From: Guyparkeria halophila | GTDB taxonomy: Bacteria > Pseudomonadota > Gammaproteobacteria > Halothiobacillales > Halothiobacillaceae | Assembly: GCF_034479635.1 (NCBI RefSeq) | Contig: NZ_CP140153.1 | Location: forward strand, 69,501 to 133,500 | Direction of reading: 5' to 3' | Length of the DNA: 64,000 nt | Shown: in pieces, positions 1 to 64,000 of the stretch | Position numbering within the stretch: the first letter of the stretch is position 1 | How the letters are laid out: every line of letters begins with the position of its first letter | The notes under the pieces: generated by a model | What the model was told of the DNA's origin: nothing | Seen by the model: the letters and a program-made list of their open reading frames with translations, nothing else | The model's database searches: none | Position numbers and translations under genes: made by a program

Positions 1-100
1 GGAACAGGCCCAGCCCCAGCAGCACCTGCACCACGCCCAGCGCCAGCACCAGCCCGGCCGCCAGGGCGAGATCGAACGGGGTCAGGCTATACAGTTCCAT
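1..100 (-). CDS. fetB: Iron-export-type ABC permease, FetB-like (5' end only)
   Basis: Only the first 33 codons lie in the window; the gene runs off the left edge. The ATG is at 98-100 on the minus strand. The peptide begins MELYSLTPFDL and continues into one hydrophobic helix rich in Leu, Val, Gly and Ala, as expected for the first membrane span of FetB/YbbM-type permeases. The start overlaps the 3' end of the upstream ATPase gene by 14 bases, the usual fetA-fetB arrangement. In E. coli the pair is reported to export iron. The assignment rests mainly on the partner ATPase and on gene order, because so little of the permease is visible. Confidence 0.6.
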   Translation of the reverse strand, partial: MELYSLTPFDLALAAGLVLALGVVQVLLGLGLF

Positions 101-689
101 GCAGCACCCCTCCCTCAGGTGTCATTTCCAGCCACCGATCACCGTGGGCGTCGATCTCGCGGGGATCGTGACTGATCCATACCGCCGCGGCACCCTGATC
201 GCGCAGGTAGTCGAGCAGCAGCCCCGCCATCGCCTCGGCGTTGTCGCGATCGAGATTCGCGGTCGGCTCGTCGAGCAACAACACGCGCGGCTTGAGTGCG
301 AGCGCGCGCAATACCGCCAGTCGCTGACGCTCACCGGAGGACAGCCGCTCGACCGGTGATTCCCACAACGCCGCCCGCAGCCGCAGGCGTTCCCACCAGG
401 TCTCGGATGGCGGGGAGGGAAAGTGTTCGGCCACCGTGTCGGCCCACCAGCCGGATTCCGCCGGCACCAGCGCCACCTGGCGGCGCCAGTCGGTCGCCGG
501 GATGGATTGCTGCTCGACGCCCCCCAGGCTGATCTCGCCCTCGTGCGGGGACAGATCGGCCAGCGCGCGCAGCATCTGGCTCTTGCCCACGCCCGACTCA
601 CCCCGCACCGGCAGCACCTCGCCGGCGGCAAGCGCGAACGAGACCCGCGGCACGTTTGGCCCGCACAGCTCCTTCACCTCGAACAACAT
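87..689 (-). CDS. fetA: ABC transporter ATP-binding protein, FetA/YbbL-like
   Basis: This 200-residue ABC ATPase has a Walker A (GESGVGKS, about residue 31), an LSSGERQRLA signature, a Walker B (LLLDEPT) and the switch histidine in ISHDP. It is short and carries no membrane domain, as in FetA/YbbL, which drives the FetB permease to export iron. The reading frame stays open upstream to 833, but the upstream part is low-complexity and runs toward a terminator at 834-861. The ATG at 687-689, preceded by a purine-rich GGGGGAA, begins the conserved domain (MLFEVKEL). The gene overlaps the permease gene, so the two are probably translated together. Metal specificity cannot be read from the sequence. 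Confidence 0.75.
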   Translation of the reverse strand: MLFEVKELCGPNVPRVSFALAAGEVLPVRGESGVGKSQMLRALADLSPHEGEISLGGVEQQSIPATDWRRQVALVPAESGWWADTVAEHFPSPPSETWWERLRLRAALWESPVERLSSGERQRLAVLRALALKPRVLLLDEPTANLDRDNAEAMAGLLLDYLRDQGAAAVWISHDPREIDAHGDRWLEMTPEGGVLHGTV

Positions 690-833
690 GCGATTCCCCC
701 GTCGAAAAACACGCCCCCGATCGGCCGGGGGCGGCAAACTCGTCTCACCGTGGCAGCGAGGCGTGCGCGAGCAAGCCCGAGCACGACCGCTCCGGCCAAC
801 CGGCCGCACGGTGAACAGCCACGCACCCCGCAA

Positions 834-861
834 ACAAAACGCCGGCCCTGAGGGCCGGCGT
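834..861 (-). terminator. Rho-independent terminator of the cytochrome c gene
   Basis: A 10-bp GC-rich stem (ACGCCGGCCC at 839-848 with its complement at 852-861) and a 3-base loop are followed on the minus strand by GTTTTGTTTG. It lies just past the stop of the triheme cytochrome gene and before fetA, so it separates the two transcription units. Confidence 0.8.
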
Positions 862-903
862 CGTTTCTGCGATCAGGCCGAAGCGTCGGCCTAGGTGGCG
901 ACC

Positions 904-2133
904 TTACTCAGCCGCGGCACCTTCATTTTCCTCGTCCATGACCGCGATGTAGGCACCCAGCGCCGTGATGTCGTCATCGGTCAGGTTCGTGGCCTGCGGG
1001 ATCATGGCATAGGAATTCGGACCCATCTCCTGGCCCTTGCGGTAGATCTTCAGCAGAGAGATGGTCTGGTCCATGCCAGTACCGGCCAGCTTGGGCGCGT
1101 TGAACAGCTCGCCACCCTCGCCTTCGGCGCCGTGGCAGATGGCGCAGGAGGAGTACAGCGCCGCACCGCGGTTGATGACCGACTCGCTGACGATACGCGG
1201 CTCGGCCGGCTTCTCTTCCTTGGCGGTGTCGCCGCCCTCGGACTTGGCCTGATCACCACCAGCCGCGTCACCGCCGCCGTTGGTGCCACCGAACTCGTCG
1301 GCAATGTAGACCGACAGGTTGGCGATCTGCTCGTCCGAGAGGTTCGCCGCGTTCGGCGCCATGGTGCCGTAACGACCGCCCAGGCCGACCGACTTCAGGT
1401 AGTCCTGATCGCCTTCACGGTAGGCGGTCAGCTTCTTCTGCACGTCGGCTGCGTCCATCTCGGTCAGCACCGGGAAGGCACCGCCCTGGCCGTTGCCGTC
1501 GGCACCGTGGCAGGCCGCACAGGAGGCGTAAGCCTGCTTGCCGGCCGCGACGTCACCGTCAACCGCACCGCCGCCGTTGCCGCCAGCGCTGTCGCCACCG
1601 TCAGCCGCACCACCGGCGCCACCACCGAACTCGTCGCCGATGAAGGCGGCCAGGTCAGCAATGTCCTCGTCGGAGAGATTGGCCGCGTTCGGCGCCATGG
1701 TGCCGTAACGGTCACCCAGGCCGACCGACTTCAGGTATTCCTGGTCGCCATCGCGGTAGGCAGCGAGCTTTTTCTCGGCCTCGTCAGCCGGGATGCCGGT
1801 CAGCACCGGGAAGGCGCCGCCCTGGCCCTTGCCGTCCGCACCGTGACACGCGGCACAGGAAGCGTACTTTTCCTTGCCGGCAGCAATGTCGCCACCGGAA
1901 CCGCCAGAAGACGTCTCGCCACCACCCGACTGCGTTTTCTCGTCTGCCGAGGCAGTCTTGGTTTCCTCTTCCTTGCTTGCCGGCTTCTCGACCACCTGCC
2001 CTTCCAGCGCGTTCTCTTCCGCGGTGTTGAAGAGCGCGTTCACGAGATAGAACACGGCGGCAAGCAGGACCAGCGCCGAGACGAAGCCAACCAGCTTCGA
2101 CATCGGATCGACCTTGGGGGTATGTTGAGCCAC
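904..2133 (-). CDS. Membrane-anchored triheme c-type cytochrome with duplicated domains
   Basis: This 409-residue protein has one N-terminal membrane helix (about residues 13-34) and then three class I cytochrome c modules, each with a CXXCH haem site: CAACH, CAACH and CAICH. The first two modules (about residues 82-175 and 195-290) are nearly identical over their length, including the haem site and the distal segment GTMAPNAANLSDE, so they arose by recent internal duplication. The third, divergent module is at about 315-400. Acidic, Gly/Ser-rich linkers join the modules. It probably lies on the periplasmic face of the inner membrane and passes electrons to a terminal oxidase or reductase; the partner is not in view. 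It is transcribed away from recG and ends at a clear terminator. Confidence 0.88.
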   Translation of the reverse strand: MAQHTPKVDPMSKLVGFVSALVLLAAVFYLVNALFNTAEENALEGQVVEKPASKEEETKTASADEKTQSGGGETSSGGSGGDIAAGKEKYASCAACHGADGKGQGGAFPVLTGIPADEAEKKLAAYRDGDQEYLKSVGLGDRYGTMAPNAANLSDEDIADLAAFIGDEFGGGAGGAADGGDSAGGNGGGAVDGDVAAGKQAYASCAACHGADGNGQGGAFPVLTEMDAADVQKKLTAYREGDQDYLKSVGLGGRYGTMAPNAANLSDEQIANLSVYIADEFGGTNGGGDAAGGDQAKSEGGDTAKEEKPAEPRIVSESVINRGAALYSSCAICHGAEGEGGELFNAPKLAGTGMDQTISLLKIYRKGQEMGPNSYAMIPQATNLTDDDITALGAYIAVMDEENEGAAAE

Positions 2134-2223
2134 GAGAGTCCTCCAGAATCTTTATCGTTTTAGCATGCGCAACGGCGCGTAGTATATCGGCAAAAATCCT
2201 CGTTTGACAGAACCGGCGCCCGC

Positions 2224-4350
2224 ATGTCTCCCCCCGCACCGAAAAAAAACCGCACATCCAGCAGGGCCACCACCTCGGGGCGCGTCAGAAAGCCGCCCCC
2301 GGGGCTTTCGTCGCCCGTGGCGGAACTGCCCGGCGTCGGCCCGAAGGTGGCCGAAAAACTCGCCCGCCTGCACATCGAGACGGTCGAGGACCTGCTCTGG
2401 CACCAGCCATTGCGCTACGAGGACCGCGGGACCAAGCAACCGCTCTCGCCGGAACACCTCCACGAAGCGGCCCTGTTCGAGGTGCGCATCACCGAGGTAC
2501 GGCCGCTGTTTCGCGGCAAGGCACGCCTGGTCTGCCAGGCCGTGGGCGAGGGGCCGTCCGGCCCGATGCCCCTGACCGTCTGGTTCTTCGGCCGTTTCGG
2601 CCCCACCCCGCAGGCCGGGCGGACCTATCTGCTGTTCGGCGAGTTGCAGCATGGGCCGCACGGCCTGGAGATGGCCCAGCCCGAGCTGGTCGCGCCCAAT
2701 CAGATCGGCCAGATTCGCCCGGTGTACCCGGCCACCGAGGGCGTCGCCCAGCCCAAGCTGCGCCAGCTGGTCGAGGCGGCTCTGGAAGTGGCCGTGCGCG
2801 ACCTGCGCGACCCGCTGCCCGGCGCCATCCGCGAGGCGCGCGACTGGCCGTCTTTGATGAAGGCGCTGCAGCGCATCCACCTGCCCAAACGCAACGACGG
2901 CGTGCCGGAGCGGACCGAGCCGGCCCTCCAACGCCTGATCACCGAGGAGCTGGCCACCCACATCCTCGCGCTGCGCCAGCGCCGCGCCGTCACCCGCCAG
3001 GTCGCCGCCCCGGCCATCCCGCCACGCGAGCACCTGTTCGACGCATTGCTCGGCCAGCTGGGCTTCGCGCCCACCGGCGCGCAGCAGCGGGTGATCGGCG
3101 AGATCAAGACGGACCTGGCCCAGCGCCTGCCGATGCTGCGGCTGGTGCAGGGCGACGTCGGTTCGGGCAAGACCCTGGTGGCCGCGGCCGCCGCGCTGGA
3201 CGTGATCGACGCCGGCTACCAGGTCGCCCTGATGGCGCCCACCGCCCTGCTCGCCGAGCAGCACGCGCGCAACTTTGCACAGTGGTTCGAGCCGCTGGGG
3301 CTGTCGGTATTGCTGTTGAGCGGCCAGCAATCGGCCGCCCAGCGCCGCGAGGGGCTGGCAACACTGGCCGACGGCCGCGCCCAGATCGTGATCGGCACCC
3401 ACGCCCTGTTCCAAGAATCGGTGGCCTTTCATCAACTGGGGCTGGTGATCGTCGACGAGCAGCACCGCTTCGGCGTCCATCAGCGCCTCGCGCTGACCGA
3501 CAAGGGCGCGAGCCAGGACGGAGGCGCGCGCCGACCGCACCAGCTGATCATGACCGCCACCCCCATCCCGCGCACCCTGGCCATGACGCAATTCGCCGAC
3601 CTCGACGTCTCGATCATCGACGAGCTGCCGCCGGGGCGCACCCCGGTGACCACCGTGGTGGTGCGTTCGGATCGACGCGGCGAGGTGATCGAGCGCATCA
3701 GCCAGGTGTGCGCCGAGGGCCGTCAGGCGTACTGGGTCTGCCCGCTGATCGAGGAAGGCCAGATCGAGGCGCAGGCCGCCGAGTCCACCTTCGCCATGCT
3801 GGGCGAGGAATTGGCGCACCTGACCATCGGCATGGTGCACGGGCGGATGTCGGCCGCCGAAAAGCAGCGCGAGATGGCCCGCTTCAAGACCGGCGACTAT
3901 CACCTGCTGGTCGCGACCACGGTGATCGAGGTGGGCGTCGACGTGCCCAACGCTTCGCTGATGATCATCGAGAACGCCGAGCGCATGGGCCTGGCCCAGC
4001 TGCACCAGTTGCGTGGCCGGGTCGGGCGCGGCGCGACGGCCAGTCACTGCGTGCTGCTGTTCGACGAGCCGCTGAGTGACCGCGCCCGGGCCCGCCTCGG
4101 GCTGATGCGCGAGACCGAGGACGGCTTTCGCCTCGCCGAGGCCGACCTCGAACAGCGCGGCCCGGGCGAGGTGCTGGGCACCCGCCAGGCCGGCATCGCC
4201 AAACTCAAGATCGCCAACCTGCAGGAAGATCAGGGCAAGCTCGAGGAGGCGGGGCAACTGGCCGACGAATTGCTCGAGCGCTTCCCCGAGTCGGTCAACC
4301 CGCTGATCGCCCGATGGGTCGGCGCGGCGGGGCAATACGGACAGGTATAG
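2224..4350 (+). CDS. recG: ATP-dependent DNA helicase RecG
   Basis: The 708-residue product is close to the usual RecG length of about 690. RecG remodels stalled forks and branched recombination intermediates. An N-terminal OB-fold wedge region is followed by a superfamily 2 helicase core with Walker A GDVGSGKT (about residue 313), the DEQH box in VDEQHRFGV, TATPIPRT, and late motifs GMVHGRMS, VATTVIEVGVDVPNA and QLRGRVGRG. The extreme N-terminus is basic and Ser/Pro-rich, about 35 residues more than the conserved part needs, so the start could lie slightly downstream. It is divergent from the cytochrome gene across a 90-base gap. Confidence 0.97.
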   Translation: MSPPAPKKNRTSSRATTSGRVRKPPPGLSSPVAELPGVGPKVAEKLARLHIETVEDLLWHQPLRYEDRGTKQPLSPEHLHEAALFEVRITEVRPLFRGKARLVCQAVGEGPSGPMPLTVWFFGRFGPTPQAGRTYLLFGELQHGPHGLEMAQPELVAPNQIGQIRPVYPATEGVAQPKLRQLVEAALEVAVRDLRDPLPGAIREARDWPSLMKALQRIHLPKRNDGVPERTEPALQRLITEELATHILALRQRRAVTRQVAAPAIPPREHLFDALLGQLGFAPTGAQQRVIGEIKTDLAQRLPMLRLVQGDVGSGKTLVAAAAALDVIDAGYQVALMAPTALLAEQHARNFAQWFEPLGLSVLLLSGQQSAAQRREGLATLADGRAQIVIGTHALFQESVAFHQLGLVIVDEQHRFGVHQRLALTDKGASQDGGARRPHQLIMTATPIPRTLAMTQFADLDVSIIDELPPGRTPVTTVVVRSDRRGEVIERISQVCAEGRQAYWVCPLIEEGQIEAQAAESTFAMLGEELAHLTIGMVHGRMSAAEKQREMARFKTGDYHLLVATTVIEVGVDVPNASLMIIENAERMGLAQLHQLRGRVGRGATASHCVLLFDEPLSDRARARLGLMRETEDGFRLAEADLEQRGPGEVLGTRQAGIAKLKIANLQEDQGKLEEAGQLADELLERFPESVNPLIARWVGAAGQYGQV

Positions 4351-4525
4351 CACCATCCGAACCCAACCCTTGCCCGCATCCGGCCGCTGACATACAGTTT
4401 TTCCTTATACCCCGATCCGGGCCACACTGACCGCCCCCGGTTGAACCGCGACGACGAACACGCCATCCGACGACGACGGTCGGCACACCAGCCCGCCCAG
4501 GCACTGACGGAACCACGCGCCGGCA

Positions 4526-6691
4526 ATGAAGCGACTCTGCCTTTCTCTACTCGGGACCTGGTTCCTGTTGATCGCCCCCGTGATTGCCCAAGGCGCAACT
4601 CCCCAGGGCGCATCGGCCGTGACCCTCAATGCCGACGAAAAGGCATTCCTCGAAGCACACCCGACCGTCTCGATCGCCATGATGGTCGAGCACCCGCCGT
4701 TCACCATCGTCGGCGATGGCTCGGGCAACGGCTTCGAACACGACGTCCTGCACCTGATCGCCAGCAAGACCGGGCTCACCTTCGAGAAGACCTTCGGCAT
4801 CTGGGGCGACTCGTTCCGTCGCTTCCGCGAGGGCGAGGTCGACATGATCTCCGGCATCTCCTACGACGAGGATCGCACCGCCTTCACGCTGTTCACCGAG
4901 CCGTACTACGAGCTGCCGATCTTCGTCTTCGTCCGCGACGACTTCGGCGACTACGCGGACATCGCGGATCTCGCCGGGCACAAGGTCGGGGTGATCGACG
5001 ACATCTTCTACGTGAATGACCTGGAGGCCGCCGGCGGGATGGACCTGCGGCACTACGGCACCTACCAGGAAATGACCCGCGCGCTGGTGCTGGGCGAGAT
5101 CGACGCGCTGGTGCAGAACCTCACCAATATCAATGAGGTCATCAAGCGCCGCGCCTACACCAACATCCGCATCGCCGGCGAGTTGTCGCTGCCCGGCGTG
5201 GGCGCGGAAGACCTGCGCTTCGGCATCACGCCGGACAAGCCCGAACTGCACTCGATCATGCAGAAGGGCCTGGATGCGATCACCCCGGCCGAGTGGGGCA
5301 CCTTGACCGGACGGTGGCTGGGGGTGCGCGGCGAGGGCGCGCCTCAGGAGCGAACAGCGGCCATTGAGCTGACCGAGGCCGAGCGCGCCTATCTCGACGA
5401 GGCGGGCCAGATCGACATCTGCATCGACCCGAACTGGATGCCCTTCGAGCGCTTCGACGAGCACGGCCGGCACCACGGCATCAGCGCCGACTACTTCGCC
5501 CTGTTCGAGCAAGCACTGGGCGTGGACTTTCGCCCCCTGCCGGTCAAGACCTGGTCGGAATCGGTCGAGGCGCTGAAGGCCGGGCGTTGCGAGATGTTCA
5601 GCCTCGCCATGCGCACCCCCGAGCGCGAGACCTACGCCGAGTTCACCGACAGCTACATCGAAACCCCGCTGGTGGTCGCCACCAAGGCCGACGTCGCCTT
5701 CATCAATGACCTGGGCGACCTGAGCGGACGCCGGATCGCCATCCCGGCGCTGTACGCCTTCGCCGAGCTGCTGCGCGACGACTACCCCGACCTCGACCTG
5801 ATCGAGGTGACCGACATCGACGCCGGCCTGGCGATGGTGCGCAGCGACGAGGTGTTCGGCTACATCGGCACGCTGGCCACCATCGGCTACAAGCTGCAGA
5901 CCGAATACAGCGGCGAGCTGCGCATCACAGGCGATTCCGGCAAGTCCTGGGACATGGGCGTGGCCGTGCGCAAGGATCGGCCGATGCTGCACGGCATCAT
6001 GGAAAAGGCCGTCGCCAGCATCACCGAGGAACAGCGCCGGGACATCAACAACAAGTGGATCTCCGTGCGCTACGACCAGCGGGTGGACTACACCCTGCTC
6101 TGGCAGGTCAGCGCCGTCTTCGTCCTGCTGCTGCTCGCCGGCGGGCTCGTCTATCTCAAGCAGGTCAGCCTCAAGCGCCAGCTCGAGGCCGCCTACCGAC
6201 AGACCGAACGGCTGGCCGTCACGGACAAGCTCACCGGGGTGTACAACCGCCACCGGCTCGACCAGGTCCTCGGGGAAGAGGCGCGCAAGGCCAACCGGTA
6301 CGGCGATGCCTTCGGCGTGATCATCCTCGACATCGATCACTTCAAGGCCATCAACGACCGCTTCGGCCACCGCAGCGGTGACGCCATCCTGCGCGAGTTC
6401 GTCGACGTACTGCGCCGCAACTGCCGCCAGACCGACATCCTCGGACGCTGGGGCGGCGAGGAATTCCTGATCATCGCCCCGCACGCCGACAAGCCCACGC
6501 TGACGGCCTTCACCGAGAAGCTGCGCCACGCCATCGAATCGACCTCATTCACCGAGGCCGGCCGGGTCACCACCAGCATTGGCGCGAGCCTCTACCGGCC
6601 GGGCGACACCCCCGACACCCTGGTCAAGCGCGCCGATGACGCCCTCTACGACGCCAAGGGCCAAGGGCGCAACACGGTGGCGTTCCGGTAA
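4526..6691 (+). CDS. Membrane diguanylate cyclase with two tandem periplasmic solute-binding (SBP_bac_3) domains
   Basis: The 721-residue protein has a signal segment (residues 1-24), two type 3 solute-binding domains (about 38-270 and 290-520), one membrane helix (about 528-550) and a C-terminal GGDEF domain. The active site is GGEEF, which is permitted for catalysis, and RQTD sits five residues before it as an intact RxxD product-inhibition site. The predicted activity is making cyclic di-GMP from two GTP when a small molecule, perhaps an amino acid, binds outside. The ligand cannot be inferred. No c-di-GMP effector or EAL protein is adjacent, and the gene appears monocistronic. Confidence 0.9.
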   Translation: MKRLCLSLLGTWFLLIAPVIAQGATPQGASAVTLNADEKAFLEAHPTVSIAMMVEHPPFTIVGDGSGNGFEHDVLHLIASKTGLTFEKTFGIWGDSFRRFREGEVDMISGISYDEDRTAFTLFTEPYYELPIFVFVRDDFGDYADIADLAGHKVGVIDDIFYVNDLEAAGGMDLRHYGTYQEMTRALVLGEIDALVQNLTNINEVIKRRAYTNIRIAGELSLPGVGAEDLRFGITPDKPELHSIMQKGLDAITPAEWGTLTGRWLGVRGEGAPQERTAAIELTEAERAYLDEAGQIDICIDPNWMPFERFDEHGRHHGISADYFALFEQALGVDFRPLPVKTWSESVEALKAGRCEMFSLAMRTPERETYAEFTDSYIETPLVVATKADVAFINDLGDLSGRRIAIPALYAFAELLRDDYPDLDLIEVTDIDAGLAMVRSDEVFGYIGTLATIGYKLQTEYSGELRITGDSGKSWDMGVAVRKDRPMLHGIMEKAVASITEEQRRDINNKWISVRYDQRVDYTLLWQVSAVFVLLLLAGGLVYLKQVSLKRQLEAAYRQTERLAVTDKLTGVYNRHRLDQVLGEEARKANRYGDAFGVIILDIDHFKAINDRFGHRSGDAILREFVDVLRRNCRQTDILGRWGGEEFLIIAPHADKPTLTAFTEKLRHAIESTSFTEAGRVTTSIGASLYRPGDTPDTLVKRADDALYDAKGQGRNTVAFR

Positions 6692-6787
6692 CCGCCGGCA
6701 ACGAATCGCCACCTGCTGACCGCCGCCGTCCAGGCAGACGAGGTTCGCACTGACCTCTGCCCGCCCCGCGCCCAGGTGCCTTGCGGG

Positions 6788-8050
6788 TCAGGAGTTCTTG
6801 GCGTCTCGCGTGACCGGCTCGTCATCCGCGCCCTGAAGCTGGTAATCGTAGGCGGCCTGCAGGCCGGTCTGGCCTTCGGCCTCCTCCTCGGCCTCTTCGC
6901 CGATCGTGCGCGGGTACAGGGGCGACAGGATGGCGATCACGACGCCAATCGCGGCGAACATCGCAAATGCCTCGGCGTAGCCGAATGCGTTGACCAGCAT
7001 GCCGACAACCGGCGAGCCGATCGCCTGCCCCAGCGACACCGCGATGAACGGCAGCACCGGCCCCATGGACAGGCGGCCCGGCAACAGACGGATGCCCGTC
7101 ATCAAGTAGAGCCCCGTCAGGCTCATGTAGGCCAGGCCGAAGACCAGCGCGGAAAAGGCCGCAAGAAACACGTTGCTCGGACTGGCCGCGAGCAACGCGA
7201 TGCTCGTGGCCAGCATCATCAGCATCAGGGCCTGCGTGATGGGCGGGTTGTTGCGATCGGCCACGTCGGCCACCATCGCCCCGCCGAGCCCGGCCACGCC
7301 GACCGCCAGCCACAGCCAGCCGGTCGCCGCCGGCGGCAACTCACCCAGGGTGACCACGAGATCCGGTGCGAAGATCCAGTAGGCGGCGGAGACGAAGCCC
7401 ATCAGGAAGGCAAACACCGAGAGCCGCCCAAGACGCCACCACTGCAGGCTGCTGATCGGCGGTGGCGGCGTGGCATCCGACGGCGTGAAGCGCGACACCG
7501 AGGGGATGACGCGCCACGTGACCGCCACGCCGATGACGGCCAGCACGGCAAAGGATCCGTAGGCGAGCCGCCAGGCATCGGCCAGGATCAGCACCGCCGG
7601 CACAGCAACGACCACGCCGATGCTGGTGCCCGCATTCATGATCGAGCTGACGCGCCCCTGCATCGAGCGCTCGACCACCGCCTGCATGGCGCCCGACAAC
7701 GCCGGCATCATCAGGCCGGTGGCGATACCACAAGCGAACACCCCGATGCCCAACGACAGCGCGTCGGGGGACTGACTGATTACCAGCAAGCCACTGGCAC
7801 CGACGGTGCCGGACAGCATCGCCGTGTAGCGCGCCCCCAACCGTACGGCGAGGATCGGCGCGACCACCGACGCGAGAATAAAGCTGATCAGCGGCAACGC
7901 ACCGATGATGCCGACCACTTCCGGCGTGAGTCCCAGTTCGGCGCGGATCGGCGGCACGAACAGACCGAAGGCGAAGCGCGCCAGCCCGTAGGTGATCGCG
8001 ATCAGCCCGGCGCCGAACAGCGCGAATCTCATGCTGGGAGGAAACGTCAT
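6788..8050 (-). CDS. Major facilitator superfamily transporter
   Basis: The 420-residue protein has about twelve hydrophobic segments and an MFS loop 2-3 signature region (LAVRLGARY, about residue 69). The N-terminal stretch GLARFAFGLFVPPI is typical of YbfB/CynX-like MFS exporters of unknown substrate. The C-terminal tail is acidic (residues 385-420, with EEAEEEAEGQ) and presumably cytoplasmic. ATG codons at 8050 and 8032 are both possible starts. It faces away from the restriction operon, from which it is separated by a gene-free spacer with a REP-like element. The substrate is unknown. Confidence 0.8.
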   Translation of the reverse strand: MTFPPSMRFALFGAGLIAITYGLARFAFGLFVPPIRAELGLTPEVVGIIGALPLISFILASVVAPILAVRLGARYTAMLSGTVGASGLLVISQSPDALSLGIGVFACGIATGLMMPALSGAMQAVVERSMQGRVSSIMNAGTSIGVVVAVPAVLILADAWRLAYGSFAVLAVIGVAVTWRVIPSVSRFTPSDATPPPPISSLQWWRLGRLSVFAFLMGFVSAAYWIFAPDLVVTLGELPPAATGWLWLAVGVAGLGGAMVADVADRNNPPITQALMLMMLATSIALLAASPSNVFLAAFSALVFGLAYMSLTGLYLMTGIRLLPGRLSMGPVLPFIAVSLGQAIGSPVVGMLVNAFGYAEAFAMFAAIGVVIAILSPLYPRTIGEEAEEEAEGQTGLQAAYDYQLQGADDEPVTRDAKNS

Positions 8051-8484
8051 GTCTGCCCCGCCTTGCTCGAAACGAGAATGTCGGCCCGCCGGCCGCCCTG
8101 TCGCACACCAAACAATGCAGAAAGCTTAGAGCCTAGGCCGCGATCTCGCCGGGTTCAAACAGGAACCCTGGCTTGCGTGACTGAGTATCCGTTTTCGTTG
8201 TGGGAGCTTGTCCTGCAAGCGAGACGCGCCAACGGCAAGTGCCCAGCCCTGCGCTGGCACCACGAAAAATTGCTACCTGTACCGGGTTACGAGACTCGGA
8301 ATTCCCCTTCGCCTTGCCGAAAGGGTTTGGCCGGCCCTTTCCGCACAAGGGTGGACTCCTCCGCAACCTGATAGCATCGGATAGCCAGCTAGTGGCCGGG
8401 GCAAGCACCGATGTGCCGTTCGGGCATGCAGCCCCGCCACCCTCACAAGGACGGCCCAGCGGGTGGCCAGAAAGCGAGATCCCC
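8051..8484. other. 434-base intergenic spacer between MFS gene and hsdR, with a REP-like stem-loop
   Basis: No convincing coding frame is seen: the open frame joined to hsdR from 8200 has no conserved content. At 8199-8222 there is a REP-like element, TGTGGGAGCTTGTCCTGC then AAGCGA, forming a GCTTG/CAAGC hairpin and related to the larger REP pair near 33.26 kb. The stretch must also hold the hsdR promoter, which I could not identify. Confidence 0.5.
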
Positions 8485-11247
8485 ATGCAACTGCCGGAAG
8501 AACAGGCAAGAGAGAAAATCGACCAACTGCTCACGGAGGCCGGTTGGATCATTCAAGATCGCGATGCCTTTGACCGGAATGCGGCCCTCGGCGTGGCCGT
8601 GCGCGAGTTTTCGCTGCCCGCCGGATTCACCGACTATCTGCTGTTCATCGAGGGCAAGGCGGCCGGGGTGATCGAGGCGAAGAAGGCCGGCATTACCCTC
8701 AGCGCCGTCGCCGAGCAGTCGGCGAAGTACATGACCGCCCTGCCCGAGCACCTGGCCCGCTGGGACGACCTGCTCGTCTACGACTACGAAAGCACCGGCG
8801 AGGAAACCTTCTTTCGCAACCTGCACGACCCCAAGCCACGCTCGCGCCGGCTGTTCGCCTTCCACCGCCCCGAGACCCTGCACGACTGGCTACGCGAACC
8901 CGACACGTTGCGCGAACGGCTGCGAAACATGCCGCCACTGGACTTCCGCGGCCTGCGTGACTGCCAGGTCGAGGCCATCGAGGGGCTGGAACGGTCACTG
9001 GCCGAAGACCGCCCCCGGGCGCTGATCCAGCTCGCCACCGGCGCGGGAAAGACATTCACCGCCTGCTCCTTCTCGTACCGGCTGATCAAGCATGCCGGCG
9101 CGAAGCGCATCCTGTTCCTGGTGGACCGCAACAACCTCGGCGACCAAACCCTCAAGGAGTTCCAGAACTTCCAGCCGGTGGGCACGGCCAACCGCTTCAC
9201 CGACACCTACATCGTTCAGCACCTGCACGGCCATCGCATCGACCCGGACGCCAAGGTGGTCATCACCACCATCCAGCGGCTCTACTCCATGCTGCGCGGC
9301 CGGGAACTGGACGAGGAAACCGAGGAAATCTCCGCCTTCGAGCAATGGTCCGATAACGGGCACGACCCGCTACCGGTGGCCTACAACCCCGACATCCCGA
9401 TCGAGACCTTCGACTTCATCGTCACCGACGAATGTCACCGCTCGATCTACGGCCTCTGGCGCCAGGTGCTGGAATACTTCGACGCCCATCTCATCGGCCT
9501 GACCGCCACGCCGTCGAAGCACACCCTCGGTTTTTTCAACCAGAACCTGGTGGCCGAATACCCCTACGAGCGCTCGGTCGCCGACGGCGTCAACGTCGGC
9601 TACGAGGTCTACCGTATCCGCACCCGCGTCACCGAACAGGGCGGCAAGATGGAAACGGGCGATGCCGGCTTCCAGGTGCCGGTGCGTGACCGGCGCACCC
9701 GCCAGCTGCGCTACGAGACCCTCGACGCCGACCTGGAATACACCGCGCGAGAGTTGGACCGTTCCGTCGTCAACCCCAACCAGATCCGCACCGTCCTTCG
9801 CACCTACCGCGAGCGCGTCTTCACCGAGCTGTTCCCCGACCGCACGGGCGAGTGGCTGCCCAAGACCCTGATCTTCGCCAAGGACGACAACCACGCCGAG
9901 GAGATCGTCCACGCCGTGCGCGAGGTCTTCGGCGAGGGCAACGACTTCGCCAAGAAGATCACCTACCGCAACACCGGCGAGGATCCCAAGGCACTGATCA
10001 AGGCCTTCCGCGTCGATCCCTTCCCGCGCATCGCCGTTACCGTCGACATGGTCGCCACCGGTACCGACATCAAGCCGGTCGAGGTGCTGTTCTTCATGCG
10101 CGACGTCAAGTCCGAGGGCTACTACGAGCAGATGAAAGGCCGCGGCGTGCGCACGATTCCCGAGGCCGACCTGCGGGCCGTCACCCCGGATGCCAAGACC
10201 AAGACCCGCTTTATCCTGATCGACGCCGTGGGCGTCTCCGAGACCAAGAAGAACGCCAGCCAGCCACTGGAACGCAAGCACGGCATCAGCTTCGACAAGC
10301 TGCTCGAGCAGATCGCCATGGGCCGTCGCGACGAGGACGCCCTGTCCTCGCTCGCCGGCCGGCTGGCCGCCCTCGATCGCAAGCTTTCCGACGACGATCG
10401 CTCCCGCGTGGCCGAGACCACCGGCGGCCAGACCCCGCGCGATCTGGCCAACACGCTACTCGATGCCATCGAACCCGACCGCCAGCAGGCCGCCATCACC
10501 GAACGCGTCGGCCCCGCGCCCACCCCGGAACAGGAACAACAAGTCATCGACGGGCTGATGGACGAGGCCTGCCGCCCCTTCGACAAGCCCGACGTGCGCC
10601 AGCGGCTCAAGGACATCAAGCAGAAAAGCGAGATCGTCATCGACGAACTCACCCCCGACGAGATCACCGGCGCGGGCTTCGACGAACAAAAGGCGCGCGA
10701 GACCATCACCAGTTTCAAGCAGTTCATCGACGACAACCGCGACGAACTCACCGCCCTGCAGATCCTCTACAACCAACCGCTCGGCCACCAGCACCTCACC
10801 TATGCCACCATCCGCGAGCTGGTGAACGCCATGACAGAGCGCCCGCCGCACCTGGCGGTCGCCAATGTCTGGCAGGCCTACAAGCGGCTCGAGGCCGCCC
10901 GAGTGCGCGGCGCGCCGGTGGACGAACAGCTGACCGAAGTCGTCAGCCTGGTGCGCTTCGCGCTGGGCCAGACCGACAGCCTGGAACCCTTCAGCACCGC
11001 GGTGGAACGCCGCTTCAACCTCTGGCTGGGCCGGGAGAAGAAGGCTGGCCGCGACTACGGCCCCGAGCAGATCGAATGGCTGCGCGCCATTGCCGCCTAC
11101 CTGACCGCCAATGCCGAGATAACCCCGCGCGATTTCATGGAAGCACCCGCATTGACCGACAAGGGCGGTATCCTGCGCGCCCGCAAGGTACTGGGCGACG
11201 GGCTGAACGAGATGCTGGATGAGCTGCAAGAGGCGTTGGTGGCGTGA
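8485..11247 (+). CDS. hsdR: Type I restriction enzyme, R (translocase/nuclease) subunit
   Basis: With the start at the ATG at 8485 the product is 920 residues. The N-terminal nuclease domain shows the PD-(D/E)XK pattern in TDYLLFIEGK...GVIEAKK (about residues 48-68). A superfamily 2 motor follows, with Walker A LATGAGKT (about 180), the DECHRS box (about 315), TATPSK and the motif VDMVATGTDIKPVE. The C-terminal part resembles the EcoEI R domain that docks on the methylase. The frame is open to 8200, but the extra 95 codons have no family similarity. The stop overlaps the GTG start of hsdS (GTGA at 11244-11247). R translocates DNA and cuts unmodified targets once recruited by M2S. Confidence 0.93.
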   Translation: MQLPEEQAREKIDQLLTEAGWIIQDRDAFDRNAALGVAVREFSLPAGFTDYLLFIEGKAAGVIEAKKAGITLSAVAEQSAKYMTALPEHLARWDDLLVYDYESTGEETFFRNLHDPKPRSRRLFAFHRPETLHDWLREPDTLRERLRNMPPLDFRGLRDCQVEAIEGLERSLAEDRPRALIQLATGAGKTFTACSFSYRLIKHAGAKRILFLVDRNNLGDQTLKEFQNFQPVGTANRFTDTYIVQHLHGHRIDPDAKVVITTIQRLYSMLRGRELDEETEEISAFEQWSDNGHDPLPVAYNPDIPIETFDFIVTDECHRSIYGLWRQVLEYFDAHLIGLTATPSKHTLGFFNQNLVAEYPYERSVADGVNVGYEVYRIRTRVTEQGGKMETGDAGFQVPVRDRRTRQLRYETLDADLEYTARELDRSVVNPNQIRTVLRTYRERVFTELFPDRTGEWLPKTLIFAKDDNHAEEIVHAVREVFGEGNDFAKKITYRNTGEDPKALIKAFRVDPFPRIAVTVDMVATGTDIKPVEVLFFMRDVKSEGYYEQMKGRGVRTIPEADLRAVTPDAKTKTRFILIDAVGVSETKKNASQPLERKHGISFDKLLEQIAMGRRDEDALSSLAGRLAALDRKLSDDDRSRVAETTGGQTPRDLANTLLDAIEPDRQQAAITERVGPAPTPEQEQQVIDGLMDEACRPFDKPDVRQRLKDIKQKSEIVIDELTPDEITGAGFDEQKARETITSFKQFIDDNRDELTALQILYNQPLGHQHLTYATIRELVNAMTERPPHLAVANVWQAYKRLEAARVRGAPVDEQLTEVVSLVRFALGQTDSLEPFSTAVERRFNLWLGREKKAGRDYGPEQIEWLRAIAAYLTANAEITPRDFMEAPALTDKGGILRARKVLGDGLNEMLDELQEALVA

Positions 11248-12734
11248 CAAATAATCAATCCGTCCTACCTCTCAATTGGAGCGAGGCCAGCTTGGGGGAA
11301 TTAGGCACTTGGTCCGGGGGCGGGACTCCATCCAAGGCGAACAAGTCCTTCTGGACGCATGGCACTATCCCTTGGGTTTCACCGAAAGACATGAAGTTTG
11401 GCCGCGTCCGCGGAGCCGCGGACTCAGTCACGGAAGACGCCATCGACCAGTCTTCCGCAAAGCTGATTCCTTCCAATTCAATCCTGATGGTTACAAGATC
11501 CGGCATATTGGCGCACACCTTCCCTGTGGCGGTTACCGAGTGCGCCGTGGCCGTCAATCAGGACCTAAAAACGCTCACGACTTTTGATGAAATAAATCCG
11601 GACTTTTTGACTTGGTATCTGCGCGCGCAGAACTACCGCATTCTCAAGGATTGCGCCAAGCACGGCACTACGGTAGCGAGTATCGATACTGACCGACTCA
11701 AAAAAGTTTCGGTTCCGGTAGCCCCTCTCAACGAACAACGCCGCATTGTCGAAAAGATCGAGACCCTGTTCGCCCGGCTGGACCAGGGCGAGGCGGCGCT
11801 GCGCGAGGTGCAGGCGCTGCTGGCACGCTATCGCCAGTCCGTACTGAAGGCCGCCGTCACCGGCGAACTGACCGCCGACTGGCGCGCCGAGAACGCCCAC
11901 CGCCTCGAACACGGCCGCGACCTGCTGGAGCGCATCCTGCAGACCCGCCGCGAGAACTGGCAGGGCCGCGGTACATACAAGGAACCCGACACGCCCGACA
12001 CCACCGACCTACCCGAACTACCTGAGGGGTGGGTATGGACATCGCTAGATGCGCTTTTGACTCATCTGACCAGTGGCTCGCGAGGCTGGAAAAAGTATTA
12101 CGGCCGAGGCGAAGGTGTCTTCATCATGGCTCAGAATGTGCGCCCGATGAGATTTGATCTTTCCGAGAAGTTTCGAGTTGACCCTCCTGCCGATAGCCCT
12201 GATGCAATTCGGAGCGAAACCCGAAAAGATGACATTCTCATCACGATCGTCGGCGCGAACACCGGAGACGTATGTCGTTTCCCTAGCGATGAAAGGCGTC
12301 ATTACGTATGCCAGAGCGTTGCCTTACTCCGTCCTGCCGAGAGAACACTGAGTCGCTTCCTGGAAATGTTTCTTGCCAGCAAGGGGGCTGGGCGCGACCA
12401 ACTGGAAAAATTCATTTATGGAGCAGGCCGCCCTCACCTGAGCTTTGAGCAATTACGGTCGGTGGCAATCCCCCTACCGCCGCTCGAAGAACAGGCGGAA
12501 ATGATGACGCGAGTCAATGAGAAGCTCAGCGAAATCCAGCAAGTCGAGGATGCGCGCCAAACCGAACTCACCCGCTCCGCCGCCCTGCAGCAGTCCATTC
12601 TCAAGGACGCCTTTGCCGGCCGGCTGGTGCCGCAGGACCCCGACGACGATCCCGCAGCCGAATTGCTCGTCCGCATCCGCGCCGCCCGCGAGGCCGCCCC
12701 AACGAAACCCAGCCGCAGGAAGACCCGCGCATGA
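11244..12734 (+). CDS. hsdS: Type I restriction enzyme, S (DNA specificity) subunit
   Basis: The 496-residue product starts at a GTG overlapping the hsdR stop. The architecture is TRD1 (about 1-165), a central conserved helical spacer (about 165-265, with APLNEQRRIVEKIETLFARL), TRD2 (about 265-415) and a second conserved spacer (LPPLEEQAEMMTRVNEKLSE, then QQSILKDAFAGRLVPQDP). The duplicated half-subunit layout gives a bipartite recognition site. Base composition changes inside the gene: both TRD segments are clearly AT-richer than the two conserved segments, pointing to horizontal replacement of the recognition domains. The stop overlaps the next gene (ATGA at 12731-12734). Confidence 0.93.
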   Translation: MTNNQSVLPLNWSEASLGELGTWSGGGTPSKANKSFWTHGTIPWVSPKDMKFGRVRGAADSVTEDAIDQSSAKLIPSNSILMVTRSGILAHTFPVAVTECAVAVNQDLKTLTTFDEINPDFLTWYLRAQNYRILKDCAKHGTTVASIDTDRLKKVSVPVAPLNEQRRIVEKIETLFARLDQGEAALREVQALLARYRQSVLKAAVTGELTADWRAENAHRLEHGRDLLERILQTRRENWQGRGTYKEPDTPDTTDLPELPEGWVWTSLDALLTHLTSGSRGWKKYYGRGEGVFIMAQNVRPMRFDLSEKFRVDPPADSPDAIRSETRKDDILITIVGANTGDVCRFPSDERRHYVCQSVALLRPAERTLSRFLEMFLASKGAGRDQLEKFIYGAGRPHLSFEQLRSVAIPLPPLEEQAEMMTRVNEKLSEIQQVEDARQTELTRSAALQQSILKDAFAGRLVPQDPDDDPAAELLVRIRAAREAAPTKPSRRKTRA

Positions 12735-13642
12735 GTGATCTCAAGCTGTTCCAGTCCGCCGGCAAGACGCTGACCGAGCTGGGCAACACCCCCACGCCGC
12801 TGGAGCGCGGCCTGCAGACGCAGTTCGAGCAGAACCTCGAGACCCTGCTGGGCGTGCGCTTCCTGGCCTCCGAGTACGCCACCACCCACGGCGGGCGCAT
12901 GGACACGCTGGGGCTGGACGAGAACGGCTCGCCGGTGATCATCGAGTACAAGCGCGACCGCTCCGAGAACGTGATCAACCAGGGCCTGTTCTACCTGGAC
13001 TGGCTGATGGACCATCGCGGCGACTTCGAGCTGCTGGTGCGGGACCGCTACGGCAAGGAGGTCGCCGACCAGGTGGAATGGAACGCGCCGCGCCTGATCT
13101 GCATTGCCGCGGATTTCACCAAGTACGACATCCACGCCGTCAAGCAGATGGGCCGGAACATCGAGCTGATCCGCTACCGCCGCTTTGCTGGCGACCTGCT
13201 GTTGCTGGAGCTGCTGACGGCGGTCTCGGCCGGCACGTCATCCGGCGTGACGGTTGACGCTGCCGGCAACAGCAAGCCGCACAAGTACAAGACCGTCTCG
13301 GAGATGATCGCCGGCGCGGACGGCGAACTGGCCAATCTCTATGCCGACGTGGAGCACTTCCTGATGGGGCTGGGGGACGATGTCACCCAGAAGACCCTGC
13401 GCTTCTACGTGGCCTTCCGCCGGATCAAGAACTTCGCCTGCGTGGAGGTCAAGACCACGCTCAACCTGGTGCGGCTGTACCTGAAGCTCGACCCCGACAC
13501 GGTGGAGCTGGAAGACGGCTTTACCCGCGACGTGCGCCACGTCGGCCATTACGGCACCGGCGACCTGGAAGTGAGCCTGACATCCCACGACGACCTCGAG
13601 CGCGCGAAAGCACTGATCGAACAATCCTACGAGGCCTCCTGA
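12731..13642 (+). CDS. PD-(D/E)XK-like nuclease with C-terminal DUF5655, embedded in the hsd operon
   Basis: The 303-residue protein carries a nuclease-type core in its first half, GRMDTLGLDENGSPVIIEYK (about residues 56-75). Here the Asp of GRMDTL and the E-x-K of IIEYK match the PD-(D/E)XK catalytic pattern of the NucS/EndoMS-like DUF91 group. The second half (about 205-300, including RFYVAFRRIKNFACVEV) looks like DUF5655. It is wedged between hsdS and hsdM with ATGA and TGATG overlaps, so it must be translated with the type I complex. A role as accessory effector or DNA-end nuclease is inferred. The family also occurs away from restriction genes, so the association may be a modular accessory. 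Confidence 0.75.
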   Translation: MSDLKLFQSAGKTLTELGNTPTPLERGLQTQFEQNLETLLGVRFLASEYATTHGGRMDTLGLDENGSPVIIEYKRDRSENVINQGLFYLDWLMDHRGDFELLVRDRYGKEVADQVEWNAPRLICIAADFTKYDIHAVKQMGRNIELIRYRRFAGDLLLLELLTAVSAGTSSGVTVDAAGNSKPHKYKTVSEMIAGADGELANLYADVEHFLMGLGDDVTQKTLRFYVAFRRIKNFACVEVKTTLNLVRLYLKLDPDTVELEDGFTRDVRHVGHYGTGDLEVSLTSHDDLERAKALIEQSYEAS

Positions 13643-15084
13643 TGAGCAACGAGCAACTGGTCTCCAAGGTCTGGAACTATGCCCATGTCCTGCGCGACCA
13701 GGGCATTTCCTACGGCGACTACATCGAGCAGATCACCTATCTGCTGTTCCTGAAGATGGACCAGGAGCGCGAGGAGTTTCTGGGCGAGGGCTCGGCCATC
13801 CCGCCGGAGTGGAACTGGACGAAACTGGCCAGCAAGGAGGGCGATGAGCTGGAACTGCAATATCGCCATACGCTGGAGGCGCTGGCCAGCGAACCGGGGC
13901 TAATCGGCACCATCTTCCGCAAGTCGCAGAACAAGCTCTCCGATCCGGCCAAGCTCAAGCGCGTGGTCGGCCTGATCGACAAGGAGGGCCCGTGGATCGG
14001 TCTGCAGGTGGACGTGAAGGGCGAGATCTACGAGGGATTGCTGGAGCGCAACGCCTCGGAGGTGAAATCCGGCGCCGGGCAGTACTTCACCCCGCGGCCG
14101 GTGATCGAGGCCATTGTCCGCTGTGTCGAGCCGAAGATCGGCGAGACCGTCTGCGACCCGGCCTGCGGCACCGGTGGGTTTCTGCTGACCGCCTTCGAAC
14201 ACATGAAAACGCAGAGCCAGGACCGCGAAAAGCTGCGCGATCTGCGTCACTCGGCATTCACCGGCGTGGACATCGTCGACGAGGTGGTGCGCTTGTGTGC
14301 CATGAACCTCTACCTGCACGGCATCGGCAACGGCGGCAGCCCGGTGCTCCAGCGCGATGCGCTCGCCGGGGACAACGGCGAGCGCTTCGACGTGGTGCTG
14401 ACCAACCCGCCCTTCGGCAAGAAATCCAGCTACAAGGTGGTGGGCGAAGACGGCTCGGTCAGCACGGAGCGGGAGAATTACGAGCGCGAGGATTTCAAGT
14501 TCACCACCTCGAACAAGCAGTTCAACTTCCTGCAGCACATCATGACCATCCTCGACACCCAGGGCCGATCCGGCGTGGTGCTGCCGGACAATGTCCTGTT
14601 CGAGGCCGGCCGCGCAGGCGAGGGCATCCGCAAGCGGCTGCTGGAAGGCTTCAACTTCCACACCCTGCTGCGCCTGCCTACCGGCATCTGGTATAGCCCC
14701 GGCGTGAAGGCGAACGTGCTGTTCTTCGACAAGCGCCCCGCCTCACGCGAGGTGCAGACCAAGGAGCTGTGGGTCTACGACTACCGCACCAACGTCCACA
14801 AGACGCTCAAGACCAAGAAGCTGACCGACAGCGACCTGGACGACTTCGTCCGCTGCTACCACGAGCGCAAGGAAACCGAACGCTTCCGCCGCTTCACCTA
14901 CGAAGAACTGGCCCAGCGCGACAAGCTCAACCTCGACATCTTCTGGCTCAAGGACGACAGCCTGGAAGACATCGACAGCCTCCCCGCCCCCGACGTACTG
15001 GCCACGGAAATCGTCGAGAACCTGGAAGCCGCGCTGGAACAGTTCCGCAGCGTCAGCGCCGAGCTGGCAGAGGATCCGGGTTGA
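13642..15084 (+). CDS. hsdM: Type I restriction enzyme, M (adenine-N6 methyltransferase) subunit
   Basis: The 480-residue product has an N-terminal helical HsdM_N region (about 1-130), an S-adenosylmethionine motif I (VCDPACGTGGFLL, about 171) and the catalytic motif NPPFG (about residue 255) of N6-adenine methylases. GAGQYFTPRPV just before motif I is characteristic of the family. Together with HsdS it forms the M2S methylase that protects host DNA and serves as the core of the restriction complex. Its ATG overlaps the stop of the upstream nuclease gene (TGATG at 13640-13644). It is the last gene of the coupled operon, in the unusual order R-S-nuclease-M. Confidence 0.95.
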   Translation: MSNEQLVSKVWNYAHVLRDQGISYGDYIEQITYLLFLKMDQEREEFLGEGSAIPPEWNWTKLASKEGDELELQYRHTLEALASEPGLIGTIFRKSQNKLSDPAKLKRVVGLIDKEGPWIGLQVDVKGEIYEGLLERNASEVKSGAGQYFTPRPVIEAIVRCVEPKIGETVCDPACGTGGFLLTAFEHMKTQSQDREKLRDLRHSAFTGVDIVDEVVRLCAMNLYLHGIGNGGSPVLQRDALAGDNGERFDVVLTNPPFGKKSSYKVVGEDGSVSTERENYEREDFKFTTSNKQFNFLQHIMTILDTQGRSGVVLPDNVLFEAGRAGEGIRKRLLEGFNFHTLLRLPTGIWYSPGVKANVLFFDKRPASREVQTKELWVYDYRTNVHKTLKTKKLTDSDLDDFVRCYHERKETERFRRFTYEELAQRDKLNLDIFWLKDDSLEDIDSLPAPDVLATEIVENLEAALEQFRSVSAELAEDPG

Positions 15085-15284
15085 CCCCAGCTCTCGCATG
15101 ACTCGCTATCGAGGAACCAGGGCAGGCCGCGATGCAATTCAGGCGCGCATCAACCTAAGCGCATGCCTGGAGCCGGGGAAAACAAGGGAGAAAAACCGGG
15201 GCCATATTCCATAATTTGAAAACATACCACCCCAGGCGCTTCCATATTTCTCTTTTGTGCTATAGAAGAGCGTGTTAAGGCAAC

Positions 15285-16484
15285 ATGATTCAGGCTCCAC
15301 CAAAAATGACACGCTGTGGCATCTATCGACAGACCCCGACCGGCTACCGTGCGTTCTTCCCGGCGACACTGCCGCCCACTCCTCCAGTGAAGCTCGAAGG
15401 GGAGTTGGCGATGCTGCTCTCCGACGCAGACCGCGCTCTGGGCGCAATCAACACCATTGCAAGCGTCCTGCCGAATCCCGATCTTTTCGTCGCGATGTTC
15501 ATCCAAAAGGAGGCCCTACTCTCCTCTCAGATCGAGGGAACCCAATCCTCCCTCACCGACGTACTCGGGGCCGACGAGGAACACATACCCACGGCTGACG
15601 TGGGCGAGGTGGTCAATTACGTCAAGGCGATGCGCTATGGCCTGCGCCGACTGATTGACGACGAGTTCCCCATGTCCCTGCGATTGCTCCGGGAAATCCA
15701 CGGTGTGCTCATGCAGCAAGTACGCGGTGGCAAGCCAGCGCTGACACCGGGGGAGTTCCGCACCGGACAGAATTGGATCGGCGGCACCAACCTCCGAACG
15801 GCACGATTCATTCCACCGCCACCAGACTCCATGAAGGATGCACTCGACAACCTAGAGAAATACCTCTACGTCGAAGACGATTGCCCCGTCCTGCTGCAGT
15901 GCGCCTTGATTCACTATCAGTTCGAAACCATCCACCCCTTCAACGACGGCAATGGCCGTCTCGGACGCCTGCTGATTACCTTCTTTCTTGTCTGGCGCGG
16001 AGTGCTGGACGAGCCCATGTTGTACCTCTCCGCCTACCTAAAGACCCATCAGCAGGAGTATTACGACCGTCTAATGCAGGTCCGTAATAGCGGCAACTTC
16101 GAGGCCTGGGTCGCCTTCTTCCTCGAAGGGGTGGTGACGGTTTCCGAACAGGTGGTGAGCACCACCAAACGCCTTCAACAGCTGGAGCATAACGACATCG
16201 ACCGCCTCATCGCCGCGAACGCCGGGCAGGAGGGCTTTAGGTTGCTACGACATCTCATGCAGCAACCCGTCGTAATGGTGAAGGACGTGCAACGCATCCT
16301 CGGCGTCAGTTACGGCAAGGCCAATACCCTGATAGCCACCTTCGCCGAGGCCGGCTTACTTCAGCAAACAAGCCAAGGCCGGCGTAACCGCCGCTTCGCC
16401 TACAAACGCTACATCGATATCCTGGCCGAAGGCACCGAAATGCCCACGGGCGAAAACGGAGGTCAGCCCGAGACCGCCCCATGA
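15285..16484 (+). CDS. Fic-domain protein (probable AMP transferase) with N-terminal inhibitory helix and C-terminal winged helix
   Basis: The 399-residue protein has the full Fic motif HPFNDGNGRLGR (about residue 220). An inhibitory (S/T)xxxE(G/N) motif lies upstream in LLSSQIEGTQ (about 79-88), making it a class II Fic enzyme held off by its own helix. The C-terminal quarter (about 310-375) reads as a winged helix-turn-helix. Fic enzymes usually transfer AMP from ATP to a hydroxyl side chain of a target protein. It follows hsdM by 200 bases, so it may have its own promoter, but the position suggests it belongs to the same defence block. The target is unknown. Confidence 0.9.
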   Translation: MIQAPPKMTRCGIYRQTPTGYRAFFPATLPPTPPVKLEGELAMLLSDADRALGAINTIASVLPNPDLFVAMFIQKEALLSSQIEGTQSSLTDVLGADEEHIPTADVGEVVNYVKAMRYGLRRLIDDEFPMSLRLLREIHGVLMQQVRGGKPALTPGEFRTGQNWIGGTNLRTARFIPPPPDSMKDALDNLEKYLYVEDDCPVLLQCALIHYQFETIHPFNDGNGRLGRLLITFFLVWRGVLDEPMLYLSAYLKTHQQEYYDRLMQVRNSGNFEAWVAFFLEGVVTVSEQVVSTTKRLQQLEHNDIDRLIAANAGQEGFRLLRHLMQQPVVMVKDVQRILGVSYGKANTLIATFAEAGLLQQTSQGRRNRRFAYKRYIDILAEGTEMPTGENGGQPETAP

Positions 16485-16514
16485 ACAAGCGCAAACAAAC
16501 GCGGCTCTGTTCCC

Positions 16515-16964
16515 TCAATCCTGATTCGTCACTCCCGCACCACCAAACATCTCCTCAACCAACGGCTCAATCTTGCTCCGCGTCGACCCAAACTTGTCCA
16601 TGCGCCCACCACCATTCCGAGCATCGTAGGTCGCACGCCCTTCAAGCCCATCCTGCCCAAACACCTTGAGATCGGCATAGGACAGGTACATCGCCATGTC
16701 CCAGCGCCAATTGGCGGTGTATTCGAGGAAGTGGGAGCAGCCGACCGGGCGCTCGCCGCGATACACCTCGGTGTACAGGCCCTGCTCCTCGATCAGTTCG
16801 CAGACGGCCGGTTCGAAGCCGTCCATCAGCACGTCGGGATTGTGTTCGACGCAGATGCGCTCGATGTCGTTGTCGGCGACGGGCTCGACGGTCTGGGTAA
16901 TGGAGCAGCCGCTCAGTCCGAGCAGCAGGCCGAGGCCGGCAACGAGTTTCGCTTGCGGTGACAT
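16515..16964 (-). CDS. Small lipoprotein of unknown function (Sbal_3080-like)
   Basis: The 149-residue protein has a signal peptide ending in a lipobox (LSGC, about residues 17-20), so it is probably lipid-anchored. The mature part contains conserved-looking cysteines in IERICVEHN, AVCELIEE and VGCSHFLEY and an aromatic-rich segment NWRWDMAMYLSYADL. This pattern recalls small gammaproteobacterial lipoproteins named after Sbal_3080; I am matching from memory. A strong ribosome site (GGAGGTGTC) directly precedes the ATG. It lies tail-to-tail with fic and downstream of the doe terminator, so it is its own unit. No function can be assigned. Confidence 0.65.
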   Translation of the reverse strand: MSPQAKLVAGLGLLLGLSGCSITQTVEPVADNDIERICVEHNPDVLMDGFEPAVCELIEEQGLYTEVYRGERPVGCSHFLEYTANWRWDMAMYLSYADLKVFGQDGLEGRATYDARNGGGRMDKFGSTRSKIEPLVEEMFGGAGVTNQD

Positions 16965-17066
16965 GACACCTCCTTGGTCAGTGGTTGTTCCCTGTGGGGC
17001 ATTGCACCCCGAATGCGCATGATCGCATGGTTGAAAGGCCGGGTGCGCACCCGGCTCGGTTGGTCA

Positions 17067-17120
17067 CAAAAACAAAAGGCCAGCGCCCCGGCGGGGTCAC
17101 CCCCACTCGGCACGCTGGCC
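17067..17120 (-). terminator. Terminator of the ectoine-degradation operon
   Basis: On the minus strand, GGCCAGCG (complement of 17113-17120) pairs with CGCTGGCC (complement of 17078-17085) around a loop holding an inner GC hairpin. It is followed by TTTTGTTTTTG. It sits 30 bases past the stop of the aldehyde dehydrogenase gene. Confidence 0.75.
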
Positions 17121-17151
17121 TCTCTTCAAGCTTCCAGCTGTCCGCTTCAGG

Positions 17152-18528
17152 CTAGCCGGTCTTCGGCCCCACCCACACCTGCTGGGCATTAACGAACATC
17201 TTGATGCCATGCGGACCGAGTTCACGGCCGTAGCCGGAGCGCTTGACGCCGCCGCTGGGCAGGCGCGGGTCGGTCTTGACGATGCCGTTGACGGAGACCT
17301 GGCCGACCTCGAGGTCGCGGGCCATGTGGATGGCCTTCGCGGTGTCGCCGGTCCAGACGGCCGCCCCCAGCCCGTACTGGGTGCTGTTGGCGATCTCGAG
17401 GGCATGGTCGGCGTCACGCGCGGACATGGCCACGGCGATGGGACCGAAGGTTTCCTCGCAGAAGGCGACCATGGTGTCGTCGACGTCGGCGAGAAGGGTG
17501 ACCGGGTAGAAGAAACCGTCGCCCTCGGGCATCTCGCCGCCCATCAGGCAGCGCGCGCCGGCCTCGATGCTCGCCTGCACCTGGCGATGCAGCCCGTCGC
17601 GGAGATCCGCGCGAGCGATCGGGCCCACGTCGGTGCTCTCCTCGCGCGGGTCGCCCATGGTCAGTTTCTCGAGGCGGGTTTTCATCATGTCGAGGAAGCG
17701 CTCGTAGATGGACTCCTCGATGATGATGCGCTTGGCGGCGATGCAGGACTGGCCGGCGTTGATGATGCGCGAGAGCACCACGGTGTCGGCGGCGGCCTCG
17801 AGATCGGCGTCCGCCAGCACGATCACCGGGTCGGAACCGCCCAGCTCCAGCACGGCCGGCTTGATCTGCCGGGCGGCCGTGGCCGCGACGATGGCGCCGG
17901 CGCGATCGGAGCCGGTAAAGGACACGGCACGCACGCACTCGGTCTCGATCGCCCCCTGGATGTCTTCGGTCTCCAGCGGCAGGTTCTGGAATACGCCCTG
18001 CGGGCAGCCGGCCTTCTCGAACGACTCGGCGATGCCCGCGGCGCAGGCCGGCACGTGGGCGTCGTGCTTCATCACGCAGGTGTTGCCGGCCATCAACGCC
18101 GGCGCGGCGAAGCGAAAGGCGAGCCAGAACGGCGCGTTCCACGGCAGGATGCCCAGCACGGTGCCGATCGGCAGGTATTGGACGTAGCTGACCGTGGCAT
18201 CCGAACCCAGCATTTCGCTGGCGAGGTACTCCTCGGCATGATCGGCGTAGTGCTCAGCGCACCAGGCGGCCTTGTCGACCTCACCACGCGCCTCGCGAAT
18301 CGGCTTGCCCATCTCGTCGGTCATCAGCAGGGCCAGGCGCTCGCGATCCTCGCGCATCACCGCCGCCACGCGCCGCAGCAGGTCGGCGCGCTCGGCAAAG
18401 CTGGTCTTGCGCCAGTCGCGGTAGGCGACGTCACTGCGCTCGAGCACGGCGTCGCGCTGGGCCGGGTCCATCACCGGAAAGTCGTGCAGGGTCTTGCCCG
18501 TGGTCGGGTTGATGACGGTCTGGCTCAT
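17152..18528 (-). CDS. doeC: Semialdehyde dehydrogenase of ectoine degradation, DoeC-like
   Basis: This 458-residue NAD(P)-dependent aldehyde dehydrogenase has the general-base Glu in LELGGSDP (about 245), the nucleophilic Cys in NAGQSCIAAKR (about 279) and the EETFGP motif. On sequence alone it resembles succinate-semialdehyde dehydrogenases (GabD/Sad type). The operon suggests the real substrate is aspartate semialdehyde, made by the neighbouring diaminobutyrate transaminase and oxidised to aspartate. The ATG (18526-18528) overlaps the stop of doeA as ATGA, so the two are translationally coupled. The frame is open further upstream, but that part is doeA read out of frame. Confidence 0.85.
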   Translation of the reverse strand: MSQTVINPTTGKTLHDFPVMDPAQRDAVLERSDVAYRDWRKTSFAERADLLRRVAAVMREDRERLALLMTDEMGKPIREARGEVDKAAWCAEHYADHAEEYLASEMLGSDATVSYVQYLPIGTVLGILPWNAPFWLAFRFAAPALMAGNTCVMKHDAHVPACAAGIAESFEKAGCPQGVFQNLPLETEDIQGAIETECVRAVSFTGSDRAGAIVAATAARQIKPAVLELGGSDPVIVLADADLEAAADTVVLSRIINAGQSCIAAKRIIIEESIYERFLDMMKTRLEKLTMGDPREESTDVGPIARADLRDGLHRQVQASIEAGARCLMGGEMPEGDGFFYPVTLLADVDDTMVAFCEETFGPIAVAMSARDADHALEIANSTQYGLGAAVWTGDTAKAIHMARDLEVGQVSVNGIVKTDPRLPSGGVKRSGYGRELGPHGIKMFVNAQQVWVGPKTG

Positions 18529-19865
18529 GAGGCGCGCGACTCCTTGGATTTCTTGTGGTCGTGCTTGCCGTGGGACTTGGCCGAGGATTTGGCCCCGGAT
18601 TTGGCCTCGGATTCCCCCTGGGACGCCTCCTGGCGCTTGCCGCTCTCGGCCGCGAGCAATTCGATCACCGGCGGCTCGTCCGGGATCTCGCGCTTGGCCT
18701 CCTCGCGCTTGACGGTGAAGTCCTGCTCCATGTCGAAGAACGACTCGCAGCCGTCCTTGGTGATGTAGATGGTGTCGGAGATGCCGCAGGTCTTGTCGCC
18801 GTCCACGCCCCAGGCCCAGGGGATGATGTGGAAGGTCATGCCCTCGCGCAGCACGGTCTTGTCGCCGTGCATCAGGCTCAGGATGTAGCCCTCGTCCCAG
18901 CTGGGCGGGAAGGCGATACCGATCGAATACCCCGAGCGGGTGATCAGCTTCCCGTGGGCGTCGTCCACCGTCATGATCGAGCGGACCAGGTTGTCGGCAT
19001 CCGAGACGGTGACGCCCGGACGAATCAGCCCCTTGACCCGCTCGAGGGCCTCCTTCATGCGCTCCTGGGCCTTCCACATCAGGTCGGTGGGTTCGCCCAG
19101 CACGGCGGTGCGCATCATGGCGGTGTGGTAGCGGCGGTAGCAGCCGGCCACCTCGAGGAAGACGTGCTCGCCCGGCTTGACCACGCGCCCTTCCCAGGTG
19201 GCGTGACCGATCATGGTGCGCGGCCCGGAGGTGACGTAGGGCAGCACGGCAGGCGGTTCGCCGCCGGCTCGGAACATCGCCGCGCAGACCTCGGCGCCGA
19301 TCTCGTTCTCGGTCACCCCGGCCTTGCAGGCCTCGAGCCCGGCCTTCATGCCGGCCTCGGTGGCGACGGCCGCGCGACGCATGATCTCGATCTCATGCTT
19401 GGACTTGGTGCGCCGGCCGCACTCGACGATGCCGAAGCAGTCCAGCAGCTTCGCCCCGGTCAGCGTGGTGTGCAGCGCGTCCTGCTGGTAGGCGGGGAAG
19501 AAGTAGCTGTTGCGCTCGTAACCGATGTACTTGTTCGCCAGACCGAACTCCTTCAACGAGGAGACCAGCATCTGGATGGCGTCACCGGTGTCCGGATACG
19601 GCCGGGTGATCTCCACCCAGGTGCGCGCATGGACGTTGGATTCCTCCATGGTGCGCGTGATCATGAACGGCTTGTCGTCGAGCGGCACCACCAGCGCCTG
19701 GAAGAACGAGTACCCGGTCGTCTGGTAGTCGGTCAGGTACATCAGGTTCTCGGGGTCGGTGATGATCACCGCGTCGAGCAGCCGCTCGGCCATGCGCATG
19801 CGCAACTCGCCGAGCCGGCGCTCGTACTCCTCCATCGGGAAGGTCATGTCGTCACGTTGTCGCAT
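18525..19865 (-). CDS. doeA: Ectoine hydrolase DoeA (M24/creatinase-fold)
   Basis: This 446-residue pita-bread-fold enzyme has an N-terminal creatinase-like domain (about 1-150) and an M24 catalytic domain (about 160-395), with TSGPRTMIGHATWEGR and HIIPWAWGVDGDKTCGISDT. DoeA opens the ectoine ring to N-acetyl-diaminobutyrate. The M24 metal ligands appear only partly kept, as expected for this creatinase-like group. The last 40-odd residues are an unusual Ser/Lys/Glu/Ala/His-rich tail (KSGAKSSAKSHGKHDHKKSK), longer than I expect for the family. An alternative start is the second Met at 19847. The gene follows doeD after 3 bases and overlaps doeC. Confidence 0.88.
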   Translation of the reverse strand: MRQRDDMTFPMEEYERRLGELRMRMAERLLDAVIITDPENLMYLTDYQTTGYSFFQALVVPLDDKPFMITRTMEESNVHARTWVEITRPYPDTGDAIQMLVSSLKEFGLANKYIGYERNSYFFPAYQQDALHTTLTGAKLLDCFGIVECGRRTKSKHEIEIMRRAAVATEAGMKAGLEACKAGVTENEIGAEVCAAMFRAGGEPPAVLPYVTSGPRTMIGHATWEGRVVKPGEHVFLEVAGCYRRYHTAMMRTAVLGEPTDLMWKAQERMKEALERVKGLIRPGVTVSDADNLVRSIMTVDDAHGKLITRSGYSIGIAFPPSWDEGYILSLMHGDKTVLREGMTFHIIPWAWGVDGDKTCGISDTIYITKDGCESFFDMEQDFTVKREEAKREIPDEPPVIELLAAESGKRQEASQGESEAKSGAKSSAKSHGKHDHKKSKESRAS

Positions 19866-19868
19866 GGG

Positions 19869-21143
19869 TCAGCCCTCCACCTGGGCATCGACGGCCTGTT
19901 CGAAGAGGTTCAGCCCTTCCTCGAGGTCGTCATCGGGAATGGTCAGCGGCGGGATCAGCTTGATCACCTGCCCCTTCGAACCGCAGACCGCCGCCAGCAG
20001 GCCACGGTCGAAGCACTCGCGGGCGATGCGCTTGGACAGATCGCCGTCGATGAAATCCAGCGCCTGCATCATGCCGCGGCCACGCACGGCAAAGCGCGGG
20101 TACTTCTCGGCGATGGTCTCCAGGCGCTTTCTGATCACCTCGCCCTTGCGGCGGGTCTCGTCCATGAACGCCGGGTCGTCGAAGTAGCCCAGCGCCACGG
20201 TGCCGGCGATGAACGACAGGTCCTGGCCGCGGAAGGTGCCGGTGTGCTCGCCCGGCAGCCAGTGCTTGTCGTGCTCGGGCTTGTTGAGGTTCATCGCCAT
20301 CGGCGTGCCGAAGCCGCCGATGCCCTTGGCCAGGGTGATGATGTCCGGGTCGAGGTCCATCTCGTCGAAGGAGAAGTACGAACCCGTGCGGCCGGAACCC
20401 ATCTGGATGTCGTCGAGGATGAACAGCGCGCCCAGTTCGTGCGCGAGGTCCTGGATGCCCTTGAGCCATTCCTCGGAGGCGACGCGCACCCCGCCCTCGG
20501 CCTGGATGGTCTCGACCAGGAAGGCCGCCGGCGGCGCGAAGCCGCTGGAAGGGTCGCTGTAGATGTCACGCAGACGCTCGAGCGACGGCATGCCGCAGCC
20601 CAGCGTGCAGTTGGGGCACTGGGTCTCGCAGCCGAAGGCCTGGTGGACGACATTGTCCAGCGGCACGCCGGCGGCGTTGCGGAAATGGGCGTTGGTGGTC
20701 GCCGCCAGCGCGCCCAGCGTCATGCCGTGGAAGGCGTGGTGGAAGGACACCACCTGCTGCCGGCCGGTGACGCGACGGGCGAGCTTGAGTGCCGCCTCGA
20801 CGGCATTGGTGCCGGTCGGGCCGACGAACTGCAGCCGGTAGTCCATGTCGCGCGGTTTGAGGATCGTCTCGACGAACTTGGTGATGAAGGCGCGCTTGGC
20901 CGTGGTGTACATGTCGAGGCTGTGGGCGACGCCGTCGTTCTGGATGTAGTCGATCAGCGCGTCCTTCATCTTCGGGTCGTTATGCCCGAAATTGAGCACC
21001 CCGGCGCCCGCGTAGAAATCGATGTAACTGCGGCCCTGCTCGTCGGTCTGGCGGGCGTTGCTCGCCGAATGAAAGACCGTGGGTGCGGCGCGACAGTACG
21101 CGCGGATCTCGGATTCCCACTGCTCGAACACCTGCATGTGCAT
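19869..21143 (-). CDS. doeD: Diaminobutyrate transaminase DoeD (class III aminotransferase, EctB-like)
   Basis: The 424-residue PLP enzyme resembles EctB: YIDFYAGAGVLNFGHNDPKM (about 41-60), the PLP-phosphate segment GPTGTNAVEAALKLAR, the Asp of LDDIQMGSGRTG, and the PLP Lys in ITLAKGIGGFG (about 270). In this operon it most likely runs in the catabolic direction, converting diaminobutyrate to aspartate semialdehyde. An EctB biosynthetic role is unlikely because ectA and ectC are absent nearby. A GGGGAG ribosome site lies 9 bases before the ATG. A 118-base gap holding a perfect 7-bp hairpin (21200-21217) separates it from doeB2. Confidence 0.87.
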   Translation of the reverse strand: MHMQVFEQWESEIRAYCRAAPTVFHSASNARQTDEQGRSYIDFYAGAGVLNFGHNDPKMKDALIDYIQNDGVAHSLDMYTTAKRAFITKFVETILKPRDMDYRLQFVGPTGTNAVEAALKLARRVTGRQQVVSFHHAFHGMTLGALAATTNAHFRNAAGVPLDNVVHQAFGCETQCPNCTLGCGMPSLERLRDIYSDPSSGFAPPAAFLVETIQAEGGVRVASEEWLKGIQDLAHELGALFILDDIQMGSGRTGSYFSFDEMDLDPDIITLAKGIGGFGTPMAMNLNKPEHDKHWLPGEHTGTFRGQDLSFIAGTVALGYFDDPAFMDETRRKGEVIRKRLETIAEKYPRFAVRGRGMMQALDFIDGDLSKRIARECFDRGLLAAVCGSKGQVIKLIPPLTIPDDDLEEGLNLFEQAVDAQVEG

Positions 21144-21199
21144 TGGCGCTTTCTCCCCTTATTGCGGGTGGTTTCAGTCCGCCGCATCGCGGCGGGAGT

Positions 21200-21217
21200 G
21201 CCGGGGAGTGCCCCGGC
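21200..21217. other. Intercistronic hairpin in the doe operon
   Basis: GCCGGGG-AGTG-CCCCGGC forms a perfect 7-bp stem with a 4-base loop between doeB2 and doeD. No T-run follows on the minus strand, so it is more likely an mRNA stabiliser or processing site than a full terminator. Confidence 0.45.
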
Positions 21218-21261
21218 CGGTCTCCGGGTCAAGCTCTTGCAAGAGCCCTGCCCATTCGCGT

Positions 21262-22431
21262 TCAGCCCGCGCTCGACTCCATCGACATCCCGACCAGGTC
21301 GGAGAAGATCCGGCCCACCGGGTCGATCAACCGGTCGTTGAAGTCGTAGCGCGGGCTGTGGCAAGGCCAGTGATGGCCCTCGCCGTCATCGGCGCCGATC
21401 AAGGCGAAGGCGCCGGGAACCTCCCGAAGGTAGTAGCTGAAATCCTCGGACGCCATGATCGGCACCGGCAACGACGTATCGCGCCAGTCGACGCCCAGCA
21501 CACGGGCCAGTGCACCCCGGTAGTGCGCGGCGGCCTCGGGGTGGTTGACGGTGGCGTGATAACGGGGCGTGAAGGTAAAGCGCGCCTCGACGCCGTAGGC
21601 CGCGGCGGTATCGCGGGCGATCTGGTCGAGGTGCTGGGCCACCGCATCGCGCTGGTCGGTACGTTCGACGCGCACCGAGCCGGCCAGGCGGGCGGTATCG
21701 GGGATGGCGGTGATCGCCCCGCCGGCCTCGAAGGTGGTGACGCTGACCACCGCGGCGGTCTGCGGGGCCAGTCGGCGCGAGACGATCTGCTGGATCGATT
21801 GCACCAGGGCGCTACCGGCAAGCAGCGGGTCGCGACAGGCCTCGGGCTGGCTGGCGTGCCCGCCGCTGCCGGTCAGGCGGATCTCAAAGGTGCCGTTGGC
21901 GCCCATCACCGGCCCGTCCGGGCAGACGGCCTGGCCGAAGGGAATCGCCGGCCAGTTGTGCCAGCCGAACACCCAGTCGACGCCCTCGAGCGCGCCGTCG
22001 CGGATCATCTCGCGCGCGCCGTGGCCGCCTTCCTCGGCGGGCTGGAACAGCAGCGTGACTGGGCCGGGCAGCTGGTCCTCGCAGGTCTTGAGCCAGCGGG
22101 CGACCGCCAGCAGCGTGGCGGTGTGCCCGTCGTGACCGCAGGCGTGCATGATCCCGGGCGTGCCGGAAGACCAGTCCTTGCCGCTGATTTCGTCGATCGG
22201 CAGGGCGTCGATGTCGGCACGCAGGGCGATGTGACGGCCTGTTGCCTCGGACGCGAGGTGGGCCACCGTGCCGGTGCCGACGCAGGCGCGCCAGGGGATG
22301 CCCAGATGATCGAGCTCCGTGCGGATGACGCCGGCGGTGGCGTGCTCCTGCCAGGTCAGCTCGGGGGCCTGGTGCAGGCGACGGCGAAAGTCGGTGGCCT
22401 GGGTGGCGATGTCGGTCCAGATCGAGGGCAC
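21262..22431 (-). CDS. doeB2: M20-family amidohydrolase, probable N-acetyl-diaminobutyrate deacetylase (DoeB2)
   Basis: The 389-residue M20 amidohydrolase has its metal-binding motifs: HACGHDGHTA (about 102), the catalytic PAEEGG (about 136), a GGHAS dimer-domain motif and SEDFSYY near the end. Generic annotation would be hippurate or N-acyl-amino-acid hydrolase. With doeA, doeD and doeC beside it, the likely substrate is N2-acetyl-diaminobutyrate, replacing the unrelated AstE-like DoeB used by Halomonas. The start is GTG (22429-22431), preceded five bases upstream by a perfect AGGAGG. It is the first gene of the leftward operon. Confidence 0.8.
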   Translation of the reverse strand: MPSIWTDIATQATDFRRRLHQAPELTWQEHATAGVIRTELDHLGIPWRACVGTGTVAHLASEATGRHIALRADIDALPIDEISGKDWSSGTPGIMHACGHDGHTATLLAVARWLKTCEDQLPGPVTLLFQPAEEGGHGAREMIRDGALEGVDWVFGWHNWPAIPFGQAVCPDGPVMGANGTFEIRLTGSGGHASQPEACRDPLLAGSALVQSIQQIVSRRLAPQTAAVVSVTTFEAGGAITAIPDTARLAGSVRVERTDQRDAVAQHLDQIARDTAAAYGVEARFTFTPRYHATVNHPEAAAHYRGALARVLGVDWRDTSLPVPIMASEDFSYYLREVPGAFALIGADDGEGHHWPCHSPRYDFNDRLIDPVGRIFSDLVGMSMESSAG

Positions 22432-22743
22432 CGTGGCCTCCTGTCGGCGGCCGGCACGGGCCGGACGCGGGTGGTTTCAGCGGGACACCGGGCGCTTGAG
22501 CCTAGAGGCTGGAACGACCCGATGACTTCGAGCTAAGCACAGGTGCCGGCACGGGCGCAACAGCGCGCTCGCGCCGGTGTCGCGCCGGTGTGGCGTCCGG
22601 GCCACGCCCAGCGATGACGGATCGATCCACGGGAGCGTCGGCGGGGGTTGAGAAACTCGAAATCCATCCCACTGTCCATTCTTCAACAGTTTCTCTGATA
22701 GATTCCCAAGTCACGCTTATTCACTACCTCCGAGGGAGTACCC
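22432..22743. other. 312-base divergent promoter region between the doe operon and the persulfide dioxygenase gene
   Basis: It is non-coding and must carry promoters for both operons. An inverted repeat GAGAAACT (22650-22657) / AGTTTCTC (22688-22695) with 30 bases between is the most notable motif and could be a regulator site. A good ribosome site GAGGGAG precedes the ATG at 22744. I could not define -10/-35 boxes with confidence. Confidence 0.45.
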
Positions 22744-24171
22744 ATGCTGTTCGAAGCGTTCGAAGAGACCGGCCTGTCGCAACTGAGCTACGCCGTCGGC
22801 TGCCAGCAAAGCAAGGAGCTTGCGATCGTCGACCCGCGCCGCGACATCGACATCTACCTCGATTTCGCCGAGCAGGAGGGCTACGTCATCCGCCACGTGC
22901 TGGACACCCATATCCACGCGGACTACGCCTCCGGCGCGCGCGAACTGGCCGAGGTGACCGGCGCGAAGCTGCACCTGTCGGCCTACGACGACAACGAGGT
23001 GTTCGAGGTCGGCTTCGACCACCTGCCGATGCAGGAAGGCGATTCGGTGCAGATGGGCAACGTCCGCATCGAGGCGCTGCACACACCGGGGCACACCCCC
23101 GAGCACCTCACCTTCCTGGTCTATGACGGCGCCCGCTCGGTCGACGTGCCGGCGGTCGCGCTGACCGGCGACTTCCTGTTCGTCGGCAGCCTCGGCCGCC
23201 CCGACTTGCTCGGCGAGGAGGCCACCCGCGGGCTGGCCAAGCAGGCGTTCCACAGCGTGCGCGAGAAGCTCCACGGCCTGCCGGACGGGCTGGAGATCCG
23301 CCCGGGGCACGGCGCGGGATCGGCCTGCGGCGCCGGCATGTCGGGGCGCACCGTCTCGACGCTGGGTTACGAGCGCGCGGCCAACCCGCTGCTCGACCCG
23401 TCGCTCACCGAAGACGAGTTCATCGACACGCTGCTGGGCAACTTGCCGCCGGCGCCGGATTTCTACCCGCGCAACAAGGTCACCAATTCGGAAGGTCCCA
23501 AGCCGGTCCAAGGCATGGTCGACCTGCTGGCCGAGGAGATCGAGGTCTTCGACATCGACGACCTCAAGGCCCGCATGGCCGAGGGGGCGGTGGTGATCGA
23601 CATCCGCGACCGGCTGGCCTACAACGCCGCGCACATCAAGGGGTCGCTGGGCATCGAATACGGCGACAACCTCTCCACCTGGGCCGGCTGGATCGCCCCG
23701 CCGGACCAGCCGCTGATCCTGGTCGACCATGAGGGTGACGACGAGCTGATCAGCGAGGCCATCCGCGCGCTGGTGCGTGTCGGGCAGGACCACGTGGTCG
23801 GCTTTCTCGACGGCGGCTTCGATGCCTGGCTCAAGGCCGGCGAGGCATTCGACAACCTCCCGCTGGTCGACGCCGAGACCGCCAAGACCGACCTCGATCA
23901 CGACCGCCGCGCGCTGTGGGACGTGCGCGAGACCAGCGAATGGAACGACGGCCACGCCCTGGGCGCACGTCACACCCCCGCCCACGATGCCCGCAACGGG
24001 CTCGAGGGCGTGGCCAAGGACGAACCGATCACGCTGGTCTGCGGCTCGGGCATGCGCTCGACCGTCGCCGCCAGCCTGCTCAAGCGCGCGGGCTACACCA
24101 ACGTCGCCAACCTGATGGGCGGCATGGACGCCTGGGAAGAGGCCGGTCTGCCGGTGGTCGCCAAGGACTGA
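22744..24171 (+). CDS. Persulfide dioxygenase fused to two rhodanese domains (CstB-like)
   Basis: The 475-residue protein starts with a metallo-beta-lactamase fold of the ETHE1/persulfide-dioxygenase type: THIHADYASG (His56, His58, Asp60), HTPGHTPEH, LTGDFLFVG and RPGHGAGSACG. Two rhodanese domains follow. The first (about 262-355) has Asp where the active Cys would be (ILVDHEGDDE), so it is probably structural. The second (about 372-472) keeps the Cys in VCGSGMRS. Such fusions oxidise glutathione persulfide or related persulfides to sulfite and can make thiosulfate, so the gene points to sulfide/sulfane-sulfur metabolism in the cytoplasm. It is monocistronic with a terminator. Confidence 0.9.
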   Translation: MLFEAFEETGLSQLSYAVGCQQSKELAIVDPRRDIDIYLDFAEQEGYVIRHVLDTHIHADYASGARELAEVTGAKLHLSAYDDNEVFEVGFDHLPMQEGDSVQMGNVRIEALHTPGHTPEHLTFLVYDGARSVDVPAVALTGDFLFVGSLGRPDLLGEEATRGLAKQAFHSVREKLHGLPDGLEIRPGHGAGSACGAGMSGRTVSTLGYERAANPLLDPSLTEDEFIDTLLGNLPPAPDFYPRNKVTNSEGPKPVQGMVDLLAEEIEVFDIDDLKARMAEGAVVIDIRDRLAYNAAHIKGSLGIEYGDNLSTWAGWIAPPDQPLILVDHEGDDELISEAIRALVRVGQDHVVGFLDGGFDAWLKAGEAFDNLPLVDAETAKTDLDHDRRALWDVRETSEWNDGHALGARHTPAHDARNGLEGVAKDEPITLVCGSGMRSTVAASLLKRAGYTNVANLMGGMDAWEEAGLPVVAKD

Positions 24172-24197
24172 TCACACCGCCCGGCCCGAAACGAACA

Positions 24198-24224
24198 GCC
24201 CCGCTCGACCGAGCGGGGCCTTTC
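24198..24224 (+). terminator. Terminator of the persulfide dioxygenase gene
   Basis: A 9-bp stem GCCCCGCTC (24198-24206) / GAGCGGGGC (24211-24219) with a 4-base loop is followed by CTTTCG. It begins 26 bases after the stop codon. Confidence 0.7.
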
Positions 24225-24503
24225 GTGCACGGCCCACAACCAACAAACCCCGCGCTTCTTAGGTCGGCTTGGGCCCAGCAAAAACCCAGCCGCCGGTTCA
24301 CTTGCAAATATTAATGGGTTCGGAAAAAGCTTCTGGCACTAAATTCGCCCAAGTTGTCCGCCCCCCTTGAGGAACCGAAGGAGCCATCCCAAGCACGCTC
24401 ATTTCCCGCACCCCAACACGACTAAACATCAGCTACTTTAAAACCCGGCAACCCTGAGGGCATTCAGGACGACCCCCCCATATTGCCCGCCAAGCCTTGG
24501 GGA
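24225..24503. other. Gene-free left edge of the AT-rich island
   Basis: No supported gene. Composition changes from GC-rich core to AT-richer island at about 24.24-24.30 kb. No tRNA, integrase, transposase or obvious direct repeat marks the boundary. Confidence 0.4.
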
Positions 24504-25730
24504 TTATGCTTCTTTCGCACCCCCCGTTTCCAGCCAGCGGTCAAACTCTTCACCTGAATACCCAGCTTCAACCAAAAGATCTCTGGTCTGACTGCTTGAC
24601 TTCTCGTATGCAACTGAGTCTTCGGACAACTCTTTCTCAACATCACAAGGCCTAACCACCACCTCAGCGATCGCGCGAGCGAGGTCCTGCTCGTCAATCC
24701 CCCCCGAGTCACTTTGACCTGACGACACATTCGTTGCCAACCCGGAACTGTCGTGCAAACCCTTTGGGGCCGGGGTCATGAGGTAAGAAATCGAAAAAAG
24801 ATCTAAGCTTCCATTTCCTCGAACACTGTAGGCATAAGCATCTTTTGTTCTGACTTTCAGCGGCACATGCAACTCTGCGGCACTGAAGTGCATTAGCCAC
24901 TTTGAAAAGGCGGCCGCGTAAGCCTTTGGGAATAGGTCATCCGCAACGTCGTGCGCATCCTGTAGCTGAGAAAAAAGCTCGCCACGGCACACACCGATAC
25001 CTTCCGAAAACTCTTTCGCAAAAATCTGATCATGTTTAACGTTTTCCAACAATTTCCCCCAGAAGGTGCCCAACGCGTCCTTATCAACAGCTTGAAGATC
25101 GGCTCGTGTTGTAATGAACAGAAGCCACGGCTCGCGCCTTGTTTGCTGCATATCCAATATGGCAAGAATAGCGTTGTAATAACTTTCCTCTGATCCTGGC
25201 GAATGAGTTCCTATTGAGTCACACAAATCGATATTAACCACATCAAAGGGCCCATATTCACGCAACCGCCTATGGGCCACTGAACGAGGGTTAGCGATTT
25301 GCTCAATTCTATTGTGTTCTACGGTTGACGATGCATCCAACCTTTGCTCAGTTATTAACCGATGCATGGTTTCGTCCAAAGCGTCCCGTGCTGGGGAATT
25401 CGGGACTGCGCTGGAGTCAAACCCCAAAAAACGTATAGAAACTCCGTCTCTTAAACACCGATCGGAAATGACTCTAAGATCAAGCAAATCTCGTTCGGCA
25501 AGGCCAAGATAATTTATCTGTTTCGTTTTCTCGACTAAGGGTTTTACCTTATTGAGCAGGTCACCGACGCGGCGATCCCATTGAAGCTTCCGGACATATT
25601 GTTTTCTGGGCAAATGCCATGGCTGAAACCGCTTCCGATCCCTTGAGGTATGCTTTACAGGCTCGAAGAGCCCCTTAAGAAGGTCGTCGTCTTGCGGGCT
25701 CTGGCTCGATCGATTAGCCCCGTTACGCAT
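24504..25730 (-). CDS. Uncharacterised 408-residue protein with Rossmann-like core, third gene of the Dcm-GHKL cluster
   Basis: I do not recognise a characterised family. Residues about 70-215 read as alternating strands and helices resembling a nucleotide/SAM-binding Rossmann fold: INYLGLAERDLLDLRVIS, then IRFLGFDSS (acid after the second strand), STVEH, FDVVNIDLCDSIG (acid-containing fourth strand) and PWLLFITTRADL. The motif I glycines of true methylases are weak. The N-terminus is basic; the C-terminal 110 residues are Ser/Asp/Glu-rich and probably flexible. From memory it resembles proteins NCBI groups as PP_RS20740, unverified. Its ATG overlaps the stop of the GHKL gene by 8 bases, so the products are probably made together. 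Codon use is island-like. Confidence 0.7.
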   Translation of the reverse strand: MRNGANRSSQSPQDDDLLKGLFEPVKHTSRDRKRFQPWHLPRKQYVRKLQWDRRVGDLLNKVKPLVEKTKQINYLGLAERDLLDLRVISDRCLRDGVSIRFLGFDSSAVPNSPARDALDETMHRLITEQRLDASSTVEHNRIEQIANPRSVAHRRLREYGPFDVVNIDLCDSIGTHSPGSEESYYNAILAILDMQQTRREPWLLFITTRADLQAVDKDALGTFWGKLLENVKHDQIFAKEFSEGIGVCRGELFSQLQDAHDVADDLFPKAYAAAFSKWLMHFSAAELHVPLKVRTKDAYAYSVRGNGSLDLFSISYLMTPAPKGLHDSSGLATNVSSGQSDSGGIDEQDLARAIAEVVVRPCDVEKELSEDSVAYEKSSSQTRDLLVEAGYSGEEFDRWLETGGAKEA

Positions 25731-27651
25731 CGTTGAACACCTTTAACAGGTTCTGAATCAGTCCCTGTTGCTCTTCCAGGGGCAGTGAGTCGATTACACC
25801 ATATGCCATAAGAATACTTGCAACCGCTTCAGCCCTTCTCTTGTCTTCTTCGGACTTTCCTGTCAGACCTAAAGCACTAGCTGAAAAAGCAAGTCCATCA
25901 TACGATGATCTTGCATCTTCAGCCTCCTTTTCGGTAGCCAGTATCTTAATGTCGGGCCGCGCATCTTCCGCCTCATCCAAGCCTACAAAACGACCATCCC
26001 ATACTTGTTTAACGTGCTTTTCGAGTGCGCGCAGGCTCGAGGCGGCTTCCTCCTTCCGCCTCGCTAATCGCGCCTCGGACGAAAGTTGTTTGTGTTTCGT
26101 TGCAAGGTTTCTAAGCGCTCGATGGAGCCAGCGGCTAATGATCTGGTAATGCGGGTGGGAGTGATTAAACGACTCTCTGTCAATGTTAAGGGCGCTTTCC
26201 ATACCCTCATCGACAAAAATCTCCGCTGTCGTTTGTCTGAGCCTAGTCAGCTCTGCCACCTTATATTGCATAAAGGTAGTATCAAAAAGAGTTCCGCTTG
26301 CACCAAAGATTCGAACAAGCACCCCCTGGTGCTCCTTAGGCATGATCTTGGGACGCCAATGCAAATACGCCCTAAACTTCAGCGGACCCCCATTCTGCGT
26401 CGAGGGAATATTTGATAAGTCTGGAGAGTATTCACCAATAAACAATAACGGCGTCTGAAAAGTACTGCCACTCTTTGTTTCGGAAGTGAAGGATATCGGT
26501 CGCCTAAGTTCGATCCCGTCAACGAACACGTCGAAGTCATTCGGGCTTTCCATCCCTGGTGGAACACCCTGATCCTGTTCTGACAAACAGTCGTCATTTT
26601 CCCAAGCTATCTCGGACGGCTGTTTTCCGTTCTCATTAAAAAGTCGGAAAGCACGTATCCCGTCTTTTCGCGTGAGATCGAAAGGATGTTTTTCTATATA
26701 TTTAATAGGCACAGCCAGCGAAAGATTCCAAATCGTTCGCAAATAACTGTCGAGAACCTGGTCTAGGTTGGTGCGGTTTCTTTTGACTCCTTCACTGACA
26801 ACTGCCTCGTGGAGACGGTGCATGCGAGTCAAAGGCGAATCTTCTTCACCCCAAGGCAAGGACGCACTATCGGAAATGTAGTCAGGGCCCTTCGCCCCCA
26901 AGTCAACCGCGCCGATGTGATAGGTCGGGTGAGTAAGGCTTGAACCAAGTGGCGTAGCCTTATCCTGAGGAGCCTCCTCAAGTAGGGTTTGCCACATACC
27001 CCTACTTTGAAGCACCTCTTTGGCTTGATTTCGCAGGTCCATTAGGATTAGCTCCGTGCCATGTGCGTCGAGACTTGGGTGAGCCTCTTCCCATATGTGG
27101 ACTTCTCCAGTTTTTACATCTGCGCCATCATTGATGGTGTGCTCAATTTCTTCATCTGAGTATGTGTGGAGCACAACGTCGGCGATCAAGCTATAGTTTT
27201 CACCTTTTCGCTTTGTGAGTATTTTAAAATGCCGGGTAAGCTGCGCAACCGAGAAAAGCCCGATCCCGATTTTTCCAATTAATCGTCTCCCCCTTGGGGA
27301 GAGAAGAGGATTCTGTCCGGACGTAACGTTAAGGGTTTGGCCTTTAGATGTGCGCTTCGCACTACCGCCAATTTGCTGAATAAGATTCGCAAGAGCCTCC
27401 CTGCTCATCCCATTCCCATTGTCTCGAACCCTTATCTCATCAAATCGCGGGGGGTCCATGTCTATGGTTACCCGAGTGGCATCCGCGTCGTAAGCATTTG
27501 ATATGAGCTCCCGAAGCGCGGATGACGGCTCTCGGTATATCCCATCCGTCACCCGCGCAAGAACCCTGTCTGATGTCCTCAATTCCGCACGAGCCGGCGT
27601 GCCGCTATCACGACTATTCTGTATTTCTGAAATTAGAATATCGGGATCCAC
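25723..27651 (-). CDS. GHKL (Hsp90/MutL/MORC-type) ATPase linked to a DNA methyltransferase
   Basis: The 642-residue protein has a clear GHKL ATP-binding domain: the N-box ELISNAYDADA (48-58), DNGNGMS (77-83) and GKIGIGLFS (126-134). The remainder (about 200-560) resembles the transducer and linker regions of Hsp90/MORC-like proteins, with a coiled-coil-prone stretch near 515-545. GHKL ATPases of this kind are known from the restriction-modification literature as possible ancestors of eukaryotic MORC proteins (Iyer, Abhiman and Aravind). They are thought to clamp or remodel DNA. It starts 20 bases after the methylase stop and overlaps the next gene by 8 bases. No nuclease motif is evident. 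Confidence 0.85.
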   Translation of the reverse strand: MDPDILISEIQNSRDSGTPARAELRTSDRVLARVTDGIYREPSSALRELISNAYDADATRVTIDMDPPRFDEIRVRDNGNGMSREALANLIQQIGGSAKRTSKGQTLNVTSGQNPLLSPRGRRLIGKIGIGLFSVAQLTRHFKILTKRKGENYSLIADVVLHTYSDEEIEHTINDGADVKTGEVHIWEEAHPSLDAHGTELILMDLRNQAKEVLQSRGMWQTLLEEAPQDKATPLGSSLTHPTYHIGAVDLGAKGPDYISDSASLPWGEEDSPLTRMHRLHEAVVSEGVKRNRTNLDQVLDSYLRTIWNLSLAVPIKYIEKHPFDLTRKDGIRAFRLFNENGKQPSEIAWENDDCLSEQDQGVPPGMESPNDFDVFVDGIELRRPISFTSETKSGSTFQTPLLFIGEYSPDLSNIPSTQNGGPLKFRAYLHWRPKIMPKEHQGVLVRIFGASGTLFDTTFMQYKVAELTRLRQTTAEIFVDEGMESALNIDRESFNHSHPHYQIISRWLHRALRNLATKHKQLSSEARLARRKEEAASSLRALEKHVKQVWDGRFVGLDEAEDARPDIKILATEKEAEDARSSYDGLAFSASALGLTGKSEEDKRRAEAVASILMAYGVIDSLPLEEQQGLIQNLLKVFNDA

Positions 27652-27671
27652 TTTACTTTCCTCTCAGGATG

Positions 27672-28751
27672 TCACGCTCCGACAGCTGACAATTCGCAAA
27701 TCGGATAACGGGAGCTCCCAGTAAGCGGCTCACGCACCGCTGCGTAAAAAGAATTTGCAACCGAGGCCGCCAAGGGAATCGGCACAGCATTAGAAACCTG
27801 GGTAACTTGCTCGGAAAAATTACCCTTAACGACAAAGTCTAACGGGAAACCTTGCAATCTCATCGCCTCATAAATACTCAGGCGCCTATGACCATCAGGA
27901 TGGACATGGATCTCTCGGTTTCCATAGGCGACAGCCGGGCTTGGCAAGTCCCAGGAAAGCTGCTTGAAGGATCGGCGCTTTAGGTTAGGGCCATGATTAG
28001 TTGCGAATTTTTGAGACCTTGGAACCATGGTCCAATGGTTGGGATGAAAAGGGATGTCCGAAGCGGAGAGGTTTCTGCGAAAAAACGTAGGCTCTGGCAG
28101 ATTGGCGATAGCATCACGAACGAGGGAGGGCCGGGAAACGGTTGGCGCGGGCACCAAGTAACGCCGAACCGCTCCGGGGGCAAATTTTTTATGGAACCCC
28201 AGAAGCATTAGTCGTCTTCGATTTTGGGGCACCCCATAATCGAGAGCTTGATGAATTTTTTCGTGTTGAGAAAATCCCGCACGGTAGAGCCGCCATTTAA
28301 GGCGCGCATAGCGATATCGATGTTTCCGCACCTCCCGAAGCCCTGGAACATTTTCAAACACAAAACCTAAAACACGAAAACGACATAGAAGCGCTTCGAT
28401 TATCGCGGCGTAACTATCTACAAGGGAAGCTCGCTTTTCATCGATCTTGGGAGATACGTTGCTTACACTAAAGGATTGGCACGGGGGACCGCCAATCACC
28501 ACGAGATTAGAACCCGGCGACACATGCCGCTCTACCAATTCAGCAACAACCGCAGGAGAGGCTTCTCCCAGATCAATTTGGTAAGCATATGTGCCGGGAA
28601 AGTTTGAACGATAGGTTTTGAGTTCGGCGCTGCCACGCTCAAACGCCACGGCTGTTTCGAGACCACAGCGAGAGAACCCAAGATCCAACCCACCAGCGCC
28701 AGAATAGAGGCTTACTACGGAAATTTCTGCATTCTTGGCCACACTCGGCAT
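27672..28751 (-). CDS. DNA (cytosine-5)-methyltransferase, Dcm-type
   Basis: This 359-residue C5-cytosine methylase appears intact: motif I YSGAGGLDLGF (15-25), catalytic GGPPCQSF (Cys91), FENV (132-135), QNRRRL (176-181), the late motif RLSIYEAMRLQGFPLDF and motif X VSNAVPIPLAASVANSF. The variable target-recognition region lies at about 190-265. It is the first gene of the leftward three-gene operon and would mark host DNA. No partner restriction endonuclease or Vsr-type repair gene is recognisable nearby; the two downstream genes may provide the effector. The target sequence cannot be read from the protein. Confidence 0.93.
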   Translation of the reverse strand: MPSVAKNAEISVVSLYSGAGGLDLGFSRCGLETAVAFERGSAELKTYRSNFPGTYAYQIDLGEASPAVVAELVERHVSPGSNLVVIGGPPCQSFSVSNVSPKIDEKRASLVDSYAAIIEALLCRFRVLGFVFENVPGLREVRKHRYRYARLKWRLYRAGFSQHEKIHQALDYGVPQNRRRLMLLGFHKKFAPGAVRRYLVPAPTVSRPSLVRDAIANLPEPTFFRRNLSASDIPFHPNHWTMVPRSQKFATNHGPNLKRRSFKQLSWDLPSPAVAYGNREIHVHPDGHRRLSIYEAMRLQGFPLDFVVKGNFSEQVTQVSNAVPIPLAASVANSFYAAVREPLTGSSRYPICELSAVGA

Positions 28752-29569
28752 TCGTTGGATTCCTCGTTAGCGGGCCGTTGCTTGCTCCAACACTCATTGG
28801 GACTAACCGCCAAAAGCGCATGCACAAACACCCAAAGGTAAGCTACAGACACCTATAACTTCGGTCAAGGCCTCGGCGCCCAACGCGGATGACGCTCACT
28901 GCTCGCTTGTCGGTCGGCGGCGCACGCCTTAGCCAATGAATATCAATTTAATAGATCACAGAAGCCCCCATCCAATCGGCCATATTTTTCAAATCATTTC
29001 TCATGGAACATGAAACGCGATGCTTCTGTCTGAAGAGCCATTGGCGACATTGGCCGACATGCGTGTGGGCTTACCCCGTGAACTCTTTGAGGGTCCGCGC
29101 AAAAACGTGTGGAGGAAGGAATCTGAATCTAACTCTTTGAATTTGTTTTGCATCAACCAAGTGACAAAGCGGCCCCATTCCCCCTCGGGCTTATCCATTT
29201 TCCTCGCAATCGCCCGGACCCAAGTTCAGTGAGACGGGCAAGTTGAAAGCCTCCCGCCAGCCTGAAACAACGAAACCAGAGCCAACAGTGGAGATTGCAT
29301 TTGCGCATTCACCACCCACACCTTGCGCCGTGCCTTCCAGCTGGTAAGTTGCCGGGACTGGCGGGCAAGGATATCGAACTGCACCCGACGGCGACCCACC
29401 AACCGTAAGGGAAGCCCGCAGGGCCAAGGCGCCGAGGTGTCCTTCTTTTCGCCCCTTTTCTTGGAGAAGCAAAAAAAGGACTCGCGCGCAGCCTCGAAAG
29501 CCCGTCGAGACCAACGACACCCTTCAGGCGCGCGAAAACAGGGCAACAAGCCAGGAAAAGGTCGCCACC
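28752..29569. other. About 820 bases without a confident gene, right edge of the AT-rich island
   Basis: This stretch upstream of the methylase holds only short frames, such as a 65-codon minus-strand frame at 29001-29198 and an overlapping 70-codon plus-strand frame at 29020-29232. Neither has recognisable motifs or a good ribosome site. It probably holds the operon promoter and perhaps gene remnants. Composition returns to core-like from about 29.25 kb, where a dispersed stem-loop repeat copy lies (29420-29484). Confidence 0.5.
29420..29484 (+). repeat. Dispersed stem-loop repeat, copy 1 (imperfect)
   Basis: It matches the copy at 52046-52110 over about 65 bases, starting AGGGCCAAGGCGC and including CCTTCTTTTCGCCCCTTTTC. 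In this copy the hairpin arms have decayed (CCCCTTTTCTTG against CAAAAAAAGGAC). Both copies lie in intergenic DNA in the same orientation. Confidence 0.7.
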
Positions 29570-29598
29570 AAAAACAAAACCCCGTCGGGGGACGGGGT
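29570..29598 (-). terminator. Terminator of ssb
   Basis: ACCCCGTC (29579-29586) and GACGGGGT (29591-29598) form an 8-bp stem with a GGGG loop; on the minus strand the stem is followed by TTTGTTTT. It begins 30 bases past the ssb stop codon. Confidence 0.8.
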
Positions 29599-29627
29599 CT
29601 ATCAGGTTTGGTTGAGGCCGGTATTCC

Positions 29628-30125
29628 TCAGAACGGAATGTCGTCCTCGCCGAAGCCGTCGTCGATGGACTTGGCCGGGCGCTGGTCCTGGCTCGGCGGC
29701 GGGGGCGGCGCGCCGTAGTCGGACTGGCCACCTTGGCTGGCCTGGCCACCGCCGTAGCCGCCGCCCTGGCCGCCACCGCCACCCGGACGGCCACCGAGCA
29801 TCTGCATCTCGTTGGCGACGATCTCGGTGGTGTAGCGGTCCTGGCCGTCCTGGCCCTGCCACTTGCGGGTCTGCAGGCGGCCTTCGATGTAGACCTGGCT
29901 GCCCTTCTTCAGGTACTCGCCGGCGATCTCGGCGAGCTTGCCGAAGAAGACGATGCGGTGCCACTCGGTGTTCTCGCGGTTCTCACCGGTGTTCTTGTCG
30001 CGCCATTGCTCGGAGGTGGCCACGCGGATGTTGGTGACCTGGCCGCCGGACGGCAGGTAGCGCACGTCCGGGTCGACCCCGAGGTTGCCGATGATGATTG
30101 CCTTGTTCACACCGCGGCTAGCCAT
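29628..30125 (-). CDS. ssb: Single-stranded DNA-binding protein
   Basis: This 165-residue SSB has the OB-fold domain in residues 1-110 ([20 protein letters not shown], then [21 protein letters not shown]), a Gly/Gln/Pro-rich linker and the acidic partner-binding tip DDIPF. It coats single-stranded DNA and recruits repair and replication proteins. The ATG at 30123-30125 is preferred over an upstream TTG at 30131, because AAGGAG is properly spaced before it. It is divergent from uvrA, the same arrangement as in E. coli. Confidence 0.97.
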
Positions 30126-30189
30126 ATTCAAACTCCTTGTGGTTCCTGCCGACCGGTGGCGTCACCGGCCCCTGCAAGCGCAAACCACC

Positions 30190-30195
30190 ACTATA
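30190..30195 (-). promoter_or_regulatory. Possible -10 box for ssb
   Basis: TATAGT on the minus strand in the ssb-uvrA gap, about 65 bases before the ssb ATG. The sequence 17 bases further upstream (TCGTTG) is a weak -35. No CTGT-N8-ACAG LexA site was found in the gap. Confidence 0.3.
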
Positions 30196-30299
30196 AAGCA
30201 TTCATATCTCGGCAACGAGATCGTCGTGCATTCGGCTACACTACCCGGTTCCGCGCCAACCGGCGGCGGGCACACTCAAACGAGCGAATTCCCTGCACC

Positions 30300-33131
<2,832 letters not shown>

Positions 33132-33143
33132 CCGGCCACCATC

Positions 33144-33227
33144 GTAGGTCGGGCTTCAGCCCGACGTCGGCAGGCCAGGTCGCGGCACCCAATCGGTGTC
33201 GGGTTGTCGGGCTGAAGCCCGACCTAC
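33144..33227. repeat. REP-like inverted pair 1 downstream of uvrA
   Basis: A 22-base sequence beginning GTAGGTCGGGCTTCAGCCCG (33144-33165) recurs as its exact inverse complement at 33206-33227. Each arm is itself a hairpin (GTCGGGCT/AGCCCGAC). This is the form of the BIME clusters of REP elements in gammaproteobacteria. Confidence 0.85.
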
Positions 33228-33256
33228 GGCAAGACTAGAACCAGACGCCTCCCCAT

Positions 33257-33396
33257 TGTGGGAGCGGGCCCTGCCCGCGAAAGCCGCTTCAGCGGCTGTC
33301 CCGGCAAACGGGATGCCCACAAATCAACTCGGGTGGGATCATTCACACGGGGACACGCGCCCTCGGCGCGTTTCGCGGGCGGGGCCCGCTCCCACA
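33257..33396. repeat. REP-like inverted pair 2
   Basis: TGTGGGAGCGGGCCCTGCCC then GCGAAA (33257-33282) has an inverse complement with one mismatch at 33371-33396. The GTGGGAGCGGGC core is typical of REP families in gammaproteobacteria. The 88 bases between have no coding signal. The pair ends 22 bases from the 3' end of the converging PRC-barrel gene and may serve as a bidirectional transcript end. Confidence 0.85.
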
Positions 33397-33417
33397 GTGA
33401 CGACTCCAGCGTGGGGG

Positions 33418-33960
33418 TTACTCGAGCGTGCGCTGCAGGCTCTCGAGCACGTCGCGGGTCTTCTCCTTGGTCTTGTCGATGACGTTGGAGGTGGTGTCCT
33501 TGGTCGCCTGCCAGGCGCTGGAGGCCCCGGACTTGGTGCTGGACCAGATGTCGGCGGCGGCTTCCTTGGTCTGGGCCCACCAGTCATTGTCGACGCGCGG
33601 GTACTCGCGCACCTGGTCGAGGTCGTCGTTGAGGAACACCGCGTAGGAGACCCGGTCGAGCTGGTCGCCGGAGCGGGTCGCCACGGAGAACTGCTGCACC
33701 TCGACGAAGCGGTAATCGTCATCACTCACGCCATTGATGTCGTCGTCGAGTTCGATCACCAGCCCGTGGACTTTCATGTTCTCGGCGACCAGCACATCCT
33801 CGACCTCGCCCACCTCGCGGTTGCGATCGGTGGCCAGGAACACGTCGGCCCCGATCAGGGCATCCATGGAGTACAGCCCTTCCGGTGCAGTCTCAGCCAG
33901 CGCGGGCTGGGACAGGGTCACGGCAATGGCGCCAGCCAGTAGGGTGTTCATGCGATTCAT
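33418..33960 (-). CDS. Exported PRC-barrel domain protein with amphipathic C-terminal repeats
   Basis: The 180-residue protein has a cleavable signal peptide (residues 1-23, ending PALA) and a PRC-barrel-like segment (about 28-120: YSMDALIGADVFLA, GEVEDVLVAENMKVHGLVIE). The C-terminal 55 residues (about 126-180) are rich in Lys, Thr, Ser, Asp and Trp with a repeated TKxxxSxxW/TKDTT pattern, suggesting a long amphipathic helix. It is probably periplasmic and stress-related; such proteins are common in halophiles, but the role is unknown. The DksA-like gene lies 22 bases upstream on the same strand, so the two may form an operon. Confidence 0.7.
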   Translation of the reverse strand: MNRMNTLLAGAIAVTLSQPALAETAPEGLYSMDALIGADVFLATDRNREVGEVEDVLVAENMKVHGLVIELDDDINGVSDDDYRFVEVQQFSVATRSGDQLDRVSYAVFLNDDLDQVREYPRVDNDWWAQTKEAAADIWSSTKSGASSAWQATKDTTSNVIDKTKEKTRDVLESLQRTLE

Positions 33961-33981
33961 AGGATCTCTCCTGATGGGTTG

Positions 33982-34323
33982 TTATTCGCTCTCGGCACAT
34001 TCGACACAGCGCGTCACGCTGGGGTCGTTTTGGAGTCGCGCCAAGGGAATGGGTTCCCCGCAGACGAAGCAGTCGCCGTACTCGTCGTTTTCCATGCGCC
34101 GCAAAGCGCCTTCGATGCGGGCAAGTTCGCGCTCCCAACGGGCGCGGATGGCCCGGGCCATTTCTCGACCCTGCTGCGCCTCCACTCGCGACAACAGACT
34201 CTGGCACGAGTTGTCGATTTCCACCCGCTCGGTGGACTCGTCGCGGCCGCTCAACAGCTGTCGCAGCGCCTCACGGCGTTCGACCAGCTGGTCGTGGAGC
34301 GCTTGGCGTTCGGGCTCATCCAT
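33982..34323 (-). CDS. TraR/DksA-family zinc-finger protein
   Basis: The 113-residue protein has an N-terminal helical hairpin (about 1-75) followed by a C4 zinc finger: CFVCGEPIP (about 85) and CVECAE (about 107). DksA-type proteins bind in the secondary channel of RNA polymerase and change promoter kinetics with ppGpp. This one is shorter than DksA (about 150), and the coiled-coil tip lacks an evident DxxDxA motif, so it may not act like true DksA. The gene lies 6 bases downstream of an exported DsrE-like gene, suggesting co-transcription. Confidence 0.82.
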   Translation of the reverse strand: MDEPERQALHDQLVERREALRQLLSGRDESTERVEIDNSCQSLLSRVEAQQGREMARAIRARWERELARIEGALRRMENDEYGDCFVCGEPIPLARLQNDPSVTRCVECAESE

Positions 34324-34329
34324 CGGGCG

Positions 34330-34827
34330 TCAATCGATCTTGATCTTGGCGTAACCGCGCTGGGCATAGGCCGCGGCGGTGACGAAGGTATTGCCCACCT
34401 CGACCAGCGGCTCGATCAGATCGGACTGGGTAATGCCGGCGCGCCGGCTGGCAATCGAACAGACCTCCATGCGATCGATGCCATCCAGGGCGTGCAACTC
34501 CGCCAGCTTCGACTGGATCTGCAGGATGACCTGGGCATTGTCGATATCACGGTTGGACGCATCGCGCGTCAGCAGCCGGACCGAGCCGCCACGAAAGCCG
34601 AACACCATGCGCGGCGTTACGCCCTGACGTTCGAGATCCCGGTAGGTCTGCTCGATCACGCCAAGTCGGGCGAGCAGCTTGTCCGGATCGGACAGGGTGA
34701 CATCCCACAGGATGCGTGCCTCCTCGATCCCCTGCAGGGCGTGGGCGTCGTCGGGTCGCGGCACCTCATTGGCGACCGTCAGTCCCGGCAACAGCATGAA
34801 CATCAGACCCAGCATCAATCGGCGCAT
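34330..34827 (-). CDS. Exported DsrE-like protein
   Basis: The 165-residue protein has a signal peptide (residues 1-19, ending TVANEV). The rest follows the DsrE/DsrF-like fold seen in small sulfur-relay proteins: a strand-helix pattern with RMVFGFRGGSVRLLT and IASRRAGI near the C-terminal end. One cysteine (MEVCSIAS) is in the position where DsrE-like proteins carry an active Cys. A role in periplasmic sulfur handling is inferred. The ATG at 34825-34827 is chosen because it begins the signal peptide; the longer frame to 35211 crosses the terminator of the MBL gene. A second exported relative is encoded at 44212-44745. Confidence 0.65.
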   Translation of the reverse strand: MRRLMLGLMFMLLPGLTVANEVPRPDDAHALQGIEEARILWDVTLSDPDKLLARLGVIEQTYRDLERQGVTPRMVFGFRGGSVRLLTRDASNRDIDNAQVILQIQSKLAELHALDGIDRMEVCSIASRRAGITQSDLIEPLVEVGNTFVTAAAYAQRGYAKIKID

Positions 34828-34895
34828 GGCCGCTCCCTCCTTGTGGACGTCCAACCAGTAAAGCCGATCGACGCATCGGTTCCAAGGTGCCACGC

Positions 34896-34929
34896 AAAAG
34901 AAAACCGCCCGCGGGGTGCCCCGGGGCGG
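34896..34929 (-). terminator. Terminator of the MBL-fold gene
   Basis: CCGCCC (34905-34910) pairs with GGGCGG (34924-34929), with an inner GGGG/CCCC pair; on the minus strand the stem is followed by TTTTCTTTT. It lies 28 bases past the stop codon. Confidence 0.75.
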
Positions 34930-34957
34930 CTTGTGGGTCCAACCGCTGCTCGGTCGG

Positions 34958-35953
34958 TCAGAATTCGAATTCCATCTTCTGGAAGACGCGCCCGGCGTTC
35001 TGGCCGGCGAGTTCGTCGAAGGTATGCCAGTGCGAGAACTGGCTCTGGTCGAGCTCGTAGGCATCCTGCAGGCTGCCGCCCTCGTCGATGATCCGTCCGA
35101 TCTCGGTGCGCAGGAACACGAGATAGTCCTTGGTGTAGTGCTCGACGGTTTCCAGGTCGGTCGGCGTGCCGTGGCCCGGGATGATGGTCTTGCCTTCGGC
35201 GACTTCGGCAAATTTCGGCCAGGTCTCCAGCCACGCGGCGGTATCGGTGTACTCGAAGATCGGCAGCATGCGGATATTGAAGGCCATGTCGCCGGCGATC
35301 AGCACGTCACGTTCGGGGATGACCACCGAGATGTCGCCCGGGGAGTGGGCCTCGCCAAAGTAGACCACCTCGGCGGTCATGCCGCCCAGGTCGAGCTCGA
35401 TGCGGTCCTCGAAGGTGCGGCTCATCGGCACGTACTCGGTGCCCTCGGCCTTTTCCTCGGCGATGTCCTTGAGCTGAGCGACGTAGGCGGCCGCGTGGCC
35501 GTCGTAGTACTCGGCGGCATCGACGTGGCCAATCACCTCGGCGCCTTGGTCGATCCAGTAGCCGGAGGCCATGGCCGCGTGCAGCTGGCCGTTCTCGTTG
35601 ACCACGTACTTGACCGGCACGTCGGTGCGCTGCTTGATCTGTTCGTGCAGGGCCTCGGCCAGCTGGTAGGAGGCGCCGGCGTTCATCACCAGCACCGCGT
35701 CCTCGCCGATCACGAACGAGAGGTTGTTGTTGTGCAGCGAGTTCTCGTAGGTGTAGGGCTGGGTCGCGCCGATCGCCGACCAGACGTCATCGGCAACCTG
35801 CTGCGGCATGTCGTAGAGCATCGAATCCGGCGCCTTGTCGGGCGGGTTGTCATCCTGCGCGGCGGCGGGGCCGGCAACCAGGCCGGTGGTCGCCATTGCC
35901 AGCAGCGCGCTGCCGGCCAGGTTGCGCGTGTCTCTCATCCAGTCGGTCAACAT
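34958..35953 (-). CDS. Exported metallo-beta-lactamase-fold protein with a degenerate first metal motif
   Basis: The 331-residue protein has a signal peptide (about 1-32, ending GPAAAQ). Recognisable MBL-fold segments are GEDAVLVMNAG, FGEAHSPGD (motif 3 His), LIAGDMAF (motif 4 Asp) and IPGHGTPTD (motif 5 His). The usual HxHxDH signature is replaced by NENGQLH (about residues 118-124), so the first metal site looks incomplete. The layout resembles SoxH or quinoprotein-relay MBL proteins of sulfur and methylotrophic bacteria. It could be a one-metal hydrolase or a binding protein. It is monocistronic. Confidence 0.75.
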   Translation of the reverse strand: MLTDWMRDTRNLAGSALLAMATTGLVAGPAAAQDDNPPDKAPDSMLYDMPQQVADDVWSAIGATQPYTYENSLHNNNLSFVIGEDAVLVMNAGASYQLAEALHEQIKQRTDVPVKYVVNENGQLHAAMASGYWIDQGAEVIGHVDAAEYYDGHAAAYVAQLKDIAEEKAEGTEYVPMSRTFEDRIELDLGGMTAEVVYFGEAHSPGDISVVIPERDVLIAGDMAFNIRMLPIFEYTDTAAWLETWPKFAEVAEGKTIIPGHGTPTDLETVEHYTKDYLVFLRTEIGRIIDEGGSLQDAYELDQSQFSHWHTFDELAGQNAGRVFQKMEFEF

Positions 35954-36120
35954 ACGAGTCCACTCCTCGCTTGGGCGGAGAACCCATAAGCATTTTGGGT
36001 TTATTTATTAGCGGGCTAACCATCTCGCCGTTCGGGCGGGAAAACAACCCCGCAAACTATTCAGGTTTTCGATTCCAAAGAACATACGCTAATCAGTATT
36101 TAATTAACTAGTTGATACGG

Positions 36121-37104
36121 CTAGTTCCAGTCCAGCCCGCCACGCGTGCTCCAGTACGACTCGGGACGCTCGGCGAGTGCGGCCAGCGCCTCGCGATCGG
36201 GCGGGGCGAGGGTGATGTCCAGCGCCCGCAGGTTGGATCCCAGTTGCTCGGCGTTGCCGGCCCCTGACAGCACCATGTCCACGAAAGGGTGGTCCAGCAG
36301 CCAGCCGATTGCCAGCGCATCGCGACCCACCCCGTGGCGACCGGCCACGGCGTCCAGGGTTTGCAGGGCCGGCGCATCCTTGGGCCGGTCGTTGCGTGCG
36401 GTCAATCGACCGTTGGCCACCGCCTCCTTGATGATCACGGCCATGCCGGCCTCGGAGGCCTTTTCGAGCTGGCCCAGCACCGACGGCTCGAACAGGTTGG
36501 CGGTCGCCTGTACGGCGTCGAACAACGGACGGCCCTCGATCTCGACCTCCATTGCCCGGGCCAGGGTTTCCGCCTGCGCGGGGCCGCTGGTGGTCAGGCC
36601 GATGGCCACGCCTTGGTCGCGCAATTCGCCCAGGCGCTCGAGGACGGCGGCGTTGTCGAGCACGCCGGAATCGAGGGTGGCCGAGTGGATCTGGTAGAGC
36701 ACGGGAGGGAACCCGAGCGCCTCGAGGGTCTCGCCCCACTGGCGATCGAGCACCGCGCGGCTGTGCTCCTTGACCTCGTGGACGTCGGCATCGACCCGCC
36801 AGCCGGCGGTGTAGGTATAGCCCCACTTGGAGCCGACCGCCGGGCGCTGCTCATCCGCTCGCTCGGCAAGCCAGTCGCCGAGGAACGCCTCGGCCCGGCC
36901 GTAGGAACGCGCGGCATCCACGTAGCGAATCCCGCGTTGCCAGGCGGTATCGAGCATGGCGTGACAATGCGCGCGCATCGCCTCGACATCGCGCCCGTCG
37001 GGCATGTCCTCGCCGTGGCCAAGGTTGATGTAGCCGGGCCGGCCCAGGGCGGCCAGCCCCAGGCCGATGCGCGGGCGCGGCAGGGTAAGTCGTTTTCCCG
37101 ACAT
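36121..37104 (-). CDS. Aldo/keto reductase
   Basis: The 327-residue (alpha/beta)8-barrel oxidoreductase has the expected tetrad: Asp and Tyr in YVDAARSYG (about 61-69), Lys in GSKWGY (about 92) and His in YQIHSA (about 137). The NADPH-binding region near the C-terminus is VLSGAGNAEQLGSNL. It would reduce small aldehydes or ketones with NADPH; the substrate is unknown. No partner gene is linked: psiE upstream is divergent and the MBL-fold gene downstream is separated by about 170 bases of AT-rich spacer. Confidence 0.85.
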   Translation of the reverse strand: MSGKRLTLPRPRIGLGLAALGRPGYINLGHGEDMPDGRDVEAMRAHCHAMLDTAWQRGIRYVDAARSYGRAEAFLGDWLAERADEQRPAVGSKWGYTYTAGWRVDADVHEVKEHSRAVLDRQWGETLEALGFPPVLYQIHSATLDSGVLDNAAVLERLGELRDQGVAIGLTTSGPAQAETLARAMEVEIEGRPLFDAVQATANLFEPSVLGQLEKASEAGMAVIIKEAVANGRLTARNDRPKDAPALQTLDAVAGRHGVGRDALAIGWLLDHPFVDMVLSGAGNAEQLGSNLRALDITLAPPDREALAALAERPESYWSTRGGLDWN

Positions 37105-37227
37105 AAACAGACGTGACTCTCGAATCGTGAACGGTATGGGTCAACTTTGTCGCGCCAAGCGGGTAAAGTTGGCGCCTTTCAACCCACGGCCCAACGCCGG
37201 GCCGAGATCGAATAGGGAGAGGCTAGC

Positions 37228-37683
37228 ATGCAGGGTTTCCGCCTGGGACAACCGATCCACCGCGTCGTCAGGGGACTGGAACTGGTCGGCCTGGTGGTGA
37301 TCCTGATCGCCACCTTCGTCGCGGCCGGGCAGGATGTCGCCGAGATGATCGCGGCCCGGCGTGTGACGCTTGCCGACCTGTTGCTGCTGTTCCTGTACCT
37401 GGAAGTGCTCGCCATGATCGGCGCCTACCTGCAGACCGGCCGGCTGCCGATCCGCTTTCCGATCTATATCGGCATCATCGCGCTGGCGCGCTACCTGGTG
37501 CTGGAGGTCAAGGACCTCGAGGCGTGGAAGATGCTGGCCGTCGGCGCGACCATGGCGATTCTGGCCGGCACGGTACTGCTGTTGCGGTACGGGCACCTGA
37601 AACTGCCCTACCCGGAGAACGAACTCGACCTGGGTGACGCCGAGGGCAAGCCGCCACGTCGCGCCGAGTCGGATGCCCCCTGA
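37228..37683 (+). CDS. psiE: PsiE-family membrane protein (phosphate-starvation-inducible)
   Basis: The 151-residue membrane protein has about four spans (LVGLVVILIATFVAAG; LADLLLLFLYLEVLAMIGAY; IYIGIIALARYLVLE; AVGATMAILAGTVLLL) and a charged C-terminal tail. This is the size and pattern of PsiE, whose function is unknown beyond induction during phosphate starvation in E. coli. It faces phoU across a shared terminator, and ppk1 lies just beyond, so the phosphate context supports the assignment. Confidence 0.82.
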   Translation: MQGFRLGQPIHRVVRGLELVGLVVILIATFVAAGQDVAEMIAARRVTLADLLLLFLYLEVLAMIGAYLQTGRLPIRFPIYIGIIALARYLVLEVKDLEAWKMLAVGATMAILAGTVLLLRYGHLKLPYPENELDLGDAEGKPPRRAESDAP

Positions 37684-37689
37684 ACGAAA

Positions 37690-37711
37690 CGGGCCGGCAT
37701 AAGCCGGCCCG
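37690..37711. terminator. Bidirectional terminator between psiE and phoU
   Basis: CGGGCCGGC-ATAA-GCCGGCCCG forms a 9-bp stem between converging genes. On the minus strand it is followed by TTTCGTT (serving phoU); on the plus strand by TCCTCCTT (serving psiE). Confidence 0.75.
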
Positions 37712-37759
37712 TCCTCCTTGTTGCCCGCCACACGGGCCGGGAACACCGCGGATATGTCC

Positions 37760-38482
37760 TCAGATCTGCGTGCGCTCCTTGGCCTCGCGCAGACCGCTGG
37801 AGCACTCGCCCGTGCCGCGCTGCTGGAAGATGATGTACTCGGCGATGTTGGTGCAGTGGTCGCCGATACGCTCGATCGCGCGCATGCAGTGCAGCATCCG
37901 CAGGCTGAGGTCCGGTGATTCCGGGTGCTTTTCCATGTACTCGAGCAGCACCTCGTGGACCTCGTTGTACTCGTGGTTGACGTGGTCGTCGCGGCGCATG
38001 ATCTCCTCGGCGGCAACGCAATCCTGGCGTACGAAGGCGTCGAGTGCGTCGTGCAGCATGCCCTTGACGATCCGCCCCATGACCCGGAAGTGGGTGGCGA
38101 AGGCGGTCGACTGCAGGGCGGGGCCGACCTCCTCGGCAATGCGCGCGAGTTTCTCGGCCTTGTCGCCGACGCGCTCGAGGTCGGTAATTGCCTTCACGAT
38201 TGACATGATGGTGCGGAGGTCGCCGGCCGTCGGCGCATAGCGAGCAATGAGATGGATCGCCATCTCGTCGATCGAGACCTCGAGGCGATCGATCTCGTAG
38301 TCCTGTTCCATCGCCACGCGACCGCGCTCGGCATCCCCGTCAAGCAGGTAGGCAAGCGCGTCGTCGAAGTGCTGTTCGGCCACCCCGCCCATGTTCATCA
38401 ACAGCGAACGCAGCGCGCCCAGATCGTCATCGTAACGGGTCAGGGTGTGCGGCGTCAGGTTGGGCGTGTCTTTGTCGCTCAT
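37760..38482 (-). CDS. phoU: Phosphate signalling protein PhoU
   Basis: The 240-residue all-helical protein is built from two PhoU repeats, each with a metal-binding E/DxxxD-type helix (ITDLERVGDKAEKLARIA near 95; ERIGDHCTNIAEYIIF near 205). PhoU links the PstSCAB transporter to the PhoR/PhoB kinase and represses the Pho response when phosphate is ample. The pst genes are not in view. AAGGAGA precedes the ATG. It is divergent from ppk1 across a 183-base region with Pho-box-like half-sites. Confidence 0.95.
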   Translation of the reverse strand: MSDKDTPNLTPHTLTRYDDDLGALRSLLMNMGGVAEQHFDDALAYLLDGDAERGRVAMEQDYEIDRLEVSIDEMAIHLIARYAPTAGDLRTIMSIVKAITDLERVGDKAEKLARIAEEVGPALQSTAFATHFRVMGRIVKGMLHDALDAFVRQDCVAAEEIMRRDDHVNHEYNEVHEVLLEYMEKHPESPDLSLRMLHCMRAIERIGDHCTNIAEYIIFQQRGTGECSSGLREAKERTQI

Positions 38483-38537
38483 TTGTCCAGAATCTCCTTA
38501 AGGCGGCTTGTCTCGACCCGGTTGCTAGGGTTTACTC

Positions 38538-38556
38538 GTGACAGACCGGGTGACAT
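38538..38556 (-). promoter_or_regulatory. Pho-box-like direct repeat upstream of phoU (tentative)
   Basis: On the minus strand ATGTCAC and CTGTCAC are separated by five bases; a standard Pho box has CTGTCAT repeats with four bases between. A further CTGTCAT occurs on the plus strand near 38572. Spacing is off by one, so PhoB binding is speculative. Confidence 0.3.
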
Positions 38557-38665
38557 GCAGGCTTAACATGCCTGTCATGCCCGACGGGCAGACTGGGCCA
38601 ACCGCATGCCGCGGGGGCTGGTCGCCCAAATACGCATACTTTAACCGACTTTACGTTGCGAAATA

Positions 38666-40741
38666 ATGACAACCACCGACGAGAAATCCCTGCCGTTCAT
38701 CAACCGCGAGCTGAGTCTGCTCGGCTTCAACCGCCGAGTGCTCGAATTGGCGCAGGACCGCAACGTCCCGTTGCTCGAACGGCTCAAGTTCCTCTGCATT
38801 TCCTCGTCGAACCTCGACGAGTTCTTCGAGGTGCGCGTCGGCACGCTCACCCAGCAGATCCGCGCCGGCATCAGCCGGCCGGACGATGCCGGTCTTTCCC
38901 CGCCAACCCAGCTGGACCTGATCCTCGAGCAGGCGCACGCGCTGGTCCACGACCAGTACGAAACCCTCAACCGCGAGATCATCCCGGCGCTGGCGGAGGA
39001 GAACATCCACTTCCTGCGCCGCACCCACTGGACCGAAGCGCAGGCCCTGTGGGTCAAGCAGTATTTCCGCCGCGAGCTGCTGCCATTGCTCACCCCGCTG
39101 GGGCTGGACCCGTCGCATCCCTTCCCGCGCATCCTCAACAAGTCGCTCAACTTCATCGTCTCACTGGAGGGCAACGACGACTTCGGTCGCGAGGCGTGGC
39201 TGGCGATCGTCCAGGCGCCGCGCGCGCTGCCGCGCATCATCCAGATGGACGAGAGCGCCGCGGAAGGCCCGTCGAGCTTCGTCTTCCTCAGTTCGGTGAT
39301 CCACGCCCACGTCCACGAGCTGTTCCCCGGCATGACCGTCACCGGCTGCTACCAGTTCCGGGTCACCCGCAACAGCGACCTGTCGGTCGACGTCGACGAC
39401 GACGAGGACCTGCTGCAGACGCTGCAGGGCGGGCTGTTCGAGCGCAACTACGGCAATGCGCTGCGCCTGGAGGTGGCCGACAACTGTCCGGCGGACATGA
39501 TCGATTTCCTCTGCGAGCGTTTCGCCCTGGAGCAGCGCCAGGTGTTCCAGGTCCATGGCCCGGTCAACCTGCATCGCCTGATGGCCCTGCCCGGTCTGAT
39601 CGATCGCCCCGAACTCAAGGACCCGCCGTTCACGCCGCGCCTGGACCCGGAATTCGATCCGGACGAGAACATCTTCGAGACCATCGAACAGCGGGGCAGC
39701 GTGCTGCTGCACCACCCCTACCAGTCGTTCATGCCGGTGGTGGAGTTCATTCGCCAGGCCGCCACCGACCCGCGGGTGGTGGCGATCAAGATGACCCTCT
39801 ACCGCACCGGGCGAGATTCGGCGATCGTCGATGCCCTCGAGGCGGCGGCGCGGGCCGGCAAGGAGGTCACCGCGGTGGTCGAGCTGCGGGCGCGCTTCGA
39901 CGAGGAGGAAAACATCAACATCACGACGAGGCTGCAGAAGGCCGGCGCCTACGTCGCCTACGGCATCGTCGGCTACAAGACCCACGCCAAGATGACGCTG
40001 GTGGTCCGCCGCGACGGCAACCGCCTCAAGCGCTTCGTCCACCTGGGCACCGGCAACTACCATCCCGGCACCGCGCGGCTGTATACCGACTTCGGCCTGA
40101 TGACCGACGACCGCTTCGTCGGTGAGGACGTCAACAAGCTGTTCATGCAGCTGACCGGCCTGGGCCGCGGCATCCACCTCAAACGCCTGCTCCAGTCGCC
40201 GTTCACCCTGCACGACGGCATGCTCGAGCGCATTCGCCGCGAGACGGCGCACGCCCGCAACGGCCGGCCGGCGCGCATCCGCGCCAAGATGAATTCCCTG
40301 ATCGAGCGGCGTGTGATCGAGGCGCTCTACGAGGCCTCGCAGGCCGGGGTCACCATCGAGCTGGTCATCCGCGGGATCTGCTGCCTCAAGCCGGGCATCC
40401 CGGGCGTCTCCGAGAACATTCATGTCCGTTCGGTAATGGGGCGGTTCCTCGAGCATCCGCGCGTGTTCTACTTCCACAACGACGGCGAGGAGGAGCTGTT
40501 CCTGTCGAGTGCCGACTGGATGCCGCGCAACTTCTTCGCCCGGGTGGAGACCGCCTTCCCGGTCGACACCCCGGAAATCCGCGCCCGGGTGATCGACGAG
40601 GCGTTCGATCGCTATCTCGCCGACAACACCGGCGCCTGGGAACTCACCGCCGCCGGCGAATACCGCCGCATCACCCCGGCCAAGGGCGAAAAACCGTTCA
40701 ATGCCCAGCAATCGCTGATCTCCGACCTGGGCAAGGCCTGA
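38666..40741 (+). CDS. ppk1: Polyphosphate kinase 1
   Basis: The 691-residue product matches the PPK1 length of about 690. Family blocks are present: NRELSLLGFNRRVLELAQD at the N-terminus, SSNLDEFFEVRVG, the phospholipase-D-like core with KMTLYRTG, the autophosphorylated His in YKTHAKMTLV (about residue 440), HLGTGNYHPGTA and SSADWMPRN. It makes polyphosphate chains from ATP at the membrane. Pairing with phoU is frequent in gammaproteobacteria. No strong ribosome site is visible before the ATG at 38666. Confidence 0.97.
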   Translation: MTTTDEKSLPFINRELSLLGFNRRVLELAQDRNVPLLERLKFLCISSSNLDEFFEVRVGTLTQQIRAGISRPDDAGLSPPTQLDLILEQAHALVHDQYETLNREIIPALAEENIHFLRRTHWTEAQALWVKQYFRRELLPLLTPLGLDPSHPFPRILNKSLNFIVSLEGNDDFGREAWLAIVQAPRALPRIIQMDESAAEGPSSFVFLSSVIHAHVHELFPGMTVTGCYQFRVTRNSDLSVDVDDDEDLLQTLQGGLFERNYGNALRLEVADNCPADMIDFLCERFALEQRQVFQVHGPVNLHRLMALPGLIDRPELKDPPFTPRLDPEFDPDENIFETIEQRGSVLLHHPYQSFMPVVEFIRQAATDPRVVAIKMTLYRTGRDSAIVDALEAAARAGKEVTAVVELRARFDEEENINITTRLQKAGAYVAYGIVGYKTHAKMTLVVRRDGNRLKRFVHLGTGNYHPGTARLYTDFGLMTDDRFVGEDVNKLFMQLTGLGRGIHLKRLLQSPFTLHDGMLERIRRETAHARNGRPARIRAKMNSLIERRVIEALYEASQAGVTIELVIRGICCLKPGIPGVSENIHVRSVMGRFLEHPRVFYFHNDGEEELFLSSADWMPRNFFARVETAFPVDTPEIRARVIDEAFDRYLADNTGAWELTAAGEYRRITPAKGEKPFNAQQSLISDLGKA

Positions 40742-40867
40742 GCGCGCCGATGCGGCTGACGGCTGAACATGCGCCAGCCGGCCGCTCGCCCCCTACGCCC
40801 GCTGGACGGCCGATCGGCATGCGATACTGTCGGCCGTCGTCATCCCGATCACGGTAACCACCCGCCC

Positions 40868-41134
40868 ATGCTCAAGCTGCTGTTCTGGCTCATCGTCGCC
40901 CTGGTCATCGGGCTGTTCTTCGCCATCCGCCAGGCCAATCGCCTGCGCGCCGAGCAGCAGGACGACGACGCACCCCAAACCCGCTCGCTGGAATCCGTGC
41001 GCTGCGCGCAGTGCGGGGTCTTCGTGCCCGCGGACGAGGCGGTGCGGCGTGACGGCCAGGACTTCTGCAGTTGGGAACATGCCCAAGCCTGGGCCGAGGC
41101 GTGGCACAAGGCACGGCGCCGGGAGCAGGAATGA
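40868..41134 (+). CDS. PP0621-like small membrane protein with zinc-ribbon motif
   Basis: The 88-residue protein has one N-terminal membrane helix (MLKLLFWLIVALVIGLFFAI) and a soluble part with two cysteine sites: CAQCGVFVP and the later single Cys in FCSWEHAQAW, resembling a YHS-like metal ribbon. The start is the ATG at 40868; the upstream extension to 40769 has no conserved content. The stop overlaps the ATG of the histidine kinase gene (ATGA at 41131-41134). That kinase-regulator linkage is typical for PP0621-family proteins. Function unknown. Confidence 0.72.
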   Translation: MLKLLFWLIVALVIGLFFAIRQANRLRAEQQDDDAPQTRSLESVRCAQCGVFVPADEAVRRDGQDFCSWEHAQAWAEAWHKARRREQE

Positions 41135-42759
41135 TCCAGCCGGCCGGCATGGAGAACTGGCGCGGGCTGCGGCTCGCCAACGCCTATCGTCTGCTGCTGG
41201 CCCTCGCCCTGACCGCGGCGGCGCTCACCGATCGCGGTCCGGCGGTCTTCGGCCAGGCGGATGCCTCGCTGTTCATGCTCACCGCCTGGGCCTACCTGTT
41301 CCTGGCCATGGCCTTCGAGTGGCTGCTGGAACTGCGCATCCTGCCGTTCCGCCCGCAGGCCCACCTGCACACCGCCGGCGATCTCGCCTGCCTGATGCTG
41401 ATTGCCCACGCCTCGGGCGGCCCCGAGGGCCCGATCGCGCTGGCCCTGGTGATCGCGATCGGCATCGCGGCGGTGCTGCATGGCGGGCGAGCGGCCATCG
41501 GCTACGCCGCGATCGGCGTACTGCTGGTCCTCGGCGAGGCGATCTACGCCTCCTGGACACAGACGGATGCCAACCACCTGACCAACTCCGGCTTTCTCGG
41601 CGCCGCGCTGCTGCTGATCACGGTGCTGGTGATCGCCTTCGAACGGCGCGCCGCCCTCTGGGAGCACCAGAGCCAGGCTCGCGAGCGCGAGGTGCGTTAC
41701 CTGTCGGAACTGGCCCTGCGGGTAATCGAGCAGACCGACAACGGCATCATCGTCTCCGACCCCGATGGCCGGATCGAGTACATCAACGCCGCCGCGCGCC
41801 AGATGCTCGACGAGGGCGACGAGGCCGATGAGGCGGACGATCACCGCCTGCCGGACCTGCACCCCGGCGTCTGCGACGCGCTGCGGGCGTGGCATGCCGG
41901 CCACGGCGGCCAGCAGCAGGACTTCGACCGGCCCCGCCGCCTGCGCGCCCAGTTCCACCGCATCGAAACCGCGCTGGGTCCACGCGCCCTGATCGTGCTG
42001 CTGGATCTGTCGGCCGAGGACGAACGGGTCCGGCGCGACAAGCTCGCCGCGCTGGGCCGGCTAATCGCCTCGATCGCCCATGAGGTGAGAAACCCGCTGT
42101 CCTCGATCCGCCAGGCCGCCGAATTGCTGCCGGAATCGGACACGCCGGCCGAGCGCCGGCAACTGACCGAGATCATCACGCGCCACAGCGACCGCATCAA
42201 TCGACTGGTCGAGGACGTGCTCGGCGCCGCCCGTGCGCCGGTGGTGCATACCCAGACCGTGGACCTGATCGACTGGCTGACCCAGTTTGTCGAGCGGCGC
42301 CGCGAGGCTTGGCAGGCCGCCGGCCAGCCATTCACGATCCGGCTCGATGCGGCTGCCGAAACCGCCCCGGCGCGGGTCGATACGACCCATCTATGGCAGG
42401 TGATGGACAATCTCTGTGACAATGCCGAACGTCACGGCTGCCCCGCGGATGGCCGGCTGGCGATCCGGCTACAGGTGGAAGCGGCTGGTGGACGCTGGCA
42501 GATCCGGCTCTGCGACAACGGCCCGCGCATCCCCGTCGCCGATCGCGACGCCCTGTTCGAGCCGTTCTACACCACACACTCGCAGGGAACGGGACTGGGC
42601 CTGTTCGTCTCGCGCGAGCTGGCCCTGGCCAATCGCGGCGAACTGGCGCTGGTCGAGCCGGTCGCCACGGACGCGCCGGGCAACTGTTTCCGGCTGTGTC
42701 TGCCGATGACGGACGGGGCGAACGGGACGGCAACGACACAAGGGCAAACAAGGGACTGA
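41131..42759 (+). CDS. PilS-type sensor histidine kinase
   Basis: The 542-residue kinase has about six N-terminal membrane helices (residues 10-175), a PAS-like domain (about 195-300), the phosphoacceptor helix SIAHEVRNPLSSIRQAAELL (His about 317) and an ATPase domain with DNLCDNAERHG, LCDNGPRIP and GTGLGLFVS. The layout is that of PilS/FlrB kinases that activate sigma-54 regulators. Its ATG overlaps the PP0621-like stop, and a PilR-type regulator follows 3 bases after its stop. No pilin gene is in the window, so control of type IV pili is only a possibility. Confidence 0.87.
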   Translation: MIQPAGMENWRGLRLANAYRLLLALALTAAALTDRGPAVFGQADASLFMLTAWAYLFLAMAFEWLLELRILPFRPQAHLHTAGDLACLMLIAHASGGPEGPIALALVIAIGIAAVLHGGRAAIGYAAIGVLLVLGEAIYASWTQTDANHLTNSGFLGAALLLITVLVIAFERRAALWEHQSQAREREVRYLSELALRVIEQTDNGIIVSDPDGRIEYINAAARQMLDEGDEADEADDHRLPDLHPGVCDALRAWHAGHGGQQQDFDRPRRLRAQFHRIETALGPRALIVLLDLSAEDERVRRDKLAALGRLIASIAHEVRNPLSSIRQAAELLPESDTPAERRQLTEIITRHSDRINRLVEDVLGAARAPVVHTQTVDLIDWLTQFVERRREAWQAAGQPFTIRLDAAAETAPARVDTTHLWQVMDNLCDNAERHGCPADGRLAIRLQVEAAGGRWQIRLCDNGPRIPVADRDALFEPFYTTHSQGTGLGLFVSRELALANRGELALVEPVATDAPGNCFRLCLPMTDGANGTATTQGQTRD

Positions 42760-42762
42760 GAA

Positions 42763-44112
<1,350 letters not shown>

Positions 44113-44211
44113 CGCGGCGACGCCGACCCGGCCATCACGGTCACGAAGGTCTACTCTCGGTCCTGTCAGATAGAGAGCATGACCAGGCATTTCAATGACC
44201 GGAGGTGGCTC

Positions 44212-44745
44212 ATGAGATTTCTTCCCCTATTGCGACAGGCCCTTTGGGCACTGATCGCCTTGCCGCTGGCCGCGATGGCCGCGCCGTCGTCCGACCTCGC
44301 CCTGGGTTTCACCTGGAACGATGTCACCGGCATCCAGAACAAGGACCAGATCAAGGTCGTCTACGGCATCAAGCAGGACGACTGGGAGGCCGGCGTGGGC
44401 AAGTCGCTCTACTATGCCCGGGGCCTGTATCAGAGCTATGACGCGCTCGGCGTGAAGAAAGAGGATGTCGACATGCACCTGGTACTGCACGGCGCGGCCG
44501 GCTACTGGCTGCTCGACAACGAAGCCTATCGCGCCGAAAAGAACCAGCTAACCGGCAATCCCAATGCCCACATCGTCCAGGAGCTGATCGACCAGGGGGC
44601 CCACGTCGAGGCCTGCTACGAGACGCTAAAGGCGCACGGCTGGCGCAAGGACGACCTGCTCCCTGGCGTGAAGGTGGTCCACGATGCCTATTCGCGCATT
44701 ATCGACCTGCAGATGCGCGGTTACGCCTACCTGCCGTTCTTCTGA
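44212..44745 (+). CDS. Exported DsrE-like protein
   Basis: The 177-residue protein has a signal peptide (1-23, MRFLPLLRQALWALI...AAMAAP). The mature part has DsrE-like features: IKVVYGIKQDDW, YYARGLYQSYDAL, DMHLVLHGAAGYWLL and VEACYETLKAHGW, with one Cys in the family's active position. The ATG at 44212, with GGAGGTGG upstream, is preferred over ATG 44179. It follows the sigma-54 regulator, but a 99-base gap suggests an independent promoter. Periplasmic DsrE-like proteins are widespread in sulfur oxidisers; the substrate is unknown. Confidence 0.7.
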   Translation: MRFLPLLRQALWALIALPLAAMAAPSSDLALGFTWNDVTGIQNKDQIKVVYGIKQDDWEAGVGKSLYYARGLYQSYDALGVKKEDVDMHLVLHGAAGYWLLDNEAYRAEKNQLTGNPNAHIVQELIDQGAHVEACYETLKAHGWRKDDLLPGVKVVHDAYSRIIDLQMRGYAYLPFF

Positions 44746-44775
44746 CGCGGGTCGGTCCCCGGCGGGAGACTGCTG

Positions 44776-45282
44776 CTACTCGGCGAGACGACGCAGCACC
44801 GCGGGCGGCAAGGCCCAGACAAGCTGGCCGTTGCCGTAGCCGACGGCGTTGTCGAAGCGGATCAGCATCATGCCGCCCTTTTTCATGGGCATGTTGCCGG
44901 CGGGGCGACCGGCGAGCAGGCATTCGGCCAGCTGGCCCAGGCTCGGTTCGTGCCCCACCACGGCCATGCCGTCGACGCGTGGCTGCTTGCGCAACCACTC
45001 CACCATCGCCCCGATCGGAGCGTCGGGGTCGAATACGCCCTCCTGCTCGATCCGGCGCTGCTCGATGGCCGGCGCGACGATCTCGGCCGTCTGTACTGCA
45101 CGGACGGCCGGGCTGGTCACCAGGCGTTCGATCGGCAAGGCCATGGTGGTCAGGCCGCGCGCCGCCATCTGCATGCGGTCGATGCCGCGCTGGGTCAGCG
45201 GGCGCTCGTTATCGGGCCGCCCCTCGCGGGCAAAGGCCTCGCGATCCTGCGCGGCCGCGTGTCGGATGATCAACAGGTCCAT
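44776..45282 (-). CDS. sixA: Phosphohistidine phosphatase SixA
   Basis: The 168-residue histidine phosphatase has the RHG motif at the N-terminus (LLIIRHAAAQDR, His8), a TSPAVRAVQTAEIV block and the second catalytic His in VVGHEPSLGQLAE. SixA removes phosphate from His-phosphorylated HPt or PTS proteins. The ATG at 45280-45282 starts the conserved fold; the upstream 14-codon extension is unlikely. It is divergent from the FHA gene, with about 245 bases between. Confidence 0.87.
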   Translation of the reverse strand: MDLLIIRHAAAQDREAFAREGRPDNERPLTQRGIDRMQMAARGLTTMALPIERLVTSPAVRAVQTAEIVAPAIEQRRIEQEGVFDPDAPIGAMVEWLRKQPRVDGMAVVGHEPSLGQLAECLLAGRPAGNMPMKKGGMMLIRFDNAVGYGNGQLVWALPPAVLRRLAE

Positions 45283-45467
45283 GATGGGTCTCGCTGGCCT
45301 TGATACGGCGTGGCTGGGGTGCATGGCTTGGATTCGGGAAGCATCCTGAACCCGCCAAGCTACCGGATTGTGACAATGTGACCGGGAACGCGCTGCCTGA
45401 CCCGGAAAGGAAGGTGGACCCCGATCCGGCCGATAGGTTCAGGAAGACCTGCTCGGACCGGGCGCAC

Positions 45468-45496
45468 CTGGCAACGGTAACGCTCTGGGCTATGAT
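45468..45496 (+). promoter_or_regulatory. Candidate sigma-70 promoter for the FHA-kinase operon
   Basis: CTGGCA (-35 like, 45468-45473), a 17-base spacer, then TATGAT (-10 like, 45491-45496), 30 bases before the ATG at 45527. A GAGGAG ribosome site lies in between. Confidence 0.45.
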
Positions 45497-45526
45497 GGTG
45501 GCCCAATCAGACTTCGAGGAGACCAC

Positions 45527-46066
45527 ATGGAAGGCCGAGACGCGCAGGATGCACGCTCCACCCCCAACCCTCACCGCCCGAACCGTTCGGCCGGCCCGCA
45601 GGGCACCATGCTCTTTCAGGCCGACGAGATGCGCCGGCAAGCCGAGGCCGCCGAGTCGCAAGGCAACGAGCGCGCCTCGGTCGCCGAACCGATTCTCGAG
45701 GGGATGAGCGGTGGCATCGAAGGGCGGCGGTTCACCCTGCGCGCCGGCCGGCAGACGATCGGTCGACGCGAGGACAACGACATCGTCCTCGACGAACCCA
45801 GCGTGTCCTCGTCGCACGCCTGGATCCTCAACCAGCAGGGTCACCACGTGATCATGAACATGCTGTCGACCAACGGCACCTTCGTCAACGACCAGCGGGT
45901 GCACGAGGCCACCCTCAAGCACGGCGACCGGGTGCGGCTCGGTCAGGCGGAATTCGTGTTTCTCACCCGCGAGGCCGGCGCCGGCCGGGTCGGGCCGCGT
46001 CACTGGCTGGTGGGCGCGCTGCTGCTCGCGGCCATGGGGCTGGCCTTCTACCTGATCTGGAACTGA
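45527..46066 (+). CDS. Membrane-anchored FHA-domain protein
   Basis: The 179-residue protein has a disordered N-terminus (1-55), a forkhead-associated domain (about 60-148) with TIGRREDNDIVL (phosphothreonine-binding Arg), SVSSSHAWI and STNGTFVNDQRV, and one C-terminal membrane helix (about 157-177). FHA domains bind phosphothreonine peptides. The Ser/Thr kinase gene begins 7 bases after its stop, so it is likely the kinase's substrate or docking partner at the inner membrane. The extended Thr/Ser/Gln-rich N-terminus is a possible phosphorylation site region (inference). Confidence 0.88.
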   Translation: MEGRDAQDARSTPNPHRPNRSAGPQGTMLFQADEMRRQAEAAESQGNERASVAEPILEGMSGGIEGRRFTLRAGRQTIGRREDNDIVLDEPSVSSSHAWILNQQGHHVIMNMLSTNGTFVNDQRVHEATLKHGDRVRLGQAEFVFLTREAGAGRVGPRHWLVGALLLAAMGLAFYLIWN

Positions 46067-46073
46067 GCCGGCC

Positions 46074-47795
46074 GTGACGGCCCCCGAGACGCCGACAACG
46101 ATCGGCCGCTACCGCATCGAGGGTGTCCTCGGCGAAGGCGCCATGTCGATCGTCTACGCCGGCTTCGATCCCAGCATCAATCGCCACCTGGCGATCAAGT
46201 GCCTGCGCGACGAAGTGGCCCGGGACGACGCCTACCGGCGACGCTTTCTCACCGAGGCCCGTGCCGCCGGCACGTTGAACCACCCCAACATCGTCACCAT
46301 CTACGACGTCGGCGAGGCCGACGGCCGCCCCTATATCGCGATGGAACGCCTGCGCGGCGACACGCTCGCCGATCGGGTCGCCAAGGAGGGCTTTCCGTCG
46401 GTCGCGGTCGTCATCGATCTGGCCGGCCAGATCGCCGCCGGACTGGACTTCGCCCACCGTCACGGCGTGATCCACCAGGACATCAAGCCCGACAACATCA
46501 TCCTGGTCGAGGGCTGGACCCACGCCAAGGTCAACGATTTCGGCGTGGCGCGCCTGCCCGAGGGTGACGAGCACCATGACGGCATGGTCGCCGGCACCCC
46601 CGCCTACATGTCGCCCGAGCAATTGCGCGGCGCGGCGACCGATGGCCGCAGCGACCTGTTTTCGCTGGGCGTGCTGCTGTTCTGGCTGCTGACCGGGAAC
46701 AAGCCATGGCGGGAGTCGGAGATCGACCGGCTGATGGCCGAACGCCACGACACCCCCCAGCCGCCCCTGATCCCACGCGAACCCGCCACGCCCGAGGTGC
46801 TGTTGGAGATCACCCGTAGCCTGCTGCAGACGGACGCCAACCAGCGCTACCAGCACGGCCACGAGGTGATCGATGACCTGCGGCATGCCCGGCGTGAACT
46901 CGAGCGCCTGCGGGCCGACCCGATCGCCACCCGGATCCTGCCGATGCGGGTGCGCTGGGCGGCGATCCTCGGCACCATCCTCACGGTCACCTTGCTGACC
47001 GGGCTGGCGTCGGTCTACGTCAAACAGGATCAGGCGCTGACCGGCCTGGCGCTGGATTTCGGCGCGTCACTGGGGCGCACCATCGCGCATGAAACCGCCG
47101 AGGATCTGTTGCTCAACGACGAGGTGGCCGTGCGCGCCCTGGTCGTGGACATGCGTCGCAATGACCAGATCCGCTATCTGGCCGTCGCCAACCGGGAACG
47201 ACAGGTAATCGCCAGCGCCCGCGACGACGAGGTCGGCGCGCGACTGCCGACGCTGCCCGAGACCCACCGACGCCAACTCGACGACGGCATCGTCAGTCAT
47301 CACGGCGCGCTGCCGGCGACGGACACGAACGAGCCCCTGCTGCTGTTCGACGTGCCCATCCGTTACCAGTCGCACCCAATCGGCACATTGCGCCTCGGGG
47401 TCGAGAGCGAACCGTTGGCCGCGGCAAACCGCACGACGCTGACGGCAATGATCACCGCCCTGCTGGCGACGCTGGTGGTGGTGCTGGGCGCGGCCTGGTG
47501 GTTGTTCCGTCGCCTGCTCGCGCCGCTCGACGTGCTGCGCGACGCGCTGATGCACGTTGCCCGTGGCGAAACCGGTCATCGCATCCGGCTGGTGCGGCGC
47601 GACGAATTCGGCCGCCTGTTCACGGCCTTCAACCTGATGAGTGAAGCGCTCTCCCGGCGCGAGGACAACCCGCCGGCCAATCAACTCAACCCGCCCACCG
47701 ACACCGAGCCGACGCGCGTGATCGAGCCGGCGGATGCCGCGGGCGACGAACCGACCGAGCCAGAAGCGCCATCGAATCGTGCAGAGGCTCCCTAG
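46074..47795 (+). CDS. Transmembrane Ser/Thr protein kinase with periplasmic sensor and C-terminal HAMP-like segment
   Basis: The 573-residue product starts at GTG. The Hanks-type kinase domain (about 10-275) has GEGAMSIVYAG, the ATP Lys in LAIKCLRDE, HQDIKPDN (catalytic Asp; the Arg of HRD is Gln), NDFGVAR and GTPAYMSPEQ. Two membrane helices (about 300-325 and 455-480) bracket a roughly 130-residue outer domain, followed by a HAMP-like stretch (RRLLAPLDVLRDALMHVARG, ending about 530). The kinase thus precedes the sensor, unlike histidine kinases. It forms a module with the FHA protein upstream and the PP2C phosphatase at 48893-49699. Confidence 0.9.
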   Translation: MTAPETPTTIGRYRIEGVLGEGAMSIVYAGFDPSINRHLAIKCLRDEVARDDAYRRRFLTEARAAGTLNHPNIVTIYDVGEADGRPYIAMERLRGDTLADRVAKEGFPSVAVVIDLAGQIAAGLDFAHRHGVIHQDIKPDNIILVEGWTHAKVNDFGVARLPEGDEHHDGMVAGTPAYMSPEQLRGAATDGRSDLFSLGVLLFWLLTGNKPWRESEIDRLMAERHDTPQPPLIPREPATPEVLLEITRSLLQTDANQRYQHGHEVIDDLRHARRELERLRADPIATRILPMRVRWAAILGTILTVTLLTGLASVYVKQDQALTGLALDFGASLGRTIAHETAEDLLLNDEVAVRALVVDMRRNDQIRYLAVANRERQVIASARDDEVGARLPTLPETHRRQLDDGIVSHHGALPATDTNEPLLLFDVPIRYQSHPIGTLRLGVESEPLAAANRTTLTAMITALLATLVVVLGAAWWLFRRLLAPLDVLRDALMHVARGETGHRIRLVRRDEFGRLFTAFNLMSEALSRREDNPPANQLNPPTDTEPTRVIEPADAAGDEPTEPEAPSNRAEAP

Positions 47796-47823
47796 CTCGG
47801 CGGCCCGCCGTCACCCGCTTGGG

Positions 47824-48861
47824 TCACAACTGGTCGACACGGCGCTGCAATTCGCGGGCGCGCGCCCGGTAGGTCCGGGCCGGTTCGAAGGTCGGATCGA
47901 TCGCCAGCACGCGATCCCACAGGGCGATCGCCTCGCCCAGGTCCTGGTTGCGATAACGCAGGATCGCCCGCTGGTGATACTCATCGACCAGCCGTTCGCG
48001 CAGCGCGGGCACCCGGCTGGCGGCCGGCTCGATGCCCGCTTGCTCGGCCAGCGCGGCCTCGAAACGCTTGAGCGCCGCCTCGGGCCGGTCGTCGGCGAGC
48101 AGCGCCATGGCTTCGCGCTGCAGGCGCTCGGCATCGGTTGGCGCCGAGCTGCTCGCCTCCGTCACCGCGCCCCCCTTTTCGGTCACCGTCGGCTGGAACG
48201 ACGGCAGCGGCGCGTCCGGCAGGGCCAGTGCCGCGGCGGTCTTCTGCGAGGGAATCGGGGCGCGGTCGAGTTGCCGACGCGCCGGCTGACCCTCCTCCGC
48301 CGAGGCGGTCGACCCGGCATCGCTCGAGCGCGGCTGCCCCGGCAGGCGCAGGGTCTCGCCGATACGCAGGTCGGAGGGGTTGGCCGAGTCGTTGTAACGG
48401 GCGAGGATCAGAAACAGCCCGGCATCGCCCAGGTGACGAGCGGCCAGGGCGCTGTAGGAATCGCCCGGGCGCACCACGTACTCATGCGACTGGCGACCGA
48501 GCACCGCCTCGGGGTCGGCGGTCAGCTGGCGCATCACGGCCCGCGCCACCATGTCGTCCGGATGGCGCTCCAGGTAGCGGGCGAGGTCCCGACGACCGCG
48601 CGCAAAGCCGCCGCGCTGGAGATCATCGAGGATAGCGTCCAGCGAGCGGCGGTCGGCCGGCGGGGCAACGGCCGATTGCTCGGCCGGTGTGGATTCGGCC
48701 GGCTTGCCCTCATCGTCAGCCAATCCCTGCAGGCGGGCATCGAGTTCGCCCAGCTGGGCGCAGCCGGCCATGACGGCCGAACCCAACAGCAGGGCGAGGG
48801 CCTGAACGAAGGCCTGAGCGAGGCGGGTTGGGGAGTTGGGTCGTCCACCGAAATTAATCAT
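47824..48861 (-). CDS. LysM-domain lipoprotein with TPR-like repeats
   Basis: The 345-residue lipoprotein has a signal peptide and lipobox (VMAGC, about residues 30-34), a helical TPR-like region (about 72-120), one LysM motif (HEYVVRPGDSYSALAARHLG, about 126-145, through GETLRLPG) and C-terminal TPR-like helices (about 240-340: RLQREAMALLADDRPEAALKRFEAAL). LysM binds peptidoglycan, so it is probably an envelope protein. It converges on the kinase gene with a 28-base gap and lies 31 bases downstream of the PP2C gene on the same strand, so it may be regulated by the phosphothreonine module. Precise role unknown. Confidence 0.8.
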   Translation of the reverse strand: MINFGGRPNSPTRLAQAFVQALALLLGSAVMAGCAQLGELDARLQGLADDEGKPAESTPAEQSAVAPPADRRSLDAILDDLQRGGFARGRRDLARYLERHPDDMVARAVMRQLTADPEAVLGRQSHEYVVRPGDSYSALAARHLGDAGLFLILARYNDSANPSDLRIGETLRLPGQPRSSDAGSTASAEEGQPARRQLDRAPIPSQKTAAALALPDAPLPSFQPTVTEKGGAVTEASSSAPTDAERLQREAMALLADDRPEAALKRFEAALAEQAGIEPAASRVPALRERLVDEYHQRAILRYRNQDLGEAIALWDRVLAIDPTFEPARTYRARARELQRRVDQL

Positions 48862-48892
48862 GGTTCGGTTGCCGTGATGCGAGGAAATGGAT

Positions 48893-49699
48893 TCAGGTAA
48901 TCGACAGCCGCCCCGCCAGACGACCCAGCCAGGAGGCCGGACGCCTGGAGCGCGCGAGGATCAGACCGAGGTTGTCCCCCGTCTCACCACCGCGCTCGGC
49001 CCCGAGGGCGAGTCCGTGGTGCAGGGCGTCAAACAGGTCGGGGGCACGCAGCAGGCCGGCCAGCTCCGAGCGACCCAGGGTCTCCCAGATGCCGTCACTG
49101 CATAGCGCGAAACCGTCACCGGGCCGCACGACGGCATAGCCATGCTCGACCTCGGGCGGCTCGCTGCCGCCCAGCCCCCGCAACAGCACGTGCTGGTCGG
49201 GGTCATGCGCCAGGTCGACCTCGCGGATCTCGCCGCGATCGAGCTTCAGCCGGGCCAGGCTGTGGTCCCGGGTGACGCTCAGGCAACGACGGCCGCGAAA
49301 ATGGTAGAGGCGGCTGTCGCCGACATGGGCCCAATAGGCCTGTCCGTCGCGCAGCAAGAGGGTGACGACGGTCGAATGCGGCTCGGCCGCCACCCAGGCG
49401 TTACGCCGACGGATCTCGGCATGCGCGGCCTGGCAGAGGGTCTCGAGGAACAACGCCCCGGGCTGCTCGCGCCAGACCCGCTCGTCCCACAACTCGCGGG
49501 CGGCATGGATGACCCCGCCCGAGGCCAGCTCGCCGGCACCGTCACCACCCATGCCGTCGGCCAGCACCATCAGCGAGGTCGACTCGCGCGCATCATGCAG
49601 GCAGATCAGGTCATCCTGCTGCGAGGGCCGGCCGCCCCGGGCCCGCCCCCCGGCCATACCCGGGGCCTCGCGAATGTCGAACTCACCGTCCGTGTCCAT
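48893..49699 (-). CDS. PP2C-family Ser/Thr protein phosphatase
   Basis: The 268-residue PPM phosphatase has its metal motifs: LADGMGGDGAGELAS (about 45), WAHVGDSRLYHFR (about 121), ALCSDGIWE (about 190) and ETGDNLGLIL near the end. It lacks a membrane helix, so it is cytoplasmic. It would reverse the neighbouring kinase's phosphorylation. Kinase, FHA and PP2C genes together form the kind of PpkA/PppA/Fha switch known from type VI secretion, but no secretion genes are present here. The start is placed at MDTDGEF (49699); a Met at 49744 extends it by 15 residues. Confidence 0.9.
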   Translation of the reverse strand: MDTDGEFDIREAPGMAGGRARGGRPSQQDDLICLHDARESTSLMVLADGMGGDGAGELASGGVIHAARELWDERVWREQPGALFLETLCQAAHAEIRRRNAWVAAEPHSTVVTLLLRDGQAYWAHVGDSRLYHFRGRRCLSVTRDHSLARLKLDRGEIREVDLAHDPDQHVLLRGLGGSEPPEVEHGYAVVRPGDGFALCSDGIWETLGRSELAGLLRAPDLFDALHHGLALGAERGGETGDNLGLILARSRRPASWLGRLAGRLSIT

Positions 49700-49841
49700 G
49701 CCTGCGAGCGCTCCTGTTCGCCTGATCCGTTGCCATGCCGGCATCCCGCCGATGGTCGCGGTCGAGATCGACTCGATCGGTCCTCGGGGCAGTATAGCCC
49801 TGCCCGCAAACCGAGTCAGCCGCCTTCCTCAGTCCGCTTCC

Positions 49842-51767
<1,926 letters not shown>

Positions 51768-51899
51768 GTGGTCTCCAATCGGAATCGACGCCGTGAAAGT
51801 TGTCAGCGTCGCAAATGAGCGTGGCAAGGGGCGCCGAGGGATTGAGACCCTTCAAGCACCCCGGCATGGCAACGGAGGGCGGATTCCCCTTGTGCCTTG

Positions 51900-52011
51900 C
51901 CTCGCGAGCGTCCGGTGGCCGGAGCGGAGCGACAGGGACGTCGCTCCGAGGTTCGCCGCGACACGACGTCGCGTCGAACCGGCCCCGATCAGCCACCGGA
52001 CGCTTGCGAGG
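51900..52011. repeat. Large cloverleaf-like inverted repeat
   Basis: A 20-base arm, CCTCGCGAGCGTCCGGTGGC (51900-51919), pairs with its inverse at 51992-52011 (19 of 20 match). Inside it are two further hairpins: GGAGCGAC-AGGGAC-GTCGCTCC, and GGTTCGCCGCGAC with its partner GTCGCGTCGAACC around ACGAC. Together they could fold into a three-stem structure of about 112 bases. Confidence 0.75.
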
Positions 52012-52012
52012 C

Positions 52013-52040
52013 CGGGTGTCTCGGTATCGAGACACCCGGG
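52013..52040. repeat. Perfect 12-bp hairpin
   Basis: CCGGGTGTCTCG and CGAGACACCCGG pair perfectly around a GTAT loop. It lies directly after the larger inverted repeat and has no T-run on either strand. Confidence 0.7.
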
Positions 52041-52045
52041 CCCGA

Positions 52046-52110
52046 AGGGCCAAGGCGCAGGGTGCCCTTCTTTTCGCCCCTTTTCTTGGGCAAGCAAGAA
52101 AAGGGGCTCG
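52046..52110 (+). repeat. Dispersed stem-loop repeat, copy 2 (intact hairpin)
   Basis: It shares about 65 bases with the copy at 29420-29484. Here the hairpin is perfect: CCCCTTTTCTTG (52077-52088), loop GGCAAG, CAAGAAAAGGGG (52095-52106). It may serve as a transcript-end or mRNA-stability element. Confidence 0.75.
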
Positions 52111-52225
52111 TCCGCCCTTCGACAAGGGTGGGAAAGAACAACCCCGCGCCACCAGGCGGGCGAAACGACTCCCGCCGCCCGATTCCAGCCACCCTGAGCC
52201 TCAGGGAACAACTGGAACCCCAAAA

Positions 52226-52260
52226 CCAAAAAGGCCGGGACCCCAAACGGGGCCCCGGCC
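52226..52260 (-). terminator. Terminator of tRNA-Pro
   Basis: GGCCGGG (52233-52239) and CCCGGCC (52254-52260) with inner CCCC/GGGG pairing form a long stem; on the minus strand it is followed by TTTTTGGTTTTG. Confidence 0.8.
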
Positions 52261-52268
52261 GGGGAATT

Positions 52269-52345
52269 TGGTCGGAGTGGCAGGATTCGAACCTACGACC
52301 CCTACGTCCCGAACGTAGTGCTCTACCAGGCTGAGCTACACTCCG
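52269..52345 (-). tRNA. tRNA-Pro (anticodon CGG)
   Basis: Reading the minus strand, CGGAGTG pairs with CACTCCG to close the acceptor stem, a D-arm (GCTCAGCCTGGTAGAGC) and T-arm (GTTCGAATC) are normal, and the anticodon loop TTCGGGA carries CGG. The CCA end is encoded (complement of 52269-52271). It lies 23 bases downstream of ispB on the same strand and may be read through from it. Confidence 0.95.
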
Positions 52346-52368
52346 AAAGACCGTCGACGCCTGAGACG

Positions 52369-53352
52369 TCAGTGGTCGCGCTGGACGCTGATGTCCGCCA
52401 GGGCGGCCATCGCTCGGGAATGGTCACTGTCGGGCAGAACCCCCAGTGCCTGCTTGGCCGCATCGGCCTCACGTTCAGCGAGCGCCGAAGTATACGAGAG
52501 TGCGCCGGTCCGTTCAACTACTTCGAGCACCTCGTCGATGCGATCGGCCGACTGCGACTCGATCGCCTCGCGTATCAGCTCGGCACTCGCCCCATCCGAC
52601 CGCGCCATGGCGATGATCAGGGGCAAGGTCGGCTTGCCCTCGGCAAGGTCGTCACCGACATGCTTGCCGGTCTGCGCCTCGTCGCCGCGGTAGTCGAGCA
52701 CGTCGTCGATCAGCTGAAAGGCCACGCCCAGTCGATAGCCGTATTCGCCCAGCGCACGCTCGGTGGCCTCGTCGCGGTCGTCCAGCACCGCGGCCAACCG
52801 GCAGGCGGCCTCGAACAGGGTGGCGGTCTTTCGCCCGATCACGTCCATGTACAGCGCCTCGGACACCCCGGCATCGCCGATATTCATCAGCTGCATCACC
52901 TCGCCCTCGGCAATGCGGTTGGTGGCATCGGCAAGGATCGACATCACGCGCGGTCGCTCGACCTCGACCATTATCTGGAAGGCGCGCGAGTAGAGGAAAT
53001 CCCCGGTGAGCACCGAGGCGGCGTTGCCGAAGCGGGCATTGGCGGTATCGCGGCCACGACGCAGGGAGGACTCGTCGACCACGTCGTCGTGCAGCAGGGT
53101 CGCGGTGTGGATGAACTCCACCACGGCGGCCAGCTGCGCCGACCCCGGCAGCTCCGCGTCCTGGCCACGCAGTGCCCGACTGGCGAGCATGTGCAGCAGG
53201 GGCCGGAAGCGCTTGCCGCCGGAATGGACGATATAGCTGCCCAGCTGGTTGATCAGGGCGACGTCCGAGCCGAGCCGATGCATGATCACGCGGTCGACGG
53301 CCTGCATGTCGTCGGCCATCAGGGCGCGGATCTCGTTCAACTGCATGCTCAT
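52369..53352 (-). CDS. ispB: Polyprenyl diphosphate synthase (octaprenyl type, IspB-like)
   Basis: The 327-residue trans-prenyltransferase has the two aspartate-rich motifs, LLHDDVVDES (about 86) and LIDDVLDYRGDE (about 212), and the KRFRPLL block. It makes the long isoprenoid tail of ubiquinone from farnesyl diphosphate. The residue before the first motif region (VEFIHTATLLHDD) has no bulky aromatic, consistent with a long product. The start is MSMQL or, two codons later, MQL. tRNA-Pro follows closely downstream. Confidence 0.93.
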   Translation of the reverse strand: MSMQLNEIRALMADDMQAVDRVIMHRLGSDVALINQLGSYIVHSGGKRFRPLLHMLASRALRGQDAELPGSAQLAAVVEFIHTATLLHDDVVDESSLRRGRDTANARFGNAASVLTGDFLYSRAFQIMVEVERPRVMSILADATNRIAEGEVMQLMNIGDAGVSEALYMDVIGRKTATLFEAACRLAAVLDDRDEATERALGEYGYRLGVAFQLIDDVLDYRGDEAQTGKHVGDDLAEGKPTLPLIIAMARSDGASAELIREAIESQSADRIDEVLEVVERTGALSYTSALAEREADAAKQALGVLPDSDHSRAMAALADISVQRDH

Positions 53353-53417
53353 CGTCTCGCTCGTTCGCTCGGTAGTGGGATGCCCGACGGGCCGCCGCCA
53401 ACCTTACACCAAGCCCC

Positions 53418-54794
53418 CTACCGGAACCACCGAGCCGGAAGCGACCGGGCCAGGGTCTCGCGCGATGCCCGGAACGCCTGCTCGTCGGTCTCGTCGCCGG
53501 CAAAGCGCAGGCGCTCGAGGGTGGAGCGCGCATCAAGCCAGTCCGTTGGCGCCCCGCGCGCCAGCAACACCGAGCGCACCGGGCTCACCATCGGCTGCGG
53601 CAAGGCGGCCAGCACGCGACCCAACCGTTCACGCAGGGCCTGTGGATCCGCGGCCGACCGCAGTTCCCGCTGGGCGCGACGCCAGGTGCGACGGGCCCTC
53701 CACCAACGGAATCCTGTTCGAGCGAGCAGGCCCAGCAACACCAGGCCAGCGAGGCCAGCCAGCACCCAGGGCAGGGCGGCCCGGATCACGTCGAGGCGAC
53801 GCTCGGCCGGTTCGGCCTGCCAACGAACCGCATGGGCCTCGCTACGGGCGTATTCGATCACAGAGCCCGGCTTGTCGGTCCTCGGATCGATATAGGGCAA
53901 CTTGAGTGCCGGCAGGCGCGCCTCGCGAGTGCCGTCGCCTCCGCCCGTGACGGCCGGCAATATCGAGAATCGCACCTCCCAGGCATCGCCCAAGGGCCCC
54001 AGCGATTCGGCCCGCGTCTGGTCCGGGGACAGCCGGATCGCCGGCTCGTCGATGCGCAGCCCCGTCGGGGCGATCAGCTGCGCCCGTAGCAGTTGTTCGA
54101 GAGCCTTTTCCGACAGTCCTTCGCCGACCACCACGAAGCGCCACTCGCCCGGCTCGCCGGCGACCAGTTCACCGATCCGCATGTCGCGCAGTTCCAACGC
54201 CGGGGTGACCGGCAGGTACTCGGGCAGATGGGCGGGTAGCGGCTCGACCGCCAGCCGCCGTGCGACCGGCACCCAGGCATATTCGCTCTGGGCGCGACCG
54301 ACCAGATCGAAATCGATGCGCTGGAATGCGAGCGTTACCTCGCCGCCGCGCAGCGCCTGCACGGCCCAGCGGTAGTGGCGTCGGACCACGCGCCGTCCGT
54401 CGATCTCGACGGTGTCCTGCACCGCCTCCAGCACCTGCGTATCGACCCCCTTCCCTTCCGGACGATGCACTTCCACGCCGCGCAACTGCCGGGCCGGATC
54501 GAGGATGGTCTGGGTAACCAGCACGGTCTGGCGCTGCACGGGGTCGATCGCCGCGACCTCGGTCTCGACGATTACCCCGCGCGGCAGGCGCCCGGCGCCG
54601 TCCCGGCTGACCGGCTCGGTTGTCGCCGGGAGCGGCTCGATCGGCCCCAGCTCGACCCGTTCGGCGAAGCCTGTCGCCTCGCGATCGCGATCCGGCCGCG
54701 GGATATCCGCGCTGATCGGCAGCGAGATACCCACGGCAAGCCATACTGCCAGCAGAAGGATCGAGAACCGGCGGGCGACTCGCATCACGCTCAT
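53418..54794 (-). CDS. BatD-like membrane protein of the MoxR/Bat operon
   Basis: The 458-residue protein has a signal peptide (about 1-30), a long periplasmic BatD-like region of beta-rich domains (about 55-330; TVLVTQTILDPARQLRG, ALRGGEVTLAFQRIDFDL), one membrane helix (about 348-368) and a basic cytoplasmic tail. Bat proteins with MoxR are linked to oxidative or envelope-stress protein maturation. Its ATG overlaps the stop of the upstream BatB/C gene (ATGA at 54791-54794). Function remains inferred from operon structure. Confidence 0.82.
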   Translation of the reverse strand: MSVMRVARRFSILLLAVWLAVGISLPISADIPRPDRDREATGFAERVELGPIEPLPATTEPVSRDGAGRLPRGVIVETEVAAIDPVQRQTVLVTQTILDPARQLRGVEVHRPEGKGVDTQVLEAVQDTVEIDGRRVVRRHYRWAVQALRGGEVTLAFQRIDFDLVGRAQSEYAWVPVARRLAVEPLPAHLPEYLPVTPALELRDMRIGELVAGEPGEWRFVVVGEGLSEKALEQLLRAQLIAPTGLRIDEPAIRLSPDQTRAESLGPLGDAWEVRFSILPAVTGGGDGTREARLPALKLPYIDPRTDKPGSVIEYARSEAHAVRWQAEPAERRLDVIRAALPWVLAGLAGLVLLGLLARTGFRWWRARRTWRRAQRELRSAADPQALRERLGRVLAALPQPMVSPVRSVLLARGAPTDWLDARSTLERLRFAGDETDEQAFRASRETLARSLPARWFR

Positions 54795-56638
54795 GGCCCG
54801 GCCTCCTTCTTGTCTCCGGTCAGTCCTTGGCGAACCCCGGACTTGTAGGGCTGCTGGCGGAGCAGGCCGTCCATCGGCGGAACCGGGCGATCCTCGATAC
54901 GCTCGAGCTTCTTGCGTGCGCCGCCGAGCAGGCCCTCGTCCAGCGCGAAGGCCTCGCGCTCACCCGGCGCCTGCTCGGCCACCGCGCCGCCCTGGCCGCT
55001 TCCCTCGGCCTCGAGCATCTCCTCGGCCATTTCGGCCCCATCGCTCTCGACGATCTCGCGACGCAGCATCGACTCGTAGCCCTGGAATTCCGGCGTCGGC
55101 TCGAGGGATTCCTCCTGAGCCCCGCCGCGCAACGCCTCGACCAAGTCGCGGTTGGTGCGGGCATCATCGAAGTCCGGATCGATCGCGAGCGCTGCCTCGA
55201 AGGCATCCACCGCCCCGCCATAACGCCGAGCGAGCGTGAGGGCATTGCCCAGGTTGAACAGGGCGAGCAGCCGTTGCGGATCGGTCTCGGCCAACCAGGA
55301 CGCCGCCTGCAGGCGCTCGACGGCGTGCGGGTAATCGGCCCGACGAAACGCCGCCAGCCCGCTCCCCAGGCGGGCGTTGAAGCCCGCCACTCGATCGAAA
55401 TCGCTCTGCGCACGGGCGAACTCACCGGCCTCGAATGCCTGCCACGCCTGGTCGAGATAGGCCTCGCGCTCCGACTCGTCGATCAGCGGGGCGGCCCCGG
55501 CAACCGTGAACACGATCGGAGCCAGCACGGCGAATAGCACCACCAGCCCGAACCGCCAGCCACGCCCCGGTCGGGTTCTCGCCCCCCACTCGAGCACCAG
55601 GTGGATGATCAACGCGACCATCGCCACCCACAGGGCCAGCACCGCCAGCGAACGATATCCCTCGACGGTCTCGGCCGAACGGGCCGGCGCGGGCAGGGCA
55701 TCGATACGCTCGCGCAGGAAGGCGACGTCGTCCTGTAACACCCCGGTTCGCCGCGCCTCGCCACCGGCAAGCTCGGCCAACTCGGCGACGCGATCGAAGG
55801 CGGGAACGGAGACGATCACCTCGTTGTCGTCATTGCGGCGCGGCTGGCCCTCCTTGAACAAGGGCGTGCGCTCGCGCGCCATGCTCAGTGCGAACAGCGG
55901 AATGCCACGCTCGGCCAGCCCCTCGGCGCCCGCCAGGACGAGGCTGCCGAGCTCGCCGGCGAATTGCCGGCCGTCGGCCGAGGTCAGCCAGATCACCGCC
56001 CCACCCTCCAGCGTCGGCATCTCGGCGGCGAGGGCGAAGGCACGATCCGGACGGGCGACCAGGCGATCACCCACCAGGTCGGGCAGATGACCGGCGTAGA
56101 AGTCGAGCAGGCTGGCATCCGGCCCCGGCGGCAACATCACCCCGGCGGTGTCCACAGAGCGCAGCAGGCCCATGGGCCGCCTCGGCTGCGATTCGGCCAG
56201 CAATTCAATCAGCATCACCGCGCGCTCGATCCGGTTGGGCTCGACATCCCGGCCGGTCATGGCGGCGGTGCCATCGACCACGAACAGCAGCGGGGCACGG
56301 GCCTCCTCAGGCGACTCGCGGTCCTGCGCCAGGCGCGGATCGGCCAGGGCCAGCACAGAAAACAGCCAGAACAGCACCCACAGCAGGCGCGTGGCCAGGA
56401 CGCCCCCCTTGCGGCGACGCCCGCCGGTGGTCGCGGCGGCAAAGGCCCAGTCGTGCAGCTCCGGGTCGGCGTAGGCATCCAGGCGAGCACGCCGCTGTCG
56501 ACGCCAGAGCGCCAGCGCCAACGGCAGGATCAGCAGCCACAGGGCCTCCGGGCGGGCCAGCACGGGCCAGGTCTCGGCGCCGAGGAGCAGGCGCCAGAGA
56601 TCGAGCAGGCTGTCGACGGATGACTCCATGGGCAACAC
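54791..56638 (-). CDS. BatB/BatC-like fusion: von Willebrand A domain plus TPR region
   Basis: The 615-residue membrane protein has two N-terminal membrane helices (about 28-45 and 85-100), a VWA domain (about 115-315), another span (about 330-350), one more near 367-387, then TPR-like repeats (about 400-510; LLALFNLGNALTLARRYGGAVDAFEAALAIDP) and a disordered acidic tail. Its MIDAS reads DGTAA where an active VWA has DxSxS, so metal binding may be lost. In other bacteria the VWA and TPR parts are separate genes. An internal ATG at 56629 is an alternative start. Confidence 0.82.
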   Translation of the reverse strand: MLPMESSVDSLLDLWRLLLGAETWPVLARPEALWLLILPLALALWRRQRRARLDAYADPELHDWAFAAATTGGRRRKGGVLATRLLWVLFWLFSVLALADPRLAQDRESPEEARAPLLFVVDGTAAMTGRDVEPNRIERAVMLIELLAESQPRRPMGLLRSVDTAGVMLPPGPDASLLDFYAGHLPDLVGDRLVARPDRAFALAAEMPTLEGGAVIWLTSADGRQFAGELGSLVLAGAEGLAERGIPLFALSMARERTPLFKEGQPRRNDDNEVIVSVPAFDRVAELAELAGGEARRTGVLQDDVAFLRERIDALPAPARSAETVEGYRSLAVLALWVAMVALIIHLVLEWGARTRPGRGWRFGLVVLFAVLAPIVFTVAGAAPLIDESEREAYLDQAWQAFEAGEFARAQSDFDRVAGFNARLGSGLAAFRRADYPHAVERLQAASWLAETDPQRLLALFNLGNALTLARRYGGAVDAFEAALAIDPDFDDARTNRDLVEALRGGAQEESLEPTPEFQGYESMLRREIVESDGAEMAEEMLEAEGSGQGGAVAEQAPGEREAFALDEGLLGGARKKLERIEDRPVPPMDGLLRQQPYKSGVRQGLTGDKKEAGP

Positions 56639-56640
56639 CT

Positions 56641-57597
56641 TCAGGCGGCCAGCCGGACGTTGAGGAACTGGGCGGCGAGCAGTGCGGCAAGCCCCAGCGC
56701 GAGGAACCAGGCGAGCAGCGAATGGCGCTCACGGCGAGTGTCCCGGGCATCCGCCTCCGGCTCGTGGCGCTCGATCACGTCGGTCACCGAGAACAGGGCC
56801 TCGCGATCCCCGGCGGCAATCGCCTCGCCACCGGACAGTCGGGCCAGATCCTCGAGGGTCGGCTCCCCGCTCGCGGGGCCGGCATCGCCCGGGGCCAGGT
56901 TGACGGTGAACAGCTCGATGTTCTCGGCCCGCGCCAGCGTCAGCGCCTCGGCCGGGCTCATTTCGCCACCGGTATTGACCCCGTCGGTCCAGACGAGCAA
57001 CTGCGGTGGCGCCTCGCCGCGCTCGCGGCGCTCGGCGATCGATTCCATCGCCACGGCCAGACCATCGCCGAGTGCGGTTGCACTGCCGTCGAGACCCGGC
57101 TCGAGCTGTTCGATCCAGAATCGCAGCGCGCCGTGATCGTCGGTCTCGGGCACCAGCGTGCCGGCCGAATCGGTCACCACCATCAGGGAAAAGCGGTCGC
57201 GCGGATGGGCGGTAATGAATGCGTCCAAGGCCTCGCGCATCACCCCCATGCGCGAGGCCGGCCGGCCCTCGGCGTCGCGGAAATCGCGGCTCGCCATGCT
57301 GGGGCTGGCGTCCACCAGCAGCACGATCGAGCGGGCCGGCTCGTCCGCCTGCAGCGACTCGCCCACCCAGACCGGGCGGGCCAGCGCGACCACCAGGCTG
57401 GTCAACGCGAGCAGGAGCAGGGCCAGCAACCACCGCTGACCGCCGCGCGGACCTCGGTCGGCCGGGTCGCGCCCCAGTGCCGGGTGGCGCAACAGGCGTG
57501 AAGGCGCGCGATCACGCACCCGACGCGCCCAGAACGGATAGATCACGGGCAGGGCGGTCAGCAGCAACAGCACCCAGGGCGAACCGAAGCCGATCAT
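56641..57597 (-). CDS. BatA-like von Willebrand A membrane protein
   Basis: The 318-residue protein has an N-terminal membrane helix pair (about 8-22, 57-75), a VWA domain (about 88-280) with an intact MIDAS (LLVDASPSMASRD), then a C-terminal membrane span (about 295-315). The Thr and Asp MIDAS ligands are plausibly in LDGSATALGDGL and WTDGVNTGG. The companion BatB/C gene begins 2 bases after its stop. Intact metal binding here contrasts with the degenerate site in the partner. Confidence 0.85.
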   Translation of the reverse strand: MIGFGSPWVLLLLTALPVIYPFWARRVRDRAPSRLLRHPALGRDPADRGPRGGQRWLLALLLLALTSLVVALARPVWVGESLQADEPARSIVLLVDASPSMASRDFRDAEGRPASRMGVMREALDAFITAHPRDRFSLMVVTDSAGTLVPETDDHGALRFWIEQLEPGLDGSATALGDGLAVAMESIAERRERGEAPPQLLVWTDGVNTGGEMSPAEALTLARAENIELFTVNLAPGDAGPASGEPTLEDLARLSGGEAIAAGDREALFSVTDVIERHEPEADARDTRRERHSLLAWFLALGLAALLAAQFLNVRLAA

Positions 57598-58112
57598 GCC
57601 GCCTCCTCCCGCCAGACGGCGCGGCGCATCGCGCGCAACCGCTTGCCGAGGGAATCACGCCATGAATCGGGGTCGGCCCCGGCGTCCCCCGACCCCTGGC
57701 CAAAGCGGGCATGATCGATCTCACGCACCCAGGCGGACCACGGCTCGGCCAGCCGCTCGCGCCACGGGGCCCGGCCGCCGTGCTGCCAGCGGCCTATCGC
57801 GCGGATCACGTCATCCTGCAAGGCACGCCGCCCGGCTGCATCAACCACATGCGCCGCTTGACGCTCCAGCCGCCACAGCGTCCACCACAAGCGCAGCTCG
57901 CTCCGATGACGCGAGAGCCACCAGCCAAACAGCAACACAAGCGCGATGACCACGCCCGCCAGCCACACCAGCGAACCCTCGTCGGCAGGCACCGGGGCGT
58001 CAGCGGCACGTTGCACCAGCCAAGGCGCGGTGTAGATGTCGACCAGTCCCTCGGGTGCCTGCTCCGGCAGGCCGCCGTCGGGATGGTGCCAGTCGCGATA
58101 GCCTTCACTCAT
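57594..58112 (-). CDS. DUF4381-type membrane protein of the MoxR/Bat operon
   Basis: The 172-residue protein has one membrane helix (LVWLAGVVIALVLLFGWWLS, about 46-66) and a helical cytoplasmic part rich in Arg and Trp. DUF4381 proteins occur regularly between DUF58 and BatA genes. The ATG at 58110-58112 overlaps the DUF58 stop (ATGA); the stop overlaps the BatA ATG. Function unknown. Confidence 0.78.
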   Translation of the reverse strand: MSEGYRDWHHPDGGLPEQAPEGLVDIYTAPWLVQRAADAPVPADEGSLVWLAGVVIALVLLFGWWLSRHRSELRLWWTLWRLERQAAHVVDAAGRRALQDDVIRAIGRWQHGGRAPWRERLAEPWSAWVREIDHARFGQGSGDAGADPDSWRDSLGKRLRAMRRAVWREEAA

Positions 58113-59149
58113 GACGCGGCCCCCGCGGTGCGTGCCAGGGCCACCGGGGCCTCGGCCAGCCACTCGGCCGGTTCGGCCTCGGCAGGCAACGCCAGGAAGG
58201 CCGCACCCAGCGCCTCGACCGACTCGCGCCATTGTTTGAGGCGTTCCTGCTGCCGGCTGGCGAATTGCTCACGCCAGCGGCGATTGCCGGTATCCAGCCA
58301 ACGCGCCCGGTTGCCCGCCTCGAACGCGACCAGGCCCAGGTCGGGCATTTCCAGCTCGACCCGGTCGGCCACCGAGACGAAGATCAGGTGATGGGCGGCG
58401 GCCAGCGGTGCCCAGTCGATGACCCGGCCGGGACCGGTGTCGGACAGGCAGTCGGAAAACACCATGACCACCGAACCGACCGGCAGGCGCTGCAACAGGC
58501 GTTGACGCAGTCCTGGCCAGTCGACCGGCTGGGCGTCCTCGCCGGTCTCGCCGGCGGCCTCGGCCAGTTCGGCGAGGCGTTGCAGGATCGCCCCCTGACC
58601 GGTGACCGGCCCGGCGGCATGATGCCCGGGGCAGAGCTGCTCGCCGATGCCGTGGATCTCGACGGCGAGATTCTGGCGCAGCGCACCGGCGGCGAAGGCG
58701 TGGGCGGCGAGCAGCGCCTGGGTGAGCTTGAGCCGCCGACGGGTGCCGAAGCGCATCGCGGCACCACAGTCGACCACCAGGTGGGCCTGGCGCTGGGCCG
58801 GCTCGCGGTGCACCCGCACCACCGGCTCGTTGGCCCGTGCCGAGATGCGCCAGTCGATGCGCGCGGCCGACTCGCCCGGCTGGTAGGCACGCAGCTGCTC
58901 GAAGTCCAGCCCCTCGCCCAACCGCCGCGCCAGCTGGTCGCCGGACAAGCGGGTGGCGGTAGGGACGCTTTCCGGCACCAGGGTGGGCAGGCGCTCGCCC
59001 CCGGCCCAGGCAACAGCGATCTCGTCGGCCGACGGGGCGACACCGGCACGCGGGCGGGAGACCTGATCGCGGGGCTGCGCCCGGTCGATCACACCCCGCA
59101 GGGCCGCGGCCGCCCGGCTGATCAGCCCCTTGGTGACCGTGGGGGTCAC
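58109..59149 (-). CDS. DUF58 domain protein
   Basis: The 346-residue soluble protein carries the DUF58 block, FEQLRAYQPGESAARIDWRI (about residues 83-102), then SARANEPVVRVH, leading into a VWA-like fold (about 125-290) with AHLVVDCGAAM and VMVFSDCLSD. The MIDAS-like DCGAA lacks the usual serines, so metal binding is doubtful. DUF58 genes nearly always accompany MoxR ATPases. It overlaps the MoxR stop and the DUF4381 start by 4 bases each. Confidence 0.87.
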   Translation of the reverse strand: MTPTVTKGLISRAAAALRGVIDRAQPRDQVSRPRAGVAPSADEIAVAWAGGERLPTLVPESVPTATRLSGDQLARRLGEGLDFEQLRAYQPGESAARIDWRISARANEPVVRVHREPAQRQAHLVVDCGAAMRFGTRRRLKLTQALLAAHAFAAGALRQNLAVEIHGIGEQLCPGHHAAGPVTGQGAILQRLAELAEAAGETGEDAQPVDWPGLRQRLLQRLPVGSVVMVFSDCLSDTGPGRVIDWAPLAAAHHLIFVSVADRVELEMPDLGLVAFEAGNRARWLDTGNRRWREQFASRQQERLKQWRESVEALGAAFLALPAEAEPAEWLAEAPVALARTAGAAS

Positions 59150-60108
59150 GGCGCCGGAATCAGCTCGAGCAGTCGGTTGATGACCGCATCGCGGGTCAGG
59201 CCGCTGACCATCGCGCGCGGGCCGAGGATGATGCGGTGGCGCAGGGCATCGGCCGCCAGCTTGATCAGGTCATCGGGGACGATGTAGTCGCGCCCCTCGA
59301 GGTAGGCGGCCGCCCGGGCGGCCTGCACCCAGGCCAGCGCGCCACGCGGCGAGGCGCCGACCAGCACCTGGTCGGCCAGTTCGGGGTCGAGCTCGCCGAC
59401 CCGGCGCGTGGCGGCGACGACATCGACCACCCAGCGCTGCAGGGCCTCGTCGCAACGCACCTGGCGCACCGACTCGCGCGCGGCGAGCACCTGGTCGACC
59501 GTGATGTTCTTGGCCTCGCCCACCGGGTTGCTGCCCAGCGTGCCCTCCAGGGTGCGCTTGAGGATGGCGTACTCGTCCTCGCGCTCGGGGTAGTCGAGCG
59601 ATACATGCAGCATGAAGCGGTCCATCTGCGCCTCGGGCAGCGGATAGGTGCCCGACTGCTCCAGCGGGTTCTGGGTGGCCATGACCAGGAAAAGTTCCGG
59701 CAGGTCGCGGCTGTGCCCGGCGACCGTGACCTGGCGCTCGGCCATCGCCTCGAGCAGTGCCGATTGGACCTTGGCAGGCGCCCGGTTGATCTCGTCGGCG
59801 AGCACGATCTCGTTGAACAGCGGGCCCGCCTCGAAGGTGAACTCGCGGGTCTCGGGGTGATAGATCTCGTTGCCCAGCAGATCGGCGGGCAGCAGGTCGG
59901 GCGTGAACTGGATGCGCTTGAAATTGGCGTGCACGCCCTCGGCCAGCGCCTTGATCGCGGTGGTCTTGGCCAGCCCCGGCAGGCCCTCGACCAGCAGGTG
60001 ACCGCCGGTCAAGAGACCGATCAGCAGGCGGTCGACCAGCTCGGTCTGCCCGACGATGTAGTGGCCCAGGTGGGCACGGAGGTCTTGGATGGGCATCTGT
60101 TCACTCAT
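59146..60108 (-). CDS. MoxR-family AAA+ ATPase
   Basis: The 320-residue AAA+ protein has Walker A GLPGLAKT (about 39), Walker B IVLADEINRAP (about 104), sensor 1 in LVMATQNPLEQSG (about 147) and the arginine-finger segment MDRFMLHVSLDYP. MoxR ATPases act as chaperones that mature metal enzymes or complexes together with VWA proteins. It is the first gene of a six-gene overlapping operon with DUF58, DUF4381, BatA, BatB/C and BatD. AGGTGA precedes the ATG. Confidence 0.94.
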   Translation of the reverse strand: MSEQMPIQDLRAHLGHYIVGQTELVDRLLIGLLTGGHLLVEGLPGLAKTTAIKALAEGVHANFKRIQFTPDLLPADLLGNEIYHPETREFTFEAGPLFNEIVLADEINRAPAKVQSALLEAMAERQVTVAGHSRDLPELFLVMATQNPLEQSGTYPLPEAQMDRFMLHVSLDYPEREDEYAILKRTLEGTLGSNPVGEAKNITVDQVLAARESVRQVRCDEALQRWVVDVVAATRRVGELDPELADQVLVGASPRGALAWVQAARAAAYLEGRDYIVPDDLIKLAADALRHRIILGPRAMVSGLTRDAVINRLLELIPAP

Positions 60109-60169
60109 GGGGTCACCTAGAAAAACCTGTTACGTCACCCGATTGCTGCGTCACGTACTCGCTCACTTC

Positions 60170-60943
60170 TCACCTATCCGGTTGATATGTCTCGTCGCTC
60201 GCTCCGCGGCTCCTTGCACTCGGGCGACTCACGACGGTTTTTCGAGATGCCCGCAGCTCGACTCGGCTTGTCCGCGGTGCGGTTTCGGTGTCGTCAATGC
60301 TGGTGGGCAGGCCGGCGAGCTTCCACTCCGGGAAGCCCGACTCCAGCCTCCGGGTCTGGAACCCCGCCTCGCGCAGGCGGGCGACCGCCTCGAAGGAAAA
60401 GGTGCAGTAAGGGCCGCGGCAGTAGGCGATCACCTCGCGCTCGGGATCGAGCTCGGCCATGCGCCGCTCGAGGTCCTTGACCGAGACGTTGATTGCCCCG
60501 GGGATGTGGCCCGCCTCGTACTCCTCTTCCGGGCGCACGTCGATCAACGTGACCAGCCCCTTGCGGCAGCGCTCGATCAGCTCCTCGGCGGAAACCGGCT
60601 CGAGCGCGTCCTTCTGGTGCAGATGGGCGTCGACCATCTGGCGCACCTCGGCGAGATGCCGCTCGCCGACCCGTCGGAACACGTCCAGCAGTTCGACCAC
60701 GTCATCGGCGGCGATGGCATAGATCACCTGCTTGCCTTCGCGGCGGGCGGTCACCAGACCCGCCTGCTGCATGCGCTGCAGGTGCTGGGAGGTGTTCGCC
60801 ACGGACAGGCCCGCGACCCGCGCCAGCCCATCGACCGAGCGCTCGCCCTGCGCCAGGTGCTCAAGCAGCTCCAGCCGGCGCCCGTTGGAGAGCACCTTGC
60901 CCAGCCGGGCGAACTGGTCGTTGAGCTGTTGTTTGAAGGTCAC
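60170..60943 (-). CDS. ArsR-type regulator fused to a rhodanese domain
   Basis: At 257 residues from the GTG at 60943, it has an ArsR winged helix (about 1-85; LGKVLSNGRRLELLEHL, LARVAGLSVANTSQHLQRM) and a rhodanese domain (about 115-215; TLIDVRPEEEYEAGHIPGAI, active Cys in AYCRGPYCTFS). GAGGA lies five bases before that GTG. An ATG at 61042 gives 33 more residues but lacks a clear ribosome site. The last 30 residues are a basic, Arg/Ser-rich tail not expected for the family. It probably senses sulfur through the rhodanese Cys pair and controls the divergent MFS gene. Confidence 0.85.
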   Translation of the reverse strand: MTFKQQLNDQFARLGKVLSNGRRLELLEHLAQGERSVDGLARVAGLSVANTSQHLQRMQQAGLVTARREGKQVIYAIAADDVVELLDVFRRVGERHLAEVRQMVDAHLHQKDALEPVSAEELIERCRKGLVTLIDVRPEEEYEAGHIPGAINVSVKDLERRMAELDPEREVIAYCRGPYCTFSFEAVARLREAGFQTRRLESGFPEWKLAGLPTSIDDTETAPRTSRVELRASRKTVVSRPSARSRGASDETYQPDR

Positions 60944-61031
60944 ACCGATCCTCGGTTTGTGAGTCGTGAAGGTCGATTCAACCACCCTGCCGCCCAAGCC
61001 ACAAGAAGCGCCCGCGAGGCGCCGCCCAAAC

Positions 61032-61061
61032 TTGACACTCATTCTATTGAACCATTGAATG
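61032..61061 (+). promoter_or_regulatory. Candidate promoter and operator between the ArsR-rhodanese and MFS genes
   Basis: TTGACA (61032-61037) and TTGAAT 17 bases later form a plausible sigma-70 promoter toward the MFS gene. Overlapping it is an inverted repeat CATTC (61040-61044) / GAATG (61057-61061) with 12 bases between, a reasonable site for an ArsR-type dimer. Confidence 0.45.
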
Positions 61062-61119
61062 TAATACTAGGTCACGCGACCCGAGGGCGACAGACGATGC
61101 CACGTCCGTCGCGAATCCA

Positions 61120-62430
61120 ATGGACTCTCAAAGCGGTCACGTTGATGCCCCGACGAATACGACAGGAATGAGCAAATTCGTGGATCTCACTCACGGCATT
61201 GCCGCCAACCGCGGCCAGTTCGTCCAGTTTCTGCTGCAGGTGTTCTTCGTCGGCGCGCTGGTGGGCATGACCCGCACGGTGCTGCCGGTGCTGTCCGAAT
61301 CCGATTTCGGCCTGGGCGCGGGGGCCTTCACCACCCTGGCGAGCTTCGTGGTGATCTTCGGCGTGATCAAGGCCACGCTCAACCTGCTGGCCGGGCGCTT
61401 TTCCGACCGCTACGGGCGCAAGCGCGTGCTGGTCGCCGGCTGGCTGTTCGCCATCCCGGTGCCGTTCCTGCTGCTGATCGCCGACTCCTGGGGCTGGGTG
61501 CTGCTGGCCACGGTCTTCCTGGGCATCAACCAGGGGCTGGCGTGGTCGATGGCGCTCAACAGCAAGCTCGATCTCACCCACGCCCACCAGCGCGGGCTGG
61601 TCAACGGCGCCAACGAGTTCGCCGGCTACGGCGGCGTGGCGGTGGCCGGCTATTTTGCCGCGATTGCCGCCGAGCAGCTCGGGGCGCGTGAGGGCCTGTT
61701 CTGGTTCGGCCTGGTCGTGATCGTGCTCGCCCTGGCGCTGGCCATCTGGATGGCCCGCGACACGCTGCCCTGGGCGCGCGCCCAGCAGCAGGCCCAGGAA
61801 CGAACCCGGGGCAACGACAAGGCCCCGCCGACCCGATCCGGCCTGGGCTTCTTCCTGCATGCCACCTGGGGCAACCGCAATCTGCTGGCGGTCAACCAGG
61901 CCGGGCTGGTGGAGAAATTCACCGACACCATCATCTGGCTGTTCGTACCCATCCTGCTGGTCGCGCGCGGTGCGGATCTGGTGACAACGGGCTTTTTGGT
62001 GGGCATCTACGGCGTGGTCTGGGGCGCCGGGCAGCTGATTACCGGGCCGGCCTCGGATCGACTGGGCCGGCGTGGCCTGATCACCTGCGGCATGTGGCTT
62101 TGCGGAGCGGGGATCATCGCGATCGTGCTGAGCCACTCGGCCTGGGCCTGGGGCCTGGCGCTGGCGGTGACCGGCGTGGGCATGGCAATGCTCTACCCGA
62201 CGCTGGGGGCGGCGGTCGCCGATTATTGCGAGCCGGTCGAGCGCGCCGGCATCCTGGGCGTGTACCGCTTCTGGCGCGACTTCGGTTATGCCGTCGGCGC
62301 GCTGGCGCTGGGTCTGGTGGCGACGCTCACCGACGGCATCGAGGCGGGTTTCTGGTTCGTCGGATTGAGCATGGCGCTCTCCGGCCTGTGGGTCGCCCTG
62401 GGACTGGCACCGCGCCGGCAGGACCGCTGA
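61120..62430 (+). CDS. Major facilitator superfamily transporter
   Basis: The 436-residue transporter has about twelve hydrophobic segments. The MFS signature between helices 2 and 3 is AGRFSDRYGRKRVLV (about 90), repeated in the second half as TGPASDRLGRRGLIT. It is divergent from the ArsR-rhodanese gene and likely under its control. A sulfur-compound or metal(loid) substrate is an inference from that regulator. The ATG at 61168 (MSKFVD) is a possible alternative start, giving 420 residues; neither start has a well-spaced ribosome site. Confidence 0.83.
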   Translation: MDSQSGHVDAPTNTTGMSKFVDLTHGIAANRGQFVQFLLQVFFVGALVGMTRTVLPVLSESDFGLGAGAFTTLASFVVIFGVIKATLNLLAGRFSDRYGRKRVLVAGWLFAIPVPFLLLIADSWGWVLLATVFLGINQGLAWSMALNSKLDLTHAHQRGLVNGANEFAGYGGVAVAGYFAAIAAEQLGAREGLFWFGLVVIVLALALAIWMARDTLPWARAQQQAQERTRGNDKAPPTRSGLGFFLHATWGNRNLLAVNQAGLVEKFTDTIIWLFVPILLVARGADLVTTGFLVGIYGVVWGAGQLITGPASDRLGRRGLITCGMWLCGAGIIAIVLSHSAWAWGLALAVTGVGMAMLYPTLGAAVADYCEPVERAGILGVYRFWRDFGYAVGALALGLVATLTDGIEAGFWFVGLSMALSGLWVALGLAPRRQDR

Positions 62431-62572
62431 TCGCCAAGGCTGGCATCCTGCTTGCAACCGTGTCCCAACGAGCGCCCGTCCCGACTGGAATCCGGTTTGG
62501 GGCGGGCATATTGTCACTTTTTGACGGGACGGCCAGGCAGGCCGTAGCCATCTTGGACACAAGGAGATCACC

Positions 62573-63166
62573 ATGCAGGTCCGCCATCGCGCCATTCTGG
62601 CCGGTCTCGCGCTCACCCTGCTTCCGGGCCTTGCCTGGCAGGCGGCCCAGCAGGCGGCTCAGGCCAGCAACGTCACCTATCGCTGGGTGAACGGCGACGG
62701 CAACCTGCAGTTCAGCGACACCCTACCCTCCGGCGCCGCCGCCAACGGCTACCAGGTGATCGACCCACACACCGGAACGGTCGTCCGCGAGGTCGCTCCG
62801 CGCAAGACGGCCGAAGAAAAGGCGCGCGAGGCCGCCGAACAGCGTGCCGCCGAGCAGGCCGCCCGCGAGGCACGGGCACAGGCCGAGCGGGATCGCGTCC
62901 TGCTGTCGCTCTACAGCAGCGAGGCGGATCTCAAGCAGGCGCGGGACCATCGTCTCGAGCGGATGGACGGCCATATTGCGCAAATGGAAAGCTCGATCGA
63001 GCGGATGCAGGCGAATATCGACGCCGGGCACGACGACCCGGCGTATGCGCGTGATCTTGAACGAATGAAACAGGCGTTGGCCGAGGCGCGCGCCAAGCGA
63101 AAAGCACTGATCGAACAGTTCAAGGCCGACCTCGACCGGTTGCGGGAACTCCAGGCCGACGGCTAG
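62573..63166 (+). CDS. Exported DUF4124-domain protein with coiled-coil C-terminus
   Basis: The 197-residue protein has a signal peptide (about 1-31) and an N-terminal DUF4124 domain (YRWVNGDGNLQFSDTLPSGA, about 36-55, a small beta-fold). A long charged helix (about 75-195) with heptad spacing (AEEKAREAAEQRAAEQAARE) suggests a coiled coil. It is probably periplasmic. AAGGAG lies nine bases before the ATG. Function unknown; DUF4124 proteins are common in gammaproteobacteria. Confidence 0.78.
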   Translation: MQVRHRAILAGLALTLLPGLAWQAAQQAAQASNVTYRWVNGDGNLQFSDTLPSGAAANGYQVIDPHTGTVVREVAPRKTAEEKAREAAEQRAAEQAAREARAQAERDRVLLSLYSSEADLKQARDHRLERMDGHIAQMESSIERMQANIDAGHDDPAYARDLERMKQALAEARAKRKALIEQFKADLDRLRELQADG

Positions 63167-63222
63167 GGCGCGATGGCATCCCTGGCTCGCACCAGGCGTT
63201 GCCACCCCTCGAACGAAACGAC

Positions 63223-64000
<778 letters not shown>

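What the first reader, a model, noticed from the sequence alone, without database searches (positions are those of the whole stretch)
51900..52106. Run of four strong inverted repeats, including a 112-base cloverleaf-like element, before tRNA-Pro
In about 200 bases there are nested 20-, 13- and 8-base inverted repeats, then two further perfect 12-bp hairpins. This density is far beyond a simple terminator. It could be a non-autonomous mobile element, a structured RNA, or a fold-back recombination hotspot.
Basis: seen in the sequence. Interest (0 to 1): 0.6.

Follow-up and report, generated by a model that had tools for sequence, protein, structure and literature searches.

The report
Mobile RNA element with triple-helix end
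The cluster of hairpins beside a proline tRNA gene is one copy of a widespread, repeated DNA element that appears to encode a folded RNA, with paired hairpins that look like docking sites for the regulator CsrA and an unusual three-stranded knot at its end, a combination that no database I could search describes as a whole.

Summary
Window 51886-52166 (+) is one copy of a dispersed element with about 20-30 copies in this Guyparkeria genome. It folds with z = -12, and 39 copies in the genus keep 98.4% of pairs, with compensatory changes at 47 of 79. The strand bias (108 G-U versus 9 A-C) says the + strand folds as single-stranded nucleic acid, most simply RNA.

The 112-base "cloverleaf" scores above Rfam's cut-off for TwoAYGGAY (RF01731), an orphan RNA whose two hairpin loops carry CsrA-type GGA sites. 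Downstream lies a 3' domain absent from Rfam: an H-type pseudoknot whose pyrimidine loop matches the P5 purine strand by major-groove triple rules, including G opposite U-A, across at least seven stem variants.

This 3' domain occurs in about 28% of sampled gammaproteobacterial genera, and in Selenomonadaceae, Bacteroidota and Desulfobacterota. It usually sits in head-to-head pairs that form repeated units with inverted-repeat ends and site polymorphism. GGA heads track csrA (26/35 csrA+ genomes, 2/13 csrA-; phylogeny confounds this).

Best reading: a non-autonomous mobile element encoding CsrA-binding, triplex-capped RNAs. Transcription, CsrA binding and the mobilising enzyme are not shown. 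The window copy is solitary, has lost one GGA and may be a relic.

The parts
51886..52166 (+). whole element copy (a solitary half-unit) as delimited by comparison with other copies
   Evidence: alignment with genus copies and orthologous tRNA-Pro loci
51886..51899 (+). P1 5' strand CCCCTTGTGCCTTG, pairs with 52051-52062
   Evidence: helices 1-2 of the consensus, 97-98% of cells paired, compensatory changes
51899..51919 (+).
   Evidence: helix 3, 14 of 17 pairs with changes on both sides
51925..51948 (+). P2a hairpin, loop AGGGAC (51934-51939), CsrA-type GGA site
   Evidence: 7 of 9 pairs compensatory; GGA in the loop in 39/39 copies
51950..51979 (+). P2b hairpin; in this copy the loop reads ACGAC, i.e. 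the GGA of most copies is CGA
   Evidence: GGA 29/39, CGA 10/39 copies
51992..52012 (+). P2 3' arm
51884..52027 (+). Rfam TwoAYGGAY (RF01731) match, 56.6 bits, gathering score 43
52012..52039 (+). P3 hairpin CCGGGTGTCTC..GAGACACCCGG
   Evidence: 9 of 10 pairs compensatory
52040..52050 (+). P4 hairpin GCCCGAAGGGC
52051..52062 (+). P1 3' strand
52063..52067 (+). S1a TGCCC, pseudoknot strand pairing with GGGCA in the P5 loop (52088-52092)
   Evidence: 97.9% of cells paired, TGTCC/GGACA versus TGCCC/GGGCA versus TGGCC/GGCCA
52068..52074 (+). L1 TTCTTTT, predicted third strand, parallel to AAGAAAA at 52096-52102
   Evidence: class-by-class match of third strand and purine strand
52076..52107 (+). 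P5 hairpin GCCCCTTTTCTT-GGGCAAGC-AAGAAAAGGGGC
   Evidence: 99.6% of cells paired, 7 of 12 pairs compensatory; R1 hit 52058-52109, 65.1 bits
52108..52166 (+). P6 stem TCGTCCGCC..GGCGGGCGA and end CGAAAC; corresponds to the terminal inverted repeat of composite units
   Evidence: present at the same place in genus copies and as unit end in G136
29330..29545 (+). second, decayed copy in the window (3' domain 29433-29483, end GGCGCGCGAAAAC)
   Evidence: R1 hit 42.3 bits, sequence

Best explanation
The feature is one copy of a non-autonomous, dispersed DNA element that encodes a structured RNA read from the + strand. The usual unit is two such RNA cassettes head to head, one of type A and one of type B in Guyparkeria, so that two RNAs point outward from a short centre and their 3' ends coincide with the inverted-repeat ends of the unit. 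Each RNA has a closing stem, a long arm ending in two side hairpins with GGA loops (the TwoAYGGAY head), two small hairpins, and a 3' pseudoknot in which a pyrimidine loop lies in the major groove of the P5 helix as a third strand. Shown here: multicopy dispersal, site polymorphism, pairing and covariation, strand polarity, third-strand covariation, and the link of GGA heads with csrA. Inferred: that the RNA is made, that the two GGA hairpins bind one CsrA dimer so that many copies together act as a CsrA sponge (or CsrA protects or tunes the element's own RNA), that the triplex protects the 3' end or is the recognition site of a mobilising protein, and that a trans-acting transposase moves the unit.
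For: Copies: 31 matches in own genome, 6-30 in the genus members that have it, no plasmid or phage match. Head: TwoAYGGAY above cut-off in 15 places of the own genome and in 10 of 13 chosen relatives, 0 of 14 control genomes. Structure: 98.4% of cells paired, 47/79 pairs compensatory, slid controls <=47%; G-U 108 versus A-C 9, G-U 43 versus A-C 7 in P5 of all lineages with no G-U in the seven triplex positions. Triplex: AAAGAA/TTTCTT 88/93, AAGAAA/TTCTTT 22/22, AAAAGA/TTTTCT 13/13, AAGAGA/TTCTCT 9/10, AATAGA/TTGTCT 5/5, AAAATA/TTTTGT 2/2; in a pattern search that did not use the third strand, 78/87 hits carried it exactly. Pseudoknot: loop base covaries with S1a. Mobility: cus-operon site occupied only in G000, empty in six relatives; six ~545-bp units in G136 and ~870-bp units in G582 with shared ends and unrelated flanks; 49 of 58 neighbouring copies head to head. 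CsrA: loops 'ACANGGANGU' fit the CsrA binding consensus (consensus from my own knowledge); GGA loops 27/28 Guyparkeria, 77/128 other mainly gamma copies, 10/13 Selenomonadaceae, 0/16 Bacteroidota, TCC control low; csrA+ genomes 26/35 with GGA heads, csrA- 2/13, p = 5e-4; csrA present in own genome.
Against: No transcript data. No sigma-70-like promoter was found near the window copy. Single-stranded DNA could in principle form the same folds. The window copy lies antisense to both neighbours, has no partner and has lost one GGA. The csrA correlation is confounded by phylogeny (9 of 13 csrA- genomes are Bacteroidota). Many gammaproteobacterial copies in csrA+ genomes lack GGA heads. No clear target-site duplication and no mobilising enzyme were found.
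Confidence: 0.68

Rival explanations
1. The structure acts as DNA: a folded single-stranded recombination or transposition site, as in REPINs moved by RAYT transposases or integron attC sites. GGA loops and the third strand would be contacts for a protein or an intramolecular DNA triplex.
For: Two-fold symmetric composite units with inverted-repeat ends; an IS200-like Y1 transposase lies between the halves in Methylomonas (L116); four Y1 transposase genes exist in the own genome.
Against: GGA loops follow csrA presence and fit an RNA-binding protein's site; G-U pairs are tolerated 12 to 1 over A-C, although G-T is also less bad in DNA; no element copy lies beside the own genome's three Y1 genes whose loci I tested.
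Confidence: 0.2
2. A cis-acting RNA element: a 3' or 5' untranslated module that stabilises or terminates neighbouring mRNAs, with the triplex as an exonuclease block, rather than an independent sRNA.
For: Copies sit between genes; some lie next to terminators; a triple helix at an RNA end can protect it (known from other RNAs, own knowledge).
Against: Head-to-head pairs place one copy antisense to any flanking gene; the window copy is antisense to both neighbours; Weinberg et al. judged TwoAYGGAY not cis-regulatory (PMC2864571).
Confidence: 0.15
3. The TwoAYGGAY match is an accident of long helices and the element is an unrelated palindromic repeat.
For: The covariance model's outer stem is poorly conserved, and weak matches to VA RNA and microRNA families also appear at this locus.
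Against: 15 copies and 10 of 13 chosen relatives pass with 0 of 14 controls; GGA loops are conserved in position in 39/39 copies; Selenomonadaceae copies in gut and rumen genomes, one source named for TwoAYGGAY, share the same 3' domain.
Confidence: 0.07

Closest known systems
TwoAYGGAY RNA (Rfam RF01731; Weinberg et al. 2010, PMC2864571)
   Same: Long outer stem, two adjacent hairpins with (A)NGGA(N) loops; reported from human gut, gammaproteobacteria and Clostridiales; matches above the curated cut-off.
   Different: Rfam describes only the head. Here it is one module of a longer RNA with P3, P4 and a 3' triplex pseudoknot, in multicopy paired mobile units; other heads occur on the same 3' domain.
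CsrB/CsrC/RsmX/Y/Z sRNAs that sequester CsrA/RsmA
   Same: GGA in hairpin loops closed by AC/GU; proposed for TwoAYGGAY by Gardner and Eldai (PMC4333381).
   Different: Two sites per RNA in many dispersed copies instead of many sites in one or a few genes; binding not tested.
Telomerase-type and SAM-II-type H-type pseudoknots with major-groove triples (own knowledge)
   Same: Loop 1 pyrimidines parallel to the stem 2 purine strand.
   Different: No sequence relation; here a longer stretch of 6-8 triples in a bacterial repeat RNA, with G opposite U-A inversions.
REPIN/BIME, MITE and related non-autonomous bacterial repeats
   Same: Short, dispersed, paired in inverted orientation, without their own transposase gene in the compact units examined.
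   Different: Each half is about 280-400 nt with a conserved multi-domain RNA fold; no mobilising enzyme identified.

Membership tests
TwoAYGGAY RNA (RF01731) | covariance-model score at or above the gathering score | tested here: met
   56.6 versus 43 bits in the window; 15 places in the genome
TwoAYGGAY RNA (RF01731) | two hairpin loops with AYGGAY | tested here: inconclusive
   genus: loop 1 ANGGA(C/A/G/T) in 39/39, loop 2 AGGAN in 29/39; the window copy keeps one (AGGGAC) and has ACGAC in the other
CsrA-sequestering sRNA | GGA sites in hairpin loops | tested here: met
CsrA-sequestering sRNA | csrA in the host | tested here: met
   association across genomes
CsrA-sequestering sRNA | abundant transcript that binds CsrA | not testable with these tools
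   no expression or binding data
H-type pseudoknot with triple helix | S1 pairing of an upstream strand with the hairpin loop, with covariation | tested here: met
H-type pseudoknot with triple helix | third-strand sequence follows U.A-U, C.G-C, G.U-A across stem variants | tested here: met
Non-autonomous transposable element (MITE-like) | multiple copies with common ends and unrelated flanks; occupied and empty sites | tested here: met
Non-autonomous transposable element (MITE-like) | terminal inverted repeats | tested here: met
   GTTTCGCACGCC-type in Guyparkeria, GGTGTCGTTTTCGGCC-type in G136, about 27 bp TTGATACCGGACTGGCAAGTTTGTGTG in G582
Non-autonomous transposable element (MITE-like) | target-site duplication | tested here: inconclusive
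   none obvious by eye in six G136 copies, seven G582 copies or the cus site
REPIN moved by RAYT | linked RAYT gene | tested here: inconclusive
   one Y1 transposase inside a pair in L116; none beside the three own-genome Y1 loci tested

The most novel reading that the evidence does not exclude
A cross-phylum class of mobile elements that spread as head-to-head pairs of structured RNA genes, unified by a 3' triple-helix pseudoknot not described in Rfam, with exchangeable heads that adapt to the host (CsrA-binding hairpins where CsrA exists, other heads where it does not), and sometimes with a passenger gene between the halves.
Probability: 0.45. Interest if true: 0.9.

Novelty: new variant of a known kind. 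Interest (0 to 1): 0.78.

Why it matters
TwoAYGGAY has been an RNA of unknown function since 2010. The evidence places it as the exchangeable head of a widespread family of repeated mobile elements, shows which strand folds, supplies a covarying triple-helix pseudoknot as the unifying module, and links the GGA heads to the presence of CsrA. That makes several questions directly testable: whether mobile elements feed into a global regulator through dispersed sponges, what a triple helix does at the end of a bacterial repeat RNA, and what moves these units. It also gives a named explanation for otherwise unannotated intergenic repeats in many genomes (about 28% of sampled gammaproteobacterial genera).

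Tried and rejected
Simple terminator: rejected, too large, and the P5 stem has no T-run behind it. tRNA-like cloverleaf: no tRNA call other than tRNA-Pro. Weak Rfam matches to VA RNA, MIR8788, P36, SNORA57: all below cut-off. Plasmid- or phage-borne repeat: no match, and the P5 pattern occurs in only 2 stretches of 2.9 million viral contigs. Mirror-repeat (H-DNA only) reading of the third strand: a mirror would put A, not G, opposite the T-A inversion; G is seen in 7 of 7 cases. One pattern hit (L155) was recognised as chance because it lacks every other part. Rfam families for the 3' domain: none in 18 relatives' loci apart from one TwoAYGGAY head, nor in 12 more loci. Literature: no paper in the library held the P5 hairpin sequence and no report of a mobile CsrA-sponge repeat was found; an Alcanivorax sRNA study and a Methylosinus transcript paper gave no link. 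An autonomous partner was looked for in wide pairs: passengers are diverse (DpnII-like nuclease, ion channel, AAA/OLD-like ATPase, NYN, DUF269, Y1 transposase, unknowns), with no recurring transposase.

Full report
WHAT IS THERE. The window lies in a 2.45-Mb single-contig genome of the genus Guyparkeria. The genus is inferred from matching contig lengths: G001 contig C3 and G002 contig C18 equal records titled Guyparkeria sp. SCN-R1 and Halothiobacillus sp. Soudan_12_1. The element sits between an ABC-F type ATPase gene and tRNA-Pro, both on the minus strand, and is oriented against both.

COPIES AND SITES. BLAST with 251 bases finds 31 matches in the genome at about 68-90% identity. Nine of ten other genomes of the genus have 6-30 matches (the tenth is 64% complete), as do some other genera of the family. 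At the orthologous tRNA-Pro site G001 and G003 hold a tail-to-tail pair while G000, G002 and G007 hold single copies with mixed features. Between two RND efflux genes a copy is present only in G000; six relatives show the empty site. Between dapC and dapD most species have a head-to-head pair and G005 has none; the A and B halves are in opposite order in G000/G010 and G002/G006, which suggests inversion or independent insertion.

STRUCTURE OF THE RNA. An alignment of 39 copies with the consensus fold plus the pseudoknot gives 98.4% paired cells, 47 of 79 pairs with changes on both sides and a covariation score of 0.384, against at most 0.089 for slid structures. G-U pairs outnumber A-C mismatches 108 to 9, so the + strand is the one that folds. 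The head (P2 with P2a and P2b) matches Rfam TwoAYGGAY above its cut-off here and at 14 other places of the genome. P2a carries GGA in 39/39 copies; P2b in 29/39, and the window copy has CGA.

THE 3' DOMAIN. Searching only for the P5 hairpin core found it in 15 of 369 gammaproteobacterial genomes, with no hit for the reversed control, and in more than 120 stretches of GTDB contigs, including Selenomonadaceae, Flavobacteriia and Desulfobulbus. Although the pattern did not ask for it, 78 of 87 hits have upstream the exact parallel third strand predicted from their own purine strand, preceded by a strand that pairs with the P5 loop and covaries with it. A covariance model of this domain (R1) then gave 160 distinct hits. 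The third strand follows the stem class by class: AAAGAA/TTTCTT 88/93, AAGAAA/TTCTTT 22/22, AAAAGA/TTTTCT 13/13, AAGAGA/TTCTCT 9/10, AATAGA/TTGTCT 5/5, AAAATA/TTTTGT 2/2. The last two use G opposite a U-A inversion, the known G.U-A triple (own knowledge), which simple mirror symmetry would not give. No G-U pair occurs in the seven triplex positions, while 43 occur in the outer stem. The R1 model contains a pyrimidine-rich third-strand consensus, so the share of hits with a third strand in that set is partly circular; the class-by-class match and the earlier pattern search are not. Because one class dominates, the shuffled control is only modestly lower on average (5.48 versus 5.91; maximum of 200 shuffles 5.55).

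DISTRIBUTION AND UNIT. R1 occurs in 48 of 166 gammaproteobacterial genomes (46 of 164 genera, E <= 0.001) and 62 of 299 Pseudomonadota genomes (E <= 1e-4). Neighbouring copies are head to head in 49 of 58 cases. In G136 six units of about 545 bp share sharp ends and have unrelated flanks. In G582 units of about 870 bp end in a 27-bp inverted repeat. Eleven of the 49 head-to-head pairs are wide and enclose one or two diverse genes; some of these may be chance neighbours.

LINK TO CSRA. Predicted hairpin loops upstream of the 3' domain carry GGA in 27/28 Guyparkeria copies, 77/128 other (mainly gamma) copies, 10/13 Selenomonadaceae and 0/16 Bacteroidota copies; the complement TCC is rare. Nine of nine Bacteroidota genomes and Salinisphaera lack csrA; four of four Selenomonadaceae have it. 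By genome, GGA heads occur in 26 of 35 with csrA and 2 of 13 without (p = 5e-4); both exceptions are incomplete assemblies (73% and 87%), and the 100%-complete csrA-less gamma G131 lacks GGA heads. This is partly phylogeny. Gardner and Eldai had already proposed TwoAYGGAY as a CsrA-binding RNA (PMC4333381).

MECHANISM. Shown: repeated units, polymorphic sites, strand-specific fold, pseudoknot and third-strand covariation, association with csrA. Inferred: transcription, CsrA binding, sponge or self-tuning effect, protective role of the triplex, transposition in trans. The window copy itself may be a relic: single, one GGA lost, no promoter-like site. A second decayed copy lies at 29330-29545.

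Noticed in passing
window 29330-29545 (+): A second, decayed copy of the same element whose 5' half is degenerate and whose 3' domain still scores 42 bits.
   Followed up: partly
G000 C1:45798-46070 (L015): A copy inserted between HlyD-like and CusA-like RND genes in one operon, empty in six relatives; the end of the upstream gene is altered.
   Followed up: partly
L247 (G136) 1426-2034: One of six units has an extra module with two GGA hairpins inside a head that otherwise has none, as if the CsrA-type module were inserted as a piece.
   Followed up: partly
L116, L231, L221, L136, L140, L123, L160, L238: Wide head-to-head pairs enclose one or two diverse genes (Y1 transposase, DpnII-like nuclease, ion channel, NYN, AAA/OLD-like ATPase, DUF269, unknowns): possible gene cassettes.
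   Followed up: partly
L103, L162, L168, L172, L175, L176 and G136 units: An alternative head with conserved TGTTTGAGCG..CGCGAGTT and a CCGAGCATCGCAG..CGAGAAGCGCAGG stem (k-turn-like) on the same 3' domain.
   Followed up: no
Methylomonas loci L115, L116, L121, L151: Downstream of P5 a second possible pseudoknot (CGCGG..TCGGT..CCGCG..ACCGA) instead of the simple P6 stem.
   Followed up: no
L017 1551505-1551600 (G000): A REP-like inverted pair (TTTCGCGAGCGGGGCTCGCTCCCAC) lies in the centre of one head-to-head pair.
   Followed up: no
L107 2046-2107 (-): A RAGATH-18 RNA (Rfam RF03064) lies about 700 bases from an element copy in a Selenomonadaceae genome.
   Followed up: no
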